64,000 nucleotides of DNA from an uncultured Bacilli bacterium (lineage in GTDB: Bacteria > Bacillota_I > Bacilli_A > RF39 > UBA660). Of the stretch, positions 1-64,000 are shown piece by piece. Each line of letters opens with the position of its first letter. The first letter of the stretch is position 1. The position numbers and the translations under genes are program-made. Under the pieces are notes generated by a model. That model was not told the DNA's origin. It was given only the letters and a program-made list of their open reading frames with translations, and made no database searches. The stretch lies in assembly GCA_947626275.1 (NCBI GenBank), contig CANQRL010000001.1, positions 62,001 to 126,000 on the forward strand. Direction: 5' to 3'.

Positions 1-597
1 CCAATCGGAGAATTAGAAAAACCAGAGGTACGAAAAATTGCGGAAGAGTATGGTTTAATAACAGCCGATAAAAAAGATTCAACCGGAATTTGTTTTATTG
101 GTGAAAGAAATTTCACGAAATTCTTAGAAAACTATTTACCGAATATGCCTGGGGATGTTGTAGAGATTGATACGAAAGAAGTAATCGGCAAACATATTGG
201 CCTTATGTATTATACGATTGGTCAAAGAAGAGGACTCAATATTGGGGGATCTAAGGAAAGAATGTTTGTCGTTGGAAAAGACTTAAAGAAAAATATTCTT
301 TATATCTCTTACGGCAATACCGATTATTTAATAAGTGATTCCTGCATCATTGATACGATTAATTTTAATACCGATAAAAGACCCGAAAAATGTACCGCAA
401 AATTTCGCTATCGCCAACCTGATAATGAAGTTTCTCTTGAATACCTAGAAGATGGTAACATTTTAGTAAAATACCCTCAAGGAGTAAAAGCCGTAACCCC
501 AGGACAAGCCTGTGTCCTTTATGATGGTGAGGAATGTCTAGGTGGCGGAATTATCAAAGAAGTACGGAAAAACGGAGAAAAACTTTGGTATTTATAA
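1..597 (+). CDS. mnmA: tRNA-specific 2-thiouridylase MnmA (3' part)
   Basis: This is the C-terminal 198 codons of MnmA; the gene begins before the window and the reading frame is open from base 1. MnmA uses ATP and a relayed sulfur to thiolate U34 of Lys, Glu and Gln tRNAs in the cytoplasm. The segment DSTGICFIGER (codons near bases 76-108) carries the conserved catalytic cysteine (TGT at 91-93). It is followed by the typical GQRRGLNIGG loop and the C-terminal beta-barrel domain ending GGGIIKE. The stop TAA at 595-597 is followed directly by an intrinsic terminator. I am confident in the family; only the N-terminal ATP-binding part is missing from view. Confidence 0.95.
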   Translation, partial: PIGELEKPEVRKIAEEYGLITADKKDSTGICFIGERNFTKFLENYLPNMPGDVVEIDTKEVIGKHIGLMYYTIGQRRGLNIGGSKERMFVVGKDLKKNILYISYGNTDYLISDSCIIDTINFNTDKRPEKCTAKFRYRQPDNEVSLEYLEDGNILVKYPQGVKAVTPGQACVLYDGEECLGGGIIKEVRKNGEKLWYL

Positions 598-602
598 AAG
601 GA

Positions 603-626
603 AAGAATAGAAATATTCTTTTTTTG
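603..626 (+). terminator. Intrinsic terminator of mnmA
   Basis: A perfect 7-bp stem AAGAATA (603-609) / TATTCTT (614-620) with a GAAA loop is followed by a T run, six bases after the mnmA stop codon. Confidence 0.85.
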
Positions 627-758
627 CTTTTATTTCACCGATTATTCCTACTAATACAAATTGGTTTAACATATTTTTTTCATTCCTTCCATTCGATCAA
701 GTTCTACTTGACATTCTTTTTTTTAAAATATATAATGGAAGCAGAAAAGGGATTTAGT

Positions 759-974
759 TTATCGGACTAGCTCTTTTCTAATTTCTTTTATTAGGTTATA
801 AATAAATAAACCTAATAAGAAATCTATGGATAAGTCATATATCAATATGGCTATGTCTTGATTGCTAGTTATAAAGTATTTGAATAATGTTATTGTTGCG
901 TAAATTATTGAAATAACATTTTCCCACTTTATAACTCTTTTTTTATGTCTCGATGTAATAGGGTCAACTCTCAT
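759..974 (-). CDS. Small two-helix membrane protein of unknown function
   Basis: A 71-residue basic protein that I do not recognise. The start is supported by a strong Shine-Dalgarno AAAGGAG seven bases before the ATG at 974. Residues about 20-40 and 45-62 are hydrophobic and look like two membrane segments, flanked by lysine/arginine-rich ends (start MRVDPITSRHKKR, end KEIRKELVR). It lies downstream of two candidate small RNAs on the same strand, but a terminator at 1078-1101 separates them. Its size and layout would fit a small stress or toxin-like membrane peptide, but nothing in the sequence shows this. No poly-U terminator was seen after its stop. Confidence 0.55.
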   Translation of the reverse strand: MRVDPITSRHKKRVIKWENVISIIYATITLFKYFITSNQDIAILIYDLSIDFLLGLFIYNLIKEIRKELVR

Positions 975-1077
975 TTTTCAACTCCTTTCTTTTTTACCAA
1001 AACCCCATTCGATAACTTGTTGTGACATATTGAAGGATATTTAAATTTGTTTCAATTAATACCTCCTTGAATTACAT

Positions 1078-1101
1078 AAAAAAAGACACATTTCTGTGTC
1101 T
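1078..1101 (-). terminator. Intrinsic terminator of small RNA B
   Basis: A 7-bp perfect stem AGACACA/TGTGTCT with a GAAA loop is followed by a run of T on the minus strand. Confidence 0.85.
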
Positions 1102-1229
1102 CAAGCAATAAAATTGTCCGAACTTGCATCGGATCTTCCTCCATCAAGGCGTGCTTCTGCAACTCACTCCTATTTATTGTTTATTGATAAAGAACTATCG
1201 GAAAAAATGGCTTCCCCAAGTTCTTTATG
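1078..1229 (-). ncRNA. Candidate small RNA B (about 150 nt)
   Basis: A non-coding unit bounded by a consensus promoter (TTGACA at 1258-1263, 17-bp spacer, TATAAT at 1235-1240) and a strong intrinsic terminator at 1078-1101. The predicted start near 1229 opens straight into a 9-bp perfect stem: ATAAAGAAC (1228-1220 on the minus strand) pairs with GTTCTTTAT (1195-1187). A second hairpin is TCCGA/TCGGA (1133-1129 with 1121-1117). No open frame with a start, ribosome site and stop fits inside the transcript. I could not match it to a known RNA family; it contains neither the SRP RNA core nor a T-box. It could instead be the leader or antisense partner of the small membrane gene that follows at 974. 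Confidence 0.55.
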
Positions 1230-1234
1230 AACAC

Positions 1235-1263
1235 ATTATAGTATTAAAAAGAACGACTGTCAA
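1235..1263 (-). promoter_or_regulatory. SigA promoter of small RNA B
   Basis: TTGACA (minus strand, 1263-1258), 17-bp spacer, TATAAT (1240-1235). Both hexamers match the consensus exactly. Confidence 0.75.
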
Positions 1264-1278
1264 GCTTTTTTATAACAC

Positions 1279-1395
1279 TAAAAAAGCAATTCGTAGCTTA
1301 ACACTTGAAGACATCTACGAATTGCACAAACTAGGTTACCCTTTTATAAAAAGGGACTTAATATTTATTGGAAGAAAGTGCTAAAACCTTCTCCA
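1279..1395 (-). ncRNA. Candidate small RNA A (about 117 nt)
   Basis: A second non-coding unit immediately upstream of small RNA B and on the same strand. Its promoter is TTGAAC (1429-1424), 17-bp spacer, TATAAT (1406-1401). It ends at a perfect 11-bp hairpin terminator (1280-1325). Inside it is another hairpin CCCTTTT/AAAAGGG with a 3-nt loop. A 12-codon frame (ATG at 1396-1394) sits at the predicted transcription start, so leaderless translation of a short peptide cannot be excluded, but there is no ribosome site. The family is unknown to me. Tandem small RNAs separated by terminators suggest two independent regulators or a regulator with an antisense partner. Confidence 0.5.
1280..1325 (-). 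terminator. Intrinsic terminator of small RNA A
   Basis: An 11-bp perfect stem GCAATTCGTAG (1325-1315 on the minus strand) / CTACGAATTGC (1296-1286) with an 18-nt loop is followed by six T. Confidence 0.8.
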
Positions 1396-1400
1396 TAATC

Positions 1401-1429
1401 ATTATAACATTTCGTTTAGAAAAGTTCAA
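1401..1429 (-). promoter_or_regulatory. SigA promoter of small RNA A
   Basis: TTGAAC (1429-1424), 17-bp spacer, TATAAT (1406-1401) on the minus strand. Confidence 0.65.
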
Positions 1430-1440
1430 CGAAACTATTA

Positions 1441-1740
1441 TGTAGTTGGAAAAAAACTAGCAATCTAAACGTTATACATTTTTAGTAACATTGAAGCAAA
1501 ATGTGATATAACAAGGTCATAGGAATTATTTGTTTTGTGTCATCTCGATGATTCAGCTTATGAATTAGTGCAAATAATAAAGCTTTAAAAGGGGATGATG
1601 CAGAATGGGAATTGTTTAAGTTCTACTTGGGTTTTGGTTGGCGCTATGCGATTTTTCAAAAAAATTTTAAAATAACTACATAGTTTTATAATATCTTGGA
1701 TAGTATTGAAACTTATAGAATAGTATTATCAACAGAACTG
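1441..1740. other. Decayed, apparently non-coding stretch
   Basis: There is no intact gene here. On the plus strand, short open frames that read like protein are out of phase: bases about 1530-1590 give LDDSAYELVQIIK, and a different frame at about 1585-1675 gives KGDDAEWELFKFYLGF. Such phase-broken protein-like text suggests a decayed gene, but I do not recognise the family and the reading is weak. The stretch also carries the degenerate CRISPR repeat described separately at 1682-1712. Confidence 0.25.
1682..1712 (+). repeat. Isolated degenerate CRISPR repeat / second anti-repeat
   Basis: These 31 bases match positions 6-36 of the array repeat at 26 of 31 sites, including the exact 3' end GTATTGAAAC. 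The first five bases of the repeat (GTTTT) are absent. Four of the five differences are transitions of the C/T or G/A kind, so an RNA from the minus strand could still pair with crRNA repeats through G:U wobbles. The copy lies about 400 bp beyond the tracrRNA anti-repeat and about 6.4 kb from the array. It may be a relic of an old array or a duplicated anti-repeat. No convincing promoter was found for it. Confidence 0.6.
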
Positions 1741-1741
1741 A

Positions 1742-1939
1742 ATGGATGAAATAAATACCACTTATAATTTAGGAAAAACAAAAGAAGCTGAATTTCCTCG
1801 TGTGGCTCAAAGGCCGAATGGTAATACCATTGATGAGGCTCTCGCTTCTTATGCAAATAATGTATCACAATCAATCACTCATGTCAAACCTAATATACCG
1901 TTTTATAATATACTAAGAAATTGGTTATGTAATTTATGA
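1742..1939 (+). CDS. Doubtful 65-codon ORF, unrecognised
   Basis: An open frame encoding MDEINTTYNLGKTKEAEF... and ending LRNWLCNL. There is no Shine-Dalgarno sequence before either ATG (1742 or nearby) and no recognisable domain. Composition is protein-like (balanced charge, segment DEALASYANNVSQSI looks helical). It sits between decayed coding sequence and the tracrRNA, so it may be the remnant of a longer gene. I include it only because the gap would otherwise be unexplained. Confidence 0.2.
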   Translation: MDEINTTYNLGKTKEAEFPRVAQRPNGNTIDEALASYANNVSQSITHVKPNIPFYNILRNWLCNL

Positions 1940-2035
1940 AAACTTAGAATAGATAAATTTTAAGAATGAAACGAAGGAAAATGTATTTTTTCCTTTTCTT
2001 TTATGATAAAATGATTGTAGTGGTTAGTGAACCAT

Positions 2036-2125
2036 AAAAAAGTCGCCTAAGCGACTGTTCTCATAAGAGTATTAAAGGAAAACCTTTATTTTAACTCTCT
2101 ATAACATCTTGAATGGTATCAAGAC
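2036..2125 (-). ncRNA. tracrRNA: tracrRNA of the type II-A CRISPR-Cas9 system
   Basis: The trans-activating RNA pairs with crRNA repeats so that RNase III and Cas9 can process and use them. On the minus strand the predicted start near 2125 runs straight into an anti-repeat (2125-2088) that covers essentially the whole 36-base repeat. ACCATTCAAGATGTTATAG is complementary to the repeat core; most differences give G:U pairs, and extra bases near 2095-2100 leave the usual bulge before AGTTAAAAT. Next come a nexus-like hairpin AAAGG-TTTT-CCTTT (2087-2074), a short CTC-TTAT-GAG hairpin (2069-2060), and the terminator hairpin AGTCGC-TTAG-GCGACT (2056-2041) with a T run. The layout closely parallels the S. 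pyogenes tracrRNA. Confidence 0.93.
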
Positions 2126-2131
2126 ACCATA

Positions 2132-2161
2132 AATGTATCATATTTGAAGGAGGTTTGTCAA
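2132..2161 (-). promoter_or_regulatory. tracrRNA promoter, overlapping the cas9 ribosome site
   Basis: TTGACA (2161-2156) and TACATT (2137-2132) with an 18-bp spacer on the minus strand. The -35 box lies between the cas9 Shine-Dalgarno (AAGGAGG, 2147-2153) and its ATG (2163), and the spacer contains the complement of that Shine-Dalgarno. Predicted start about 2125 agrees with the 5' edge of the anti-repeat. Confidence 0.7.
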
Positions 2162-2162
2162 G

Positions 2163-5100
2163 ATGAAAGAATATAATATTGGATTAGATATAGGAACGAA
2201 TTCTGTTGGATGGGCAGTAGTCTTAAAAGATTCATATAAAGTCATGAGAAAAGGAAATAAAGCCTTATGGGGAATTCGTCTTTTTGATGATGCGAATACT
2301 GCTGTTCAAACAAGAGGATATCGTAGTACACGTAGAAGAATGGATAGAAGAAAAGAAAGAATCCTTTTATTACGGGAAATATTTGCCGAGGAAATAGGCA
2401 AAGTAGATCCTCATTTTTTTGATAAGTTAGAAGAATCTTTCTATCATAATGAGGATAAAAAACATAAGCATTATCCGTTAACCAAAGAAGATAAACTTAT
2501 CTTGAATAGATTTAAAACCATTTATCATTTACGGAATCATATTATGGAATCAGAAAAAAAAGAAGATATCCGTCTTATTTATTTAGCTTTCCATCATATT
2601 ATTAAATACCGTGGTAATTTTCTTCATGAAGAAAATGATTTCAATGTAAAAAATATTGATATTGAAGGTGAACTAAAAAATACGTTTGAAGAAATTTTTT
2701 CTAGTTGCGATGAACTAAGCCAGGATTTAGCATCTCCAGAAGAAATGGATTTTGCTTCTATAGAAGAAATTTTAGATGAAAAAAGCAAGTCAGATAGAAG
2801 AAAAAAATTAGAACTTTATTTGAAAGATTTTAGTGGTGAATATCCAAAATTCGCAACAGAATTTTCTAAGGCAGTTGTTGGTAATAAGTTTTCGGCAGCG
2901 AAACTTTTCCATCTAGAATTAGAGCAAGATCAAAAGGACGTAGAAGTTTCTTTAGATGGAAGTTCTTTAGAAGATAAAGGAGAAGAACTAGATAAACTTT
3001 TAGGGGATAAAATTTCTGTATTAGAAACCATGAAATCCCTTTATGAAATGATTTATTTAAAGAATATTTTTAAAGGAAGAAAAGATACTAGTATTTCTCA
3101 CTTAATGATGGAAAGATATGAAATTCATAAACAGGATTTAAAAGATTTAAAAGACTTATTATCTTTAGATACTCCTATGAAAGGATGCGTTAAATCTAGT
3201 GCTTTTCACAAAGTCTTTAGAACGCGTAAACACGATAAAGACCTCTGCCTATATGAACAATATTTACATAATAAAATAACATTAGATGAGTTTGTAAATG
3301 AATTAAAGAAAGTTTTAAAAGAAGTCAAAGATACATTAATTTCAAATGGAGGAGAAAACTTATTCCATAAAGTAGAAGAACGAATGATGGAAGAAGACTA
3401 CATGCCACGAATTACTTCTATAGAAAATGGTAGTTTCCCATATCAACTCAATTTATCAGAATTAGAAAAAATGATTGAAAATCAAGGAAAGTATTATCCA
3501 TTTTTATTAGAAAAAGTAGGAAAAGATTATAAAATATCAAAACTTTTATCTTTCCGTATTCCATATTACGTTGGACCACTTATTGAAGATGAGAAACATC
3601 CCTTTGCTTGGATGAAAAGAAAGATTGAGAATGTGAAAATCACTCCTTATAATTTTGATGAGGTAGTTGATAAAGATGCTTCTGCTGAAAGATTTATTAC
3701 TAAGATGTTACGTTCTTGCAGTTATCTTTTAAAGGAAAAGGCAATGCCTGCAAACTCATTACTTTATTCTGAATATAAAGTTTTAAATGAATTAAAACAA
3801 ATCCGTATCAATGGACATTCCCTTACGGTAGAGATGCAACAAGAGATTATAGACGAATTCTTCCGGAAAACGCTAGGTACTTTAACAGATAAAAAGTTTA
3901 AAGAATATTTAAATCAAAATCGTAACTTTGATATGTACGGAGGAGATTTTAAAATTACTGGTTATTCAGCAGAAGAAAAATTTGCTAATACCTTAACTTC
4001 TTATATAGACTTTTATGGACCAGAGGGATTCTTTAAAGGAACCAATTTAACTGAAGAAGATGCCGAAACCATTATTCGTTGGATTACGATATTTGAAGAT
4101 AAAACGATTCTAAAAAGAAAAATAGAAATGGAATATCCTGTTTTAGTTCCTGTACTTCCTAAAATTTTGAAGAAACGCTATAGTGGTTGGAGTAATCTAT
4201 CCAAAAAATTATTGACAGAATTGCGCTACTTTGACCCAGAGGATTCTAACTACAAATCTATTATGGATTTAATGTGGGAGACAAGCGATAACTTCATGCA
4301 AATTTTAAATGATGAGAAGTATGGTTTTCAAGAAATGATTGCCAAAGAAAATGGGGTTTTAGAACAAACTAAATTAAATTATGATTTAGTAAAACAATTA
4401 ACGACTAGTCCAGCTACGAAAAGAGGAATTTGGCAAGCACTTCAAGTTGTAAAAGAAGTTACTGATTATATTGGATATGATCCTAGTAGTATTAGTATTG
4501 AATTTGAAAGAGGAGACGAAAAGAAAGGAAGAAAAGATAGTCGAAAAGATTATTTAAAGAAACTATATACAGCCAATAAAGATTTTATTCATGATTATCA
4601 ACGCCTTTCTCATGAGTTAGAGAATACCAGTGAGGATGAGTTAAAAAATAGTGAGAAACTATATTTATATTTCATCCAAGAGTCAAAAAGTCTATATTCG
4701 GGAACTCAACTTACTCTTGATGACTTAAAGGATTGTGAAGTAGATCATATTTTACCTAGAACCGCTATTAAAGATGATTCTATTGACAATAAGGCATTAG
4801 TTCTAAGTAAAGAGAATCGAGATAAAGCTGCTAACCTAGTACTTTTTCCTAAATGGCAAAGTTTATGTGAAGGTTGGTGGAAACATCTAGAAGATGTGAA
4901 ATTAATTTCTAATAAAAAATTTAGACGCTTAATGAGAAGACAGTTCAAAGAAGAAGATATAGAAGGATTCATCAATCGTCAACTTGTTGAAACAAGACAA
5001 ATTACGAAACATGTTGCAAATATCTTACAAGGACTTTATCCAAATTCTAAAATTAACTATATGCCCGCTGCTTTAGGACATAGTTACCGAGAAAAATTTG

Positions 5101-6185
5101 AACTATTCAAATTTCGTGATTTAAATGATTATCATCATGCCCATGATGCTTATTTAGTAGCTGTTTTAGGAGAATATAAAAGTTTCTGCAATTTAAAAGT
5201 TACTCTAGAAGATTTAAAAGAACTTAGTGAAAAGTTATGGGAAGAAGGAAAATATAAAGAATTACGATATGGCTATGTTATCAATAGTATCGACTCTTCC
5301 TTTCCACATTTTAATGCGAAAACAGGAGAGGTATTAGATATTGATTATTTTACAAAAACAGTAGCCGATCATTTATATCGTAATGATATTTTAGTAAGTA
5401 AGAAAACAGAAATTAGAGAAGGGGAGTTTTATCAACAAAATGCTTCTAAAAAAGGAGTAGGTACCATCCCATTCCATAAAGGATTAGATGTAAAACTTTA
5501 TGGAGGTTATACACGAGCTAACCCAAGTTATGCAATGGTAGTAAAATATACTAAAAAAGGCAAAAATTCACAAAGAATGATAGGATTACCTATGTACGTT
5601 TTATCACAGAAGGATGAAGATTTAACAAAAGAATATATTCGAAATCTTTTAAACTTAAAACCAGAAGATTCCATAGAATTAGTTGGAAAGAAAATACCTT
5701 TTTATACTTTATTAAATTGGAATGGTCAGATGGGTTATTTAGTTGGTTCTAGTGATACTGTAGAACTTTGTAATGCCAAAGAATTTCAACTAACAAAAGC
5801 AGAGTCGTTAGAATATAAATATATGTTAAATAGACTTTTAAATCATCGAAAGAGAATCATAGATGATGTTACCTATACACAAAAATTAAAAGATTTCCTT
5901 AAACTTCTTATTGCTAAAATTGAAAAAGAATATCTTCTTTATCAAAATTTAGTGTCAGAAATGAAAGAACTTTTCTTTCCAGTTATCGAAGAAGCAAAGA
6001 TAGAAACTATGGAAAACGTAATTATTCAAATGTTATATTTATTAAAATGCAACAGCACTTGTGCCAATCTAAAATTCTTAGGGGCTTCTACTGCTTTTGG
6101 AAAGAAAAATCATAGAATTATTGAAAATGCTACTATTATTCATCAATCCGTAACCGGTATAAGGGAACGAAGATATGAGTTTTAG
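2163..6185 (+). CDS. cas9: CRISPR-associated endonuclease Cas9 (type II-A)
   Basis: RNA-guided double-strand DNA nuclease, 1340 aa, close to the length of the S. pyogenes protein (1368). RuvC-I is at the N-terminus (IGLDIGTNSVGWA, D9), followed by the arginine-rich bridge helix (TRGYRSTRRRMDRRKER). RuvC-II has E780 in SIEFERGDE; the HNH domain has D861-H862 in CEVDHILPR and the KDDSIDNK/KENRDK asparagines; RuvC-III has H992 and D995 in YHHAHDAY. All nuclease residues are present. The C-terminal PAM-interacting part ends LGASTAFGKKNHRIIENATIIHQ, where SpCas9 has about twenty residues including R1333/R1335, so the PAM is probably not simple NGG. The start follows AAGGAGG at nine bases. The stop overlaps cas1 by 11 bp. 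Confidence 0.98.
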   Translation: MKEYNIGLDIGTNSVGWAVVLKDSYKVMRKGNKALWGIRLFDDANTAVQTRGYRSTRRRMDRRKERILLLREIFAEEIGKVDPHFFDKLEESFYHNEDKKHKHYPLTKEDKLILNRFKTIYHLRNHIMESEKKEDIRLIYLAFHHIIKYRGNFLHEENDFNVKNIDIEGELKNTFEEIFSSCDELSQDLASPEEMDFASIEEILDEKSKSDRRKKLELYLKDFSGEYPKFATEFSKAVVGNKFSAAKLFHLELEQDQKDVEVSLDGSSLEDKGEELDKLLGDKISVLETMKSLYEMIYLKNIFKGRKDTSISHLMMERYEIHKQDLKDLKDLLSLDTPMKGCVKSSAFHKVFRTRKHDKDLCLYEQYLHNKITLDEFVNELKKVLKEVKDTLISNGGENLFHKVEERMMEEDYMPRITSIENGSFPYQLNLSELEKMIENQGKYYPFLLEKVGKDYKISKLLSFRIPYYVGPLIEDEKHPFAWMKRKIENVKITPYNFDEVVDKDASAERFITKMLRSCSYLLKEKAMPANSLLYSEYKVLNELKQIRINGHSLTVEMQQEIIDEFFRKTLGTLTDKKFKEYLNQNRNFDMYGGDFKITGYSAEEKFANTLTSYIDFYGPEGFFKGTNLTEEDAETIIRWITIFEDKTILKRKIEMEYPVLVPVLPKILKKRYSGWSNLSKKLLTELRYFDPEDSNYKSIMDLMWETSDNFMQILNDEKYGFQEMIAKENGVLEQTKLNYDLVKQLTTSPATKRGIWQALQVVKEVTDYIGYDPSSISIEFERGDEKKGRKDSRKDYLKKLYTANKDFIHDYQRLSHELENTSEDELKNSEKLYLYFIQESKSLYSGTQLTLDDLKDCEVDHILPRTAIKDDSIDNKALVLSKENRDKAANLVLFPKWQSLCEGWWKHLEDVKLISNKKFRRLMRRQFKEEDIEGFINRQLVETRQITKHVANILQGLYPNSKINYMPAALGHSYREKFELFKFRDLNDYHHAHDAYLVAVLGEYKSFCNLKVTLEDLKELSEKLWEEGKYKELRYGYVINSIDSSFPHFNAKTGEVLDIDYFTKTVADHLYRNDILVSKKTEIREGEFYQQNASKKGVGTIPFHKGLDVKLYGGYTRANPSYAMVVKYTKKGKNSQRMIGLPMYVLSQKDEDLTKEYIRNLLNLKPEDSIELVGKKIPFYTLLNWNGQMGYLVGSSDTVELCNAKEFQLTKAESLEYKYMLNRLLNHRKRIIDDVTYTQKLKDFLKLLIAKIEKEYLLYQNLVSEMKELFFPVIEEAKIETMENVIIQMLYLLKCNSTCANLKFLGASTAFGKKNHRIIENATIIHQSVTGIRERRYEF

Positions 6186-7047
6186 AACTGTTGTGATTAC
6201 CAAACAATCTAGAATTAGTTATAAAAATAGATTTCTAGTAGTAAAGCAAGATATGGATGAAAAGTATATTCATTTATCAGAAATAGATACCATCATTGTA
6301 GATTCAATCTCGGTATCTATTTCTGCATATCTTTTAAAAGAATTGTCAGAAAATAAGATTAATATTATCTTCTGCGATGATAAGCATAATCCTTTTGGCG
6401 AATTAAAAAGTTTTTATTCAAGGCACAATTCTAGTAAGAAGATTTTAGAACAGTCGAAATGGACCAATGAGAAAAAAGAAAGTTTATGGATGAAAATAGT
6501 TCAAAATAAAATAGCTAATCAAGCCATTGTTTTGAATAAAATGAAGAAAGAAAACTACGATTTAGTTAGAAGTTATATTAGCGAAGTAAAAGCAGGGGAT
6601 AAAACCAATCGAGAAGGGCATGCTGCAAAAGTATATTTTAATTCTCTATTCGGAAAAAGTTTTGTAAGAAATTCCGGAGATAGCATTAATGCTGCTTTAA
6701 ATTATGGATATGCTATTTTACTATCTACTATCAATAAAGAAGTAATTAATAATGGTTATTTAACGCAACTTGGTATTCATCATAAAAATGAATTTAATGA
6801 ATTTAATCTTTCATGTGATTTGATGGAACCTTTTCGAATGATTATCGATTCATTTGTCTATTACAATCAAGGAAGAGATTTTGATACTTCTTATAAATTA
6901 GATATTGTAAATATTTTTAATAGTAAATACAAATACAGTGGAAAAAATTACGTATTAAAAGATCTTTTAAAGTTATATGTTAAAAATACATTAGACTGTA
7001 TGGAGAAAGGAACTGAATATAAGGAATTTATTATATATGAGGGATAA
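6175..7047 (+). CDS. cas1: CRISPR integrase Cas1 (type II)
   Basis: Cas1, with Cas2, integrates new spacers at the leader end of the array. The 290-aa length is normal for type II. The metal-binding residues are visible: E147 in NREGHAAKVYFNSLFG, H202/H203 in LGIHHKNEFNEFN, and D215/E218 in CDLMEPFR, the typical type II wording. The ATG lies inside the last codons of cas9 (11-bp overlap) and its stop overlaps cas2, so all four cas genes form one translationally coupled operon. No residues appear to be missing. Confidence 0.97.
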   Translation: MSFRTVVITKQSRISYKNRFLVVKQDMDEKYIHLSEIDTIIVDSISVSISAYLLKELSENKINIIFCDDKHNPFGELKSFYSRHNSSKKILEQSKWTNEKKESLWMKIVQNKIANQAIVLNKMKKENYDLVRSYISEVKAGDKTNREGHAAKVYFNSLFGKSFVRNSGDSINAALNYGYAILLSTINKEVINNGYLTQLGIHHKNEFNEFNLSCDLMEPFRMIIDSFVYYNQGRDFDTSYKLDIVNIFNSKYKYSGKNYVLKDLLKLYVKNTLDCMEKGTEYKEFIIYEG

Positions 7048-7357
7048 AGTTATGAGAACACTAGTCTTTTTTGACTTACCAAACATTTTCATGAAAGATA
7101 AAAGAAATTATTTAAAGTTTAGAAAATTTCTATTGAACGAAGGATTCATTATGCTTCAAGAATCTGTATATTCTAAGATTACTTTAAACTCACAACAATG
7201 CCAATTATTAATTGAAAGAGTCCGAAAGAATGCTCCTCAAAAAGGTATCATTCAAGTTTTAAATGTTACTGAGAAGCAATATGCCCAGATAGAATATATT
7301 ATAGGCGAACCTAATAGTAAAATTATTGATAATGAAGATAGGTTGATTGTACTATGA
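7037..7357 (+). CDS. cas2: CRISPR adaptation protein Cas2
   Basis: A 106-aa ferredoxin-fold protein that dimerises between two Cas1 dimers in the spacer-integration complex. The N-terminus MRDKVMRTLVFFDLPN has the conserved aspartate (D13). I kept the first ATG (7037) because MRDKVMRTLVFFDLP aligns without gaps to Cas2 starts of the MRYEALRLLCFFDLP kind in streptococcal type II-A systems; the second ATG (7052), preceded by GAGGGA, is an alternative. It overlaps cas1 by 11 bp and csn2 by 4 bp (ATGA). Confidence 0.95.
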   Translation: MRDKVMRTLVFFDLPNIFMKDKRNYLKFRKFLLNEGFIMLQESVYSKITLNSQQCQLLIERVRKNAPQKGIIQVLNVTEKQYAQIEYIIGEPNSKIIDNEDRLIVL

Positions 7358-8025
7358 AATTAAAGATTATATTTATAGAACAAGATATTATGATATCAGA
7401 TGATATTGTCCAAAGTATTGAAGTTGAAAATAAGAAACAATTTTATAGATTAGTAAGTGGCATTTACCAATTAGAAAACGGAGAAAAACTAGAAGATTTT
7501 CAATTTTATAGTGAAGAGGGAAAAGAAACAAATCCTTCTATTAAAATTATAAGTGACTATTTTTCCTTTGAAATAGATAGTAAAAAGACAATAAATGAAT
7601 TGTATAAATATATTGAATCTTCTATAGAAGAAGACCAACTACAGGAATTAACTAGGTCATATCAAAAAATCTATAAGTCCTTACAAAAAATTTTAGGTAA
7701 TATTGATCTTTCTTTATCAATTCAAGAAGATTTTGACGTAGAATCTTTGTTAAAAATGGTAAGGGTTTCTATTCAACATCAGGAAGATCTTTTAAATCAG
7801 TTATTCTTATTAATAGACGTAGAACGATTACTTAAGATCCATGATGTAATTTTTCTTGTAAATTTAAAACAATATTTAAGTAAAGATGAACTATTAGAAC
7901 TTTATAAATATGCGATTTATAATAAAATAAAAATTATTTTATTAGATAGTCAACCATACGGTATAGGATTAGAATTAGAAAGAAAGTTAGTAATTGATGA
8001 AAATCTAAATGAATTTGTGCTATAA
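7354..8025 (+). CDS. csn2: Csn2 adaptation protein (type II-A marker)
   Basis: Csn2 forms a tetrameric ring on DNA ends and is needed for spacer acquisition in type II-A systems; its presence defines the subtype. This is the short form (223 aa). The N-terminal half (MKLKIIFIEQDIMISDDIV...) and the C-terminal segment VERLLKIHDVIFLVNLKQYLSKDELLELYKYA...IILLDSQPY match the family pattern of a degenerate P-loop-like fold with a helical lid. The start overlaps cas2 by 4 bp. The stop codon is part of a TATAAT sequence at 8021-8026 that leads into the CRISPR leader. Confidence 0.93.
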   Translation: MKLKIIFIEQDIMISDDIVQSIEVENKKQFYRLVSGIYQLENGEKLEDFQFYSEEGKETNPSIKIISDYFSFEIDSKKTINELYKYIESSIEEDQLQELTRSYQKIYKSLQKILGNIDLSLSIQEDFDVESLLKMVRVSIQHQEDLLNQLFLLIDVERLLKIHDVIFLVNLKQYLSKDELLELYKYAIYNKIKIILLDSQPYGIGLELERKLVIDENLNEFVL

Positions 8026-8106
8026 TGAATATACGATGTCATATAATTTTACCATTCAAAATTAGTTATCTCTATTACGCTAATTTATCATAGAACTGTA
8101 TTTGAG
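8026..8106 (+). promoter_or_regulatory. CRISPR leader with leader-anchoring sequence ATTTGAG
   Basis: 81 bp between csn2 and the first repeat. It ends in ATTTGAG (8100-8106), the leader-anchoring sequence that directs Cas1-Cas2-Csn2-Cas9 integration in streptococcal type II-A arrays. TATAAT occurs at 8021-8026 and 8042-8047 as possible -10 boxes for the pre-crRNA; neither has a good -35. The leader also holds fragments complementary to the repeat: GATGTCATA (8035-8043), ACCATTCAA (8051-8059) and TCATAGAACT (8088-8097). The last is the exact inverse of bases 6-15 of repeat 1. This fixes array polarity: the newest spacer is next to csn2. Confidence 0.85.
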
Positions 8107-10254
8107 GTTTTAGTTCTATGACATCTTGAATGGTATTGAAACTTTTTTCATAATCTTTTAACCTCTTTTCTTGTTTTAGTTCTATGACATCTTGAATGGT
8201 ATTGAAACAAGTTCTGTAATATCTTAAATACTCAATATGTTTTAGTTCTATGACATCTTGAATGGTATTGAAACTATCGCTCATCGTAAAAATATTTACA
8301 TAGCGTTTTAGTTCTATGACATCTTGAATGGTATTGAAACATTCATATCTATTGCTAGTACTGGAACTGTGTTTTAGTTCTATGATATCTTGAATGGTAT
8401 TGAAACACCAAACTCAGAATAATATTGAATAAAGCTGTTTTAGTTCTATGACATCTTGAATGGTATTGAAACAGGATTGAGGTGTTTTATGTATTACGTT
8501 CCGTTTTAGTTCTATGACATCTTGAATGGTATTGAAACCTTATAATTCTGTTACTGGCTCTACTACAGGTTTTAGTTCTATGACATCTTGAATGGTATTG
8601 AAACTTACAACTGTAGTACTGATTACATAATGGGGTTTTAGTTCTATGACATCTTGAATGGTATTGAAACTTTCTATTGCCTCTCGTCGAGGTGGCAGAA
8701 GTTTTAGTTCTATGACATCTTGAATGGTATTGAAACGACTTTTTTACAAGCCAAATTCTCTTCTTAGTTTTAGTTCTATGACATCTTGAATGGTATTGAA
8801 ACCTTGATTTACATTTAGATTTTGACGATAAAGTTTTAGTTCTATGACATCTTGAATGGTATTGAAACTGAATTTATGCTTACATTTGGTGCAAAAATGT
8901 TTTAGTTCTATGACATCTTGAATGGTATTGAAACAATGTCATAAGGGTCAATAGATGGGTCGCCGTTTTAGTTCTATGACATCTTGAATGGTATTGAAAC
9001 TAAGGTAACTCTTAGTGGTAAGGATTTTTCGTTTTAGTTCTATGACATCTTGAATGGTATTGAAACCAAAAATAATCCAGAAACAAAATATGCTGTGTTT
9101 TAGTTCTATGACATCTTGAATGGTATTGAAACAATGACTTATGTAACGAGCAGATACAACGCGTTTTAGTTCTATGACATCTTGAATGGTATTGAAACTA
9201 TGATGACAATGGTGAGAGTACCAGGAGAGTTTTAGTTCTATGACATCTTGAATGGTATTGAAACTGGAACATTTGATTAGGAAGTGATAATATGGTTTTA
9301 GTTCTATGACATCTTGAATGGTATTGAAACCACTAGTCAAAATTGAAAAACAAAATAGGAGTTTTAGTTCTATGACATCTTGAATGGTATTGAAACTAGA
9401 CAATTTAGTGGCTACCGAGGTAACAAGTTTTAGTTCTATGACATCTTGAATGGTATTGAAACCAAGAATTCGTATAGGCTCTCTCATCTCTAGTTTTAGT
9501 TCTATGACATCTTGAATGGTATTGAAACTGGGTTTCATCTTCTTCATAAAGTACTAGGGTTTTAGTTCTATGACATCTTGAATGGTATTGAAACTAAAAA
9601 TAAAATCTAACCATCTACCAATTAGTTTTAGTTCTATGACATCTTGAATGGTATTGAAACACACCACTATCCTCGTTATACCATACCCCCGTTTTAGTTC
9701 TATGACATCTTGAATGGTATTGAAACAGACTGTTCAGTCCTAGGATTATCTAAAGAGTTTTAGTTCTATGACATCTTGAATGGTATTGAAACTGACCAAA
9801 TAAGAGGGAACGATAATAATACGTTTTAGTTCTATGACATCTTGAATGGTATTGAAACTTCATAAATAACTTAAAAGGAATAACAACAGTTTTAGTTCTA
9901 TGACATCTTGAATGGTATTGAAACTGATTTTTCAGTTGGTAATTATCATCAAGTGTTTTAGTTCTATGACATCTTGAATGGTATTGAAACTTATCAAAAA
10001 TGTAAATTATACATTTTTCAGTTTTAGTTCTATGACATCTTGAATGGTATTGAAACACAGTAATTACAACTGTCGTATCTACTATCGTTTTAGTTCTATG
10101 ACATCTTGAATGGTATTGAAACATTTAAAAAATTTAAATATAACAACTGGAAGTTTTAGTTCTATGACATCTTGAATGGTATTGAAACTATTCCAGCCAT
10201 CATGGGAATTAGTCCATTGTTTTAATTCTATAACACATTTGTCACATTAAAATA
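8107..10254 (+). CRISPR. Type II-A CRISPR array, 33 repeats and 32 spacers
   Basis: Repeats of 36 bp (starting GTTTTAGTTCTATG, ending GGTATTGAAAC) alternate with 30-bp spacers on an exact 66-bp period: repeat n starts at 8107 + 66(n-1). I checked that the last, degenerate repeat (10219-10254, GTTTTAATTCTATAACAC...) falls exactly on this grid, giving 32 spacers, all 30 bp. Repeat 5 (8371-8406) has one change, C to T at its base 16; repeats 1-32 otherwise look uniform. The decayed final repeat marks the old end of the array. No spacer repeats another that I could see, and I saw no spacer match elsewhere in the window. Confidence 0.99.
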
Positions 10255-10266
10255 AAGAGGGGAAAA

Positions 10267-10296
10267 ATGAATCTTAATGATATTAGTGGAGGATAA
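10267..10296 (+). CDS. Nine-codon leader ORF (MNLNDISGG)
   Basis: ATG at 10267 follows AGAGGGG at four bases. The frame ends GGA GGA TAA; these last glycine codons are also the Shine-Dalgarno of the next gene (ATG at 10302). A ribosome finishing the short ORF would therefore sit on the ribosome site of the downstream gene, which suggests translational coupling. It may equally be chance. Confidence 0.35.
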   Translation: MNLNDISGG

Positions 10297-10301
10297 AAAA
10301 T

Positions 10302-10493
10302 ATGAACAAAACAAATTTTGATCAAAAGGCTTATGAGCAAAAATATAAGAAAGAGCATTATTCTGTTTTTAAAGTAGATCTTAAAAAGAATGAAAAAGAG
10401 GAATTAGATGAATTATTGAAGATTGCTAACATTTCTAAAGCAGCCTTTTTAAGAAACGCTATCAATGATTTGAAGAAATCTCTACAAAAATGA
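10302..10493 (+). CDS. Small ribbon-helix-helix DNA-binding protein
   Basis: A 63-residue protein with the pattern of the CopG/Arc fold: a basic N-terminal tail, a beta strand (SVFKVDLKK, about residues 23-31), a helix (EKEELDELLKIAN) and a second helix (SKAAFLRNAINDLKKSL). Such proteins bind operators as dimers and are common as plasmid copy-control, antitoxin or mobile-element regulators. The start has a clear GGAGG Shine-Dalgarno. It lies directly behind the CRISPR array with no toxin gene beside it. A terminator follows at 10502. It might regulate the cas locus or the nearby transporter, but no operator was identified. Confidence 0.7.
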   Translation: MNKTNFDQKAYEQKYKKEHYSVFKVDLKKNEKEELDELLKIANISKAAFLRNAINDLKKSLQK

Positions 10494-10501
10494 AAATATA
10501 G

Positions 10502-10521
10502 GTACAGCAATGTACTTTTTT
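10502..10521 (+). terminator. Intrinsic terminator after the ribbon-helix-helix gene
   Basis: Stem GTACA/TGTAC with a GCAA tetraloop followed by six T. Confidence 0.7.
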
Positions 10522-10629
10522 ATTGGATGATATTAAGACCTAATATAGATTTATTTTTTCCACTAGAAAATATTAGTAACTTTTCTATGTAATTTATGGT
10601 AAAATAAAGGTATAGGGTAAGGTGATAAC

Positions 10630-11490
10630 ATGAAGGGAGAAAGAAATTTACTTGTCTTTACCTCATTATTTAATATATTAATTGGAATTATTAAGTTAAT
10701 TGGTGGCGTATTATTTCACGTAAATGCTCTTCTTACAGATAGTATTTATACGTTTAGCGATTCTCTTACGGATATGATTGCACTAATAGGGGCTAAATTA
10801 TCAAAAAAAAGGCCTACAAAGTATCATCCTTATGGATTTGGTAGGGTAGAGTACATCACTAATCTTTTTATCGGTGTATTAATGTTTTTAGTAGGAGGAT
10901 ATTTATTAATTCACAGTTTTGAAAAGAATGAATTCATTCCCCCTATTTACACGCTTCTTTTTGTAGTAGTGGCAGTTGTCTTAAAGATGATTGTTGTCGC
11001 TATTATGATGAAAAAGAATCAAAATCTCAATAGTCCTATCGTTCACGATAATATTGAAGAAGCTCGATTAGATGTTATTTCTTCCTTATTTATTGGAGTA
11101 GTTATTCTATTACTTACAGTAAGTGACAAGCTTCCTATTCTAAAGTATAGTGATATGGTAGCAAGCATTATCATTTGCGTTATGATTTTTAAAAATGCTT
11201 TTCATCTTCTTAAAAATAACATTTTAAACCTATTAGGAGAAGTAGAACTAAATCAGAGTGTGATAGATGATCTAAAAGAGATGATTGAACCAAGTCTTAA
11301 TAATGCCTCTATTTCTAAGGTAGAATTGATTAAATATGGTAGATATTATAAGGCTCATTTAGTCATTACATTCGATAAAAATTGTACGTTAAAACGGGCT
11401 AAAAAGATAGAACAAGAAATAAAAAAACAGCTTAGAAGCTATAAAAAAATCAGTATTAAAATCATTAATATTGACTTAGATTTGGCTTGA
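10630..11490 (+). CDS. Cation diffusion facilitator family metal transporter
   Basis: A 286-aa membrane protein of the CDF family, which exports divalent metals (Zn, Mn, Fe, Co) in exchange for protons. About six membrane segments are followed by a cytosolic C-terminal domain of ferredoxin-like type (from about residue 205, SVIDDLKEMIEPSLN...). The family signature after helix 2 is clear (KYHPYGFGRVEYI). Acidic residues of the transport site are at D37/D44 (LLTDSIYTFSD) and in helix 5 (HDNIEEARLD). Where the well-studied zinc exporter FieF has histidine in helix 5, this protein has glutamate, so the metal cannot be assigned. Start supported by AAGGTGATAACATG. Confidence 0.9.
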   Translation: MKGERNLLVFTSLFNILIGIIKLIGGVLFHVNALLTDSIYTFSDSLTDMIALIGAKLSKKRPTKYHPYGFGRVEYITNLFIGVLMFLVGGYLLIHSFEKNEFIPPIYTLLFVVVAVVLKMIVVAIMMKKNQNLNSPIVHDNIEEARLDVISSLFIGVVILLLTVSDKLPILKYSDMVASIIICVMIFKNAFHLLKNNILNLLGEVELNQSVIDDLKEMIEPSLNNASISKVELIKYGRYYKAHLVITFDKNCTLKRAKKIEQEIKKQLRSYKKISIKIINIDLDLA

Positions 11491-11535
11491 AAAATAGGGT
11501 GTCAATTCTTTCTTTAATTAACTATTACTTTACAC

Positions 11536-11563
11536 TTGACATTTGACATAGCCATGATATAAT
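11536..11563 (+). promoter_or_regulatory. SigA promoter of the HTH gene
   Basis: TTGACA (11536-11541), 16-bp spacer, TATAAT (11558-11563), just upstream of the GGAGGG ribosome site of the gene at 11585. Confidence 0.75.
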
Positions 11564-11584
11564 GATAATAGGAGGGTATGAGAT

Positions 11585-12370
11585 ATGGACAGATTAAATG
11601 ATATCTTACATGAGTTAGGTATTTCAAAAGTAAAATTAGCTAAATTTTTAGGGGTTTCTAGACAAATGATCTATAATTATTTAGATCTAGATGATATTAA
11701 TAAATGGCCAAAAGATAAAAAAGTTTTATTGTTAAATTTATTAGGGATAAAATCACCAGATGAATTAGATTCTATTAAGGTAGATACTGATTATATTACA
11801 TCCGTTGAAACACGCTTAAATGCGATGTGTAATGATACGCCAACGATGTTAGATGCTGTAGATGCGGGATCTATTTTTAATGGTCTTGGCAAAAAAGAAA
11901 AAGAGTTAATGATTAACATTATTGACTTAATCAAAGAGAAATTAGAAGACGATAAGGACCCTAAAAATTATACGACAATGAAATATCTATATCATTTCAT
12001 ACAATCTATGGATTCTTCAAAAGAATTGAAATATATTCTTGGATATGTAGCAAAGGAAACGGGATTTGTTAAACCATTAGAATTTGCTTTTAATGAAGAA
12101 GAACAGTTTGTTTTTGAAAGTATCATGTATTCTGCTTTTGTACTATATAATAGTGGGGGAGCTTCTAAGACAAAATTAGCAGAGTGTCACAAGAGATTTA
12201 TTAACCAAATTGAACAAAAAATGGAAGATAAATTAAGTAGAACTTTGGAGCTTAATAATATTAAAGTACAGGCATTAAAAGAGCTTGGCTATACTGAAAT
12301 CAATGAACAAAATGCTTCTGAAGTATTTGAAAAAATTGCAGAAATTCAATCTAGAAAAGTTGGCAATTAG
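11585..12370 (+). CDS. XRE-like helix-turn-helix protein with unknown C-terminal domain
   Basis: A 261-aa protein. The first 50 residues form a Cro/XRE-type DNA-binding domain (DILHELGISKVKLAKFLGVSRQMIYNYLD), with the recognition helix in VSRQMIYNYL. The remaining 200 residues are mainly helical and charged, without membrane segments or a domain I recognise. A consensus promoter and GGAGGG ribosome site stand directly upstream, so the gene is probably expressed constitutively or autoregulated. It is monocistronic and followed by 550 bp of non-coding DNA with repeated hairpins, which could be its operators. It could be a phage- or element-type regulator next to the CRISPR locus, but no phage genes flank it. 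Confidence 0.7.
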   Translation: MDRLNDILHELGISKVKLAKFLGVSRQMIYNYLDLDDINKWPKDKKVLLLNLLGIKSPDELDSIKVDTDYITSVETRLNAMCNDTPTMLDAVDAGSIFNGLGKKEKELMINIIDLIKEKLEDDKDPKNYTTMKYLYHFIQSMDSSKELKYILGYVAKETGFVKPLEFAFNEEEQFVFESIMYSAFVLYNSGGASKTKLAECHKRFINQIEQKMEDKLSRTLELNNIKVQALKELGYTEINEQNASEVFEKIAEIQSRKVGN

Positions 12371-12925
12371 TCCCCTATTTTTCTAGATTCCTAAAACGTA
12401 GGGGAGAACCCTATTTTTTTTAAGGATAAATAAAGAATTCATCTATATCTACTATTAAATCAGCCTTCTTTGTTACCAATTTAAGCTTATTTAGGCAATT
12501 ATGAGATGCTCTCATTTGCATCGAGAATTTGTTACATGAATAATTTAATCATCTCGATTTTAAATTAGTAAGTCCCCTATTTCTTAAATTTGATAAAAAG
12601 AGGGGAATAGGGTGTTCTGATTTGCATCGAGCAAGAAATAGGTGAAGAATTTATTCATCTCAATAGAGGAAAATAATATATTAAATGATGAATGAATCAT
12701 GATAATAAGTGAATAATCTATATTACATAAAATGGTTCTGGATAGAACAATTATTATTAATCATCATAAATAACTATATAATAAAGAAAAAAACAGATAA
12801 TAAACAGTATGTCATAGGAATTTATTTCTATTTTAAGAAAACATATAAAAGTCCTATAATGTATATTATGTTAACTTCCTAATATAATAATTATATCGGT
12901 CATTATATAATAAAAAGAAAGAACA
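12371..12925. repeat. AT-rich non-coding region with two families of structured repeats
   Basis: No gene is supported in these 555 bases. Family 1 occurs at about 12370-12418 and 12570-12618: AGTCCCCTATTT followed about 20-25 bases later by GGGGA, able to fold as TCCCCTA/TAGGGGA (first copy) or CCCTATT/AATAGGG (second copy). Family 2 occurs at 12515-12558 and 12621-12664: TTTGCATCGAG, then about 12 variable bases, then a GAA..AATTTA-like block and TCATCTC. Its ends ATCGAG/CTCGAT are inverted (perfect in copy 1). A palindrome ATGAGA-TGC-TCTCAT lies at 12501-12515. The first family-1 copy may serve as terminator for the HTH gene, since a T run follows at about 12412-12421. Confidence 0.55.
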
Positions 12926-12945
12926 TTAGATTGCCCTTTCTTTTT
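12912..12945 (-). terminator. Intrinsic terminator of the TSCPD gene
   Basis: Stem AAAAAGAAAG/CTTTCTTTTT enclosing 14 bases that include the stop codon; A/T-only lower stem, so moderate support. Confidence 0.5.
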
Positions 12946-13204
12946 TATATTGTATTAAAGCTTTTGCTATTTGATCTGGACAAGAAGTCCCTCTATTGCG
13001 ACAAGGAATATCATGAAGTAAATCAATTACCTCATCAATTGTTTTTCCGGCACATAATTTAGATACTCCTAGGGTATTACCAGGACATCCACCAACGATT
13101 TCTAAAGAGAGAATTCTATCGTTTTCTATTTCAAATATCATATTACTTGAACATACTCCTTTAGGCTGATATTCATATTTTGTAATTACTGCTTCCTTTT
13201 CCAT
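12926..13204 (-). CDS. TSCPD-domain protein (TIGR03905-like)
   Basis: A 92-aa protein of the small family carrying the TSCPD domain, also found at the C-terminus of some ribonucleotide reductases. Four cysteines are conserved-looking: PKGVCSSN, GGCPGNT, LCAGKT, and CRNRGTSCPDQIAKAL near the end, which gives the domain its name; they could bind a metal. The function of the stand-alone family is not known to me. It overlaps the end of the upstream alkylation-repair gene by 19 bp and has no separate promoter, so the two are co-transcribed. Its stop codon lies in the loop of its terminator. Confidence 0.85.
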   Translation of the reverse strand: MEKEAVITKYEYQPKGVCSSNMIFEIENDRILSLEIVGGCPGNTLGVSKLCAGKTIDEVIDLLHDIPCRNRGTSCPDQIAKALIQYKKERAI

Positions 13205-13899
13205 TTTAATAATCCATCCTTTTCTATTTTCTCTATTCTATTAGATTCTCTAATCTTTTGAATTGTTTTATTTTGTATCCAATCATCCATTTGATTATCT
13301 TTTAAGAACGCTAAGGTTTTTTCCTTTTCTTTTATATAACAAATGGATAATAACCAAGCGATTGCCATTTTAACATAGTATTCCTCTGTTTGAAAGTTAT
13401 TACAGATTGCTAGTATTTCATCAATGTATTCTTCATCAATATAGTAGTTTAGTAGTAGGACTACCCCTACCCTATTTCTCCATATTTCTTTTGATTTTAG
13501 ACACTTATAAATAAATGGAAATCCTTCCTTTTGATGACTTTTCCATATATGCATATTTGATACGGTCATATCACATATGGCCCAATTATCAATATAGGGA
13601 AGAAAATCGGAAAATAATTTTAAAACCTCTGAGAAAGGGATTTTTAAATAACCGATTAAAAGTCCATGGATCAATCTTTCTTCATAGGTCTGATGGATGT
13701 TATAGTCGATGAATGTTTGATAATCCGTCTTACTAATTTCTTTTGCAATATGTTTTAAAATAGGCGTTCTAACACCAATTAGGTAGTCTTTTTCAATTCC
13801 TAAATTAGCTGTAAAATCTCTATATGCTAGATCTTGTTCTTGTTTTAACTTTTCTAAGAAGGTTTGATATTTTTCTTGATTCCACTGTTCCTTTTCCAT
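13186..13899 (-). CDS. DNA alkylation repair protein (AlkD-like HEAT repeat)
   Basis: A 237-aa alpha-helical protein of the AlkC/AlkD superfamily of HEAT-like DNA glycosylases that remove bulky or cationic alkylated bases. Recognisable segments are IGVRTPILKHIAKEI near residue 42, EERLIHGLLIGYLK, FLPYIDNWAICDMTVS (with the D-N-W-A motif used for catalysis or base contact), and EYYVKMAIAWLLSICYIK. The start ATG at 13899 has no Shine-Dalgarno. A -10 TAAAAT with upstream TG (13911-13906) places the transcription start at about the ATG itself, so a leaderless mRNA is likely. Downstream it overlaps the TSCPD gene. Confidence 0.85.
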   Translation of the reverse strand: MEKEQWNQEKYQTFLEKLKQEQDLAYRDFTANLGIEKDYLIGVRTPILKHIAKEISKTDYQTFIDYNIHQTYEERLIHGLLIGYLKIPFSEVLKLFSDFLPYIDNWAICDMTVSNMHIWKSHQKEGFPFIYKCLKSKEIWRNRVGVVLLLNYYIDEEYIDEILAICNNFQTEEYYVKMAIAWLLSICYIKEKEKTLAFLKDNQMDDWIQNKTIQKIRESNRIEKIEKDGLLKWKRKQ

Positions 13900-13905
13900 G
13901 AGTCC

Positions 13906-13934
13906 ATTTTAGCATATTTTTCTAAAATAGTAAA
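13906..13934 (-). promoter_or_regulatory. Probable promoter giving a leaderless mRNA
   Basis: TTTACT (13934-13929), 17-bp spacer, TAAAAT (13911-13906) preceded by TGC (extended -10 type). The expected start is 6-7 bases downstream, at the ATG at 13899. Confidence 0.45.
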
Positions 13935-14656
13935 TGGGAAAGGAAGATTACTCCCATGCCTAAAAGGAGATATTTTATCGTATATTTAGGGGAATGTCGA
14001 AGAGCTTCTGGAATGATTTCTGTCGCCGCTAAGGCTATCATAATACCAGATACGACCGCTAAAAAGATTCCCATCATTTGATTGGATAAATGGTTTTCTA
14101 GGAATAAAAAGGCAAATAGTGCGCCAAGAGGTTCTGATAAAGCGGATAATAGTACCATTTGGAAGGCTTTCTTTTTATTTTTTGTTGCGTAGTAGATAGG
14201 TACAGCAATGCAGATACCCTCAGGGATATTATGACAGGCAATAGAAAGGGATAAAAGAAGTCCTGTTTTTAATTCTATCGTAGTTGTAAGATAGGTAATA
14301 ATTCCTTCTGGTATGTTATGAAGCATAATGGCTAACATGGATAAAAATCCAATTCTATATAAGGAATCTTGCTGATACTTTTGGCTAATTCCGTCATTTA
14401 AAAAGAAAGAGATTAATCCTCCTAACAAGATAAATAGAAGGCAAAAGAGAATATGAAATCCTTGTAAATAGGACTCCCGAAAATAAGCCAAAGAACTAGG
14501 GATTAAATCAAAGAGGGACACGAAAAGCATAACACCAGCAGAAAATCCAAGAGATGATGGGATAATCTCCCCTTCTTTTTTCGTCCATAAAATAAGGAAA
14601 CCTAATAGAGTAGAAATTCCTGCTAGTGTCGTAATCCAAAAGGCTTGTAAGTTCAT
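13922..14656 (-). CDS. zupT: ZIP family metal transporter (ZupT-like)
   Basis: A 244-aa membrane protein with about eight hydrophobic segments. The two signature metal-site helices of ZIP importers are present: LHNIPEGIITYLTT and CHNIPEGICIAVPI, with histidine, asparagine and glutamate ligands in each. A third helix has SALSEPLGA with glutamate. The family takes up zinc and other divalent metals into the cytoplasm. A short loop between helices 3 and 4 (NDGISQKYQQDSLYR) replaces the longer histidine-rich loop of eukaryotic members. It has its own ribosome site (AAGAGGAATCAAAAATG). It is transcribed separately from the downstream alkylation-repair gene. Confidence 0.93.
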   Translation of the reverse strand: MNLQAFWITTLAGISTLLGFLILWTKKEGEIIPSSLGFSAGVMLFVSLFDLIPSSLAYFRESYLQGFHILFCLLFILLGGLISFFLNDGISQKYQQDSLYRIGFLSMLAIMLHNIPEGIITYLTTTIELKTGLLLSLSIACHNIPEGICIAVPIYYATKNKKKAFQMVLLSALSEPLGALFAFLFLENHLSNQMMGIFLAVVSGIMIALAATEIIPEALRHSPKYTIKYLLLGMGVIFLSHLLF

Positions 14657-14710
14657 TTTTGATTCCTCTTATCTACTTTACTTTATGTCCCCTCCCCTTT
14701 TTCTATTCAC

Positions 14711-14730
14711 AAAAAAAGAGCTAGGCTCTT
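14711..14730 (-). terminator. Intrinsic terminator of the HD-domain gene
   Basis: Stem AAGAGC (14730-14725) / GCTCTT (14721-14716); the loop CTA begins the stop codon TAG, and seven T follow. Confidence 0.75.
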
Positions 14731-15746
14731 CTTTTCCAGTTATTGATAGATAATTGTTTGGCTTTTTCCCGAGATTCTTCGGTAATTAAAAAGCCATCAG
14801 GACTAGTTTCAATCAAATTATGAACTGCCATTTCAATAAAGTCTTGTGCATCTTGAAGTCTAGGATCTATTTGGAATCCTGATTCAGAAGGAACCATGTG
14901 TTTTACGGTTTGTTCCCAAACCTTTTGAAATCCATCCATCGCTTCAAATCCTTTTAAAGTAGCTACTAATTGCATTTGTCTTGTAAGGAGTCCATAACGA
15001 AGAAGAAATCCTGCATTAGCGGTCCACTTTCCTTCTTGACGGTATTTGCGCATATCGATATAGCGGAAATGAATAAAATCATCCCATATCTCATCGTTTA
15101 CAAATTGATCTTGTTCTGCATAGATGCCAGGTATCCAGTTTTCATCCATGATGTTTTGTAGTAATTCGAGACAATCTGTCTCTTGTAATAGTAAAATTTT
15201 AAGAGCAATTAACTCATTCTTTAAAGAACTATTTTTAGATTTTGCTACTTCTTCTAGAGAGTAATCTTGAAATCTTTTAGTAAGTGAACCAATAGGAAGT
15301 TGATAGTTTTTATTACGGATAGTCGTATGTTCCCCTACTACTTCCGTAAAAATGGAATCATAGGAACTTTCTTCTGGTATAATTTGGCGTAAAAGACTCT
15401 TTCCATTCGCGAGGAGTAATTTTCTTCCTAGATTTCCATGATCTCCAATACCGGTTGTTGCATATAAAACAGAGTCTGTTAAACTTCCTGTTATACGATA
15501 TTGCTCAAATCTTCCAATATCGTGAAAACAACCTTCTAAGGCAGATGATAAGAAATAAGACTCATTAAAAAAAGAGCTTTCTCTGGCTACTTTTTCATTC
15601 GCTCTCATCATGGATAGTCCATGAGGTAATTTAAGAGCAATATCTCGACCCAGATTTCCATATTTTTCCTTTATAAGATGTAATTTTTTGGTTGCATATA
15701 ATTTGTACTGTTCCTGAAAAGTTTCTCTATCTGGTAATATAAGCAT
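14721..15746 (-). CDS. HD-domain phosphohydrolase, uncharacterised
   Basis: A 341-aa cytosolic protein with an HD metal-binding domain: GCFHDIGRFEQYR carries the H-D pair, followed by GDHGNLGRKLLL and EVVGEHTT. The family hydrolyses phosphoester bonds in nucleotides, but the substrate is unknown. I chose ATG at 15746 (MLILPDRETF) because it has GGGGG nine bases upstream. The in-frame ATG at 15788 lies inside the promoter (TTGACC-17-TATAAT, 15799-15771) and cannot be in the mRNA. It is monocistronic; its stop codon is the loop of the terminator. Confidence 0.8.
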   Translation of the reverse strand: MLILPDRETFQEQYKLYATKKLHLIKEKYGNLGRDIALKLPHGLSMMRANEKVARESSFFNESYFLSSALEGCFHDIGRFEQYRITGSLTDSVLYATTGIGDHGNLGRKLLLANGKSLLRQIIPEESSYDSIFTEVVGEHTTIRNKNYQLPIGSLTKRFQDYSLEEVAKSKNSSLKNELIALKILLLQETDCLELLQNIMDENWIPGIYAEQDQFVNDEIWDDFIHFRYIDMRKYRQEGKWTANAGFLLRYGLLTRQMQLVATLKGFEAMDGFQKVWEQTVKHMVPSESGFQIDPRLQDAQDFIEMAVHNLIETSPDGFLITEESREKAKQLSINNWKRRA

Positions 15747-15770
15747 AAAATTTTCCCCCTTTGCCATGCT

Positions 15771-15799
15771 ATTATAACATGTGGACAAAAAAAGGTCAA
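15771..15799 (-). promoter_or_regulatory. SigA promoter of the HD-domain gene
   Basis: TTGACC (15799-15794), 17-bp spacer, TATAAT (15776-15771) on the minus strand; fixes the downstream start codon. Confidence 0.75.
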
Positions 15800-15800
15800 G

Positions 15801-15824
15801 AAAAAAAGCAACTTTGTGCTTTTT
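15801..15824 (-). terminator. Intrinsic terminator of the kinase/response-regulator operon
   Basis: Stem AAAGCA (15822-15817) / TGCTTT (15810-15805) with a 6-nt loop, followed by a T run, just before the next promoter. Confidence 0.6.
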
Positions 15825-15831
15825 CTACTTT

Positions 15832-16386
15832 TTAAAGAATACGAGCAATTTTTGCTTCAATCGTCTTAGAGTCAAATGGTTTTTCAATGATGTCAACAAC
15901 ATGATATTCAAAGGCACGATTAATGGTTTCTCTCGTGTTATCACCACTGATGACAACAACAGGAATTTCTAACTTTCTTCCTGCTAGATATTCCAAAACG
16001 CCAAAGCCATCGACTCCAGGCATCATTAAGTCTAGTAAAATAGCATCTACTTCTGGTTCTTCTTCTGATAAAGCATCGATAGCTTCTTTTCCATCAGAAG
16101 CCATTTGGATGTTGTATTTTTCACTAAATAGTTTATTCAAATAATTTCTAACGATACTAGAGTCATCTACTACCAGAATCGTTTTCTTATCCGTTGCAGC
16201 TACTTCTGCTGGTTTTGTCTCTGGTGGATTAGAAGGGGTTTCTACCGTAGATTCTCCTCCTTGATAGTCCTGAAATAAGGTATTGATATTCGTTTTAATA
16301 ATCTTTAATTGTAGTTTTGTCTCTTCACTACAATTTTCCATGCAGTTATCAAAGGTTTGATTAATTTGTTCTAATAACTCTTTCAT
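15832..16386 (-). CDS. Single-domain response regulator with N-terminal extension
   Basis: A 184-aa protein. Residues about 70-184 form a complete CheY-like receiver: acidic pair in ILVVDDSS, phospho-acceptor aspartate in AILLDLMMPGVDG, switch residue in VVVISGDN, and the conserved lysine in IEKPFD. There is no DNA-binding or enzymatic output domain. The first 60 residues are helical with two cysteines (NCMENCSEE), followed by a proline/glutamate-rich linker. It starts eight bases after the hybrid kinase stop with an ideal GGAGG site, so it belongs to the same operon and is its likely phosphorelay partner. Confidence 0.88.
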   Translation of the reverse strand: MKELLEQINQTFDNCMENCSEETKLQLKIIKTNINTLFQDYQGGESTVETPSNPPETKPAEVAATDKKTILVVDDSSIVRNYLNKLFSEKYNIQMASDGKEAIDALSEEEPEVDAILLDLMMPGVDGFGVLEYLAGRKLEIPVVVISGDNTRETINRAFEYHVVDIIEKPFDSKTIEAKIARIL

Positions 16387-16394
16387 ATATCCTC

Positions 16395-18614
16395 CTATTT
16401 TCCCAAATAATTTTTCATAATAGAAATATTTTTTTCAACTTCATCCATTAATTCTTGATAATGTTCTTCGATAAAATCCATTCGATTTTCTTTTCCTGCC
16501 ATTTCATGCGCTAAAGACAATTCAGCAAGAGAATTGATTCCTAAGTATTTTGCATCGCTTTTCATAGCATGAGCTAGAATAGCGTAATTATTCGCATCTT
16601 TCGCGTCTTTAAACTGTTGCATCTTAGGAATTCTTGTCTTGGATTCTTCTAAGAAGTCTTCCATTGTCATTTCATATGTCTCTAAGTCACTTAATAGTTC
16701 AATGCCATGGTCGACATCAAAACCATTTTCTTTTAGATAAGAGACATCTTTTTTCGAATGATTTTCTTCTATTTTCTCTTCCATAGTTCCTTCCTTCTTC
16801 TCTAGATACTTTTGTAAAACTTGTTTTAACTCGTTTTGATTGATGGGTTTTGATAAATAATCTTGAAACCCATTCGCTAAATACTTTTCTCTCATTCCGG
16901 AAATAGCATTCGCTGTAAGAGCAACAACAGGTGTTTGAAAGCCAATAATTTTCTTTAAATTCTGAAGAGTTGCTGTGCCTGTCATTCTAGGCATCATATC
17001 ATCCATTAAAATTAAATCGTAAGTATTTCCTTCTAATATCTTGTCAAGACATTCTTGACCAGAAAGGGCTAAATCTGGGACAATTTGATAATTTTTTAAT
17101 AGACGGCTTGCTACTTTTAAGTTTATTTTGTTATCATCGACTACTAAAACGCGAGCTCCATAAGAAGTGAATGTATCTGTATTTTCTTTAGCTGTTTCTA
17201 ATTCTTCTACTTTCTTTGGAACAATTCTTTGATCAAGCGCTACGGTAAATTTAGAACCTTTTCCATAGATACTTTGAACAACAATTTTCCCATGCATAAG
17301 TTCTACTAAACTTTTTGTAATGGCAAGTCCTAATCCCGTTCCCTCTGTAGTAATATTTTTTTCTAGTTCAAATCGTTCGAATTTACGGAAAAGTTTATCG
17401 ATATCCTCGGTTTTAATTCCAATTCCACTATCTTCAACGGAAATGATTAACCGGCAAATATCTTCTTGAATAACAGTATCTACTTTGAATTCGACAAATC
17501 CTTCTTTTGTATATTTAACAGCGTTAGTAAGTAAATTAACAATGATTTGTTTAATACGGACATAATCTCCGTAGAGAACAGGTGGCATAGAGGCATCGAT
17601 ATACGTACGGAATTCTAGAGGTTTCTCTCCTATTCTTCCTTTGATGAGAGATTGAATATCACTCATCAATTTATGAGAGTTATATTCTGTATTGATAATT
17701 TCTAAGCGATTGGCCTCAATTTTGGAAATGTCCAAAATACCATTTACAATTTCTAAAAGGTTATTAGAAGAAGTTAGAATATCTTCTATTTCTTCTTTTG
17801 CGCTTTCAGGTAAATCTTCCTCCATTAACGCTTGGCTGAACCCTACAATTGCATTTAAAGGGGTCCGAATCTCATGAGACATATTAGATAAGAAATCCGT
17901 TTTCGCTCGATTTGCTTTCTCTGCCCGTTCTTTTTCAATATTTAACTGTTCTAACATTCTTATATCTGGGTTTTCAATGGTGAAATACATCACCAAATTA
18001 CAGTAAGCAAGAACAGCGGTAACAATGACTAAGCCAGGGTTCACTATTCGTAAAAGCAAGACAACAACAGCAAACGCCGCAAAGACATAAAATGGTAAAT
18101 ATTTTTTGCTTGCAAAACTCTTTCTATTGGAAAAAATAGCCAAAATAATAAACAAAATATAGATTAAGCAAAAGGCATATAAAATATTGGAAGATTGCCC
18201 ATAACTATACATTGTTTTTCCTGTATTCATGATTTGAACAGGAGAAATCAAAATGAGAATACTTCCTAAAATAGTAGTTCCACCGGTATATTGTAAAGCC
18301 TTTTGATACCGAGTATCCCCTTTTTCTTCGTTTTTAGTAGAGATGTAGTAAATGTATAAAAATAATCCCCATACCCAGAAAAGAAACTGTAGGTAGTCTA
18401 GCTTATTTAATAGTTTGATCAAGAAAACCTGCTCAGGGTTAAGATAGGCAATGAGAATAATAGAAACCATTAAAATAGAATCGATTAAACTATTGATTAG
18501 CATAACGGAAAACAACTTGGTTTCCTTGCTTTTTACGCGCTTTCTCGAAAAGAAACAAATACATAGTAAAAGCGCACAAAATAGACCGCAAACAGGAATA
18601 TACAAATTATACAT
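16395..18614 (-). CDS. Hybrid sensor histidine kinase with receiver and HPt domains
   Basis: A 739-aa phosphorelay protein. The first 210 residues contain about six or seven membrane helices, probably the sensor. HisKA follows (FLSNMSHEIRTPLNAIVGF, H247), then the ATPase domain (NLLTNAVKYTKEG, DSGIGI, GTGLGLAI), a receiver (VLVVDDNKIN, LILMDDMMPRMTG) and a C-terminal HPt domain (LAHAMKSDAKYLGI). A single polypeptide thus holds every relay step, and the separate response regulator directly downstream can accept the phosphate from the HPt. I chose ATG 18614 with GAGGAG before it over the GTG at 18620. The signal is unknown. Confidence 0.93.
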   Translation of the reverse strand: MYNLYIPVCGLFCALLLCICFFSRKRVKSKETKLFSVMLINSLIDSILMVSIILIAYLNPEQVFLIKLLNKLDYLQFLFWVWGLFLYIYYISTKNEEKGDTRYQKALQYTGGTTILGSILILISPVQIMNTGKTMYSYGQSSNILYAFCLIYILFIILAIFSNRKSFASKKYLPFYVFAAFAVVVLLLRIVNPGLVIVTAVLAYCNLVMYFTIENPDIRMLEQLNIEKERAEKANRAKTDFLSNMSHEIRTPLNAIVGFSQALMEEDLPESAKEEIEDILTSSNNLLEIVNGILDISKIEANRLEIINTEYNSHKLMSDIQSLIKGRIGEKPLEFRTYIDASMPPVLYGDYVRIKQIIVNLLTNAVKYTKEGFVEFKVDTVIQEDICRLIISVEDSGIGIKTEDIDKLFRKFERFELEKNITTEGTGLGLAITKSLVELMHGKIVVQSIYGKGSKFTVALDQRIVPKKVEELETAKENTDTFTSYGARVLVVDDNKINLKVASRLLKNYQIVPDLALSGQECLDKILEGNTYDLILMDDMMPRMTGTATLQNLKKIIGFQTPVVALTANAISGMREKYLANGFQDYLSKPINQNELKQVLQKYLEKKEGTMEEKIEENHSKKDVSYLKENGFDVDHGIELLSDLETYEMTMEDFLEESKTRIPKMQQFKDAKDANNYAILAHAMKSDAKYLGINSLAELSLAHEMAGKENRMDFIEEHYQELMDEVEKNISIMKNYLGK

Positions 18615-18676
18615 GAGCACTCCTCTATTCTATTCATTATAAGTATATCAAACTTAGAAAAAAAAGTAAATTAAAA

Positions 18677-18693
18677 AGGATGAAAATCATCCT
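18677..18693 (-). terminator. Intrinsic terminator of the acyltransferase gene
   Basis: Stem AGGATGA/TCATCCT with a 3-nt loop followed by T's; it begins within the stop codon. Confidence 0.65.
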
Positions 18694-19564
18694 ACCAATA
18701 ACCTTTATTTCGTTTGTCAAATAAGAAGGCATTCTGCCTATTTGGCTCTAGTTTTTTTATAGGAGCGAATACTTCTTCAGGGCTATCGCTACTGTGAAAG
18801 ATAATACTCTGTTCGTAATCGTAATCATAGCAAGGGTATTCTTTACAAATCTCCCATTTTCTTTTCCTCAAAATAGCTATCGCTTTTTCATCTTTCCTAG
18901 AAAGAGTTGGATATTTTTCCATCTGTTCCCATCGCAAAGTAGCCATTGCATCACGGATAGTTCCGATTGCTTCTAATTTATCATCAAAATCTTGTACAAG
19001 AATAGGGGTTCCAAAACGAGCATAGCAAATCATCGATTCTTGATCATAATCAAGGGAAAGTGGGATTATTTGTGCATTTGTATCTTTGGCAACATCGACA
19101 ATTCCCCATTTCATCTCCATTACCATGAGGGAATCAGAAAGGTTCCAAGTTCCTTCTGGAAAAACGATAAGGCTTTGTCCTTTTTTTAAATATTCTTCCA
19201 TTGCTTCTTTGGATAAGGCCATATCTTTTTTATCTTTCCGATCGACAAAAATAGAACCATTCGCATGAAAGAAAAATTCATCGAGAAACGGTAACTTTTG
19301 AACGCCCGCTAAAACATAAGAATGTTTTTTAACGGCTTTACAAGCAAGAGGAGTATCCTGAAAACGACTATGATTCACAACGAAAATAATGGGTTGCTTT
19401 TGAATCGCGTGATAAATGTTTTCCCTTTTTAACCGATATTTAATCTTGCTTCCGGTAGCTATTTTTAAAAAGGGGTTCGCTATCCTTTTTAGAAAAATAA
19501 TAGAGTTATGTTCTGTTAGAGGAAGACCCGCTTCCCTTCTTTTTAAAGATGTTATCTGTGCCAT
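18692..19564 (-). CDS. PlsC-like 1-acylglycerol-3-phosphate acyltransferase
   Basis: A 290-aa member of the glycerolphosphate acyltransferase superfamily, which transfers an acyl chain to lysophosphatidic acid or a related acceptor at the cytoplasmic membrane. The catalytic NHxxxxD motif is NHSRFQD and the substrate-binding motif is VFPEGTWNLS; GSIFVDRKD is a typical third block. The last 90 residues beyond the core (KYPTLSRKDEKAIAILRKRKW... ending DKRNKGYW) are unusual and of unknown role. I preferred ATG 19564 with GAGG upstream over the GTG at 19579, because the GTG overlaps that ribosome site. Confidence 0.85.
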   Translation of the reverse strand: MAQITSLKRREAGLPLTEHNSIIFLKRIANPFLKIATGSKIKYRLKRENIYHAIQKQPIIFVVNHSRFQDTPLACKAVKKHSYVLAGVQKLPFLDEFFFHANGSIFVDRKDKKDMALSKEAMEEYLKKGQSLIVFPEGTWNLSDSLMVMEMKWGIVDVAKDTNAQIIPLSLDYDQESMICYARFGTPILVQDFDDKLEAIGTIRDAMATLRWEQMEKYPTLSRKDEKAIAILRKRKWEICKEYPCYDYDYEQSIIFHSSDSPEEVFAPIKKLEPNRQNAFLFDKRNKGYW

Positions 19565-19604
19565 AAGTTTTTTCCTCACAATTCGAGGTTATTCTAACAT
19601 AAAA

Positions 19605-19628
19605 AAGAAAGATAAGCAAATCTTTCTT
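19605..19628 (-). terminator. Intrinsic terminator of the phosphohexomutase gene
   Basis: Stem AAGAAAGAT/ATCTTTCTT with a 6-nt loop followed by T's; the stop codon overlaps the 5' arm. Confidence 0.7.
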
Positions 19629-20997
19629 AAGATAAATAACTATTTAATAAGGTAGTAAATTCTTCTTGTAATTCTTGAAGACGGCTTTCTTCTCTTGCCT
19701 CAAAACGAGCGGTAATATTAGGTCCCGTATTCGAACACCGAACGAGTGCCCAACCATCTTCAAATTCGACTCTAACGCCATCTACTGTTACCATTGAATA
19801 TCCTTTTTCATGGCAGTATTCTTTTACGTTTTCTACCACTTCAAATTTAATCTCGTCAGGGGCATGAAATTTTAGTTCTTCGGTAGAGTAATATTGGTTT
19901 GTATTATCCAATAATTCACTCATCTTTTTGTCCGTATTAGAAAGGATTTCTACTAATCGCATACCAGCATAAATCCCATCATCAAATCCTGGCCATTTGT
20001 CCCGGAACCAAAGATGTCCAGAATACTCTCCCCCAAAATCAAAATCCTCCCCATTAATTTTGAGATTCATATAAGAGTTTCCGGTCCTTGCCATTTCACA
20101 TTGAAGACCTAGGTCATGTAATCCATCAATTAGGGTTTTCGAACATTTCACATCATAAACGGCTTTTCTATTTTTCATGGTAGAAGCAATACTACGGTAG
20201 ACGATAAGCATGATAAGATCACTACCAATAATATCGCCATTTTGATCGACTAATCCTACCCTATCGGCATCGCCATCAATTCCTATTCCAAGGTCATATC
20301 CTAATTCTTTGACCCGACGAGATAAATCTTTTAAATTCTCTCTTACACATGGATCAGGGTGATGATTTGGAAATTCAGGATCAGAATCACAATAGAGTAA
20401 ATCGTACTCGACATTAAACATATCGAGAATCTTTTTGACGATGATAGAACCTGTTCCGTTACCACAGTCAAAAACTACTTTGACTTTTCGATTTCCTAAA
20501 GAAATACTTCTTTTTACTTCTTCTAAGTATTCTTGTTCAATATCTAAAGTTCGAATGCTTCCTTCTTTTTCAATAAAGGCTAGTTGATTGGTATAATTTC
20601 TGAAGTCGGTAATAGCAGTTCCACAAGCATTTCCCTCTAGTGAAAAAGAAATTTTAAAGCCATTATATTCTTTTGGGTTATGACTAGCTGTAATCATAAT
20701 ACCGGTTTCGATTTGATATTTCTTTTTCGCATAGTAATACATTGGAGTTGTCACTAACCCCAAATCCGTAATAGAAGCTCCACTTTCTTTTAATCCTTCT
20801 ATTAAAGCTTGATGTATCATTGGAGAAGAGATTCTGTTATCATGCCCTACTATCACGTTTTCTAAGCCCCTTTGAGCGATGTAAGATGCAAAGCTTCGAC
20901 CAATCGTATAAGCAACATCTTCTGTAATTTCCTCTTTCCAAATTCCCCTAATATCATATTCTCTAAAAATAGTTTCGGTAATTTTTGTCAATTTCAT
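19627..20997 (-). CDS. Phosphomannomutase/phosphoglucomutase
   Basis: A 456-aa alpha-D-phosphohexomutase that interconverts hexose 1- and 6-phosphates for envelope polysaccharide synthesis. The phosphoserine loop is ITASHNPKEYNG, the magnesium loop is GIDGDADRVG, the sugar-binding loop is GGEYSGH, and the C-terminal phosphate-binding loop includes VRCSNTGPNITARFEA. All four domains are present, and the length is that of the ManB/AlgC type. Start ATG 20997 follows AGGAGG at six bases; an in-frame ATG at 21018 overlaps the upstream xerD stop. Whether mannose or glucose phosphate is preferred cannot be told. Confidence 0.92.
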   Translation of the reverse strand: MKLTKITETIFREYDIRGIWKEEITEDVAYTIGRSFASYIAQRGLENVIVGHDNRISSPMIHQALIEGLKESGASITDLGLVTTPMYYYAKKKYQIETGIMITASHNPKEYNGFKISFSLEGNACGTAITDFRNYTNQLAFIEKEGSIRTLDIEQEYLEEVKRSISLGNRKVKVVFDCGNGTGSIIVKKILDMFNVEYDLLYCDSDPEFPNHHPDPCVRENLKDLSRRVKELGYDLGIGIDGDADRVGLVDQNGDIIGSDLIMLIVYRSIASTMKNRKAVYDVKCSKTLIDGLHDLGLQCEMARTGNSYMNLKINGEDFDFGGEYSGHLWFRDKWPGFDDGIYAGMRLVEILSNTDKKMSELLDNTNQYYSTEELKFHAPDEIKFEVVENVKEYCHEKGYSMVTVDGVRVEFEDGWALVRCSNTGPNITARFEAREESRLQELQEEFTTLLNSYLS

Positions 20998-21007
20998 ATT
21001 TTTCCTC

Positions 21008-21880
21008 CTATTCCCCATGTGGGTGAAATTTCTTATAATTTTCTTTTAAATGTTCGTTAGATACATGCGTATAAATCTGTGTGGTTGCGATATCACTATG
21101 TCCTAGTAATTCCTGGATGCTTCTTAAATCAGCCCCATGATTTAAAAGATGCGTAGCAAAAGAATGGCGAAGAGTATGGGGCGATAACTCTTCTTTGATT
21201 CCTGCTTCTCTGGCTCGAGCTTTGAGCATTTTAAAGAATCCTTGTCTTGTCATCTTTTTCCCATGATTATTTAAAAATAAGTAGTTATTATAATCTTTTT
21301 TGATAAATGTACTTCGATATTCTTCTAAATAGATAGTTAAGTATCGTAAAGCATATTCTCCTAAAGGAACAATTCTCTCTTTACTTCCTTTTCCCATCGT
21401 TCTTAAAGCGGCATTTTCTAAATCAATATCCTGAAGAGTTAAAGAGACAAGTTCACTTACTCTTAGACCCGTTGCGTATAATACCTCTAACATCGCTTTA
21501 TTACGATAGCTAAAGTTATCTACTAGAGGCATATCTAATAGAGCAATGACTTCTTCTTCGGTTAACGTATGAGGAAGGCTTTTCCGTAGTTTCGGAATCT
21601 CTATATTTTCTAAAGGACTAGTAGAAACCACTTTATCGATCAGTAAGAACTTATAAAAGGATTTTAGACAAGAAATGGAACGAGAGATACTTCTTTCATT
21701 CATTCCGGATTCTTTTAGATACTTTAAATAAGCATGGATATCCTCTTCTACTACCTCTTTAGGCTCTTTAGGAAGAAAGGCAAAAAACTTTTCTAAGTCT
21801 CTTTGATAAGCGTCAATGGTATTGTTGCTGTATTTTTTTTCGACTAAAAGATACGTTTTAAAATTGTGTACTTCCTGCAT
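21008..21880 (-). CDS. xerD: Tyrosine recombinase XerD (or XerC)
   Basis: A 290-aa site-specific recombinase that resolves chromosome dimers at dif. The N-terminal SAM-like domain (HNFKTYLLVEKKYSNNTIDAYQRDL) and the catalytic domain are complete: arginine in ATGLRVSELV, lysine in GKGSKERIVPL, HTLRHSFATHLL, GHSDIATTQIYTH with the nucleophilic tyrosine. No mobile-element genes adjoin it, which supports the housekeeping role. The start ATG at 21880 follows GAGG. The upstream in-frame ATG at 21901 overlaps the -10 TATAAT (21905-21900), so it cannot be translated from that promoter. It precedes the phosphohexomutase by 10 bp. Confidence 0.9.
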   Translation of the reverse strand: MQEVHNFKTYLLVEKKYSNNTIDAYQRDLEKFFAFLPKEPKEVVEEDIHAYLKYLKESGMNERSISRSISCLKSFYKFLLIDKVVSTSPLENIEIPKLRKSLPHTLTEEEVIALLDMPLVDNFSYRNKAMLEVLYATGLRVSELVSLTLQDIDLENAALRTMGKGSKERIVPLGEYALRYLTIYLEEYRSTFIKKDYNNYLFLNNHGKKMTRQGFFKMLKARAREAGIKEELSPHTLRHSFATHLLNHGADLRSIQELLGHSDIATTQIYTHVSNEHLKENYKKFHPHGE

Positions 21881-21985
21881 ACTATCTATCCTCATATTCA
21901 TTATATCATATCCTTAGAAAAAGCAAAAGCAAGATTTTCCTCTAAAAGTATGATATAATGGAGCTGTAGAAAAGGAAAGAGAAAA

Positions 21986-22504
21986 ATGAAGAAGAAATTG
22001 TTGTTATGCCTATTTTGTCTTTTTCTTCTCTGTGGATGTCAAAAAGAAGAAGAAGAAGCACCTGTATCCAATGAAGAGGAAGAAACAGGACCTATTATCA
22101 CTTATGAAGATGTGACCGTTGAAAATCTAACAGATTTTCTTATGATTAGTTCTTATATTTCAACAGGAATGCCAGATTGTTCCAATCCTCATGATGCTTG
22201 TACTAGTAGAGGATACTTTAAAAACTATAATTTAACACCAAAATACAATAATGTAGAATTTGAAAACGTAGAAGTATCTTTAGAACTTCAAATGACCTGT
22301 TATACCGATAAAAATTATAATAAGACGAACGAGGTTCGCGTACATCTAGATGATCTTGTTTTAACGGGAGACGGTTCCTATGATACCGGAAACGCTGATT
22401 TACTTCCTTTTGGAAATAACCAAAATTGTTATTTTGAAAAAACCAGTCAAATTGTTCCTGTAAAAGTAAATGGAAAAATTAAAATTACAGAATATCCCGA
22501 ATAA
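21986..22504 (+). CDS. Lipoprotein of unknown function
   Basis: A 172-aa secreted protein with a lipoprotein signal peptide: a lysine-rich start, hydrophobic LLLCLFCLFLL and lipobox LCGC, giving a diacylated cysteine at about residue 18. An acidic linker (QKEEEEAP...EEEETGP) follows. The globular part contains four more cysteines (PDCSNPHDACTS, MTCYTD, NQNCYF), probably two disulfides. I do not recognise the domain. The gene is divergent from xerD, with TATAAT at 21954-21959 as its likely -10, and ends at a strong terminator. Confidence 0.75.
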   Translation: MKKKLLLCLFCLFLLCGCQKEEEEAPVSNEEEETGPIITYEDVTVENLTDFLMISSYISTGMPDCSNPHDACTSRGYFKNYNLTPKYNNVEFENVEVSLELQMTCYTDKNYNKTNEVRVHLDDLVLTGDGSYDTGNADLLPFGNNQNCYFEKTSQIVPVKVNGKIKITEYPE

Positions 22505-22528
22505 AGAATAGTTTTCTATTCTTTTTTT
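22503..22528 (+). terminator. Intrinsic terminator of the lipoprotein gene
   Basis: A 9-bp perfect stem AAAGAATAG/CTATTCTTT with a TTTT loop and T run; the stop codon overlaps the start of the stem. Confidence 0.85.
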
Positions 22529-22541
22529 GTTACTAGAACAA

Positions 22542-22570
22542 TTGTTTGAAAAATAAATTTATGATACAAT
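22542..22570 (+). promoter_or_regulatory. Promoter of rarA
   Basis: TTGTTT (22542-22547), 17-bp spacer, TACAAT (22565-22570), followed by AGGTGATACTATG. Confidence 0.55.
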
Positions 22571-22585
22571 GTTCTAGGTGATACT

Positions 22586-23803
22586 ATGAATAAGGAACCT
22601 TTAGCAGTTTTAATGCGACCAAAGAAAATTTCCGAAGTAATCGGTCAACAACATCTAGTCGGAAAAGATAAAATTATCTATAATCTTGTTGCGCATAAGA
22701 AACTTTTTTCGATGATTTTTTATGGAAAACCGGGTATTGGAAAGACCACTTTAGCGATGGCGATTGTAGAGGAATTGGGGGTTCCTTATCGATTGTTAAA
22801 TGCGACCATTAATAATAAAAAGGATTTTGATGTCGTCATTGAAGAAGCGAAAATGTATCATGGAATGGTTGTTTTAATGGATGAAATTCATCGTCTAAAC
22901 AAGGATAAACAAGACTTACTTCTCCCCTACTTAGAAAATGGTCTAATTACGTTGATTGGGATGACAACCTCGAATCCTTATCACAAGATTAATCCCGCTA
23001 TTCGTAGTAGAACACAAATCTTTGAGTTAAAAGAGTTGACGGAAGAAGATATTGTAGAAGGCTTAACAAGAGCGACAAAATCGCCTTATTTAAAGGATAT
23101 TCAAATCGAGGAAAAAACGCTTCGCAAGATTGCTGTTTTAAGTAGTGGAGATATGCGAAATGCTTACAACTTACTAGAAATGGCATATTATTCTAGTACC
23201 GAAGGAAATGTCACGGAAGAACTGATTACAACGATTAATAGTAAACCCGTTTTCTTTCATGATAAAGATGGAGATGGTCACTACGACGTTATCTCGGCTT
23301 TTCAAAAAAGTATTCGTGGGTCAGATGTCAATGCTTCTTTATATTATTTAGCTAGATTGATAGAAGCAGAAGATTTAGATATTATCTATCGCCGCATGAC
23401 GGTCATTGCTTATGAGGATATTGGTCTTGCGAATCCTAGTATGGGGCCTCGGGTCGATGCTTGTATCAATGCTTGTGAAAGACTAGGTCTTCCAGAAGCT
23501 AGAATTCCTCTTTCTGTCATGGTAGTAGACCTTGCCCTATCTCCGAAATCCAATAGCGCTCATGTCGCATTAGATAAGGCATTACAGGATATTGAAGAAG
23601 GAAAGAGTGGTAGTATTCCAAATCACATTAAAACACCTGCGATTGGTTATAAATATCCTCATGATTATCCGCATGCTTTTGTTAAGCAACAATACTTACC
23701 AGATACCCTTATCAATCGCAAATATTATCAACCAAAAGAAACCAGTAAATATGAAAGAGATTTAAAAAAAGTCTATGAAGCAATTGAAAAGATGTCAAAT
23801 TGA
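22586..23803 (+). CDS. rarA: Replication-associated recombination protein A (RarA/MgsA)
   Basis: A 405-aa AAA+ ATPase related to clamp-loader subunits that acts at stalled forks. Walker A is YGKPGIGKTTLA, Walker B is VVLMDEIHRLNKDKQD, and sensor 1 is MTTSNPYHKINPAIRSR. The C-terminal RarA-specific domains follow (FHDKDGDGHYDVISAFQKS, RRMTVIAYEDIGLANP, PKSNSAHVALDKAL). RarA forms tetramers and interacts with single-strand binding protein. The gene stands alone with its own promoter and a terminator that contains its stop codon. Confidence 0.96.
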   Translation: MNKEPLAVLMRPKKISEVIGQQHLVGKDKIIYNLVAHKKLFSMIFYGKPGIGKTTLAMAIVEELGVPYRLLNATINNKKDFDVVIEEAKMYHGMVVLMDEIHRLNKDKQDLLLPYLENGLITLIGMTTSNPYHKINPAIRSRTQIFELKELTEEDIVEGLTRATKSPYLKDIQIEEKTLRKIAVLSSGDMRNAYNLLEMAYYSSTEGNVTEELITTINSKPVFFHDKDGDGHYDVISAFQKSIRGSDVNASLYYLARLIEAEDLDIIYRRMTVIAYEDIGLANPSMGPRVDACINACERLGLPEARIPLSVMVVDLALSPKSNSAHVALDKALQDIEEGKSGSIPNHIKTPAIGYKYPHDYPHAFVKQQYLPDTLINRKYYQPKETSKYERDLKKVYEAIEKMSN

Positions 23804-23814
23804 CATCTTTTTTG
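23787..23814 (+). terminator. Intrinsic terminator of rarA
   Basis: A 10-bp stem AAAAGATGTC/GACATCTTTT with loop AAATT; the stop TGA spans loop and 3' arm, and T's follow. Confidence 0.8.
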
Positions 23815-23833
23815 ATAGAAAATAAACAAATTT

Positions 23834-24616
23834 TTATTCTTCTCTGCCCGTTCCGTGAGAATATCTCTTCATATAGATTTTACCAACATCACTAAAAGAA
23901 GAATGGTCGGTTAGAATAACATCAAAATTTTGAATGAAATCATCGATATGATGATGATCTAAATCACAAAAGCCAACGTTTACGGTATGGAGTTCTCTTC
24001 CCATTTGAATATCTTCAATTTGATCTCCAAATAACAGTCCTGTTTTTCTACCAGCTAATTCTGGATAAGATAAATGTCCTTTATTTAAAGCGTGAATGAG
24101 TGGTTTTTTAAGCCCAACAATTTTACCGTTCTCATAGATAAAAAAGTTTGAATGAATGGTAATATTGTCGTAATAACTATCCATTTTTTGTAAGTACTTG
24201 ATAATAAAGTCTCCAATTCCCGCACTCACAATGACAACAGGAACCCCTAATTGATTCATCGTCTTTAAAAAAGAAAGCGAATCACGACGGAGTTTTAAAC
24301 CGTTAGAAGAAGCGATAATTTCATCAATCGTCTTTTCATATACGTGATATTTTTGTAATAGATTAGCGGTATCGGTCCACCATTTTTCCATCAATTTCTC
24401 TTTTTGCGAGAGAGGAATGATTTGATCAATCTCCATTGGTCGATATTGGTTATATAAGGTAATACTTTCTTTTCGATAGTTAGGGTCAATAAGAGGGCTT
24501 TCTTCTAAAAGCCCCCAAGAAACAGTACTATCATACGTAGTAAGTGTTCTATCAAAGTCTGTTAAGACAAAAGATTCATAGGGTTTTAATAATGCTCTTT
24601 GTTTTATGTAAATCAT
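23834..24616 (-). CDS. HAD hydrolase of the UMPH-1 (pyrimidine 5'-nucleotidase) type
   Basis: A 260-aa haloacid-dehalogenase phosphatase. Motif I is VLTDFDRTLTTYDS with the nucleophilic aspartate, motif II is VIVSAGIGDFI, motif III includes the lysine of IVGLKKPLIHALNK, and motif IV is GLLFGDQIEDIQMG. The blocks EKLMEKWWTD, SAGIGD and HSNFFIYENGKIVG are characteristic of the UMPH-1 family, best known from eukaryotic cytosolic 5'-nucleotidase III, which dephosphorylates UMP and CMP. The activity here is inferred from the family. It is a single gene with a good GAGGTGAAACC ribosome site. Confidence 0.85.
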   Translation of the reverse strand: MIYIKQRALLKPYESFVLTDFDRTLTTYDSTVSWGLLEESPLIDPNYRKESITLYNQYRPMEIDQIIPLSQKEKLMEKWWTDTANLLQKYHVYEKTIDEIIASSNGLKLRRDSLSFLKTMNQLGVPVVIVSAGIGDFIIKYLQKMDSYYDNITIHSNFFIYENGKIVGLKKPLIHALNKGHLSYPELAGRKTGLLFGDQIEDIQMGRELHTVNVGFCDLDHHHIDDFIQNFDVILTDHSSFSDVGKIYMKRYSHGTGREE

Positions 24617-24668
24617 GGTTTCACCTCAGATGGTTTTTATTATACTAATTTTATTTCAAAAAGGCAAA

Positions 24669-25601
24669 TTAGACTTCTAGAAGGAGCAACTCTAACCCCA
24701 AGACTGGTTCGATTTTTCCTGTCTTGATAGAAATATCTAATTCTGATAATTTCTTCATGTAAGAAAGAAGTAAAGATCGGTTATATTTTAGACCCGCTTG
24801 AATCGCTAGTTTTACAGGATAGATATGAACTCCTAACGTAGAGGAAATATCTGCTTGTGAGTAACCTAAACGAGTTAGTTCACTGGCTTGATACATCAAG
24901 CGAAATTTACTAGCTAAAAGGGCAATCATTTTGATAGGTTCTTCCCCTTCTTTAATCATCTCTTCATACATGATGAGAACTTTTTCTTTTTCTTTTTGAA
25001 TGATGTAGTCGATAAACCGAAAAATATCCGTATCAATCGTCACGGTTGTAAGCGCAAGAACATCTTCTTTGGTAATCGTCTTCTCTTCTATTTTGTAGAG
25101 TTTTAACTTCTCTGCTTCTTCTTGAAGTTGATTAAGATCATCCCCTACTCTTTCTTGAAAGAGATGGATGACCGTTTTCTCTATTTGGTAGCCCGTAAAC
25201 ATTTCCTCTATTTCTCTTGTTGGATTATTCATCGTAAGCTCTTTTAAAACACCTTTTTCTTTTATGGCTTTGGTAATTTTTTTCGTGTTATCTACGGTTG
25301 CATTATGATTTAAAAAGAGAAGAATAGTTGAGGGATTGGGATTCTTTAAGTAAGTAAGGAGTTCCTCTAACTCTTCCTCTGTTCCCTTACCACGATTAAA
25401 AAAGATTGCTTCTTCGACTAGAATTCCTTTTTTCTCCGCAAAAAACGGCATTGTTTCAGCATCTTCTAATATCTTATGAATCGAATCTATTCCATATTCA
25501 TAGCGAGATAAATCAACCTCTTCGATTTGTTCTTTGACAAGAATTTTTTTAACTTCTTTTTCCATGAGAAAAGGTTCTACTCCATATAATAAATAATTCA
25601 T
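24669..25601 (-). CDS. holA: DNA polymerase III delta subunit
   Basis: A 310-aa clamp-loader subunit that opens the beta sliding clamp. The opening MNYLLYGVEPFLMEKEVKKIL, the AETMPFFAEKKGILVEEA segment (beta-binding region of domain I), PSTILLFLNHNATVDNTKKITKAIKEKG, and the C-terminal helical domain (KMIALLASKFRLMYQASELTRLGYSQADISSTLGVHIYPVKLAIQ) are all typical. It has its own promoter region (TATAAT upstream) and AGGTGG ribosome site. It lies between smc and the nucleotidase gene, all on the minus strand. Confidence 0.93.
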   Translation of the reverse strand: MNYLLYGVEPFLMEKEVKKILVKEQIEEVDLSRYEYGIDSIHKILEDAETMPFFAEKKGILVEEAIFFNRGKGTEEELEELLTYLKNPNPSTILLFLNHNATVDNTKKITKAIKEKGVLKELTMNNPTREIEEMFTGYQIEKTVIHLFQERVGDDLNQLQEEAEKLKLYKIEEKTITKEDVLALTTVTIDTDIFRFIDYIIQKEKEKVLIMYEEMIKEGEEPIKMIALLASKFRLMYQASELTRLGYSQADISSTLGVHIYPVKLAIQAGLKYNRSLLLSYMKKLSELDISIKTGKIEPVLGLELLLLEV

Positions 25602-25631
25602 GCTACCACCTAAATCTATTATATCACAAAG

Positions 25632-25656
25632 AAAAAAGTAGAACAGCTCTACTTTT
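25632..25656 (-). terminator. Intrinsic terminator of smc
   Basis: A 9-bp perfect stem AAAAGTAGA/TCTACTTTT with a 5-nt loop and T's; the smc stop TAG is in the 5' arm. Confidence 0.8.
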
Positions 25657-28594
25657 CAATTTCTTCTAATTTCACACTGACGAGTTTACTAACGCCACTT
25701 TCTTGCATAGTAATTCCATAAAGCGTATCCGCAAATTCCATCGTTTTCTTCTTATGGGTAATCACAATAAACTGCGTTTTGTTTTTTAAAGACTGAATAT
25801 ATTCCCCGAAAGATTCGACGTTGACCTCGTCTAGAGCGGCTTCTACTTCATCGAGAATGCAGAAAGGCATTGGTCTTGTTTTTAAAATGGCAAATAGAAG
25901 ACTGATAGCGGTAAACGTTTTTTCTCCTCCGCTTAATAGCGAAATACTCTTTAGGCTTTTTCCAGGAGGAGAAGCAATAATTTCAATTCCTGTTTCGAGT
26001 AAATTGGTCGGATCTGTAAGCTTTAAACAAGCGGTTCCTCCCTTAAATAACTCTTTAAATGTCTGAGCAAAGTGTTCATTGATGACATCAAAGGTCTTGG
26101 CAAAATTGGTTTCCATTACCCGGTCCATCTCTTGAATGATTTCTAGTAGGGTATTCTCTGCTTTCGTCAAATCCTCTTGTTGCTTCATCAAGAATTCATA
26201 CCGCCCACTTACGCGATCATATTCTTCTGGAGCCTGTTGATTAATCGGACCTAACTCCCGAATTTTCCGTTTTAAGGTTCCAATTCTAGTTCTCGCTTCT
26301 TCTATAGGGAGTACTAAAACATAGTTCTCTTTTGCATACTCATACGTCATACTGTATGTTTCATTCAAAAGATTTAATAAGTTATCGAGTTTCACATCAC
26401 TTCGATTAATCTCAATTTCTAAGTCTTTTAACTCCGCACTTTTCTCTAAATATAGGGCATTTTCTTTTTTCGCATTATGCTCAAATTCCGCTAAATCCGT
26501 TACGAGTTTTGACAATACGTTTTGTTGCTCATCTAGCGAAACGGTAATCGTTTCTTTTTCTTGTAATGCTTGATAGTACTCTTTTAAGATGGCATCCTCT
26601 TCTTCACTTAAAGAATGATTCTTTTTGGATTCCATTCCCTTGATGTTATTGCGAATGGTTTCTAGTTGCTCATTCGTCGTTTCTTTTTTCTTATTTTTCT
26701 CTTGTATTTCTGCGGTAAGACGAATTTCTTCTTTATCGACTAAGTAGTACTCATCTTCCACAGCCCGAATATCATAGTCGAATTGATTTAGTTCCTCTTC
26801 ATAGAGTTTTAATTCATTTTCTAATTTTTTCTGCTCTTGTAAGAGATTTTCTAATTCAAATTTTTCATTGAGAATATTTTTTTGTTTATTTTCTCCACCC
26901 GTTAGCGAACCTCCTACATGGAGAAGCTCTCCCTCTAGGGTAACAATGCGGTATTTATAGTTTAGCTTCTTATGAAGGGTAGTAGCATTGTCAATCGTAT
27001 CCACTACTAGAATGTTTCCTAACTGATTCGCAATGATATTGTGATAACGAGTGTCGCTCGATACAAGATGAGAAGCAATATCGATAAATCCTTTTTCTTT
27101 TTGAAACGATAAAAGAGTATTAGAATCAATCTCTCTTCCTTCAATAATCGAAAGTGGGAAAAAGGTTGCTCTTCCTAATTTATTTTCTTTTAAGTAACGG
27201 ATTGCCTCTTTGGCGTTTTGATCAGTATCGACAACAATATAGTTAGAAGAGGCTCCTAACGCTATCGAAATGGCTGTTGTAAAGCGTTCTTCTACCTCGA
27301 TTAACTTTCCAATCGTACTATGAATTCCTTTTAATTTTGGATGGTTTAAAACGCATTTAACGGCATATGGTAAACTACTATTATTTTCCATGCTTTCGCG
27401 AAGCGTATCTACCTTGGTTTCGGTGACATTTTTCTTTCGGACAAGAAGTGTTAATTTATCTTCTATTTCACTTCGCCGTTTCTTTTTTTCTTCTAATTGT
27501 TTTAAGAGAGTTTCCTTCTTTTCTTTTGCTTTTGTTTTTTCTTCTAAGAGACTATGGAGTTCTAAATCATAGCTCTTGGCATCATTCAAAAGCCGTAGTT
27601 CACTTTCTTTGAGTTCCAGAATAGCGCTATGGAGTTTGGTATCATCCACTTCCATTTTCTTTCTCTCGGTTAGAATTTCTTTTTGACTATTCAACTTTTC
27701 TGCTTTGGTCGTCATCTCTAATAATAGTTTTTGAAGCGTATTAATTTGAGACGTCAACTCCTGCTCTTCTTTTTTATAAGCTAAAATATCTGCCTCATAT
27801 TTTGTATTCGAAGTACTGATACCCGCTAACTCAACATTTAAAGCTTCTATTTTATCTTTATTTTCTTGATATTTTAAATGAATTTTGGTGATATCTTCGG
27901 TTACCAAAGCCACTTCTAAGTTTTTTAACTCTTCATTCAAATCTAGAAACTCTAACGCTTTTCTTTTTTGTTCTTTTAAAGGTTCTACTTGTTGTTCTAA
28001 CTCGCGAATGATATCTTCCACACGATGCATATTCTCGTGTGTTCGGTCTAGTTTTCGAAGGGCTTCTTCTTTTCTTTTCTTATATTTTAAAACCCCAGCA
28101 GCTTCTTCAAAGATACTTCTTCTCTCCTGTGGCTTATCGTTTAAAATCTCTTCAATTTTTCCCTGACTAATAATGTTAAAAGATTCTTTTCCAATTCCAC
28201 TATCCATGAGTAAATCGGTAATATCTTTTAATCTTACCTTTTCATTATTTAGAAAAAACTCATTGGTGCCATCTTTATAGAGTCTTCTTTTGATTTCTAC
28301 TTCTTCAAAAGAGAGAGGTAGATAAGAATCATGATTATCGAAAACAAGGGTAACAGACGCTACTCCCATTTCTTTTCTACTTTTACTACCAGTAAAAATA
28401 ACGTCTGTCATATTGCCGTCTCCTCTTAGAGACTTAACAGACTGTTCTCCTAATACCCATCTTACCGCATCGACAACATTACTTTTGCCAGAACCGTTAG
28501 GTCCAACAATACCGACAATGTTTTGATCAAAATCTAAAACGGTATTGTCAGCAAAGGATTTAAATCCTTGGGCGATTATCTTTTTTAAATACAT
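25649..28594 (-). CDS. smc: Chromosome segregation ATPase SMC, short-armed
   Basis: SMC dimers load at the origin and organise the chromosome. Walker A is GPNGSGKSN (residues 31-39), the C-terminal signature is LSGGEKTFTAISLL, and Walker B is PFCILDEVEAALDE. The hinge begins near residue 407 (KGIHSTIGKLIEVEERF...) and ends near 575. The protein is 981 aa, about 200 fewer than B. subtilis SMC (about 1186). The missing length is in both coiled-coil arms, since head and hinge motifs are all present. I chose ATG 28594 (MYLKKIIAQGFKSF) over a GTG four codons upstream. The reading frame is intact. Confidence 0.95.
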   Translation of the reverse strand: MYLKKIIAQGFKSFADNTVLDFDQNIVGIVGPNGSGKSNVVDAVRWVLGEQSVKSLRGDGNMTDVIFTGSKSRKEMGVASVTLVFDNHDSYLPLSFEEVEIKRRLYKDGTNEFFLNNEKVRLKDITDLLMDSGIGKESFNIISQGKIEEILNDKPQERRSIFEEAAGVLKYKKRKEEALRKLDRTHENMHRVEDIIRELEQQVEPLKEQKRKALEFLDLNEELKNLEVALVTEDITKIHLKYQENKDKIEALNVELAGISTSNTKYEADILAYKKEEQELTSQINTLQKLLLEMTTKAEKLNSQKEILTERKKMEVDDTKLHSAILELKESELRLLNDAKSYDLELHSLLEEKTKAKEKKETLLKQLEEKKKRRSEIEDKLTLLVRKKNVTETKVDTLRESMENNSSLPYAVKCVLNHPKLKGIHSTIGKLIEVEERFTTAISIALGASSNYIVVDTDQNAKEAIRYLKENKLGRATFFPLSIIEGREIDSNTLLSFQKEKGFIDIASHLVSSDTRYHNIIANQLGNILVVDTIDNATTLHKKLNYKYRIVTLEGELLHVGGSLTGGENKQKNILNEKFELENLLQEQKKLENELKLYEEELNQFDYDIRAVEDEYYLVDKEEIRLTAEIQEKNKKKETTNEQLETIRNNIKGMESKKNHSLSEEEDAILKEYYQALQEKETITVSLDEQQNVLSKLVTDLAEFEHNAKKENALYLEKSAELKDLEIEINRSDVKLDNLLNLLNETYSMTYEYAKENYVLVLPIEEARTRIGTLKRKIRELGPINQQAPEEYDRVSGRYEFLMKQQEDLTKAENTLLEIIQEMDRVMETNFAKTFDVINEHFAQTFKELFKGGTACLKLTDPTNLLETGIEIIASPPGKSLKSISLLSGGEKTFTAISLLFAILKTRPMPFCILDEVEAALDEVNVESFGEYIQSLKNKTQFIVITHKKKTMEFADTLYGITMQESGVSKLVSVKLEEIEK

Positions 28595-28650
28595 GTATAT
28601 CACCACACTACTTTTTCATTATATCAAATAATCCTTTTTTGTTCAATAAA

Positions 28651-28670
28651 AAAAGGCCTGTTAGCCTTTT
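28651..28670 (-). terminator. Intrinsic terminator of the ApbE-like gene
   Basis: Stem AAAAGGC/GCCTTTT with a 6-nt loop followed by T's, just after the stop codon. Confidence 0.75.
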
Positions 28671-28671
28671 C

Positions 28672-29691
28672 TTAGCCAATGTAATGGAAGAAATTATCAG
28701 TCGATACTTTTCGGTTTTGACCAGACTCATCCGTGTAAGACCAAGACACGGCGACATTTGGATAATTTTGAATATATTCTTGTCCATCTGGAATACTCAT
28801 CGTAAATAAAACACTAGCAAGAGCATCCGCCTCTTTCGCATCATCGGCAATGACAATGACGCTAGACATATAATTAGCTGGTTCCGACGTTTTCGCATCT
28901 AATAAGTAACTAACGACTTTTCCATCTAATTGATAACCCTTCCAATAAGGGCTTTTAATAGCGATTGCTTTATTGGTAAATTGAACAGAAGAAAGAATGC
29001 TTCTATCATCATCCTCAAAAGGGCTTTCCATTTTGATAATATAACTTTTTCCCTCTTCGTAATGTTCCCCTGCACGAATGACAGAAGAAGCATTGATTAA
29101 ATAGTGGGTTATCCCCTCTTTTTCCAAAAAGTGAGCAACTTCCTCGGTTGCATAACCAATGCGAATCGCATCTAGATTGATATTGACATGATTATTGGCA
29201 ATCTGATGATTACTCAAGAATTTTAATTCATCGATATCGGCATTTAAGCGATTAAGTTCTTTACTAGAAGGTCTCTTTTTTTCTTCGGTGATAGATTTTT
29301 CCCATAAGTCATAAGCATCCCCCATAGCAATATTAAGAGCTCCATTGCTTTTTTCATACCACGATTTGCCGTATCGTAGGAAGGAATAAAGCTCTTCATC
29401 AATCGTAATTTTTTCTTCTTTTGAATCATTCTCGCGAATATCCGCTAAAGGTCCTTTGTCACGATTACTTAGATTTTCATACTTATCATAGATGGCTTTT
29501 ATTTCTTTAAAGATTGGTTCTACATCTTTCTTTTCTTCGACGAATACTTGAACAGAAACAGGAGCATCCATCACTTCAAAAACAGCTTCTTTTTTGACTA
29601 ATTCCTGCTCTTGAAAGAAAAAGAGAAGAAATATTACGACAACTAGTAAAATTCCGATGACAAGAAGAAAAATTTTATCTTTCTTTTCCAC
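28672..29691 (-). CDS. ApbE-like FAD:protein FMN transferase, motifs degenerate
   Basis: A 339-aa protein with an N-terminal membrane anchor (residues 7-26) and an extracytoplasmic domain with the ApbE fold: AIYDKYENLSNRDKG, GALNIAMGDAYDLWEKS, a central NLDAIRIGYATEEVAHFLEKEGI and C-terminal EADALASVLFTM. Active ApbE proteins use FAD to attach FMN to threonines of partner flavoproteins. Here the usual GGIAKG is DAIRIG, the usual NxGGD is NASSV, and the histidine normally before the DPxTG-like loop is tyrosine, so flavin binding may be impaired. The start is probably GTG at 29691 with AAGGAGG upstream. It overlaps the preceding glycosyltransferase by 17 bp. Confidence 0.75.
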   Translation of the reverse strand: MEKKDKIFLLVIGILLVVVIFLLFFFQEQELVKKEAVFEVMDAPVSVQVFVEEKKDVEPIFKEIKAIYDKYENLSNRDKGPLADIRENDSKEEKITIDEELYSFLRYGKSWYEKSNGALNIAMGDAYDLWEKSITEEKKRPSSKELNRLNADIDELKFLSNHQIANNHVNINLDAIRIGYATEEVAHFLEKEGITHYLINASSVIRAGEHYEEGKSYIIKMESPFEDDDRSILSSVQFTNKAIAIKSPYWKGYQLDGKVVSYLLDAKTSEPANYMSSVIVIADDAKEADALASVLFTMSIPDGQEYIQNYPNVAVSWSYTDESGQNRKVSTDNFFHYIG

Positions 29692-30685
29692 TATATAATA
29701 CCTCCTTATATGTATCTATCAGCATTTTTCCGACAATTTTCGTATCTTTTTTCTTCGCTTCCCGATATCCATTCTCGGTTAAATCGGGAAGTTTTTTCTC
29801 GATAATTTTGGGAATCATTTGTTCAAATTCCTCTAAATCTTTGGCCTTATAGACTACTTTATCTTTTTCGTATTCCTCAAAGACAGGAATATCCCGAATT
29901 AAGGTTGGGATACGAGAAGTAAGCGCTTCAATAATGGGAATTCCCTCCGTCTCTTCTAACGTTGGAAAGAGGTATAAATCCGCTCCACTTAAAGCACTTT
30001 TAATCATGCTAGATTCAACATATCCTGCAAAGCAAAGATTTGGAAGTTTGGTATGAACCGCTTTTCGAATCTCTCTAGGAGAAGCCCAAAGAGGACTATA
30101 GCCAAACCAAATAAATTTATATTCTGGAAGACGCTTCGCTAACTCGACAAAATCAAGTAACCCTTTCCGTTTGATATAAAGACCAATTCCCACAATGACT
30201 TTATCCTTTTTCGTATATCCGTAGGTTTTTCGAAACGTCAATCCCGCTTTCTCATTTCTTTCAAAAAATTGGGTATCCACGCCATTACTAATCGCTTTGA
30301 TAGGTCGATTCATATGATAATTTTCTAGTAACCGTTTAGAATATTCCGTTGGCGTTATAATATAGTCTCCAAGGGAATAACAGGTAATCAGCCATTTTTT
30401 AAAAAGAGGCGATACTAGATTACTGAAGAGAAACGAATTGCGAAAATCCTCTTCGGTAGAATGGGCATGATAGACGATTTTCTTTCCTTTTTTCTTCGCC
30501 TTTTTCGCATAGAAATAGGATTTAGGCCCATAAAAATTGATATGGAGTAAGTCATAGTCATCTTTTAAATTGGTCGTATATTCCACATGATTATCTTCTA
30601 AGGCTTTCATTTGGTGCTTAATTGCTTTTCCAAGTCCTGATTTACTAATCGTTTTTAGCCCTTCTGTATAAAGTAGTATTTTCAT
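29675..30685 (-). CDS. GT4 family glycosyltransferase
   Basis: A 336-aa cytoplasmic, membrane-associated enzyme of the GT-B fold. The N-terminal domain has DDYDLLHINFYGPKSYFYA and KIVYHAHSTEEDF; the C-terminal nucleotide-sugar domain has VIVGIGLYIKRKGLLDF, LCFAGYV, and the E-x7-E motif in ADLYLFPTLEETEGIPIIEALTS. The histidine-containing YHAHSTE segment and overall form resemble diacylglycerol alpha-glucosyltransferases that make glycolipid anchors, but acceptor identity is inference. It is translationally coupled to the ApbE-like gene downstream. Confidence 0.87.
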   Translation of the reverse strand: MKILLYTEGLKTISKSGLGKAIKHQMKALEDNHVEYTTNLKDDYDLLHINFYGPKSYFYAKKAKKKGKKIVYHAHSTEEDFRNSFLFSNLVSPLFKKWLITCYSLGDYIITPTEYSKRLLENYHMNRPIKAISNGVDTQFFERNEKAGLTFRKTYGYTKKDKVIVGIGLYIKRKGLLDFVELAKRLPEYKFIWFGYSPLWASPREIRKAVHTKLPNLCFAGYVESSMIKSALSGADLYLFPTLEETEGIPIIEALTSRIPTLIRDIPVFEEYEKDKVVYKAKDLEEFEQMIPKIIEKKLPDLTENGYREAKKKDTKIVGKMLIDTYKEVLYSGKER

Positions 30686-30713
30686 AGAATCACCATCTTC
30701 ATTATAGCATTAT

Positions 30714-30938
30714 TTAATCCAAATTGACAAGTATGACATCCTTCCCAATCTTCTTTATTTGTTCCCATTTTATCTCAACAATATGATTGGAAAATAAGGA
30801 GAAAAAGAAACGGTACTTCTCTACCATGATTCCTTTCATATTTCCATCTTTATCGATATGAATATCGATGATATTTCCAATCTTTTTCCCGTCACTCATA
30901 TTGACGACATCTTTTTCCTGTAAATCTGATATTTTCAA
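30714..30938 (-). CDS. YlmC/YmxH-family PRC-barrel protein
   Basis: A 74-aa PRC-barrel protein (MKISDLQEKDVVNMSDGKKIGNIIDIHID...), of the YlmC/YmxH family found in endospore formers and often expressed during sporulation. The glycine-rich turn DGKKIGNI is typical. The start codon is TTG at 30938, preceded by AGGTGA. It lies between a lipoprotein gene and the GT4 gene. The biochemical role is unknown; its presence fits the sigG gene nearby. Confidence 0.82.
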   Translation of the reverse strand: MKISDLQEKDVVNMSDGKKIGNIIDIHIDKDGNMKGIMVEKYRFFFSLFSNHIVEIKWEQIKKIGKDVILVNLD

Positions 30939-30970
30939 ACTATCACCTACTCTATTTTATGGAGAAGTCC

Positions 30971-30999
30971 AAAAAAAAGACTTAGCGCATCGCTAAATC
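30971..30999 (-). terminator. Intrinsic terminator of the lipoprotein gene
   Basis: Stem TTAGCG/CGCTAA with ATG loop, extended by flanking pairs, followed by eight T; it contains the last four codons and the stop. Confidence 0.75.
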
Positions 31000-31521
31000 C
31001 TTATTAGAGCCATTCCATTTCATTCTGATAAGCATCCGATTAATATCATCAATATTGTACGTCATATAAGTCTCTGTTGCTTCATAAAGAACATAGACAT
31101 AGGTATCTTTCCCACTAAAGTCTAAAATACTGAAGTAGTACTGTGTTTCAATATTTTCTTTATCAGCAGTATAGAGTCTAGCATAGATCTTTCGATCTGC
31201 TAAGGTATTAACAGGATATTCCTTTAGTAGAGAGTAAGAGATTTTATCAGACATCACTGCTTCTACTTTTTGATCTAGTAAATCGTTAGCGGAGATACTG
31301 TCCATTTCCGATGGATGGATAGTATCAATCACCATATTGGCAGTTTTTCTAGAAAGAACTAATTCCGCTTCTCCTTTATCTTCGGCTTCCCATACTTTAG
31401 GAAGTTCAAAAACGATATTAGAGTCATCTAGTTCATAAGACCTTTCCTTCATCAAAGTGTCACAACCAGCGGTAAGAAACAATAAAACGAAAATGGCACA
31501 TAATTTTGCTATTCTTTTCAT
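30982..31521 (-). CDS. Lipoprotein of unknown function
   Basis: A 179-aa exported lipoprotein. The signal peptide MKRIAKLCAIFVLLFLTAGC ends in a clear lipobox LTAGC (cysteine about residue 20). The mature domain (NIVFELPKVWEAEDKGEAELVLSR ... YYFSILDFSGKDTYVYVLYEAT) resembles the PsbP/Mog1-like beta-sandwich pattern of FELPKVW-type lipoproteins, but I am not sure. The start has GGGGAG just upstream. It is transcribed alone, ending at the terminator that contains its stop. Confidence 0.72.
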   Translation of the reverse strand: MKRIAKLCAIFVLLFLTAGCDTLMKERSYELDDSNIVFELPKVWEAEDKGEAELVLSRKTANMVIDTIHPSEMDSISANDLLDQKVEAVMSDKISYSLLKEYPVNTLADRKIYARLYTADKENIETQYYFSILDFSGKDTYVYVLYEATETYMTYNIDDINRMLIRMKWNGSNKDLAMR

Positions 31522-31576
31522 AACTCTCCCCCCACATACGGTTTTCTATTATAATATAAAGTATGTGAAATAGCAA

Positions 31577-31606
31577 GAAAAATATACGCATTTAGCGTAT
31601 ATTTTT
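31577..31606 (-). terminator. Intrinsic terminator of the RluA-family gene
   Basis: A 12-bp stem AAAAATATACGC/GCGTATATTTTT with a 5-nt loop; the stop TAA is in the loop region. Confidence 0.8.
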
Positions 31607-32431
31607 AGAAATTTGAAAAAAATGATAGAACGTTTTAGGAATACTTGCTTCAAAAGTAAACTGTTTTTTTAAAATAGGGTCATAAAAAGAGAAAAGATAG
31701 GCGTGAAGATAAAGACGATCTGCTTTTTCTCCTCCATATTTTTGATCTCCTACAACAGGCATTCCTTGTTCTTTCATGTGAACGCGAATTTGGTTTTTTC
31801 TTCCCGTTTTAAGGGAAATATCTAAAAGAGCGTAAGGCTTTTGTTCTTGAAGTAATTGATAATCTGTAATCGCTAATTTACCCGTGTGAGAACTGTGAAC
31901 AAAGGTATTTTTCTCTTCTTTTAAATACGTTTCTATATGACCAGATTCTTGGTAATTTCCTTTGACAACAGCGACATATTTGCGTTTTAAAACAATTTCA
32001 TTCCAGTTCTCTTGAAGAGCTTGCTTGATCTCTTCTTTTTTCGCAAATACTAATACCCCGGATGTTTCCTTATCCAAGCGATGGACGATGAATACTTTTT
32101 CTCCTTTTTCATGTACATACTGATAAACTTCTTGATAGAGTGTCTTTTCATTCTTCTGATTGGATACGGTAAGAAGACCTGCTTCTTTGCAAACGACTAA
32201 AAGACGGTCGTCTTCATAGAGAATTGGAAAAGGTGCCTTTACTATTTTTTCATTCGTGATACTTAGGGCATCTCCTTCCTTTAAGAGATAAGGAAGGGAA
32301 ATTTCTCGCTGATTCACCAAAATCTGACCATAGTGAACCATACTTTTGATTTTTTTTCGTCGATAGTCAGTATGTTTTTCTAAATAGGAAATTAAATCTT
32401 CTTTTTGGGTAATAGAAAATACTTGTTTCAT
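31592..32431 (-). CDS. RluA-family pseudouridine synthase
   Basis: A 279-aa RNA-modifying enzyme. An N-terminal S4-like RNA-binding domain (HTDYRRKKIKSMVHYGQILVNQREISLPYLLKEGD) precedes the catalytic domain with the aspartate in FIVHRLDKETSGVLVFAK. Later blocks KRKYVAVVKG, KTGRKNQIRVHM and RLYLHAY are family hallmarks. The specific uridine target (23S rRNA or tRNA) cannot be told from sequence. Start supported by AGGTGAAAACATG. It stands alone between sigG and the lipoprotein gene. Confidence 0.9.
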   Translation of the reverse strand: MKQVFSITQKEDLISYLEKHTDYRRKKIKSMVHYGQILVNQREISLPYLLKEGDALSITNEKIVKAPFPILYEDDRLLVVCKEAGLLTVSNQKNEKTLYQEVYQYVHEKGEKVFIVHRLDKETSGVLVFAKKEEIKQALQENWNEIVLKRKYVAVVKGNYQESGHIETYLKEEKNTFVHSSHTGKLAITDYQLLQEQKPYALLDISLKTGRKNQIRVHMKEQGMPVVGDQKYGGEKADRLYLHAYLFSFYDPILKKQFTFEASIPKTFYHFFQISKNIR

Positions 32432-32469
32432 GTTTTCACCTATCTTTATTATAGCGAATTTTCAAAGAA

Positions 32470-32494
32470 AAAACTACTCCATAAAAGGGTAGTT
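32470..32494 (-). terminator. Intrinsic terminator of sigG
   Basis: Stem AACTACCC/GGAGTAGTT (one bulge) with a 6-nt loop followed by T's, after the sigG stop. Confidence 0.65.
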
Positions 32495-32508
32495 CTCTTT
32501 TCACAATT

Positions 32509-33285
32509 CTATAGAATCCGTCTTTTAATGTGGTCAATCCCACTTTTTTCTAACCGGGATATCTGAGCTTGACTAATTCCCAATTCTTCACTTAATTCCA
32601 TTTGTGTCTTTCCATAGAGATATCGGGATTCAATCACATACTTTTCCTTTTCTTTAAGAAGCCCCAAAGCCTCTTTTAAACTGAGACGTTCTTCCCAACT
32701 ATAGTCTTTTCCTTTTTTATCTTCTAATTGATCGCAGAGATAAATAACATCCCCACCATCATTATAAATGGGTTCAAACATACTAACGGAATCTTTTAGA
32801 GAATCGAGCGCTAAAACGATATCATATTCCTCAATCCCTAGTTTTTCACTTAGAAGTTTCGTACTAGGTTCTCTTCCTAATTCTAGTGTTAATCGCTCTT
32901 TTTCCTTGGATATTTTATAGGCTAAATCTTTAATGCTTCTTGCAATTCTGACATTATTATTATCTCTTAAATACCGTTTAATCTCTCCTAATATCATCGG
33001 TACGGCATAGGTTGAAAATTTTACCTCATGAGAAAGATCAAAGTTATCAATCGCTTTAATGAGTCCAATACATCCTACTTGAAATAAATCATCCATATTA
33101 TCGGTCCGATTGTTATATTTTTTTAGAATGGATAAGACCAATTTTAGATTTCCTTCAATCAGTTTTTCTTTAACGGTTTGATCTCCCTCTTTTAATCTTT
33201 GAAACAAAGAAACCATTTCTTCATTCCTTAAAACTGGAATTTCCGCAGTATTCACGCCACAGATTTCTACTTTGTGACGTGCCAT
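32509..33285 (-). CDS. sigG: Sporulation sigma factor SigG
   Basis: A 258-aa late forespore sigma factor. The N-terminus MARHKVEICGVNTAEIPVLRNEEM is diagnostic of SigG rather than SigF or SigB. Region 2 is complete (DDLFQVGCIGLIKAIDNFDLSHEVKFSTYAVPMILGEIKRYLRDNN), as are region 3 and region 4 (KTQMELSEELGISQAQISRLEKSG). The second ATG (33285) is preferred because it lies six bases from GGAG and matches the B. subtilis start; the first is at 33288. A SigG-type promoter lies upstream (33305-33334), suggesting autoregulation. In B. subtilis sigG follows spoIIGA-sigE; here it does not. Confidence 0.96.
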   Translation of the reverse strand: MARHKVEICGVNTAEIPVLRNEEMVSLFQRLKEGDQTVKEKLIEGNLKLVLSILKKYNNRTDNMDDLFQVGCIGLIKAIDNFDLSHEVKFSTYAVPMILGEIKRYLRDNNNVRIARSIKDLAYKISKEKERLTLELGREPSTKLLSEKLGIEEYDIVLALDSLKDSVSMFEPIYNDGGDVIYLCDQLEDKKGKDYSWEERLSLKEALGLLKEKEKYVIESRYLYGKTQMELSEELGISQAQISRLEKSGIDHIKRRIL

Positions 33286-33304
33286 CATTTTCTCCTTTCA
33301 ACTC

Positions 33305-33334
33305 TATATTGAAAGAAAATGGCTTATTTTATAC
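33305..33334 (-). promoter_or_regulatory. SigG-type promoter of sigG (autoregulation)
   Basis: GTATA (33334-33330), 18-bp spacer, CAATATA (33311-33305) on the minus strand, resembling the SigG consensus GnATR-N18-CATnnTA with one mismatch; located about 20 bp before the start codon. Confidence 0.5.
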
Positions 33335-33358
33335 AAAAAAAGAGAAATTATTTCTCTT
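33335..33358 (-). terminator. Intrinsic terminator of the sugar kinase operon
   Basis: Stem AAGAGAAA/TTTCTCTT with a 3-nt loop formed by the stop codon TAA, followed by T's. Confidence 0.7.
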
Positions 33359-34202
33359 CTTTCGAATAAATTTTATGAAGATGACCACGCGCTCCTACTT
33401 GGGTTGCTAAAAAAGAGGTTTTACGGGTAGCTTCTTTAAATGTTTTTTGAATTCCTTTTTTTGATATTTTCGCATTCGTTAGATAATAAGCAATAAATTC
33501 CGCAAAGAATAAATCTCCTAGTCCATTGCTATCGACTTCTTTTTCTTGACATTCTAGTGGTAAAAAGAGACTCTCATCACCCCATAAAAATTTTGCGCCC
33601 TTTTTGCCATAAGTTATGATAATAAGGTCTGCCTTTAGAAAGTCTAACGTATGAAAACGGTTGAGCAAATATTTTTCAACTCTACCATTTAAATTGATAA
33701 TAGCAAAAGGAATCTGAAACAGTTGATAGATTTCTTCCTGAGTCATTTTTGATAGTTCTTTGAAGTATCCGATATCTAACATCTTTTTTCCTTTTTGATG
33801 TTTTAAAATGGCTTGATTCACGGAATTAAGGCTATCCATAATCAAAACATCCTCTTCTTTGCATTCCAGAAAAGGTGATACAAGAGTGTTGGGGTACCAA
33901 GTCTTTTGATGGGTAACAAAATCTTTTTTCTTCGTAAGATTCTTTTGATAATCGATATGAAATAACCTTGTTAAAACAGGATAACGTTTAACATATTGAG
34001 TTGAAACGCCTAATTCTTCTAATGATTTTAAAGCGATATCCCCATAGTAATCAGTTCCACAAGCACCCCAAATATATGTATCAAAACGGTCCGCCAAATT
34101 AACGACAATATTAGCGAAACTCTTTCCGCCATCCATTCCGATAAGTTTTTGATTTTCATAGTATAAATCGCATACCAAATCGCCTACACCATATATTTTC
34201 AT
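33348..34202 (-). CDS. PfkB-family sugar kinase
   Basis: A 284-aa ribokinase-like carbohydrate kinase. The N-terminal substrate region is MKIYGVGDLVCDLYYENQKLIGMDGGKSFANIVVNLA; ATP-site and catalytic region is DSNGLGDLFFAEFIAYY, where most members have D-T-x-G-A-G-D. The catalytic aspartate and the two glycines are kept; alanine is replaced by leucine. Its start overlaps the SIS gene stop (TAATG), so both are translated together. Pairing with a SIS isomerase/deglycase-like protein resembles fructosamine or amino-sugar phosphate pathways, but the substrate is unknown. Confidence 0.85.
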   Translation of the reverse strand: MKIYGVGDLVCDLYYENQKLIGMDGGKSFANIVVNLADRFDTYIWGACGTDYYGDIALKSLEELGVSTQYVKRYPVLTRLFHIDYQKNLTKKKDFVTHQKTWYPNTLVSPFLECKEEDVLIMDSLNSVNQAILKHQKGKKMLDIGYFKELSKMTQEEIYQLFQIPFAIINLNGRVEKYLLNRFHTLDFLKADLIIITYGKKGAKFLWGDESLFLPLECQEKEVDSNGLGDLFFAEFIAYYLTNAKISKKGIQKTFKEATRKTSFLATQVGARGHLHKIYSKEEK

Positions 34203-35107
34203 TACATTTCTCCTTCAAAATGATAGATCTTAGGAACAATCTTCTTGTCGTAATCAATATTGGATAAATCCTTCGCTAAAAGAGTGGCAATTTGTTTCGT
34301 TAGATACATCGATTTTACTAATAATTGGTATTGATTCCTTACCGCATCCTCTGTTTCTCCTTTAAGAATTATCATTTCTCGTTTGGAATTAGAAAGAAGA
34401 GAGAGTAGTTCTCTATCCAATTCTTTTTCCTGATTGATTAAATAAATCGTAAGGGTAGATATCTCTTTGGAATAGGTGCTTCTTCCATGACAATAGTCGT
34501 ATTTATCATGAAGAATGATTGACCCAAGTCCCCCTTCGACCATTGTTGATTCTAAATAAGTAGCCGCAACGACCGTATCCGTTCCTGTATAGACTTCAAA
34601 AGAAGTATAAGGTTTAGAAAGTAGAAATTCCTTATTAAAAGTTGTAGAAAAGGAAAAAGTAGGATCGTAATATAATAGAAGCAAGGAAATAGGAATAAGG
34701 GTTGCGCCTATTGAGATAAAGCTGTGTTCCTTCTTTAGACAGCTGTGATAAGAGAGAAGCTCTTGAAATTCCCCTTCTTTTAAAGAGGAGAACAAATACT
34801 TTTTTAGAGGTAATTCTGCGCATAATTGAACACCGTAATTTGTTCCACTATAACTAGCAATAAAAAGATTTTGATAAAAACTTAAATCCCGATAGCATAA
34901 GTCTCGATAGGAACAAGTAAGACCTAAGAGATGATTCTTCTTCTCTAGAACGATACGCGCAAATTCTGCAACTACCCTAGATCCTCCTGCCCCAACAAAA
35001 ATTGTATTTCCCTTTATTTTCTCTAAAGAGTGAAATAGCTTTTCACAATCCGTAAAAGCAATTGTATTAAAAATACGACTTTCTAATAATGAAAAATTTT
35101 CTTCCAT
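34202..35107 (-). CDS. SIS-domain sugar isomerase/deglycase-like protein
   Basis: A 301-aa protein with a sugar-isomerase (SIS) type phosphosugar-binding fold. GNTIFVGAGGSRVVAEFARIVLEKKN contains the first phosphate loop, and NLFIASYSGTNYGVQLCA is the second (SYSG-N in place of the more usual SxSGxT). The second SIS half is recognisable near TDTVVAATYLESTMVEGG, ending with DLSNIDYDKKIVPKIYHF. It is most like FrlB/GlmS-type fructosamine or glucosamine phosphate enzymes in layout, but may bind a different phosphosugar. It is coupled to the kinase gene downstream and preceded by a WYL regulator. Confidence 0.72.
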   Translation of the reverse strand: MEENFSLLESRIFNTIAFTDCEKLFHSLEKIKGNTIFVGAGGSRVVAEFARIVLEKKNHLLGLTCSYRDLCYRDLSFYQNLFIASYSGTNYGVQLCAELPLKKYLFSSLKEGEFQELLSYHSCLKKEHSFISIGATLIPISLLLLYYDPTFSFSTTFNKEFLLSKPYTSFEVYTGTDTVVAATYLESTMVEGGLGSIILHDKYDYCHGRSTYSKEISTLTIYLINQEKELDRELLSLLSNSKREMIILKGETEDAVRNQYQLLVKSMYLTKQIATLLAKDLSNIDYDKKIVPKIYHFEGEM

Positions 35108-35137
35108 AAAAATACCACCTTAACTACATCATAGCAG

Positions 35138-35767
35138 CTAATGTGGTAATATTTCGTCACTATTCTCACTTTGATAAAAATCTTCTAATAGTTCGATATG
35201 GGTAATTCTAGAAAATTCAAAATGTCGTAAATCTTGTTTCTTTTCACAAAAAGCAGCAACCGCCCATCCATCTTTTAAAAGAAAAATCTGATAAGGATGG
35301 ATTACACGAGTACTCACTGGTTTTTCTTTGGAAAGATAAGTAATCAAAACTTTTCTTTTCTCCTTAATAGCTCTTGATAAAATGTTATAAATGGGAAGAA
35401 TGTTTTCTGATAGCTCTACTTTTTCATTTCCGGAAGAAAGAAGCGTTCCTCGTAATTTATCAATCACAATCATCATTTTTTCCCGTTCTTCTCCTTCTAA
35501 AGTAGAAGCTATTTTCTCTAAATAAGAAAGATCTGCTTTGGAAATTTTTCTTTCTGGTAAATGAATCGAATGCTTTAACACATATCCTCCATATGGTCCA
35601 TGTAAGGTATCAACGTAAATCCCGGCTTTTTCTAATTCTTCCTTATAAAAGCGTACCATTCTAGGACTTACTTCTAGAAGATTGGATAATTCCTCAATCG
35701 AATATTTTCTACCAGTACTTAAATATTCCATCATGTTTAATAGGTTTGACAATTTTCCCATATCCAT
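35138..35767 (-). CDS. HTH-WYL transcriptional regulator
   Basis: A 209-aa regulator. Residues about 5-60 form a winged helix of the HTH_11/DeoR-like kind (LSNLLNMMEYLSTGRKYSIEELSNLLEVSPRMVRFYKEELEKAGI). The C-terminal part is a WYL-type ligand-sensing domain (VLITYLSKEKPVSTRVIHPYQIFLLKDGWAVAAFCEKKQDLRHFEFSRI). It sits directly upstream of the SIS-kinase pair on the same strand, so it probably regulates that pair in response to a sugar derivative or nucleotide. The start could also be ATG 35761, which is better spaced from GGTGG. The -10 TATAAT (35784-35779) leaves a very short 5' leader. Confidence 0.83.
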   Translation of the reverse strand: MDMGKLSNLLNMMEYLSTGRKYSIEELSNLLEVSPRMVRFYKEELEKAGIYVDTLHGPYGGYVLKHSIHLPERKISKADLSYLEKIASTLEGEEREKMMIVIDKLRGTLLSSGNEKVELSENILPIYNILSRAIKEKRKVLITYLSKEKPVSTRVIHPYQIFLLKDGWAVAAFCEKKQDLRHFEFSRITHIELLEDFYQSENSDEILPH

Positions 35768-35788
35768 CCACCAAGACTATTATATCAA

Positions 35789-35814
35789 AATAAGAGAGCT
35801 TAGACTCTCTTATT
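35789..35814 (-). terminator. Intrinsic terminator of the exonuclease gene
   Basis: A 10-bp perfect stem AATAAGAGAG/CTCTCTTATT with a 6-nt loop containing the stop codon; only a short T run follows. Confidence 0.65.
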
Positions 35815-36396
35815 TGCCAAAATTTTAGGAAGTTTTTGAAGTTGTTCTAGAGTGGTAATATTTCTTTTTTCTAACCGTTTTAACATCTCCATTAAAATCA
35901 AACTGGTTCCTTCTGCATCGTAATCTGCTCGGTGGTGTTTCTCTTCATCCCAAGCAATTTCGTAGCGTTCCATTAAAACCGTTAAATTATGGTACCTCTC
36001 ATAAGGCTCTAAATATCTAGATAATTCTAAGGTATCAATACAATTACTATTTAAATTTCCAAGGGAATATTTAAAATAAGCCATCTTTAAAAAAGAAAGG
36101 TCAAACCGAGCATTGTGGGCAACTAAGATATCGTCTCCCATCCAAGCAATGAACTTTTTGACAACTGTTTCTTCATCTGGTTTTCCTACTAGCATTTCAT
36201 CAGTAATATTGGTTACCTCTACAATTTTAGCATCTAGTGGTCTTCCAGGATTAATGAGCTCATCAAAGCGGTCGACAATACGACCTTCTTTCACTTTAAC
36301 GGCTCCAATTTCAATCATAGAGTTTCCGCTCTTAGGATCTAAGCCAGTTGTTTCCGTATCAAATACAATATAGGTTTCTTCTAATAAATTCTTCAT
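35800..36396 (-). CDS. DnaQ-like 3'-5' exonuclease
   Basis: A 198-aa DEDDh exonuclease. Exo I is YIVFDTETTGLDPKS with the first aspartate and glutamate, Exo II is ILVAHNARFDLSFLK, and Exo III is KHHRADYDAEGTSLIL with the histidine and last aspartate. It is free-standing, like the epsilon-type proofreading subunit or PolC exonuclease domain separated from a polymerase. Start ATG 36396 is preceded by GGTGATAG; the upstream in-frame ATG at 36420 would overlap the terminator of the 6S-like RNA. Confidence 0.88.
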   Translation of the reverse strand: MKNLLEETYIVFDTETTGLDPKSGNSMIEIGAVKVKEGRIVDRFDELINPGRPLDAKIVEVTNITDEMLVGKPDEETVVKKFIAWMGDDILVAHNARFDLSFLKMAYFKYSLGNLNSNCIDTLELSRYLEPYERYHNLTVLMERYEIAWDEEKHHRADYDAEGTSLILMEMLKRLEKRNITTLEQLQKLPKILANKRV

Positions 36397-36408
36397 TCTA
36401 TCACCAAT

Positions 36409-36585
36409 AAAAAAAGCCAAAAGGTAGGCGTCAGTTAACGATTAAACCTGTTCTACCAGGTGGGTGTCTTGTTTCAAGCTTTAGGATCCCCTGATAAATC
36501 AGGATTTTCAACACCACTTGAAGACGCTGACTCCCAATACGTTAATTAGTAGGTTTTTCAATAAAGACAAACCGTACCTTCTAGC
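36409..36585 (-). ncRNA. ssrS: Probable 6S RNA
   Basis: A non-coding unit of about 177 nt between a consensus promoter (36592-36621) and a T run at 36415-36409. The ends pair (AAGGTA near the 5' end with TACCTT near the 3' end; then TTAACG with CGTTAA). The central part folds as a long irregular stem ending in CCTGA-TTTA-TCAGG, with GGTGT/ACACC and TCAAG/CTTGA pairs. On its 3' side GACACCCACCTGGTAGAACAG resembles the GACACAUUCACCUUGAACCAAGG block of E. coli 6S RNA, including the small ACCTG/CAGGT hairpin in the bubble. 6S RNA traps RNA polymerase holoenzyme in stationary phase. Family assignment is by eye, so moderate. Confidence 0.62.
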
Positions 36586-36591
36586 AATTTA

Positions 36592-36621
36592 ACTATATCA
36601 TGTTTTTCATCCCTTTGTCAA
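36592..36621 (-). promoter_or_regulatory. SigA promoter of the 6S-like RNA
   Basis: TTGACA (36621-36616), 18-bp spacer, TATAGT (36597-36592) on the minus strand. Confidence 0.75.
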
Positions 36622-36630
36622 TGTTTCACA

Positions 36631-36656
36631 AAAAAAGGAATCCAAGATTCCTTTTT
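36631..36656 (-). terminator. Intrinsic terminator of the SPFH gene
   Basis: Stem AGGAATC/GATTCCT with a 3-nt loop and flanking A/T run on both sides, so it may work in both directions. Confidence 0.8.
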
Positions 36657-36665
36657 ATCTGTCAA

Positions 36666-37982
36666 CTAAGCAGTTGGTTCAGTAGTATCTGCAGGTGTTT
36701 CAGCAGGCGCTGGAGCCTCAGTTGCTGGTGCAGCTGGAGTTTCTGGCTCTGCAGAAGTTCCACATTCTACACAGAATTTTGCTCCGTCTAATAGCGTAGC
36801 TCCGCAGTTAGGACATTTTCTTTCTACAGGAGCAGCAGGTGCGGCAGGAGCTTCCATACTAGCACCACAGTTATAACAGAATTTTCCGGTAGAAACCGTT
36901 CCACATTTAGGACATGGAGTTCCTTCAGCAGCAGGTGCTGGTGCAACTGGGGTAGCTGGAGCAGTTTGATTTTTCGCATAAGGATCAAATCCTTGTTGTG
37001 CGCCTTGTCCAGGTTGACCGAAAGCATTTTGCATTACGCCACCAGTCATTCCACCAGATGCCATATTCATAACACCTAGTCCTACAAATCCATTAGCAGC
37101 TCCGTTAGCATTTCCGGCAGCTGTTTCCATAACATCAAGAACTCTACCTTGTTGCATCATTGAGTTAGCATTGTGTTCGTATTCTTCGAACTTAGCTAAT
37201 GAATCATCATCTGGCGTAACAGATTCTACTAAGAATCCTACTAATTTGATACCCCTATTACGAATAGGTTCATCAAAAGTTCTCTCATCCATGATTTGTT
37301 TAATTTCATCAGAGTAATTCCTTAATTCCATAGCTGGAACTTTATGCTCAGAATTTCCTAATTCATTTAAAATGTTTTGGAAAGCAGCACTTACTTCAGA
37401 AGTCATTTGAGAAAGAAGAGTCTCTTTCTTAACAACGCTTTCCGTACCAGCAAATTCTCTCATGAAAACAGCAGGATCATTAATTTTAAATGTGTATTTA
37501 CCATAGCATTTGATTCTAACAGCCATTGGCATAAGAGTACCTAACATTTGGTTAGGAATAGCATGACCCCAGTCTTGGAATGGTACTGGTTGTGCCGTTC
37601 CAAATTTATTGTCCACAATTTCTTTTACATTGAAATAGAATACTGCTTGCTCTTTAGCAGGTGTTCCATTATATGTAAATCTTTGCCACATTTCTTTAAA
37701 TACATCTCCGAATTGACCACCGAAGAATGATGGAGAAGTAGATTGATCAAATGTGTAAGTTCCCTCTTCAGCAGTTGCATCCACAATGGAACCTGAATCG
37801 TAAATAACAGCAACTTGTCCAGGAGCTACAATAATCCTACTTCCTTTAGAAATTTGTCCACTTGATGTCGTTTGTTTAACCATCAATGTGTCATTGTCTA
37901 AATTGTCGCAACGAATCAAATCTTGCCATTGGTCGCCCATAGTAGATCCAATTGCAGCGGCAGCGGCTTTAATTAAACCCAT
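36666..37982 (-). CDS. SPFH/YdjI-like protein with two zinc ribbons
   Basis: A 438-aa protein. Residues about 20-300 form an SPFH (flotillin/stomatin-like) domain of the YdjI type: RIIVAPGQVAVIYDSGSIVDATAEEGTYTFD, and VRIKCYGKYTFKINDPAVFMREFAG. A glycine/methionine-rich linker follows, then two double-cysteine ribbons, CPKCGTVSTGKFCYNCG and CPNCGATLLDGAKFCVECG, embedded in alanine/proline-rich spacers. In B. subtilis the related protein belongs to the ydjFGHI envelope-stress operon with a PspA homologue. Here it follows two other zinc-ribbon membrane proteins on the same strand. It has no membrane segment of its own. Confidence 0.85.
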   Translation of the reverse strand: MGLIKAAAAAIGSTMGDQWQDLIRCDNLDNDTLMVKQTTSSGQISKGSRIIVAPGQVAVIYDSGSIVDATAEEGTYTFDQSTSPSFFGGQFGDVFKEMWQRFTYNGTPAKEQAVFYFNVKEIVDNKFGTAQPVPFQDWGHAIPNQMLGTLMPMAVRIKCYGKYTFKINDPAVFMREFAGTESVVKKETLLSQMTSEVSAAFQNILNELGNSEHKVPAMELRNYSDEIKQIMDERTFDEPIRNRGIKLVGFLVESVTPDDDSLAKFEEYEHNANSMMQQGRVLDVMETAAGNANGAANGFVGLGVMNMASGGMTGGVMQNAFGQPGQGAQQGFDPYAKNQTAPATPVAPAPAAEGTPCPKCGTVSTGKFCYNCGASMEAPAAPAAPVERKCPNCGATLLDGAKFCVECGTSAEPETPAAPATEAPAPAETPADTTEPTA

Positions 37983-38000
37983 AAAATATAACCTTCTTTC

Positions 38001-38753
38001 CTAAAATTCTACATAGGAACTAAGCTCCCATGCTTTCAAATTAACTTCCTTCACGGCGGAGCCACAATAGTTACAGTATTTGTGGCCTAATACCGTAATT
38101 GGAGCCCCACAGTTCGGACAATTAATTGCTAATGATTTGGCAGCGCCTACCTTGGATTCATCATAGATATAGATGAATTTGACTTGGTACCGCGTCTGCT
38201 TCTTATATTTCGTAAAGTCTTCTAAGACTTTTTTATCATTTCTTTTTTCATAATAATACTCAAGGGCAACAGAAACAGTAATCGTCGCTATTCCCTCTTT
38301 TTTTACATATTGATAAATCGCAAACTTATGAAACTTGATATCATCATATTTCTCTTTCCAACCGGATGTTTTATAATCTTCGATAACCTTTGAAATACTA
38401 TCTCTAATAAGAGGATATTCTGCCACTAGTTTGCTATCTTGCTCTTCTAAAGCACTAAATACTTTCCGTAATCCCTCTTCTGTTTTCGCATAGAGTTCTT
38501 GTTCGTTAAACTCAGGGAAATCTTCCCGAATCGTCGGCAAGGTAAGAGAAGTCATTCCAGAAATGCTCTTTACTCTCGTTCGATCTTGTTCTCTGGAACG
38601 AATCATTTCCTCACGAAATTCTTTGATAGTGTGAATAGGAATTCCTAGTTCTCTAAACTGTTTCTTTAATCGTAAATAAATGATGAGGAGAACTATTCCC
38701 AAAAAGAGAACGATTCCTAATATTGTTCCTAATAAAATTGCTAAAAATTTCAT
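38001..38753 (-). CDS. Membrane-anchored protein with C-terminal zinc ribbon
   Basis: A 250-aa protein with an N-terminal membrane helix (residues 4-26) followed by a mainly alpha/beta cytosolic domain. FPEFNEQELYAKTEEGLRKVFSALEEQDS and YYYEKRNDKKVLEDFTKYKKQTRYQVKFIYIYD resemble a Tim44/YdjG-like domain. A zinc ribbon is inserted near the end (CPNCGAPITVLGHKYCNYCG). It is 18 bp upstream of the SPFH gene, with a GGGG ribosome site, so the two are one transcript. YdjG-like identity is inference; membrane topology and the ribbon are clear. Confidence 0.7.
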   Translation of the reverse strand: MKFLAILLGTILGIVLFLGIVLLIIYLRLKKQFRELGIPIHTIKEFREEMIRSREQDRTRVKSISGMTSLTLPTIREDFPEFNEQELYAKTEEGLRKVFSALEEQDSKLVAEYPLIRDSISKVIEDYKTSGWKEKYDDIKFHKFAIYQYVKKEGIATITVSVALEYYYEKRNDKKVLEDFTKYKKQTRYQVKFIYIYDESKVGAAKSLAINCPNCGAPITVLGHKYCNYCGSAVKEVNLKAWELSSYVEF

Positions 38754-38762
38754 GAAATCCCC

Positions 38763-41438
38763 TTAAAAGTGATATCCACACATAATACATACTGGACAGT
38801 CAGATTTTACTTTTGTACCACATACTGGACAAACTTTATCCGAACCATCACTCATTCCCTCTACTGGTCGAAGAAGAGATTCTCCGTTAGAAGATTCAGT
38901 CTGGAAGATAGAAGCATAATTAGTTTCCCCACCATTGACAGTCATTGTCTGTGCGCCTGTTGTAGAACCACCCATCATTGGATTCTGTAAGAAACTCTGC
39001 TGCATATCTGGTGGAAGAGAAACCGTATTTGGTACTGGATTCGTATTATTGGTTGGAGTTGGTTCTCCACCAAAATCGAAGAAAGTCTTTTTAGAAAATC
39101 CCATCGCTTCTTCTCTTGTCATTTCTGTAGTACCAAAATCATTAATATTCTGAACATCCGTATCTTTATCTTCCACAGCAGAAGAAATTAAAGTATCAGA
39201 AGATTGTGCCATGGCCTGTGGAGTTGGTACTTCAACTGGTTCATTGACTACCAAAAATCCAACTGGTAAAGCCTCTGGTTCTTCAATATTCATACTAAAT
39301 ACTTCATCCGTCTGAGTAGGTGCGTACACATTTGTTTCCTCAATATCAACCGGTTTCAATGGTTCAAAAATTGGTTCATTGTTATCAATAGGTGTAGTAT
39401 CAATCGTAAGGTCAGGTGGCGGTGCTACCTCAGGCAACTCTTCATCTAAAGGAGGAGGTGCCATTTGTGGACCATCAGAAGGACTAGTTGGTTCTATGCT
39501 TCCTAATGATGGCATCGTAATTTCTGGAAGAGGTTCTAAAACTGGTAATTCTTGAGGCTCTTCTACTGGTGTTTCTATAACCGGAGTACTTGGATTATCC
39601 GTCTCTATAGAAGGATTTTCCACTTCAGCAGGAACCGTATCAGGAACTGCCGTAGGTTCTACTAAATTATCCCATTCTTTCACAGGACTTTCCGTAACTA
39701 CTTCAGTAGGTTCTTCTACAGGTAGAGGCTCTTCTGGAGCTATTTCTGGTACTCCAAAGATATCTTCAGCAGAAAGTTGTTCCTCTATTTTCGTTTCCTC
39801 CAATTTTTCTTCCATTGGAGCTATCTCTTCAACAGGAGTGTCCACTACTGTTTCCTCTTCTTTTGGCTCCGTTGGTTCATCAGATGGTACTTCTAACACT
39901 TCTTCTGTTGGAGTTTTTTCCTCAGTAGGAGTTTCTTCTACTACCTCATTTTCTTTTGATTCTAATAATTTGTCAGAACCTTCTTCTAAAGGCTCTTCCA
40001 TCTTTTCTGTATTTTCGTCAGATTCTTCTTCTGTGTCTTTTTTCTTTCTTTTCTTTTTTGAAGATGCTTTCTCTTTTTTATCATCAGGAGTTTCTTCTAA
40101 AGCAGGCTCTTCTTTTTCTTCAACAGGTGTTTCTTCTACTTTCAAAGCATCTGTATTCTCTTCTTTAGAAGCTTCTTCTTGATCTATCGTATTTTCAACT
40201 GGAGGTACTTCTTCGGTAGGAGCTAGTTCTTCTTCTACTGCAGTTTCTTCCTCTATATTAGTAGAATCAACGGAACTTTCTTCCGAATTAGAAGAATTTA
40301 TATTTTCCTCTATATCAGTTGTCTCTACAGGAGTCTCTACTGATTCCGTACTAGTATTTTCTTCTAATGGAGTCTGTGAAGATTCCTCACTAACAACAGG
40401 GTCTTCAATGCTATCATCTTCTGGTAACTCCTCATCATAAGCATATTCTTCCTCTCCTTCTACTTCTTGAGAAGAAGAATTTTCTATTTCTTCCATTGGA
40501 ATAGTACCAATAACTTCTGACTTTTTAGCTGTTACTCGTTCTCCTCTTAGTTCATCACGCTTATTAATAGCGATTGGACCCATCGTTTCAACAGGCTCTG
40601 CTGTTTCCAACTCAACGTCATGAATAACTGGTAGAACAATTTCTTCTTCAGGTTCCTCTTCAGGAACTTCCTCTACAACAGGTTCTTCTTCGACTACTTC
40701 TTCCTCAGGTTCCTCTTCTTCTGTACTTACCGCTGACTCAAACTTTGGTCCACTTATTTTTCCTTCATACAAAGTAGAATAATCAAACGTTAAATCATCG
40801 GCCGTTGGTAAAACACGATTCAAATCCTCTACATCGCCTGTATTAGCAGCCAAAGAGATGTTATCTGGATTATTCATGTTCTCTTTCTTAGTCGAAGCAA
40901 TCGGTGTATAAGTAAACGTTCTTTTTACTTGTGGAGCAATCTCATTTAAAACATCATTACTTAAATTATATGCTCCCGATACAACAACGTCTTCTACATT
41001 GACAACATCCAATTTGAAATTTTTAGGTAAAACCGGTTCAAAATCGCCTTTTATCTTACCATCCAAAACAATATTAGAATAAGCTAAAAAAGGATAAAAG
41101 AGTGGTGGGAAGAACATCAATCCCAACTTCATAATAATCCCTTTATGACAATAGGTTCCAAACTTCCATCCCAATAAAATCGTTAAAAATGGAATTCCAA
41201 TAAAATTCGCAAACGGAATAAAACACAAGATAATCATCCAAATAGGAATTTCTACGGTGTTAAACATAACAACAATATCATAAAAAGGAATAAACGCTTT
41301 CCATGGTTTTATTCTAATCTTTTTAAAAATAATAGCTAAAGAAGTCATCATAACTAGAACAAAGCCAGCTATAACGAGCCGAGAAAAGAGAACATTTTCC
41401 CGCATATAAGTAAAAAATAAATTAATTAATTTACCCAT
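38763..41438 (-). CDS. Large acidic membrane protein with C-terminal zinc ribbon
   Basis: An 891-aa protein. The first 130 residues hold three or four membrane helices with KPWKAFIPFYDIVVMFNTVEIPIWMI, a pattern seen in DUF5684-like and signal-peptidase-linked membrane domains. Residues about 190-800 are a very acidic, glutamate/proline/threonine-rich low-complexity region (for example EEPEEEVVEEEPVVEEVPEE). The last 25 residues form a zinc ribbon (VCPVCGTKVKSDCPVCIMCGYHF). It lies nine bases upstream of the next zinc-ribbon gene, in the same operon as the SPFH protein. The acidic region may be a long flexible tether; function is unknown to me. Confidence 0.65.
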   Translation of the reverse strand: MGKLINLFFTYMRENVLFSRLVIAGFVLVMMTSLAIIFKKIRIKPWKAFIPFYDIVVMFNTVEIPIWMIILCFIPFANFIGIPFLTILLGWKFGTYCHKGIIMKLGLMFFPPLFYPFLAYSNIVLDGKIKGDFEPVLPKNFKLDVVNVEDVVVSGAYNLSNDVLNEIAPQVKRTFTYTPIASTKKENMNNPDNISLAANTGDVEDLNRVLPTADDLTFDYSTLYEGKISGPKFESAVSTEEEEPEEEVVEEEPVVEEVPEEEPEEEIVLPVIHDVELETAEPVETMGPIAINKRDELRGERVTAKKSEVIGTIPMEEIENSSSQEVEGEEEYAYDEELPEDDSIEDPVVSEESSQTPLEENTSTESVETPVETTDIEENINSSNSEESSVDSTNIEEETAVEEELAPTEEVPPVENTIDQEEASKEENTDALKVEETPVEEKEEPALEETPDDKKEKASSKKKRKKKDTEEESDENTEKMEEPLEEGSDKLLESKENEVVEETPTEEKTPTEEVLEVPSDEPTEPKEEETVVDTPVEEIAPMEEKLEETKIEEQLSAEDIFGVPEIAPEEPLPVEEPTEVVTESPVKEWDNLVEPTAVPDTVPAEVENPSIETDNPSTPVIETPVEEPQELPVLEPLPEITMPSLGSIEPTSPSDGPQMAPPPLDEELPEVAPPPDLTIDTTPIDNNEPIFEPLKPVDIEETNVYAPTQTDEVFSMNIEEPEALPVGFLVVNEPVEVPTPQAMAQSSDTLISSAVEDKDTDVQNINDFGTTEMTREEAMGFSKKTFFDFGGEPTPTNNTNPVPNTVSLPPDMQQSFLQNPMMGGSTTGAQTMTVNGGETNYASIFQTESSNGESLLRPVEGMSDGSDKVCPVCGTKVKSDCPVCIMCGYHF

Positions 41439-41525
41439 ACAATCTTCCTTTCTATTCTTTTACACTATTATTAGTTTATCATAAATTGATACCGAATTCA
41501 ACAATAAATGATGATGAAAAAGAAA

Positions 41526-41554
41526 AAAGAAAAAGTATGCAACTGCATACTTTT
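41526..41554 (-). terminator. Intrinsic terminator of the repeat-protein gene
   Basis: An 11-bp stem AAAAGTATGCA/TGCATACTTTT with a 2-nt gap between the arms followed by T's; its outer pairs overlap the stop codon. Confidence 0.75.
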
Positions 41555-44500
41555 AACTTGCTTTCGCAAAGGTAATATCTAATTCTTCTGGTAAATCTTC
41601 TACATAACCATCATCTTTAAAATAGAATTTTACATGAATGGTAACATGATAATCCGTTAAGTCCTTATTAGAAATGGTAGATATTTGTGGTTTGTAATCG
41701 CCTGTTACCTGTTGCATAGCCATTACAATACCTTCAGTTGGATTGATACGTTCAAATTCTTTCTGTCCTGCTACCGTATTATTTGAAATATAGTAAGTTT
41801 CTGATTTACCTGATTTACCATCTTTTGATGCACTGAAGGAAACCTCTAACCTATCAATAAACTCGATATCTTTTAACATATCAATAGCTGTATTGGTTCC
41901 AAGCTGAACAAAAGTTGAACCAAGAACAAGTTCATCATTTGTATACTTGTAAACAACCTTTCCGTTTTTAACATCTGATATGTCTACTTGATAATGTATA
42001 TGATTTTGATTTTCATTATTTCTTGCAAACATTTCTAGAATTGGATTCATTTGCTCATCAAATTCTTCTTTTGAAACAGCGCCTAAACTATTAAGCTTTA
42101 ATGTATAAGTAAGTTCATCTTTTCCTTCCTTAGTAAGAGCTACATCTTTATTTAATTTAATTGTAACAGTTAGTTCTTTATCATCCCATAAAATAACTTT
42201 CTTATTCATTATAGCCGCTGAAGCCAATTGACCGGTTTCACCAATCAATAAAGCCGCAACCTTGTTAACATACATTGTTTGTGACTGAGATGTACCATTC
42301 TCTACATAACACATTTCAGTACCATCATAATTAATACAAATGTCTAAAATTTCATCTTCCTTACCAGCCATTTGCAAAGATTGTAAGCGGCTTGCAAAAC
42401 TATTAAACGATGTAAATCCAAGCTTTTGCTCTTCATCATGATCAATGTTTACAAGGACAGATTTGTTTAATTCATTGACTTCAGTTTCAAAAGGTAATTG
42501 GTTATTAGGATCTAGATAGTCTAAACCATCAGTTAATAAACTATCAATATACGTTAAAGTAATTTCTTTTACAAAGACAGCCTCTAAAGTGAGGTCTCCT
42601 GTTATGCCAGGCTCTATTTCAGTTATAGTCTCATCGATATCATCTTTTACTTTCCATCCTACAAATACTTTTCCTTCTTGTGTTGCTTTTGGTAATTTCA
42701 TTCCTTCAATAGTATATTTGTTTTTTATGTTACATTCTTCACAAGAAGCATCTCCATATTCATAAGTGATATCATATTCAATAATAGTAAATTTAGCTGT
42801 TAAATTTAAATCTTTGTGATAATCAGATCCGTTGAATGATTTGACAGTATCTTCCCCATCGTTAATAATCCATCCTTCAAAAGTATAACCTGTTTTTGTT
42901 GCTTTTGGTAATGTTACCGTTTCATCTTCTACGGTATAAGTAGATGGAGTACAATCTTTTCTATTACATTTTTCATCATAAGTGATTGTATAGTTATAGG
43001 CAGTAGCAGAAACTGTTAATTCTTTTGCACTAGCTGGCATTGTATATTTATTACCTGTTACATCTTCACTCCAAGTTGCATTTTCATAACCTACTTTTAA
43101 AGCAGCTTCAAGAGTTACTTCTTCTCCGTAATAATGCATATTTTCTTCTGGAATCGTATCATTCTTAGAAGCTGTTGCACTTTCAATACCTTTACCTGGT
43201 GTAACTGTTAAGCTAAATTTATTTCTCTCATAGTAATATTTAAGAGTAGCTTGTCCATCCTCGGTAATCGTAATATCTTCATGGGTTGGTTCTTTTAATC
43301 CACCATCTTGAAGTCCTGTTTTTAAATTATCCGTTAAATCATCATCTGTTAAAGTGAAATTAGGTTTTGTTCCTACTCTTCCTTTTAAAGAGTCTTTTTC
43401 AATTGTTTTTTCAAGGTTATATGTTCCCTTAGTATCCATTAAATAGAGTTCTACTTTATAAGAAGCAATAACTTCTTCCCAAGAAGCGGTTAGTGTTAAT
43501 TCTCCCATTGTTCCTTTAGGAAGTTTTGTTACGTTACCAGTAAGGTTCTCTGAAGTCCATCCTAAGAATTTATATCCTAGTCTAGTTGGAGTAGGAAGAC
43601 TTACTTCATCTTCGATTGTATAAGTTTTATCTTGACAATCTTCACATTCCGCATCATCTTCTAACGTAAAGTGAATTGTGTAAGTAATTGGCGTAAAACT
43701 TGCCTTTAACTCTAAATTGTCTAAGTATTTAGATCCATCAAAAGAGGTTATCGCTTCTTCTTCCTCATTAATAATCCATCCATTGAAAGTATATCCTTCT
43801 TTCGCTAAAGTTGGAAGTTTTACTTCTTTATCTTCTACCGTATAAGTAGATGGAGTACAATCTTTTCCATCACATTGCTCATCATAAGTAATGGTATATT
43901 TAATTGGCGTAAAGCTTGCTTTTAACTCTAAATCTTCTAAGTATTTAGAACTTTCAAAAGAAGTTACTGCTGCTTCTTCCTCATTAATAATCCATCCATT
44001 AAAAGTATATCCTTCCTTAGATAAAGTTGGAAGTTTTACTTCTTTATTTTCGATAGTATAACTTGATGGGGTACAATCTCCTCCACCGCACTTCTCATCA
44101 TAAGTAATGGTATAGGTATTGGCTTCCCAATTTGCGGTAATCATTAAATTACCTGTCGTACCTTTTTGAATAACGCCATCAAAAGAGTCTTCTTCGATTG
44201 TCCAACCAGTAAAAGTATATCCTACTCTCGTTGGATCTGATAAGACAACTTCCTCTTCGGTATTATAACTTTCTGGATTCTTTCCACTACCACCATTTAA
44301 CGCATACGTAATCGTATATTCTTTTAATTCAGTCGTAGCGGTTAAAGTAGTATTATTATTGATAGTATAAGTAAATGCCGCATTTACTTGCTCATTGCTC
44401 CAATGAGCAAAGTCGTAACCATCCTTTAGGTTAGCAATTACTTTTACTTTCGTTCCATAATAATAGGTTCCATCTCCTTCAAGAGATTCTATTCCGTTAT

Positions 44501-45287
44501 CTCCTTTTAGAGTAAGTTTGTATTTATTTCTTACATAGTAGTATTGTACAGTTGTTTCTCCCTCTTCCACAGTTACGGTTTTTCTTGCAGGACTAGTAAA
44601 TCCTGGATAACTTTTTACAGAAGGAGTAACTTCACTACCTTCGTTAGCGCTAAAGACCTCTACCTTTTCTGGTCTAGTAGGATATTCGCCATCAAGTCCC
44701 ATGAGATAGTGTTCTACCTGGTAATCTACTTTCTTAATTTTTTCCCATTTCGCTTCAATAGTGGCATCCTCTTTGACACCTGATTCAAAATCATAAGGTT
44801 CAGAGCCAACATACCATCCTTTAAAGATATAACCTTCCCTTGTTGGGGTCTCAGGTTCTTCTATTTTCTCGTCATGTTTCACTTCTTGGGTGGTATTATT
44901 TCCCATACCATCTTGAATGGTAATAGAATATTGGTTTTCTTCAAAACGAGCTTCTAGTTTCATACCATCTGTAATGGTACCAGAATGAAAGTCAAATTCT
45001 TTCCCATCAACATACCATCCTATAAAGGTATACCCTTCCTTAACAGGATCTTTTGGCTTTACTATTTCGCCAAGATTATGGACATTTTCTAAACGGTATT
45101 CTTTTCCATCTACCATAAAGGTAACGGCATAATCTTTTCGTTGACAGAATGTTACTAGTAAAATAATAAGTACAATTAGAAAAACAAAAACGACGCCAAT
45201 TTTAATCATTTTTTCTCGTTGCGAATTTTGTTCTTCTTTTGTTTCTTCTATTTTTTTGCTCTTCTGATCTTTTGGTTTTTGAGCCAT
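41553..45287 (-). CDS. Membrane-anchored InlB-B-repeat surface protein
   Basis: A 1244-aa protein. After a charged N-terminus a single membrane helix (about residues 28-47, KIGVVFVFLIVLIILLVTFC) anchors it with the rest outside. Eight Listeria-Bacteroides (InlB B) repeats are marked by GY.F.GW motifs (GYTFIGW, GYIFKGW, GYTFTGW, GYTFNGW twice, GYKFLGW, GYTFEGW, GKVFVGW). Two MucBP-like units (VDYQVEHYLMGLDGEYPT..., ASYKVELYLMDTKGTYNL...) lie between them. Five repeats contain a cysteine pair (CGGGDC, CDGKDC, CEDC, CNRKDC, CEEC). The last 300 residues are a non-repeat domain. There is no LPXTG motif. It has its own promoter and terminator. A role in adhesion is inferred. Confidence 0.87.
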   Translation of the reverse strand: MAQKPKDQKSKKIEETKEEQNSQREKMIKIGVVFVFLIVLIILLVTFCQRKDYAVTFMVDGKEYRLENVHNLGEIVKPKDPVKEGYTFIGWYVDGKEFDFHSGTITDGMKLEARFEENQYSITIQDGMGNNTTQEVKHDEKIEEPETPTREGYIFKGWYVGSEPYDFESGVKEDATIEAKWEKIKKVDYQVEHYLMGLDGEYPTRPEKVEVFSANEGSEVTPSVKSYPGFTSPARKTVTVEEGETTVQYYYVRNKYKLTLKGDNGIESLEGDGTYYYGTKVKVIANLKDGYDFAHWSNEQVNAAFTYTINNNTTLTATTELKEYTITYALNGGSGKNPESYNTEEEVVLSDPTRVGYTFTGWTIEEDSFDGVIQKGTTGNLMITANWEANTYTITYDEKCGGGDCTPSSYTIENKEVKLPTLSKEGYTFNGWIINEEEAAVTSFESSKYLEDLELKASFTPIKYTITYDEQCDGKDCTPSTYTVEDKEVKLPTLAKEGYTFNGWIINEEEEAITSFDGSKYLDNLELKASFTPITYTIHFTLEDDAECEDCQDKTYTIEDEVSLPTPTRLGYKFLGWTSENLTGNVTKLPKGTMGELTLTASWEEVIASYKVELYLMDTKGTYNLEKTIEKDSLKGRVGTKPNFTLTDDDLTDNLKTGLQDGGLKEPTHEDITITEDGQATLKYYYERNKFSLTVTPGKGIESATASKNDTIPEENMHYYGEEVTLEAALKVGYENATWSEDVTGNKYTMPASAKELTVSATAYNYTITYDEKCNRKDCTPSTYTVEDETVTLPKATKTGYTFEGWIINDGEDTVKSFNGSDYHKDLNLTAKFTIIEYDITYEYGDASCEECNIKNKYTIEGMKLPKATQEGKVFVGWKVKDDIDETITEIEPGITGDLTLEAVFVKEITLTYIDSLLTDGLDYLDPNNQLPFETEVNELNKSVLVNIDHDEEQKLGFTSFNSFASRLQSLQMAGKEDEILDICINYDGTEMCYVENGTSQSQTMYVNKVAALLIGETGQLASAAIMNKKVILWDDKELTVTIKLNKDVALTKEGKDELTYTLKLNSLGAVSKEEFDEQMNPILEMFARNNENQNHIHYQVDISDVKNGKVVYKYTNDELVLGSTFVQLGTNTAIDMLKDIEFIDRLEVSFSASKDGKSGKSETYYISNNTVAGQKEFERINPTEGIVMAMQQVTGDYKPQISTISNKDLTDYHVTIHVKFYFKDDGYVEDLPEELDITFAKAS

Positions 45288-45339
45288 TTTTATTATTCTC
45301 CTTTCTCTTTTCTAAGGGCTTAATGTCCCTAATTCCTAT

Positions 45340-45367
45340 ATTATACACAAATCTCTTATTTTGTCTA
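45340..45367 (-). promoter_or_regulatory. Promoter of the repeat-protein gene
   Basis: TAGACA (45367-45362), 16-bp spacer, TATAAT (45345-45340) on the minus strand. Confidence 0.6.
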
Positions 45368-45389
45368 GTTTTATCATTCGTTTTTTACG

Positions 45390-45420
45390 AAAAAAAAACG
45401 AAATAGGAACCTATTTCGTT
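45390..45420 (-). terminator. Intrinsic terminator of aspS
   Basis: An 11-bp perfect stem AACGAAATAGG/CCTATTTCGTT with a 2-nt gap, then eight or more T; the aspS stop TAG is in the 5' arm. Confidence 0.85.
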
Positions 45421-47153
45421 AAAGCGATATGTAATTCTTCTAATTGTTTATCAGATACGACATTAGGAGCTTCACTCATTAAACAAGAAGCACTTGCCGT
45501 TTTTGGGAAGGCAATAACATCGCGGATATTATCGGTACCTGCTAAAAGCATAACCATTCGATCTAGTCCAAAGGCCATTCCACCATGAGGAGGCGTTCCA
45601 TATTTTAATGCTTCGACAAAGAAACCGAACTTTTCTTTGATTTCTTCTTCGGTTAGACCGAGTGCTTCAAACATCGTCGCTTGTACTTTTTGATCATGAA
45701 TACGGATAGATCCTCCCCCTGCTTCATAACCGTTAATAACGATATCATAAGCTTTGGAATAACAGTTTGCCTTATCATGGATAAGCTTATCAACGTCTTC
45801 ATCTTTTGGGGAAGTAAATGGATGATGACATGCAACATATCTTCCTTCTTCCTCACTATATTCAAAAGATGGGAAATCCACTACCCAAAGGAGTTCAAAA
45901 CGATTTGGATCAATAAGACCTAAATCCCGACCTAGTTTTAACCTAAGTGCTCCTAAACTCGTCTTAACAATTTCTTTCTTTCCCGAAATGAGGAAAGCGA
46001 TATCGTTTTCTTCTAAGGAAAGAGCTTCGATTAAGGCTTCTTTTTCAGCATCGGTTAGAAGTTTCGCAATGCTTCCAGTTAATTCACTCTCTCGTTTTAA
46101 ATAGATGAGACCACTAGCTCGATAAGTTTTTACGTAGTCTGTTAATTTATCAATCTCTTTTCTAGAGTATTGATTAGCAGAGTTTTTGGCAACAATCGCA
46201 TTGATGATGCCACCTTCTTCTAAGGAACTTTTCAAGAAAGAAACTTCGGTATTAGCAAATAGACTCGTTACTTCTTGAATGGTCATATCAAATCTTAAAT
46301 CTGGTTTATCAGAGCCATAGAGAGCCATTGCCTCATCGTATTTCATACGACGAAGAGGAAGGGGTATATCGATTCCTCTTACCTCCTTAAAGATAGCAGC
46401 CGTTAATCTTTCTCCTAAATCCATCACGTCGTCTTCTTCTACAAAACTCATTTCAATATCGATTTGGGTAAATTCTGGCTGTCTATCGGCTCTTAAATCC
46501 TCATCTCGAAAACATTTTGCAATTTGAAAATATTTTTCCATGCCACCAACCATCAATAGTTGTTTAAAAATTTGAGGAGACTGTGGTAAGGCATAGAACT
46601 TCGAAGGATTGACACGAGAAGGTACCAAATAATCTCTTGCTCCCTCTGGCGTAGACTTACATAAAACAGGTGTTTCAATCTCTAAAAATTCCTCTTTATC
46701 TAAAAAGTTTCTAGTTGCCATCGTAACTTGATGACGTAGTTTTAAAATGTCTTGAAGACGATTTCTTCGAAGATCTAAATAACGATACTTTAATCTAGTA
46801 TCCTCTAAAGCCGTCGTATCTTCACTGATCTCAAATGGTAAATCTAAAGACGTATTTAAAATTTCTAAGGTTTTTAATACGACCTCAATTTCACCCGTCT
46901 TTAGTTTTTCATTGGGACTTTCCCGAAGCGCAACCGTTCCTGTTACTTTGATAACGTATTCGTTTTTTAAGGTTTCTGCTACTGCATAGCAATCATCCTC
47001 TGGACGGACAACAAGTTGAATAATGCCACTTCGATCTCTTAAATCGATAAAGTATAATCCTCCTAAATTTCTTCTTTTTGAAACCCAACCATATAGTTCA
47101 ACGGTTTCTCCTACATTTTGTTTGGAAAGTGTTCCATTCTGTATTTTTTTCAT
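45411..47153 (-). CDS. aspS: Aspartyl-tRNA synthetase
   Basis: A 580-aa class IIb synthetase of the bacterial type. The N-terminal OB-fold (GETVELYGWVSKRRNLGGLYFIDLRDRSGIIQLV), motif 2 (FRDEDLRADRQPEFTQIDIEMSF), the bacterial insertion domain, and motif 3 (GGMAFGLDRMVMLLAG) are all present. It charges tRNA-Asp. The gene is preceded by a T-box leader with a GAC (Asp) specifier and its own promoter inside the end of hisS, so it is controlled by uncharged tRNA-Asp. The length and motifs show no sign of decay. Confidence 0.97.
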   Translation of the reverse strand: MKKIQNGTLSKQNVGETVELYGWVSKRRNLGGLYFIDLRDRSGIIQLVVRPEDDCYAVAETLKNEYVIKVTGTVALRESPNEKLKTGEIEVVLKTLEILNTSLDLPFEISEDTTALEDTRLKYRYLDLRRNRLQDILKLRHQVTMATRNFLDKEEFLEIETPVLCKSTPEGARDYLVPSRVNPSKFYALPQSPQIFKQLLMVGGMEKYFQIAKCFRDEDLRADRQPEFTQIDIEMSFVEEDDVMDLGERLTAAIFKEVRGIDIPLPLRRMKYDEAMALYGSDKPDLRFDMTIQEVTSLFANTEVSFLKSSLEEGGIINAIVAKNSANQYSRKEIDKLTDYVKTYRASGLIYLKRESELTGSIAKLLTDAEKEALIEALSLEENDIAFLISGKKEIVKTSLGALRLKLGRDLGLIDPNRFELLWVVDFPSFEYSEEEGRYVACHHPFTSPKDEDVDKLIHDKANCYSKAYDIVINGYEAGGGSIRIHDQKVQATMFEALGLTEEEIKEKFGFFVEALKYGTPPHGGMAFGLDRMVMLLAGTDNIRDVIAFPKTASASCLMSEAPNVVSDKQLEELHIALTK

Positions 47154-47159
47154 AATTCC

Positions 47160-47362
47160 TCCTAACTAAAAAAATTCTATAAAGATAGGGACGAATGTTC
47201 GCGGTGCCACCCTACTTCATAGAATTTCTATGCTCTTTTTTTCTTTAACGCAGAAAGACGATTATTTAACGTTTGATGTCTTCTATTTTCTTTCTAAACT
47301 GATTTTCACCAACCATCAGCTCTCTACGTTAGAAAGGAAAATGTACTCCTTCAAACAAATAC
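47160..47362 (-). promoter_or_regulatory. T-box leader of aspS (specifier GAC)
   Basis: A tRNA-sensing riboswitch. Stem I is closed by AACG/CGTT pairs and contains AGAGAGC and the specifier GAC (47280-47278) within GAAGACATC, matching aspartate. The T-box bulge AGGGTGGCACCGCGAAC (about 47212-47193) is canonical. The terminator arm pairs AAATTCTAT...TAGGG with CCCTA...ATAGAATTT followed by seven T (about 47228-47160). Uncharged tRNA-Asp would stabilise the antiterminator and let aspS be read. Confidence 0.95.
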
Positions 47363-47368
47363 AATTTT

Positions 47369-47397
47369 ATTTTAGTCCTAAAATATTAATTTGTCAA
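47369..47397 (-). promoter_or_regulatory. Promoter of the aspS T-box transcript
   Basis: TTGACA (47397-47392), 17-bp spacer, TAAAAT (47374-47369). The -35 box is the codons TTG ACA at the end of hisS. Confidence 0.75.
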
Positions 47398-48696
47398 TCG
47401 CTTTAATAATTCTTCTTTGGTAACTAGTTCTTGATTTCCTGTCTCCAAATCTTTTAAAGCGACTTTATTTTCTTTTACTTCTGTCTCACCGATGACGCCG
47501 ACATAAGGAATGCCCAGGCGATCTGCATATTTTATCTTTTGCTTCATCCCTTTTTCTTGATAGTAGACATCCGTTTTAATGCCGTGATTTCTTAGGTAAG
47601 TAGCGATATCTAAGACATAGTTACTGTTTTCTTTATCCATTGGGACAAGTAAAATTTTAGCAAGCGAAGTTTGATTTTCTTTTAAAATTCCTACTTCTTT
47701 TAACTGAGAATAAAGTCTTGTTAAGCCAATCGAAATACCAATTCCTGGTAAGTGTTGATCGGTATAGTACTCTGTTAAATTCTCATACCGTCCACCAGAA
47801 CAAATACTTCCTAAAGATGGATAATCATCTAGTCTCGTTTCATAAACCGTACCCGTATAATAATCTAGTCCTCTTGCAATCGTAAGATCGAGAGTATAGT
47901 ACTCTTCTGGAACTTGAAAGTCTTTGAGAGAAGCAAATACCTTCTCTAGTTCTTCTAATCCTTCTTGATAAAGAGGATCTTTTGATAATTCTTTTAATTT
48001 GGTAAGCTTCTCACTAACGCTTCCCGAAATTTGTAAGAAAGATAAAATCGTGTCAACAGAATCTTTAGAAACTTTTTGATCTAACAATTCCTCACGGACA
48101 GCCTCTTCTCCAATCTTATCAATCTTATCAATGACTCTTAGAATATCCGTTACTTGATTTTCTAAGCCTAAACTTTTAAAGAATCCAGTTAATACTTTTC
48201 GGTTGTTGATTCGAATTGTAAATTTTCCCAACTGAAGTTCTTGAAAAACGTGATAGATAACCGTTGGAATCTCCGCATCATAGACAAGATCTAACGATTC
48301 ATTTCCGATAATATCGATATCACATTGATAAAACTCCCGGAATCTTCCCTTTTGTGGTCTTTCTCCACGAAATACTTTACTAATTTGATATCTTTTGAAT
48401 GGAAAAACTAAATCGTTATAGTGAGCAGATACATAACGGGCAAGAGGGACAGTTAAATCGAATCGTAAAGATAAATCTGTATCTCCCTTTAAAAAGCGAT
48501 AAATTTGTTTTTCTGTTTCTCCACCAGCTTTCGCTAGTAAGACTTCTGATAATTCAATCGTTGGGGTATCAAGTGGCAAGAAACCATATTCTTCATATAC
48601 TCTTCTAATGGTATCTACCATTTGATTAAATTGGATTTGGTCTTGGGGTAATAATTCCATAAACCCCGATAATATTCTTGGTTCTACTTTTTTCAT
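47386..48696 (-). CDS. hisS: Histidyl-tRNA synthetase
   Basis: A 436-aa class II synthetase. Motif 1 region PRILSGFMELLP, motif 2 FKRYQISKVFRGERPQKGRFREFYQCDIDIIG, the histidine-binding blocks LTIARGLDYYTGTVYE and ICSGGRYENLT, and the C-terminal anticodon-binding domain (KILLVPMDKENSNYVLDIATYLR) are present. ATG at 48696 is preceded by GAAGG, so it is chosen over an in-frame codon at 48741. A possible 23-codon leader peptide lies upstream. The hisS-aspS order is the Bacillus order, but here a promoter and T-box separate them. Confidence 0.96.
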   Translation of the reverse strand: MKKVEPRILSGFMELLPQDQIQFNQMVDTIRRVYEEYGFLPLDTPTIELSEVLLAKAGGETEKQIYRFLKGDTDLSLRFDLTVPLARYVSAHYNDLVFPFKRYQISKVFRGERPQKGRFREFYQCDIDIIGNESLDLVYDAEIPTVIYHVFQELQLGKFTIRINNRKVLTGFFKSLGLENQVTDILRVIDKIDKIGEEAVREELLDQKVSKDSVDTILSFLQISGSVSEKLTKLKELSKDPLYQEGLEELEKVFASLKDFQVPEEYYTLDLTIARGLDYYTGTVYETRLDDYPSLGSICSGGRYENLTEYYTDQHLPGIGISIGLTRLYSQLKEVGILKENQTSLAKILLVPMDKENSNYVLDIATYLRNHGIKTDVYYQEKGMKQKIKYADRLGIPYVGVIGETEVKENKVALKDLETGNQELVTKEELLKRLTN

Positions 48697-48722
48697 TTTA
48701 TACCTTCTTTCTATTATTTTTT

Positions 48723-48794
48723 TTAGTTTGTAAAAAAACAATGTCGAAAGAAAACCTTATAGAACTGCTTTACCCACTCTTTTATTCCGTTCAT
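48723..48794 (-). CDS. Possible 23-codon leader peptide of hisS
   Basis: MNGIKEWVKQFYKVFFRHCF... ending TN, stop at 48725-48723. ATG at 48794 has AGGTGG six bases upstream, and TATAAT (48818-48813) places the transcription start just before it, so this is the first frame on the hisS mRNA. It contains a single histidine codon, so classical His attenuation is unlikely. Alternative roles are a small membrane-associated peptide or chance. Confidence 0.35.
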   Translation of the reverse strand: MNGIKEWVKQFYKVFFRHCFFTN

Positions 48795-48839
48795 TAAAAA
48801 CCACCTCATGGTATTATAAGTATATAGTTTTTTCCGTTA

Positions 48840-49679
48840 TTAGTCAACGTATTTTTTTGTTTTAGGACGTTCTAAAGTCTCTTCTATCGTTAGTCCTAAT
48901 TCCGTTAGAAGATGATTTCGGTCCTCTTCAGAGGCATACCAATGAATATGGGATTTCTCCTCATTTTCATAGCTAATTCCATAGTGAAGTTCGCCATTTA
49001 AAAGATGGAAAAGTTTTCCTCTCTTTTCCCCATAAGGGTACTTTTTGATGAGTTCTTGAATGTTACAAGAGAAAAGAGGAAAAGAATGGACATTATTTTG
49101 AGAAGTCGCATAAATGGCTGTTCGCATATCCGTGAAATCTTCATCTCTTCCCACATAGATTACGCGTTCTTGATTTAATAGTGGATAGACTTGTTGCTCT
49201 TCTATGTCAAAGATGTATTCTAACCCACAAATACTATAAAATAAGCTTTTATGGTTGATAAAAAACATTTCATCAGCCTCGATGATAGGACTAGACTGTG
49301 AGCTTTCTATCAAGCTAGCTTTACCACCCTTACGGTCAATTCGATAGGCTTTCGTCATCACAATTCCTATCAAATCCTTAGGAAACTCATTCACAATCGC
49401 TTCTAAGCGAGAAAGAGCAGGAACGACAACCTCCCCTGTCTTATAATTGATAACCTGATAAAGATTAGGACACCCTAAAAACATTTCCAACTCGCGATTA
49501 CAATTTCGAACGACAATGAGCTCACTATTCTCTTTATATATGCCAACAAAGTGGTACCCATAGTTTGCAAGATAACTACGAATCATTTCTTCCGTCGAAA
49601 AAATAGAGAAATGTTCAAATTCTCTTTCTGATAATATTCTATTTCCTTTTTCTATTCCAATAATTGGTTCTATCCGCAT
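48840..49679 (-). CDS. Conserved-looking protein of unknown function
   Basis: A 279-aa soluble protein (start MRIEPIIGIEKGNRILSEREFEHFSIFSTEEM). It has no membrane segment, signal peptide or motif I can assign. A central stretch (KTGEVVVPALSRLEAIVNEFPKDLIGIVMTKAYRIDRKGGK) and many paired acidic and aromatic residues suggest a compact alpha/beta protein. The ribosome site is weak (GAAGTGAT). It lies between hisS and the AI-2E-type transporter, all on the minus strand, in a position that B. subtilis fills differently. Confidence 0.6.
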   Translation of the reverse strand: MRIEPIIGIEKGNRILSEREFEHFSIFSTEEMIRSYLANYGYHFVGIYKENSELIVVRNCNRELEMFLGCPNLYQVINYKTGEVVVPALSRLEAIVNEFPKDLIGIVMTKAYRIDRKGGKASLIESSQSSPIIEADEMFFINHKSLFYSICGLEYIFDIEEQQVYPLLNQERVIYVGRDEDFTDMRTAIYATSQNNVHSFPLFSCNIQELIKKYPYGEKRGKLFHLLNGELHYGISYENEEKSHIHWYASEEDRNHLLTELGLTIEETLERPKTKKYVD

Positions 49680-49724
49680 AAAATCACTTCGGGGGTTATT
49701 ATATCATAGGATTTTCAAAATAAC

Positions 49725-49752
49725 AAGAAAAAGAGACTAGCTCGTCTCTTTT
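49725..49752 (-). terminator. Intrinsic terminator of the AI-2E-type transporter gene
   Basis: A 9-bp perfect stem AAAAGAGAC/GTCTCTTTT with a 6-nt loop that contains the stop codon, followed by T's. Confidence 0.75.
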
Positions 49753-50813
49753 GCGTTTTCTTTCATCGTTTTAATACTATCTGTAATGTCATCACGATAA
49801 TATTTATAAGTGGTTACAATGATAATGGCAACCGGGAAAGAAATGAATATTCCGGTAATACCAAAAATCATACTACCCGCTGACATCGCAAAGATGGTCA
49901 AAAGGGGATGGATTTGATTGGTCTTTCCATAGACAGCTGGATTGATAACATAGCTATCCACACTAGATAATAGGAAAAAAGCTATCAATGTTCTTACAAA
50001 CAATCCTGGACTTACTACAAACGCAGTAATCGCTGCAATACAATTACAAGCAATTCCTCCAAAATAAGGAATCATATTGGCAATTCCCGCAAGGAATCCT
50101 AATAATAACGCATTAGGATGTCCAATAAAATAGTAAACCAAAGCATATTCGATAACAGAGATAAACATAACCTCTACTAAGCCACTTAAGTAGTTTTTCA
50201 TTCCTCTATCTAAGGCACGAACGTACTCATAAGTTTTTCTTTTTCTAGTACGGAAGAATTTCTTCACTTCCAAACGAATCTTATCCATATCGATTAGAAA
50301 ATAGATATAGGCTGCCATCCCAAAGAAAATTTTACCAATAAAGTCAATAGAACTACCAATTAGGTTAATGGCCCCATTAGAGACATATTTCGTCACATCG
50401 GCAATAATGTTTTGAAAACCGTCATTAATCGTATCCTGTAGTCCGGAAATATTGATATTCCAATCCTTCGTTGAAATCTCCGTTAAAAAGGTATTGATAC
50501 TCGAAAATAAAGAAGATAACTGTCCTACTAATACGCTTGTTACCATATAACAAGTAAGAACGATAAGAGCAACAATAATAAATAACAAGATAGCAATCGC
50601 TAACCACTTTGGTAGTCCCTTTGAACGCATTTTTTCTACTATGGGATGCGTAGCATAAGCAAGTGCGAACGCTAGAACAAATGGCGTAACAATCGCAATA
50701 AACTTATTGACTCCATCAATCCATAAATTTCCTGTTCGATAAATTAAGAAGATAATGAGAGCGATTAACGCTAAATTCACTAACTTAAAATCGACTTTTT
50801 CCCTTTTAATCAT
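49737..50813 (-). CDS. AI-2E family membrane transporter
   Basis: A 358-aa polytopic membrane protein of the AI-2E (PerM/YtvI) family with seven or eight helices: LVNLALIALIIFLIY, FIAIVTPFVLAFALAYATHPIVEKMRSKGLP, LAIAILLFIIVALIVLTCYMV, a periplasmic-type helical loop, and GFLAGIANMIPYFGGIACNCIAAITAFV with the family PYFGG signature. Members act as sodium/proton-linked exporters or autoinducer carriers; the substrate is unknown. ATG 50813 is preceded by GGGG and overlaps the dtd stop by 8 bp; a GTG four codons upstream is less likely. Confidence 0.87.
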   Translation of the reverse strand: MIKREKVDFKLVNLALIALIIFLIYRTGNLWIDGVNKFIAIVTPFVLAFALAYATHPIVEKMRSKGLPKWLAIAILLFIIVALIVLTCYMVTSVLVGQLSSLFSSINTFLTEISTKDWNINISGLQDTINDGFQNIIADVTKYVSNGAINLIGSSIDFIGKIFFGMAAYIYFLIDMDKIRLEVKKFFRTRKRKTYEYVRALDRGMKNYLSGLVEVMFISVIEYALVYYFIGHPNALLLGFLAGIANMIPYFGGIACNCIAAITAFVVSPGLFVRTLIAFFLLSSVDSYVINPAVYGKTNQIHPLLTIFAMSAGSMIFGITGIFISFPVAIIIVTTYKYYRDDITDSIKTMKENAKETS

Positions 50814-51255
50814 GTTTTTCCCCACTTTCTAATAGAATGGTAATCGGTCCATCATTCGTAATCGATACCTTCATATCGGCTCCAAAAACACCTTTTTCAA
50901 CCGGTACGAATTGTTCTAATTTTTGATTCCACTTATCGTATAAGAGACTAGCCTCTTCCCCTTTCATGGCATTGATATAGCTAGGTCTATTTCCTTTTTT
51001 CGCATTCCCATAAAGCGTAAATTGGGAAATGCTTAGGATACTCCCTCCTATATCGAGAAGGGAACGATTCATGACTCCATTCTCATCATCAAAAATGCGA
51101 AGATTTAAGACCTTATTTACCATATAGTCGATTTCCTTTTCGGTATCTCCTACTTTGAAACCGACTAAGAGAACAACACCCTTTTCAATCTCTCCTACTA
51201 CCTCACCATCAACACTTACCGATGAGTGTAGACTCCTCTGTACAACTACTCGCAT
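50806..51255 (-). CDS. dtd: D-aminoacyl-tRNA deacylase
   Basis: A 149-aa enzyme that removes D-amino acids mistakenly attached to tRNAs. The start MRVVVQRSLHSSVSVDGEVVG, the active-site SQFTLYGNAKKGNRPSY and the NDGPITILLES cross-subunit motif are canonical. Its ATG overlaps the relA stop (TAATG), and its end overlaps the transporter start, giving a tightly coupled three-gene run. The relA-dtd order is the same as in Bacillus. Confidence 0.96.
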   Translation of the reverse strand: MRVVVQRSLHSSVSVDGEVVGEIEKGVVLLVGFKVGDTEKEIDYMVNKVLNLRIFDDENGVMNRSLLDIGGSILSISQFTLYGNAKKGNRPSYINAMKGEEASLLYDKWNQKLEQFVPVEKGVFGADMKVSITNDGPITILLESGEKHD

Positions 51256-53426
51256 TAATTAATAACCCTCTCTACTTGAACGATACTGCTGATAGAAAGT
51301 AAATCGTTCATAAATTTTTTCAACTTTTCTGTATTATCAACGAGTACATTTAACGTAAACATGTACGTTCCATCCGTTTGAATCGTATTAATACTTTGAA
51401 TGTTGATATCCGAACTAGAACTTTTAGAAATAATCGCTAAAAGCAATTCTTTATTCTCGTTTGCGCGAACAAAAATATCGGTAGAATACTTTTTGCTGAC
51501 CTCTTCATTCCAACTGACATCGATAATACGTTCCTCTCGGTCACTGACATTTGGACAAATCGTTCGATGAACATTGATTCCGTTTCCTTTCGAGATATAG
51601 CCGACAATATCATCACCTGGAATCGGCTTACAACAAGAAGCAATATTGACTTTAATCTCATCGATACCTTCTACTACAATATCGTTCTTGACTTGAATTT
51701 TCTTCGCTTCACTTTTAGTTACTTTATCTAAAAGGATTTCTTCTCGCGTACGATTATCATTCGTATAGAAATTGACAACCGATAAAGCGGTTAATTTGTT
51801 ATTTCCAATTGAGATATGAAGTTCATTCATATCAGACATATGAAATTCTTCTAATATTTTATTGATGGATTCCGTACTATAAAATTCACCAAATGGAATT
51901 TTTCTTTTTCGAACTTCTTTTTGAAGTAAATCCGTTCCTTGTTTTAAATATTCCTCTTTATCTATTTTATTATAAAAGCTTTTAATCTTATTCTTGGCTT
52001 GTGACGTAAAAGCCATATCAATCCATTCACGAGAAGGTCCCGTTGAATTCTTATTCGTATTGATTTTAACGATATCGCCATCATTTAACGTATAGTCAAG
52101 TGGGACAATATTTCCATTGACTAGTGCGCCTACCATGGTATCTCCAACTCCACTATGAACCCGGTAAGCAAAGTCAATTGGGGTCGATCCTTGTGGTAAC
52201 TCAATGACATCCCCTTTTGGCGTAAAGACATAAATCGTATCTTTTAAGACATCTTCTTGAACACTTTTTACAAAAGCTTCATCGTTCGTCTCTTCTTCCT
52301 TAAGTTCCATAATTTCGCGGAAGAACTGAAGTTTTTGTTCCATCGCACTTTGCATGCTTGCTTTCACGTTACTACCGTGTTCCTTATAAGACCAGTGAGA
52401 AGCAATTCCTCGCTCTGCTACTTCGTCCATCGCATACGTTCGAATCTGAATTTCAAAGAGATATCCTTCTAGTCCAAAAACAGTTGTATGAAGGGATTGA
52501 TACATGTTGGTCTTCGGCATCGCGATATAGTCTTTAAACCGTTTTGGAATAGGACGATATTTAGAATGGACAACACCCAAAGCTTGATAGCACTCCTGCT
52601 CCGTATTCACGTAGACTCTCATCGCTAATAGATCATAGATATCACTAAACCGTTTTCCCTTATCTAGTTTTTTATAGATACTGTATATACTCTTTGCTCT
52701 TCCTTTAATTTGATGTTCAATGCCATTTTTATGGAGCAAATCGCTTACTTTTTCCATCATTTCATTGACAATTCGATCCCGTTCTTTTCGGGTTTGATTC
52801 AACTTTTCGACGATAGAAAAATAAACATCCGGTTTATAATAGCGCAAAGACAAATCCTCTAGCTCACTCTTAATTTGGTTCATTCCCAAACGATGAGCAA
52901 TCGGTGTTAGGATATCTAGTGTTTCCTTTGCCTTATCTTTTTGTTTTTTCTCTGATAAAATCCAAAGCGTTCGCATATTGTGAAGACGATCTGCTAGTTT
53001 GATAATCAAAATACGAACATCTTCAGAAAGACCTACTAAAATCTTTCGGTGATTAGCGATGACCGCTTCATTATCACACGTAAACTTCAATTTATTAATT
53101 TTGGTAACGCCGTTTACCAAATCGGCTATCTCTTTGCCGAACTTCTTTTCAATTTCTTCATACGTACAGTCACAATCTTCAATCGTGTCATGTAAAATGG
53201 CCGCACAAATGGTCTGATAATCGGCATTGATATCCGATAAAATATAAGCGACATTTAAGGGATGGACAATGTAATCTTCCCCGGTTAAACGCTTTTGACC
53301 AAAATGTTGTTCATAGGCGAAAAGATAAGCTTTCGAAATCAGTTTTCGCTCTTCTGGTTTCGTGATATACGTACAAACTTTTTCATATAACTCATCAAAT
53401 GTTAGTTTTGGGTTATCTTTTCTCAT
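51255..53426 (-). CDS. relA: Bifunctional (p)ppGpp synthetase/hydrolase RelA/SpoT
   Basis: A 723-aa stringent-response enzyme. The N-terminal HD hydrolase has H79-D80 in AAILHDTIEDCDCTYEE, so hydrolysis is likely retained. The synthetase domain has RVYVNTEQECYQALGVVHSKYRPIPKRFKDYIA and TNMYQSLHTTVFG. TGS (DTIYVFTPKGDVIELPQGSTPIDFAYRVHSGVG), the zinc-finger/helical region with NIASCCKPIPGDDIVGYIS, and a C-terminal ACT domain follow. Length and domain order are those of the single long Rel of Firmicutes. Confidence 0.97.
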   Translation of the reverse strand: MRKDNPKLTFDELYEKVCTYITKPEERKLISKAYLFAYEQHFGQKRLTGEDYIVHPLNVAYILSDINADYQTICAAILHDTIEDCDCTYEEIEKKFGKEIADLVNGVTKINKLKFTCDNEAVIANHRKILVGLSEDVRILIIKLADRLHNMRTLWILSEKKQKDKAKETLDILTPIAHRLGMNQIKSELEDLSLRYYKPDVYFSIVEKLNQTRKERDRIVNEMMEKVSDLLHKNGIEHQIKGRAKSIYSIYKKLDKGKRFSDIYDLLAMRVYVNTEQECYQALGVVHSKYRPIPKRFKDYIAMPKTNMYQSLHTTVFGLEGYLFEIQIRTYAMDEVAERGIASHWSYKEHGSNVKASMQSAMEQKLQFFREIMELKEEETNDEAFVKSVQEDVLKDTIYVFTPKGDVIELPQGSTPIDFAYRVHSGVGDTMVGALVNGNIVPLDYTLNDGDIVKINTNKNSTGPSREWIDMAFTSQAKNKIKSFYNKIDKEEYLKQGTDLLQKEVRKRKIPFGEFYSTESINKILEEFHMSDMNELHISIGNNKLTALSVVNFYTNDNRTREEILLDKVTKSEAKKIQVKNDIVVEGIDEIKVNIASCCKPIPGDDIVGYISKGNGINVHRTICPNVSDREERIIDVSWNEEVSKKYSTDIFVRANENKELLLAIISKSSSSDINIQSINTIQTDGTYMFTLNVLVDNTEKLKKFMNDLLSISSIVQVERVIN

Positions 53427-53435
53427 GATATCACC

Positions 53436-54392
53436 TTACTCTATTTGAAATATTTTCATCCTTTTCTTATCGACAACCGAACCAATCGCTTGTAGATATA
53501 AAACATCTTTACTAGAAAAATCCGTCTTGAGATTTTTCAAATAATTTAATACTTGACTAACCGCTTCCTTCTGATCTTCTTTTAATAAGACCCTTTCTCG
53601 AAAGGAACTCGTAATTCCTAAGGCTAGAAGAAAAGCCCCTATCATTGGAAGATAAAAGTTCCAAAGATTTCCGTTTTGACGGATGAAGGTAAAAGCACTC
53701 ATCACATTTAAAAGAATCAAAAAAGCACTGATAATGGTGAAGAAAGCTGAATTAGGTGTTTCTAATGGTAGAAAATATTTTTCTCTTACTTGTTCTATCC
53801 ATTCGTATTCGGTATTGCGATTACTCAAGTTTTCTAATGCTTGTTCCTTAATTTTAGCCATTGGAAAAGATACTTTTTCTTTCTGATATTTCTTCATTTT
53901 TTTAATACGCATTTCTTCCTTTTGTTGAAACTCTGTAAGACTAAGGAAAAGTCCACATAAGAAATGGAACTCAAAGGCATCTAGCTTTTCTAACTCTACT
54001 TTATCATTCAACTCTAGTGTCTCTCCGTCAAAAAAGATTGTTTCTTTTTCCATTTCATAAAAAAGTTCGGAAACAATTTGCTTTTCCCCAATGTTGTTCT
54101 TTTTGTGGTACCACAAAGTATGAATGAAATAAGCTTCTAGGGGACTTACTGTAACCTCTTCAACCGCTTCTTTTCTAATCATCTTAGAAGACTTTCGAAT
54201 TGCCAATTTACTTTTTATAATATAAAAGAGATTAATGAAAATAAGAAGAAGCGTGATCCCAAGACCAATTCCTTCTAGAATAAGATTATTCGTTTTAATG
54301 ATAAAACTGTAAAGGGTAACTAGGAAAAGAACGAATACGATACTAGCAATCCATCTTCCATAATGATCTTTTTTTTGCTCTTTTACTTTCAT
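53436..54392 (-). CDS. Membrane protein of unknown function, DUF2207-like tail
   Basis: A 318-aa protein with two N-terminal membrane helices (about residues 15-33 and 37-56), a central cytosolic domain of about 150 residues (TVSPLEAYFIHTLWYHKKNNIGEKQIVSELFYEMEKETIFFDG...), and two further helices near residues 222-265. The central domain resembles the C-terminal part of DUF2207 proteins, which I infer only from layout. It is nine bases upstream of relA and would be co-transcribed with it. In Bacillus this position carries recJ and apt, which are absent here. Confidence 0.6.
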   Translation of the reverse strand: MKVKEQKKDHYGRWIASIVFVLFLVTLYSFIIKTNNLILEGIGLGITLLLIFINLFYIIKSKLAIRKSSKMIRKEAVEEVTVSPLEAYFIHTLWYHKKNNIGEKQIVSELFYEMEKETIFFDGETLELNDKVELEKLDAFEFHFLCGLFLSLTEFQQKEEMRIKKMKKYQKEKVSFPMAKIKEQALENLSNRNTEYEWIEQVREKYFLPLETPNSAFFTIISAFLILLNVMSAFTFIRQNGNLWNFYLPMIGAFLLALGITSSFRERVLLKEDQKEAVSQVLNYLKNLKTDFSSKDVLYLQAIGSVVDKKRMKIFQIE

Positions 54393-54442
54393 GAAACCAC
54401 CTACTATCCATTATAGCATACTGCCTAAAATTAATAAAGAAG

Positions 54443-54471
54443 AAAAAAGGAATTAACAGTTAATTCCTTTT
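54443..54471 (-). terminator. Intrinsic terminator of secDF
   Basis: A 12-bp perfect stem AAAAGGAATTAA/TTAATTCCTTTT with a 3-nt loop; the stop TAA lies in the 3' arm. Confidence 0.8.
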
Positions 54472-56876
54472 ACTTTTAATTCTTCAACAGTTTCCTTATC
54501 TTCTACTTCATACCATTTTTTCTTCTCTGGTTTTCCTACTCTTCTCTTCTCGAGTAAATACCATAGATGAAGCGCTAAGAAGAGAGAAGAATACGTACCG
54601 GCAATCAAACCGATTAATAACGCATAGTTGAAGTTAATAATCTCGTGAGATCCTAAGAAGATAAGAGATATAACCGGAAGTAATGTCGTAATCGAAGTAA
54701 GTAAACTTCTAGATAATACTTCTTTTAGACTGACATCGACTAAGTTTTGCAACTCGGCTGTTGTTTTTATTTTACCGTGGTAAAGTTTTTCTTTATTCTC
54801 TCGAATTCTATCGAAAGCAACAATGGTGTTGTTGATAGAATATCCAATGATAGATAGGATAGCGGCAATAAAGATACTCGTGACTTCTAACTTTAATAAG
54901 CTGAAGGCAATTACAACAATTAAGCAGTCATGCATTAACGCAAATACAGAACTTACTCCATAACTGAATGTAAAACGAAGTGTTACATAAATGATTAAGC
55001 CGATAAGCGCTAAAGCCAAAGACCAAATCGCATTTTCAAGGAGTTGTTTTTTAACGATATTTGATACGGCACCAACACTAGCTGTTGCTCCATCATATTT
55101 TGCAAAGTAAGTATCAATCTTATCGTTATCGCTTGCTTCAAAGACATCTGTAACCGTTATATAAACGGTATGATCATCGATTTGTTCAGAAGCATCTAAA
55201 TGATAGCCTAAAGATTCTATTTCCTTCGCTACCACATCTTTATTTAAATCGACATTGGCTTGAAGAGAGATACTAGAACCACCCTTAAAATCAATTCCTA
55301 AATTAAATCCATTCATAAATACATATACAGTACCAACAATCAATACCAAAAGAGATACTGCAAATAGACGTGGATTCCATTTGGTGAAAGAGAATTTTTC
55401 TAGACGACTCTTCTTATTTAAATCCCCAATACCAATAAAGGCTGTTAAATGACGATCGAATGCTCCACTTTGAACAAATTTCTTCAATAAGAAACGGACA
55501 AAACATACCATGATTAAGAAAGTAACTAATATACTAATTAAAAGCATAGTAGCAAATCCCTTAACGCTGCTTTCTCCAAACCAGAAGAGGATAAAAGCCG
55601 CAATCAAGGTCGTAATATTCGCATCGAAGATAGAAGAGAAGGAATTCTTGTTTCCTCTTGCGAATGCTTCTTCTAAGGTGTATTTTGCTCTTAATTCTTC
55701 TTTGATACGAGTAAAACTAATGACACTGGCATCGACTGCCATACCAATACCGATAACAACAGCGGCAATAGATGGTAAGGTAAGTCTTCCACCAATTAAA
55801 TTAAAGATTAGGAATACCAAAACAGTATACGCTAAAATACCAACACTGGTAATAAAACCACTAAAGCGATAAACAAGGATTAAAAGAAGCATAATGGCGA
55901 TAATCCCTACGACTCCTGCTAAGAAAGTTTTCTCTAGGGCGTCTTCTCCAAAAGAGGCATTGACCGTCCGAGAAGAAATCTCCTCTAATTTAGTAGGTAA
56001 ACTACCAGAATTGATAAGTTCTGCTAAATCTTCTGCTTCTTCTTGGGTGAAGTTACCCGTTAGGCGAACATTATTCGTCGTTAATTCATCTTGAATATAG
56101 GCATAAGAGATACATCTAGAACTTCCTCCGGTTCCACACTGTTCTCTTTGTTCAGAGAATTTATCTCCTTCTTCCCAGTCTAACCAAATAACCATTGGTT
56201 CATTAGCGGCTCTTAAGACCTCTGTCTTTTCGTGGAAAGTATCGATATCAGCGATATCTAAAAGAAGATAATACGTTCCTACTTTATCCTCATCACGAGC
56301 GACTTTTACAGATCCAGCCCGTAATACCTTAGAATCCATAATGAGTTCATCACTACTATTTCTAAAAGTCAAATTCGCCATTTGACTCAAGGTACTCTTC
56401 GCTTCTTTTTCATCGGTAACACCCGCTAATTGAACACGAATATTATTTCCTTCAATCGAAATTTCTGGTTCACTGACTCCTAATATATCAATACGCTTTA
56501 AAATGATGCTGTAAGTATTCGTAACCATATCCTGTGTTACTTTACTACCATCTGTACTATTTACTTTGTAAAGAATTTCAAAACCACCCTGTAAATCTAG
56601 ACCAAACTTAGTTGCTTTCAAAACAGGGAATAAAGCAACAACCATAATAGCGACGATAAGAATCGTTGTCACGATAGAAAGAGCAAGTGTCTTTCGTTGC
56701 GCTTTTTTCTTTCGCGTATCTTTTGCTGCTTGTTTACTAGATATTTTTCTAGTAGGTTCTTCTTTTTTTGTTTCTTCTTTTTCTACTTTATTTACCTTTT
56801 CTTCTTTTACTGGCTTTGTTTCTTTTTTCACGGGTGCGACTGTTTTCGCTACCTTTGTTTTCTTTTTCTTTGCCAT
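54453..56876 (-). CDS. secDF: Fused protein translocase subunit SecDF
   Basis: An 807-aa twelve-helix membrane protein that uses the proton gradient to pull secreted proteins across. The SecD half opens with ATKFGLDLQGGFEILYKV, with a periplasmic P1 region and GIGMAVDASVISFTRIKEEL; the SecF half opens at NGFNLGIDFKGGSSISLQ and has ILSIIGYSINNTIVAFDRIRE. Fusion of SecD and SecF is usual in Bacillus relatives. An unusual lysine/glutamate-rich cytosolic tail of about 60 residues precedes the first helix. Good ribosome site AGGTGATAAT. comN is upstream in the same run. Confidence 0.95.
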   Translation of the reverse strand: MAKKKKTKVAKTVAPVKKETKPVKEEKVNKVEKEETKKEEPTRKISSKQAAKDTRKKKAQRKTLALSIVTTILIVAIMVVALFPVLKATKFGLDLQGGFEILYKVNSTDGSKVTQDMVTNTYSIILKRIDILGVSEPEISIEGNNIRVQLAGVTDEKEAKSTLSQMANLTFRNSSDELIMDSKVLRAGSVKVARDEDKVGTYYLLLDIADIDTFHEKTEVLRAANEPMVIWLDWEEGDKFSEQREQCGTGGSSRCISYAYIQDELTTNNVRLTGNFTQEEAEDLAELINSGSLPTKLEEISSRTVNASFGEDALEKTFLAGVVGIIAIMLLLILVYRFSGFITSVGILAYTVLVFLIFNLIGGRLTLPSIAAVVIGIGMAVDASVISFTRIKEELRAKYTLEEAFARGNKNSFSSIFDANITTLIAAFILFWFGESSVKGFATMLLISILVTFLIMVCFVRFLLKKFVQSGAFDRHLTAFIGIGDLNKKSRLEKFSFTKWNPRLFAVSLLVLIVGTVYVFMNGFNLGIDFKGGSSISLQANVDLNKDVVAKEIESLGYHLDASEQIDDHTVYITVTDVFEASDNDKIDTYFAKYDGATASVGAVSNIVKKQLLENAIWSLALALIGLIIYVTLRFTFSYGVSSVFALMHDCLIVVIAFSLLKLEVTSIFIAAILSIIGYSINNTIVAFDRIRENKEKLYHGKIKTTAELQNLVDVSLKEVLSRSLLTSITTLLPVISLIFLGSHEIINFNYALLIGLIAGTYSSLFLALHLWYLLEKRRVGKPEKKKWYEVEDKETVEELKVKGINC

Positions 56877-56880
56877 ATTA

Positions 56881-57126
56881 TCACCTATCCTTGTTTCCTT
56901 CTGTGTATTGATAAATTAAAGCATTATCGGCATGTAAAATATCATCGACCATCTGATGTAAGAATAATCCACTCGCACGCTTCCATTTAGAATTCGCTAA
57001 ATATTCCCATATTTCTTTAGGGGAGATATTTCGATAATCATTTCTTTCTAGGTCGCATACTTTACTATTTAAAGCTGGCTCTAATCGATGATAGAGATCT
57101 TCTAATGTTTCAAATTCAATCTCCAT
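56881..57126 (-). CDS. ComN-like post-transcriptional regulator
   Basis: An 81-aa protein of the small family that includes B. subtilis ComN (YrzD), which controls comE mRNA localisation. The pattern LEPALNSKVCDLERNDYRNISPKEIWEYLANSKWKRASGLFLHQMVDDILHA is characteristic. In B. subtilis the gene lies between spoVB and secDF, exactly as here. The start has AGGAG upstream. Function in this organism is inferred from family and position. Confidence 0.83.
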   Translation of the reverse strand: MEIEFETLEDLYHRLEPALNSKVCDLERNDYRNISPKEIWEYLANSKWKRASGLFLHQMVDDILHADNALIYQYTEGNKDR

Positions 57127-57192
57127 TTCTAATCTCCTGCGCTTTCACATACAATATTGTATACTAAAAACTAGTTTTTGAAAAGGAGAAAC

Positions 57193-58482
57193 ATGAAAAA
57201 AAGTAAATTTATTCAATCTAGTATTCTACTTCTCATCGGTGGATTGATGACGAAAATACTAGGAATGGCAGTAAGAATTCTCTTAACGCGGAAAATAGGG
57301 GCGATGGGAATGGGATATTATTCCCTATTAATGCCTACTTTTATGCTCCTTTTATCCATTAGTGGAATGGGTCTTACAACCGCATTAAACGTTTTAATTG
57401 CGACCAATCGGTACAACAATAAAAATCTATTAATAACTGCCCTAATACTTTCCTTATCGATTGACTTCCTACTCGCTCTTTTTCTCTTTTTAGGAGGTCA
57501 CTGGATAGCCGAAGAAATCTTAAAAGAACCCATTTTATATTATCCTCTACTTGCTATTTCTTTTGTCCTACCATTTATCTCGGTATCGAATATTTTCCGT
57601 TCTTACTTTTTTTCAAAAGAACGAATGATTCCCCATGTTTTTTCCAATATTCTAGAAGATTTGTTAAAATTTCTTTTCATTTTCTTTGGCATCTCTTTTT
57701 TTATGAGAGAATATTCACAAACGCTTACTTTTTTAATGCTTACGAATATCGTCTGTGAATTTTCCTCTATTACCATTTTTCTCATTTGTTTTCCAAAATT
57801 TCAATTAAAAAAAGAAGATTTCTATCTTCGTAAAGAACCCTTAAAAGCGATTTTTAAAATCGCTATTCCAACTACCCTATCCCGCCTAGTCGGTTCCATT
57901 TCTTATTTTTTAGAACCCATTATTCTAACGACGATTTTATTAAAAGTAGGATATGGAAAAGAAAATATCATCACCGAATATGGTATTATCAATGGATATG
58001 TCCTCCCCATTTTAATGTTACCATCCTTTTTTACCAATGCTATTTCACAAGCCCTAACTCCAATTGTCAGTAAATATTACTTTCGGAAAGATAAAAAATA
58101 CGTTAGGCGAAAACTTCTTCAAGCCCTTTTTATTTCGCTTGGAATTGGCATTCTTTATTCCATTATCTGTTTCTTCTTTCACGAACAACTCCTTTTATTC
58201 TTGTACCACACCAAAGAAGGTAACGAATACATTTTATTTCTCATCCCCATCTTTCTTTTCTATTACTTAGAAGGACCATTACTTTCTTCCCTTCAAGCGA
58301 TGAATCAAGCGAAAATTAACTTAAGAATTTCACTTGTCAATTTCTTCATTCGTACCGTAGGGCTCATGTTCCTAACCTCTCTTTCGATTGGATTATATGG
58401 GTTATTAATTGCGCTTGGTATCAACATTCTATTCACTGTTTTCTATGCTTCTTATAAAGTTTGGACTTCTTTACATTCCTAG
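57193..58482 (+). CDS. spoVB: SpoVB-like lipid flippase
   Basis: A 429-aa MATE-like (MOP superfamily) membrane protein with about 14 helices, of the SpoVB/MurJ-like group that flips lipid-linked oligosaccharides. N-terminal FIQSSILLLIGGLMTKILGMAVRILLTRKIGAMGMGYYSLLMP and SGMGLTTALNVLIA are typical of SpoVB. It is divergent from comN-secDF, as in Bacillus. ATG 57193 (after AAAGGAG) is chosen. A CATACAAT at 57148-57155 resembles a SigE -10, but the matching -35 is poor. In spore formers the protein is needed for cortex synthesis. Confidence 0.87.
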   Translation: MKKSKFIQSSILLLIGGLMTKILGMAVRILLTRKIGAMGMGYYSLLMPTFMLLLSISGMGLTTALNVLIATNRYNNKNLLITALILSLSIDFLLALFLFLGGHWIAEEILKEPILYYPLLAISFVLPFISVSNIFRSYFFSKERMIPHVFSNILEDLLKFLFIFFGISFFMREYSQTLTFLMLTNIVCEFSSITIFLICFPKFQLKKEDFYLRKEPLKAIFKIAIPTTLSRLVGSISYFLEPIILTTILLKVGYGKENIITEYGIINGYVLPILMLPSFFTNAISQALTPIVSKYYFRKDKKYVRRKLLQALFISLGIGILYSIICFFFHEQLLLFLYHTKEGNEYILFLIPIFLFYYLEGPLLSSLQAMNQAKINLRISLVNFFIRTVGLMFLTSLSIGLYGLLIALGINILFTVFYASYKVWTSLHS

Positions 58483-58517
58483 AAAACTATTATATAATGA
58501 GACTATAGAGGTGAATT

Positions 58518-59273
58518 ATGGAAAGAGACAATCGATTAGAGGAAAGAAGAAGAAACAATGGCACCATTAGAGTCAATGTCAATGCCTTAGAAAGACTTTT
58601 AAAAAAGGCGGGAACGATTGCTTTAGCCGGAACTACTGCCCTTACCATTGTAGGAGGTACCATTGGATATCAATTTGGTTACCATCAAGGGGTAAAAGAA
58701 GTACCTGGCTATATTCCAAGCGGATATGTTCTTACGGAAACCCAAGATCAAATTCGCGTAGGAGGAAGTGTTACCGATACGGCTGCGGATTATTACTATT
58801 CCGCTTATACATCCATGTATGATAGTCTAGATGAATACGCAAAAGTAATCGAAGATAAAAACGGTCTTCGTCATAATCAAACAGTATATCCAGGAGATAC
58901 TATTACCCTACCGGTTATGGTAGACGAGGCTAATCCCCATTATATTCAAACACTTGTTTTACAAAGTCAGATTAGCGATATTGAAAAAAATAACTATTGG
59001 GTTCAATACACCGTTCAATTTGGAGATACGATTTCTTCTTTAGCAGCAAAAGCAAGCGGGTCGCAAGGAGAAACGGCTATCTTAACTCAAAAAATTCTTG
59101 AAAAGAATTCATCTGGTCGAATCCTTCAAGCGGGAGATACCATTTGGATTGTGAACCCAGAACTAGGACCACTTAAAATTTCTCTAGAAGAAGAAAAAAA
59201 AGCTTTACAAGAAGAACTAAAGAGTATCGCTGAAGCTCAAAAAGCAGAAGAAAAAAAGCCACTATCCAATTAG
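58518..59273 (+). CDS. Membrane-anchored LysM protein
   Basis: A 251-aa protein with a cytosolic basic N-terminus (ERDNRLEERRRNNG...), one membrane helix at about residues 33-52 (TIALAGTTALTIVGGTIGYQFGY), and an outer part. A LysM domain is clear at WVQYTVQFGDTISSLAAKASGSQGETAILTQKILEKNSSGRILQAGDTIWIV; an earlier segment (NGLRHNQTVYPGDTITLPV) looks like half of another. LysM binds peptidoglycan. The C-terminus is a charged coiled coil (EEEKKALQEELKSIAEAQ). It is transcribed after spoVB with its own GAGGTG site, and ends at a two-way terminator shared with folD. Confidence 0.8.
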   Translation: MERDNRLEERRRNNGTIRVNVNALERLLKKAGTIALAGTTALTIVGGTIGYQFGYHQGVKEVPGYIPSGYVLTETQDQIRVGGSVTDTAADYYYSAYTSMYDSLDEYAKVIEDKNGLRHNQTVYPGDTITLPVMVDEANPHYIQTLVLQSQISDIEKNNYWVQYTVQFGDTISSLAAKASGSQGETAILTQKILEKNSSGRILQAGDTIWIVNPELGPLKISLEEEKKALQEELKSIAEAQKAEEKKPLSN

Positions 59274-59281
59274 TGGCTTTT
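59251..59281. terminator. Bidirectional intrinsic terminator between the LysM gene and folD
   Basis: An 11-bp perfect stem AAAAGCCACTA/TAGTGGCTTTT with a 6-nt loop and A/T runs on both sides. It contains the LysM gene stop (59271-59273) and directly abuts the folD stop (59280). Confidence 0.85.
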
Positions 59282-60122
59282 ATTTGGTTGCTGGTTTATT
59301 CTCATAACAGGTAACAATATTTTCTAGTAACATAGCAACTGTCATTGGTCCAATTCCTTTTGGAACAGGAGTAATATAAGATGCCTTTTTCTCTACTTTC
59401 GCAAAATCGACATCTCCAACGAGTTTTCCATCTACTCGATTGATTCCTACATCTATTACGACAGCGCCCTCTTTTACCATGTCTGCTGTGATCATTTTAG
59501 GAGAACCGACCGCACAGACTAAAACATCGGCTTGCTTGGTTATTTCTTTTAGATTCTCGGTCTTGCTATGGCATACGGTAACTGTTGCGTTTTCCCCTAA
59601 CATTAGAGTAATAAGAGGTCTTCCGACAAGCTTACTTCTACCGACAATGACAACATGTTTTCCCTCTAGAGAAATTTCATACTCTTTTAAAATTCGCATC
59701 ACGCCAAGAGGAGTACAAGGAACAAGGGTTTTTCTTCCATTGATCATTCTACCCGTATTAATATCTGTCAGTCCATCGACATCTTTACTATTGCTGATGG
59801 AATTTAAAATTCTTTTTTCGTTATAACGGTCTGGAAGTGGAAGTTGAACCAAGATCCCATTTACATATTCATCATTATTCAACTCTTTAATTTTGTTGAT
59901 AATGGTTAGTTCTGGGGTATCCTCTTCAAACTTAAAATGTCTAAAATATACTCCTACCGCATTACAAGCTTTCTCTTTTCTCTTAATATAGGAATCACTA
60001 GCAGGATCACTTCCCACTTGTATTACCGCAACACTAGGGCGAATCATACAACTTTTTAATTTATGTTTCAGTTCCTCTTGTATTTTTAAGCTTAATGCTT
60101 CTCCATCCATGATTATACTCAA
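59280..60122 (-). CDS. folD: Bifunctional methylenetetrahydrofolate dehydrogenase/cyclohydrolase
   Basis: A 280-aa enzyme that interconverts methylene-, methenyl- and formyl-tetrahydrofolate. Catalytic lysine and tyrosine are in DSYIKRKEKACNAVGV; VNGILVQLPLP, KDVDGLTDIN, PCTPLGVMRIL and VIVGRSKLVGRPL (NADP site) are canonical. The start is TTG at 60122, placed five bases after GAGGTGAG and giving MSIIMDGEAL, which lines up with family starts of the form M..IIDGK. An in-frame ATG at 60152 lacks this support. Confidence 0.96.
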   Translation of the reverse strand: MSIIMDGEALSLKIQEELKHKLKSCMIRPSVAVIQVGSDPASDSYIKRKEKACNAVGVYFRHFKFEEDTPELTIINKIKELNNDEYVNGILVQLPLPDRYNEKRILNSISNSKDVDGLTDINTGRMINGRKTLVPCTPLGVMRILKEYEISLEGKHVVIVGRSKLVGRPLITLMLGENATVTVCHSKTENLKEITKQADVLVCAVGSPKMITADMVKEGAVVIDVGINRVDGKLVGDVDFAKVEKKASYITPVPKGIGPMTVAMLLENIVTCYENKPATK

Positions 60123-60249
60123 TTTTCTCACCTCAATAATGTAAAGTAACAAGTACGCTACCTTCTATCTTCATTATAGCAAAAAAGAACTCATTTCAAA
60201 CAAAAAAGTAACTATTTGATAAATTTTACAAAAAATAGTGTAAAGTAAT

Positions 60250-60281
60250 CAAAAAGAAAACTACGAAGTCTTCGTAGTTTT
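60250..60281 (-). terminator. Intrinsic terminator of the ABC export operon
   Basis: A 12-bp inverted repeat AAAACTACGAAG/CTTCGTAGTTTT almost without loop, followed by T's; it covers the last codons and the stop TAG of the ATPase gene. Confidence 0.8.
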
Positions 60282-61031
60282 CATGTTTTCCATAAACTCT
60301 TTGTATTTTGGAATAACCTCTTCGACTGGTCCCATTTCCATAAAATCGCCATCATTAATCCATAATACCTCATCACACAACTCCTGAATGGTATCTAGGT
60401 TGTGAGAAACAATAATAACGGTACGATTTTCATCCGAGATAAGTTCTTTCATCTTGTTATAACTTTTCTCCTTGAACTGCGCATCTCCAACACTCAAGAC
60501 CTCATCAATTAACATGATATCCGTCTCTAAGATAGCTGTAATCGCAAAAGCTAGTTTAGAATACATTCCAGAAGAATACGTTTTTACGGGTTTATCCATA
60601 AAATCTCCAATATCGGCAAACGCAATAATTTCTTTTTCTTTTTCCTTAATCTCTTCCTCTGAGAAACCTAAAAGCATTCCCGATAAGTAGATATTTTCTT
60701 TTCCCGTCAATTTCTTGTTGAATCCTACACCGATAGAAAGAAGAGAAATCGTATTTCCATGAAGGTCGATAGACCCTTTATCAGGAGAGAAAATTCCCGC
60801 AATTGCTCTTAACATCGTTGATTTTCCAGAACCGTTTTTCCCGATAATGCCTAGAATTTTTCCCTTTTCTACTTCAAAACTAATTCCTTTTAAAGCGTGA
60901 AAGCGTTCGATTCTTGACCCCATCTTTGTCCAAATAGCACGAATCGATGTCTTCTTTAACCCACGATAAGTGATATGTAAGTTTTTGACGGTAATAGCAA
61001 CATCTTCTTTTTTAGAACTATTCTTTTTCAT
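60261..61031 (-). CDS. ABC transporter ATP-binding protein, TagH-like
   Basis: A 256-aa ATPase of the polysaccharide/teichoic acid export type. Walker A GIIGKNGSGKST, signature YSSGMYSKLAFA and Walker B DIMLIDEVLSVGD are typical of TagH/RfbE/Wzt proteins rather than importers. The N-terminus YRGLKKTSIRAIWTKMGSRIERFHALKGISFEVEKG fits the family. Its ATG overlaps the permease stop (TAATG). It lacks the long C-terminal extension of B. subtilis TagH. The exported polymer is unknown; glycosyltransferases upstream suggest a wall or capsule glycan. Confidence 0.9.
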   Translation of the reverse strand: MKKNSSKKEDVAITVKNLHITYRGLKKTSIRAIWTKMGSRIERFHALKGISFEVEKGKILGIIGKNGSGKSTMLRAIAGIFSPDKGSIDLHGNTISLLSIGVGFNKKLTGKENIYLSGMLLGFSEEEIKEKEKEIIAFADIGDFMDKPVKTYSSGMYSKLAFAITAILETDIMLIDEVLSVGDAQFKEKSYNKMKELISDENRTVIIVSHNLDTIQELCDEVLWINDGDFMEMGPVEEVIPKYKEFMENMKTTKTS

Positions 61032-61819
61032 TAAATCACCTTCGCATAACTATTTTCGTTCTTATGAATGACATGAACACCGATCATGCACAAAAGAAGT
61101 CCAATGACAAGCCAAATTCCCAAGATTAAGAAATTAGGAAGCCTATTATATAGCAGTACACTTCTCAATTCACTCATAAGGAAAGCAACAGGATTTACTT
61201 TCAAAAGAAGTGTTACTAATTTTGGATGTTGTTTTAATCTACTTTTAATATCAAAGAAGACACCAGATAGGTAAAATACCATTCTAAGACCAATATTGGT
61301 TAGGTTGGCTAAATCGTTTAGCGTAACACCAAAATGCATTAAAATCATACCAGCTCCAAAACTTAGGATATATAAAACGACAAAAATAGGAATCGCAAGC
61401 AACATGGTCCATGTAAAAGGAACATGCTGAAATAACATTAAAACAATACAAATGAGGACGGATATTCCTAGTTTAAATAGATAAGTAAAGGATTTTGATA
61501 ACAGTAAAATATACTTTGGTATGTAGACTTTCGTAACCAAATCACGATTATTAATGATAAGCTTTACACTACCAGTAATCATTCGATTAAAGAATTCCCA
61601 TGCGGATAATCCAATGAAAACAAAAGAAGCAAAATATTTCTCGTTGTTTTCAAAGACAACACCAAAGACAAACGTATAGATAAGCATAAAGCATAGAGGT
61701 TCAATAATCCACCAAAGCCAATTCAAGTAAGAATCAGCTACTTCACTTTTCAATTCGGCTTTTGCCGAATAGATAGCATACTTATAATACTTTTTAATAT
61801 TATTGATAAACTTTTTCAT
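61031..61819 (-). CDS. ABC transporter permease, TagG-like
   Basis: A 262-aa ABC-2 type membrane protein with six helices, pairing with the ATPase downstream. WLWWIIEPLCFMLIYTFVFGVVF and FNRMITGSVKLIINNRDLVTKVYIPKYILLLSKSF are characteristic of TagG/Wzm permeases, the latter being the conserved cytoplasmic loop that contacts the ATPase. A C-terminal helix follows KVNPVAFLMSELR. The two genes form the export unit; substrate is unknown. Confidence 0.9.
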   Translation of the reverse strand: MKKFINNIKKYYKYAIYSAKAELKSEVADSYLNWLWWIIEPLCFMLIYTFVFGVVFENNEKYFASFVFIGLSAWEFFNRMITGSVKLIINNRDLVTKVYIPKYILLLSKSFTYLFKLGISVLICIVLMLFQHVPFTWTMLLAIPIFVVLYILSFGAGMILMHFGVTLNDLANLTNIGLRMVFYLSGVFFDIKSRLKQHPKLVTLLLKVNPVAFLMSELRSVLLYNRLPNFLILGIWLVIGLLLCMIGVHVIHKNENSYAKVI

Positions 61820-61825
61820 AACACC

Positions 61826-62404
61826 CTACTTTCCTACGTAGAAAACACCTAGTATTTTGGCAAAGCGATTCAAAATTTCATTACTCTTTTGAATGGCCAT
61901 ATTTTTTTCAAAAGCTTTTCCGCCAATCGTCAAGGCCGCAATCGTTGCGGTTGTTATCAAGGAGCAAAGAAGTAAAGAGATATCCCACATACTAGAGACT
62001 GTTGTGGCGATGACAACACCAGCGGAACCTGAGATAATCCCACAGATATCCCCAATAACATCCTGACAAAAACTAGATACCTTATTGGCATTTCTCTTTA
62101 AAATAACTCCTACTTTGGCTGATTTTATTCCTCTTGAACTCATCGAATGAAGAGGCGCTTCAGCTGCAGTTGCAACAGCCATCCCTACCATATCAAATAA
62201 AACACCAATTAAAACAAAGCATAATACAATAATCGAACTAATCAGTAAACTAGCATTTTTCATGGCTACTTCTGATAAAAAGGAGAAAGAAAAAGAAATG
62301 GCAAAAGCAAGGATGGTTAGCTTCAAGGACCATTTATAATTTTCCCATTTTTTCCTTTTTTTCTCTTCATATACATCTAGTTTTTTCTTCTCTTTTGTTT
62401 TCAA
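61826..62404 (-). CDS. Membrane protein of unknown function, faintly CNNM/DUF21-like
   Basis: A protein of about 192 aa with a very basic N-terminus (KTKEKKKLDVYEEKKRKK) and four hydrophobic helices. FDMVGMAVATAAEAPLHSMSSRGIKSAKVGVILKRNANKVSSFCQDVIGDICGIISGSAG resembles the CNNM/DUF21 membrane core, in which helix, charged loop and helix follow in the same way; the CBS domains of true CorC-type proteins are absent. The start is taken as TTG 62404 after AGAGGGA; a GTG at 62422 is the alternative. It lies between a GT2 glycosyltransferase and the export permease. Confidence 0.6.
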   Translation of the reverse strand: MKTKEKKKLDVYEEKKRKKWENYKWSLKLTILAFAISFSFSFLSEVAMKNASLLISSIIVLCFVLIGVLFDMVGMAVATAAEAPLHSMSSRGIKSAKVGVILKRNANKVSSFCQDVIGDICGIISGSAGVVIATTVSSMWDISLLLCSLITTATIAALTIGGKAFEKNMAIQKSNEILNRFAKILGVFYVGK

Positions 62405-62446
62405 TTTATCCCTCTTAACCACATAGACATTCTACCGAAATTTCCA

Positions 62447-63406
62447 TTATTTGTCAATGTTAGGAAGGATATCCTCTTCTGTTTCTTTCACGATATAAAT
62501 TGGTCTTTTCTTTGTCTCTAAATATGTTTTAGCCATATATTCCCCCATAATACCGGTACAGAAAAGTTGAATTCCACTTAAGAAAAACATAATACAAATC
62601 GTGGAAGGCCATCCCGCAACAGGATCTCCCCAAATAAGGGTTTTCGCAATAATCACAATAATGGCAATAAAGGAAACAAAACAGAATAAGATTCCTAAAA
62701 AAGCTGCGATTAGCAAAGGTGTGGTAGAAAAACCGACAATTCCTTCAATAGCATACGCAAATAGTTTACGGAAATTGAATTTGGTAACACCTGCATTTCG
62801 TTCTTGATTTTCAAACTCAATCCATTTCGTATCGAAACCAACAAAACTAAATAAGCCTTTGGAATAACGGTTATACTCTTGAACTTCTAGAATGGCATCG
62901 ACCATTTTTCTTCGCATTAAGCGAAAATCTCTCGCTCCCGCAACCATCTCCACACTAGAAATTTTCGCAATAATTTTATAAAACCAGCCAGTAAAAATTT
63001 TACGAAGGAAAGAATATCCATTACGGCTAACACTTCTCGCCGCCACACAGTCATATCCTTCTTCTTTGATAGATTGATACATCTCGATCAATAATCGTGG
63101 TGGATCTTGTAAATCGACATCCATAATCGTTACATAATCCCCTTTTGCCGCTTTTAAGCCAGCATACATAGCCGCTTCTTTACCAAAATTACGAGAAAAG
63201 GATATGTAATGAATATTTTTCTTCTCTTTAGCAAGTTCGCGCATTTTATCAAGCGTGTGATCTTTTGACCCATCATTGACAAAATAAATTTCATAGGCTA
63301 CATTTTTCATCGTCTTCATTGTCTCATTGACCGCTTCATAAAATGGAAAAATATTTTCTTCTTCATTCATGCAGGGAACGACAATGGAAATTAATTCTTT
63401 TTTCAT
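62447..63406 (-). CDS. GT2 glycosyltransferase (DPM1/GtrB-like)
   Basis: A 319-aa membrane enzyme that transfers a sugar from a nucleotide donor to polyprenyl phosphate. The GT-A part has SIVVPCMNEEENIFPFYEAV, FVNDGSKDHTLDKM, SRNFGKEAAMYAGLKAAKGDYVTIMDVDLQDPP (DxD) and GARDFRLMRRK. The last 80 residues contain two membrane helices, as in GtrB. It overlaps by 4 bp the membrane protein encoded upstream, the usual pairing in which the polyprenyl-sugar is the donor for a GT-C enzyme. Confidence 0.92.
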   Translation of the reverse strand: MKKELISIVVPCMNEEENIFPFYEAVNETMKTMKNVAYEIYFVNDGSKDHTLDKMRELAKEKKNIHYISFSRNFGKEAAMYAGLKAAKGDYVTIMDVDLQDPPRLLIEMYQSIKEEGYDCVAARSVSRNGYSFLRKIFTGWFYKIIAKISSVEMVAGARDFRLMRRKMVDAILEVQEYNRYSKGLFSFVGFDTKWIEFENQERNAGVTKFNFRKLFAYAIEGIVGFSTTPLLIAAFLGILFCFVSFIAIIVIIAKTLIWGDPVAGWPSTICIMFFLSGIQLFCTGIMGEYMAKTYLETKKRPIYIVKETEEDILPNIDK

Positions 63407-64000
63407 AAATCCTCCTTCAATTGGTATAGCACATATTTTACAGGCTTATGGTCATATTCCTGATATACCTCATCTACAAATTCATAGTTTTCATTTAAAT
63501 AAGGAATGTGATGATTCCGTCTATCTGTTTTATCTCCTAAGCGAACAACGACAAACTCGACTCTCTTCTCCTTAATCGCTTCTATCTGAGAATCTTTATT
63601 TTCTGGGAATACCTCATAATTGATATTTACTTTTTCAAAATATTTTTCCGTAGGTAAAATATCCGCAACCGTATAAAATCCTCCGTCGATTTTACCATAA
63701 TTTAACAAGGTTGGATGTTCTTCCCGGTTCATAATCTCCGCAAAACGAAACTGAGCTAAATCGCTTTTTTGAAACTTTAAAAAATAAATATTGGGTCCAA
63801 AAGCATAGACAAATATCCATAAAATAGGAATCGTTATAATCACGAGATAACGCGTTGGAAAAATCGTTTTGGTCGCTAGTCTAGCAACAAACAATCCAAA
63901 GAAAACAACAAAAGGCGCCATCACAAAGAAATAATAACGATAGTTCTTTAAACCGATATAGTTGAAAAAGAAGGTAGATAAGAATAGAACAAAAATGGTC
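63403..64000 (-). CDS. GT39/GT-C-like membrane glycosyltransferase (C-terminal part)
   Basis: The reading frame is open to the right edge of the window, so this is only the C-terminal 198 or so residues. Two or three membrane helices (FVLFLSTFFFNYIGL, YYFFVMAPFVVFFGLFVARL, YLVIITIPILWIFVYAFG) are followed by a soluble domain of about 110 residues (FRFAEIMNREEHPTLLNYGKIDGGFYTVADILPT...), the arrangement of GT39/ArnT-like enzymes that glycosylate with polyprenyl-linked sugars. Its stop overlaps the GT2 start (ATGA). Catalytic N-terminal residues are outside the window. Confidence 0.72.
   Translation of the reverse strand, partial: TIFVLFLSTFFFNYIGLKNYRYYFFVMAPFVVFFGLFVARLATKTIFPTRYLVIITIPILWIFVYAFGPNIYFLKFQKSDLAQFRFAEIMNREEHPTLLNYGKIDGGFYTVADILPTEKYFEKVNINYEVFPENKDSQIEAIKEKRVEFVVVRLGDKTDRRNHHIPYLNENYEFVDEVYQEYDHKPVKYVLYQLKEDL

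Follow-up and report, generated by a model that had tools for sequence, protein, structure and literature searches.

The window analysed here, a 64,000-nucleotide stretch of contig CANQRL010000001.1, derives from an uncultured bacterium that probably comes from the gut and that we infer to be an anaerobe. It contains a gene for a large repeat protein, hereafter the stalk, whose features are collected in Table 1. The protein belongs to PF09479 (InlB B-repeat), scoring 252.7 bits against a cut-off of 27 over nine stretches; Pfam also placed one PF18998 stretch, and cutting by hand gave eight repeats. The YxVEHYLMGxDG unit within residues 189-318 drew no tool match and is, we assume, MucBP-like, while the first unit of residues 608-760 is presumably a second of this kind. 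Identity with internalins of the InlA/InlH type was rejected, as the full models scored 103.5 and 100.3 bits against cut-offs of 1600 and 1050, respectively, and Pfam detected no leucine-rich repeat family in the protein at E 0.01. A match to Zfx_Zfy_act at residues 413-474 was discarded (18.1 bits, below the cut-off of 25).

Table 1. Position and layout of the stalk gene within the window.
Feature	Position	Strand	Basis
Surface stalk gene, 1244 aa	41553..45287	-	ORF + Pfam
N-terminal membrane helix (aa 28-47), preceded by K/R-rich N-terminus	45147..45206	-	Sequence; single hydrophobic segment
Cys48 codon, directly after membrane helix	45144-45146	-	Sequence
InlB-type repeat aa 53-115, without Cys	44943..45131	-	Pfam + hand alignment
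InlB-type repeat aa 120-181, without Cys	44745..44930	-	Pfam + hand alignment
YxVEHYLMGxDG unit, then divergent InlB repeat (PF18998, aa 263-318); together aa 189-318	44334..44723	-	Pfam, alignment
InlB-type repeat aa 324-387, without Cys	44127..44318	-	Pfam + hand alignment
InlB-type repeat aa 392-459, CGGGDC = Cys400/405 at 44073-44090	43911..44114	-	Alignment, model
InlB-type repeat aa 464-531, CDGKDC = Cys472/477 at 43857-43874	43695..43898	-	Alignment, model
InlB-type repeat aa 536-603, CEDC = Cys548/551 at 43635-43646	43479..43682	-	Alignment, model
Second MucBP-like unit + divergent InlB-like unit, aa 608-760, without Cys	43008..43466	-	Sequence, by eye
InlB-type repeat aa 766-833, CNRKDC = Cys774/779 at 42951-42968	42789..42992	-	Alignment
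InlB-type repeat aa 838-905, CEEC = Cys849/852 at 42732-42743	42573..42776	-	Alignment
Alpha/beta region of the C-terminus (aa 906-1244), without Pfam family; hairpin of Cys984/993 at 42309-42338	41556..42572	-	Pfam, model

Sortase anchoring relies on an LPXTG-type motif followed by a C-terminal hydrophobic stretch and a positive tail. The host genome has five sortase matches, but the C-terminus of the stalk reads LPEELDITFAKAS and has no hydrophobic segment, so an LPXTG-type anchor was rejected. A simple hydrophobicity rule located a single hydrophobic segment in the protein, at the N-terminus. The first-pass annotation, which had reported no sortase motif and proposed a membrane helix as the anchor, is thus supported by the sequence on both points. 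In lipoproteins the Cys that closes the signal helix follows a lipobox; by eye, the residues preceding Cys48 are VTF, while homologues in L065 and L066 read LSSC and LVSC at the same place.

Apart from Cys48 at the end of the helix, the 12 other cysteines of the stalk (13 in total) lie beyond the membrane helix in six close pairs. Each of these 12 has a partner no more than nine residues away, an arrangement that none of 200,000 random placements matched (at most 11 of the 12 were so paired), ruling out chance pairing. The first-pass annotation had placed a pair at the same position in five of the eight repeats, and this holds; the CxC spacing that it listed does not occur, the pairs being CxxxxC in three repeats and CxxC in two. 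It had also missed the sixth pair, a C-x8-C outside the repeats in the C-terminal domain. Alignment showed that the repeats starting at residues 392, 464 and 766 are near-copies, while the two starting at 536 and 838 have diverged; because of these near-copies the five Cys-bearing repeats are not independent events.

An AlphaFold2 model of three Cys repeats (pLDDT 93.6) placed all three pairs (model residues 13/18, 85/90 and 161/164) between strands β1 and β2. Confidence was lowest at the two CxxxxC loops, with pLDDT values of 78 and 75. The model displays the InlB B-repeat β-grasp fold, matching 2y5p_C (Z 7.0, rmsd 2.6 Å over 69 residues) better than SUMO-like entries, which reached a Z of about 4. 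A repeat model had been proposed earlier as a means of seeing whether the paired cysteines are adjacent, and in the model they share one short β1-β2 loop. The C-terminal domain gave a weak model (pLDDT 63.9), in which strands 76-83 and 86-91 bring residue 80 (Cys984) opposite residue 89 (Cys993), a predicted cross-strand pair. No good fold match was found for this model; the best reached Z 5.3, and several C. difficile S-layer entries in the top ten were too weak to interpret. A homologue of the domain occurs in L066 (BLAST E 6e-15, 25% identity; profile comparison 96.7% probability), and at this identity it lacks the Cys984/993 pair.

The statement that InlB B-repeats rarely carry cysteine was borne out among the best-scoring matches listed from named genome loci, where 110 of 937 repeats contained any Cys and 23 contained two or more. 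Pairs at the same position as in the stalk were found in eight further repeats, spread over seven proteins encoded either in the genus or in named 'Lapin' Bacilli MAGs: two proteins of the same genome (C12, CDNC; C9, CADC) and five from other genomes (G009 and G005, CEDC; G002, CEGC; L065, CTNC; L066, CKDC twice). Outside these groups the pair appeared in 1 of 1,133 sampled repeats. Across 200 lineage repeats the loop held two cysteines in 13 cases (five from the stalk), one in two and none in 185. These figures bear on the view that the pair has no selected role and that one Cys-bearing repeat was simply copied within a weakly constrained array. The near-copies among the stalk repeats are consistent with such copying, as is the absence of the gene at this locus from all eight congeners readable there, and the exported-protein statistics described below are weak. 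However, the seven other proteins with two cysteines at the same place, the rarity of single-Cys loops (2 of 15 Cys-containing loops) and further close pairs elsewhere in Cys-bearing InlB-repeat proteins (CNGLAC, CTFDKDC and CSDC) make this explanation improbable. A first scan of genome contigs with query P0001 returned no relative, the C-terminal domain alone matched nothing in the 11 other genus genomes, and phmmer with this domain in the fetched ORFs recovered only the self-match.

Of the 13 tight pairs, 12 have, by eye, Asp, Glu or Asn just before the second Cys, a preference that sequence drift would not give. CxxC motifs resemble zinc knuckles. The preference is compatible with loops that coordinate a soft metal ion (zinc, cadmium or copper), either alone or together with neighbouring repeats or molecules. 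Each unit, however, offers only two thiols and the loops share no histidine: the single His of repeat 536 falls within the first strand, and that of repeat 766 close to the end of the repeat. Loop length varies from two to four residues, and the predicted cross-strand position of the sixth pair is a disulfide geometry. Of the two roles suggested by the first-pass annotation, disulfides or metal binding, local disulfides fit best, and we consider metal binding unlikely.

PMC12453122 describes a surplus of even Cys numbers among exported proteins as a signature of oxidative folding. A first count gave 18 exported proteins with even and eight with odd numbers, a ratio inflated because the sample held loci fetched for InlB or Trx genes. 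In a recount over the window and eleven other 20-kb stretches, there were 12 even and seven odd (p 0.18). Close-pair cysteines in this set numbered 32 against 13.7 expected, mostly from the stalk; without it the count was 20 against 12.1 (reached by 26 of 1,000 shuffles), and the eleven stretches by themselves gave 16 against 11.0 (94 of 1,000). The congener G008, which has the same Trx operon (see below), showed 12 close-pair cysteines against 14.4 expected, with 14 even and 11 odd proteins. Cytosolic proteins, among which zinc proteins are common, also exceeded the shuffles (168 against 117), a point in favour of metal binding. The sets are rough, since a plain hydrophobicity rule served to select exported proteins and a greedy one to call ORFs, and the genome-wide excess of close pairs and even numbers outside the stalk and the chosen loci is slight.

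A search for thiol oxidases had been proposed in the first-pass annotation. DsbA (PF01323), VKOR (PF07884) and CcdA/DsbD (PF02683) were each found in none of 12 genus genomes (79-95% complete) at E 0.001, while the same profiles matched 8, 3 and 10 of 14 controls, respectively. Present instead are two sets of Trx-like proteins with an N-terminal membrane helix, both probably exported. The first is a three-gene operon of membrane-anchored tandem Trx proteins with the motifs CGWC; CEFC and CDYC; and CTYC. Its third protein is present in 12/12 genus genomes and has no full-length match in 246 other genomes of the class. The second set, a CPWC protein with another Cys pair at its C-terminal end, occurs in 11 of the 12; one protein of the two sets carries a zinc ribbon. 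In G000 the operon proteins lie at C15:3288-6460 and the CPWC protein at C1:33231-33968. The operon proteins of G000 scored 38.8, 41.9 and 25.1 bits against PF00085, above the cut-off of 23.5. The CPWC protein fell below that cut-off, its sole match being glutaredoxin (17.6 bits, cut-off 22.9), and is read as Trx-like because of the CPWC motif, a Pro further along the chain and weak matches to NCBIfam models. Identity with PedC/BrcD (TIGR01295) was rejected, since in G000 the second and third operon proteins and the CPWC protein scored 43.3, 34.9 and 28.0 bits against a cut-off of 120, and the first operon protein was absent among the matches listed.

These Trx-fold proteins could act on the stalk. 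Their conservation in the genus is compatible with surface pairs that are redox-active or thiol-presenting, as sensor, electron relay or covalent docking site, rather than structural. The repeats, however, have the InlB β-grasp fold and not the Trx fold that would tune a CxxC, and we regard a role of this kind as unlikely. Local disulfides are the best reading because the loop cysteines come paired, both members of a modelled repeat pair share a single short loop, and the weak C-terminal model sets the sixth pair across two strands. The stalk would consist of extracellular, membrane-anchored β-grasp units bearing a C-terminal α/β domain; in five units a short local disulfide would staple the β1-β2 loop, and Cys984/993 would staple the hairpin of the C-terminal domain. 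We hold this reading at about an even chance. The bonds may be made, proofread or maintained by the Trx-fold proteins of the genus outside the membrane. Judging from its family, the stalk most likely serves as an adhesin or envelope spacer. More broadly, the genus might fold exported Cys-paired surface proteins by an oxidative pathway of its own, independent of DsbA, VKOR and CcdA, in which the operon acts with the CPWC protein (whose C-terminal pair could shuttle electrons) and InlB stalks are among the clients, a proposal that we consider doubtful. The near-copy repeats, the Cys-free majority of lineage repeats, the low pLDDT of the CxxxxC loops, the weak C-terminal model, the missing C-terminal pair in the homologue, the slight exported-protein statistics, the lack of any excess in G008 and the excess in cytosolic proteins are points against a disulfide reading.

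The lineage combines Cys pairs in surface repeats and conserved Trx-fold proteins with no match to the three standard disulfide families, while obligate anaerobes tend to exclude cysteine from exported proteins (PMC12453122). How such bacteria might form disulfides can thus be tested on a defined substrate with defined candidate enzymes, and a stapled repeat could serve as a redox-switchable protein module. Among the matches listed from the open PMC literature, titles and the starts of abstracts held no mention of Cys pairs in InlB repeats, of such a Trx arrangement or of surface proteins from the host's organism group. Trx-fold proteins with CxxC, as in the genus, include the bacteriocin-maturation disulfide isomerase PedC/BrcD (TIGR01295), among the nearest NCBIfam models for parts of the Trx set, and the SdbA/DsbA-like oxidases without partner (PMC12453122). 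The genus set differs from both in its tandem Trx domains, the zinc ribbon on one protein and the C-terminal Cys pair on another. Etrx1 and Etrx2 of Streptococcus pneumoniae are likewise surface-exposed Trx-fold lipoproteins of a Firmicute; the redox partner listed for them in PMC3914529 is MsrAB2, and the 12 genus genomes gave no CcdA/DsbD match.

With the Listeria InlB B-repeat (PF09479; PDB 2y5p, 7nms and 7pv9) the stalk shares a β-grasp repeat with a GYxFxGW core on a surface protein. It differs in its five β1-β2 pairs and its N-terminal membrane helix, the aligned 2y5p segment being free of Cys; beyond that segment we know of no Cys pair between β1 and β2 of InlB. Mobiluncus mulieris and Actinomyces are Actinobacteria. 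The giant adhesin of the former and the fimbrial proteins FimP/FimA of the latter are built of Ig-like domains that carry ester and isopeptide bonds (PMC10619420), whereas the stalk is built of β-grasp units and probably comes from a member of class Bacilli. Both are nevertheless surface repeats, with an adjacent-strand disulfide (Cys6887-Cys6895) in the former proteins (PMC10619420) and a predicted one here.

The InlB-repeat surface protein P0001, hereafter the stalk protein, comprises a Lys/Arg-rich N-terminus followed by one membrane helix (about residues 28-47), InlB-type repeats (Pfam PF09479, 252.7 bits over nine stretches, and PF18998) and a C-terminal region of ~340 residues. Its 13 cysteines consist of Cys48, at the end of the helix, and six pairs (400/405, 472/477, 548/551, 774/779, 849/852 and 984/993). 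Five of these pairs lie in a repeat, after its first strand and ahead of its 'YT(I/V)E' strand, three with CxxxxC and two with CxxC spacing. Three of the five repeats (at 392, 464 and 766) are near-copies, and the other two (at 536 and 838) divergent. All 12 ectodomain cysteines have a partner at most nine residues away, an arrangement reached by none of 200,000 random placements. The proposal of the first-pass annotation that cysteines are paired at one place in five repeats is thus borne out, and the feature is real and non-random. The genome contains five sortase matches, and no sorting signal was seen in the stalk protein, in agreement with the earlier view that a membrane helix is the anchor. 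Homologues from two 'Lapin' Bacilli MAG loci, L065 and L066, display lipobox-like LSSC and LVSC motifs at the position of Cys48; in the stalk protein, however, the preceding residue is Phe, making an uncleaved helix more likely.

An AlphaFold2 model of residues 388-606, built with 60 homologous triple repeats, has a pLDDT of 93.6 and matches the InlB B-repeat (2y5p, Z 7.0) and a Treponema sialidase module (Z 7.4); neither the repeat nor its fold is unusual. Modelling of one repeat had been suggested as a check on cysteine adjacency; in this three-repeat model both cysteines of each pair (13/18, 85/90 and 161/164, model numbering) are predicted by DSSP to lie in a single β1-β2 connection. The two CxxxxC loops score 78 and 75 in local pLDDT (blocks of ten), the CxxC loop 97. 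The model of the C-terminal domain is weak (pLDDT 63.9, six sequences). It links strands 76-83 and 86-91 by a two-residue Asp-Gly turn, which would place Cys984 opposite Cys993. The L066 homologue of this domain (25% identity, E 6e-15) lacks cysteines at the corresponding place. A CNGLAC motif (C-x4-C; GCNGLAC[ST]P) occurs in the C-terminal domain of two paralogues from the same genome (L047) and of one L066 protein.

Of the 160 repeats from the genome's own and congeneric loci, 10 carry a tight pair, defined as C-x2..4-C inside the first 22 residues of a repeat; five of these are in the stalk protein itself. Among the best 80 named loci of the scan, a sample of its matches, tight pairs occur in 3 of 66 repeats from the 'Lapin' loci (L065-L070) and 1 of 859 from the 73 others; L070, which has no tight pair, falls in two groups of this count. 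None was found in 172 repeats of viral loci or 102 from other family and class loci. The 200 loops of the lineage contain two cysteines in 13 cases, one in 2 and none in 185, and all but one of the 13 tight pairs have Asp, Glu or Asn directly before the second cysteine (by eye). A second pair site, past the GW core (CSDC, CTDC, CKDC, CDDC), is found in long paralogues of G000 (the window's genome), its congener G009 and L066. Outside the lineage, there are also pairs at other places (for example in L082, L084 and L114). Another InlB protein of G000, in L049 (contig C9), has a CADC repeat and is preceded by a long run of N.

The stalk gene has no positional orthologue among the eight congeners readable at aspS (G001-G008; the aspS search covered 10 of the 12 genus genomes), as none carries an InlB gene at this place and the C-terminal domain was unmatched in the 11 other genus genomes. 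The gene next to aspS is instead DUF5684-like, except that G002 and G003 have a shorter related gene there (judged by eye from its start); in G009 the contig stops at aspS. The N-terminal part has homologues in three other loci of the genome (62% identity over residues 1-392, 55% over 1-393 and 49% over 4-334) and in G009 (55%, residues 1-372). The best-scoring named relatives among the matches listed carry the isolate name Lapin, which points to rabbit, and are labelled 'uncultured Bacilli bacterium'; the window's genome presumably belongs to this group of gut Bacilli.

The cysteines had been taken to imply disulfides or metal binding. Their close pairing within loops and across a predicted hairpin counts for disulfides, while genome-wide counts give this weak support. 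In a first G000 sample, exported ectodomains had even cysteine numbers in 18 cases and odd in 8 (65 and 66 for cytosolic proteins), and 60 of 104 exported cysteines were close-paired vs 17.4 expected. Without InlB proteins the figures were 17 even, 7 odd and 28 close-paired vs 13.8 expected (shuffle maximum 30), although both samples included loci picked for InlB or thioredoxin (Trx) genes. The window and eleven other stretches gave 12 even, 7 odd and 32 vs 13.7; removal of the stalk protein reduced this to 20 vs 12.1, and the eleven stretches alone gave 16 vs 11.0, a value attained by 94 of 1,000 shuffles. The congener G008 displayed no excess (12 vs 14.4). In the first count, genome G044, which has a DsbA match, showed an excess (23 vs 5.5; 12 even, 11 odd), whereas genome G043, without such a match, did not (4 vs 3.2; 3 even, 11 odd). 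Exported-to-cytosolic cysteine density was 0.69 in G000 (from the locus-biased sample), 0.56 in G008, 0.28 in G043 and 0.48 in G044. As the excess shrinks without the chosen loci and is absent from G008, the argument for disulfides depends on the repeats, a variant of the InlB B-repeat that is specific to this lineage and probably stapled by disulfides. No description of a cysteine pair in the InlB repeat loop was found in the open literature searched.

Coordinates of the stalk gene, candidate disulfide enzymes and other features
Feature	Sequence	Position	Strand	Remarks
Stalk gene	window	41553-45287	-	ORF, 1,244 residues
CPWC Trx-like protein	L217 (G000 C1:33231-33971)	13231-13971		N-terminal helix; second Cys pair at end
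Three-gene Trx operon	L202 (G000 C15)	3288-6460		membrane-anchored tandem Trx-fold proteins
SecDF	window	54453-56876	-	C-x7-C pair (CGTGGSSRC) in P1 domain region
Putative lipoprotein (by eye)	window	21986-22504	+	CSNPHDAC and further Cys; no Pfam family matched at E 0.01
Two pilin-like genes (by eye)	L219	6299-7215	-	two close Cys pairs in the first; may also be disulfide clients
Cas9-like protein and neighbours	window	2163-10124		array repeats read FNTIQDVIELK in an ORF; presumably a type II CRISPR-Cas locus

The thiol-oxidase search proposed in the first-pass annotation matched no DSBA, VKOR or DsbD_TM family in the 12 genus genomes (controls were positive in 8, 3 and 10 of 14 genomes, respectively), but led to a set of divergent Trx-like proteins, which is the more interesting lead. 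Divergent thioredoxin matches, sought in 10 genus genomes, are arranged as an operon, followed by what we take to be trpS, rplM and rpsI. In G000, protein 1 (336 residues) contains CGWC and protein 2 (277 residues) CEFC and CDYC. Protein 3 (429 residues) combines a zinc ribbon at its N-terminus with a membrane helix and a final, CTYC-containing Trx domain. As the proteins have a single N-terminal helix, their Trx domains would lie outside the membrane. The CxYC of protein 3 and of the second domain of protein 2 is invariant in the five genomes read, and the first CxxC of protein 2 is kept in four of these. Protein 3 is full length in all 12 genus genomes; in a class-wide draw of 247 genomes it had a full-length match only to its own genome, while for 11 further genomes belonging to the same family the match covered just its last Trx domain (E 1e-12).

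The CPWC protein has a match in 11 of the 12 genus genomes, and all 11 sequences read, one per genome (G005 has a second copy), contain both the CPWC site and the C-terminal cysteine pair (for example NYCDEACE, TYCDDAC and NACSDCNK). An extracytoplasmic location is supported by the lipoprotein-like signal at the start of the G007 and G006 proteins (by eye). The Trx-like set may have an oxidase, isomerase or reductase role, and may serve the stalk protein. The CPWC protein reached no Pfam cut-off and scored far under that of the PedC/BrcD model. Streptococci, staphylococci and clostridia are reported to have DsbA-like oxidases for which no partner is known (PMC12453122).
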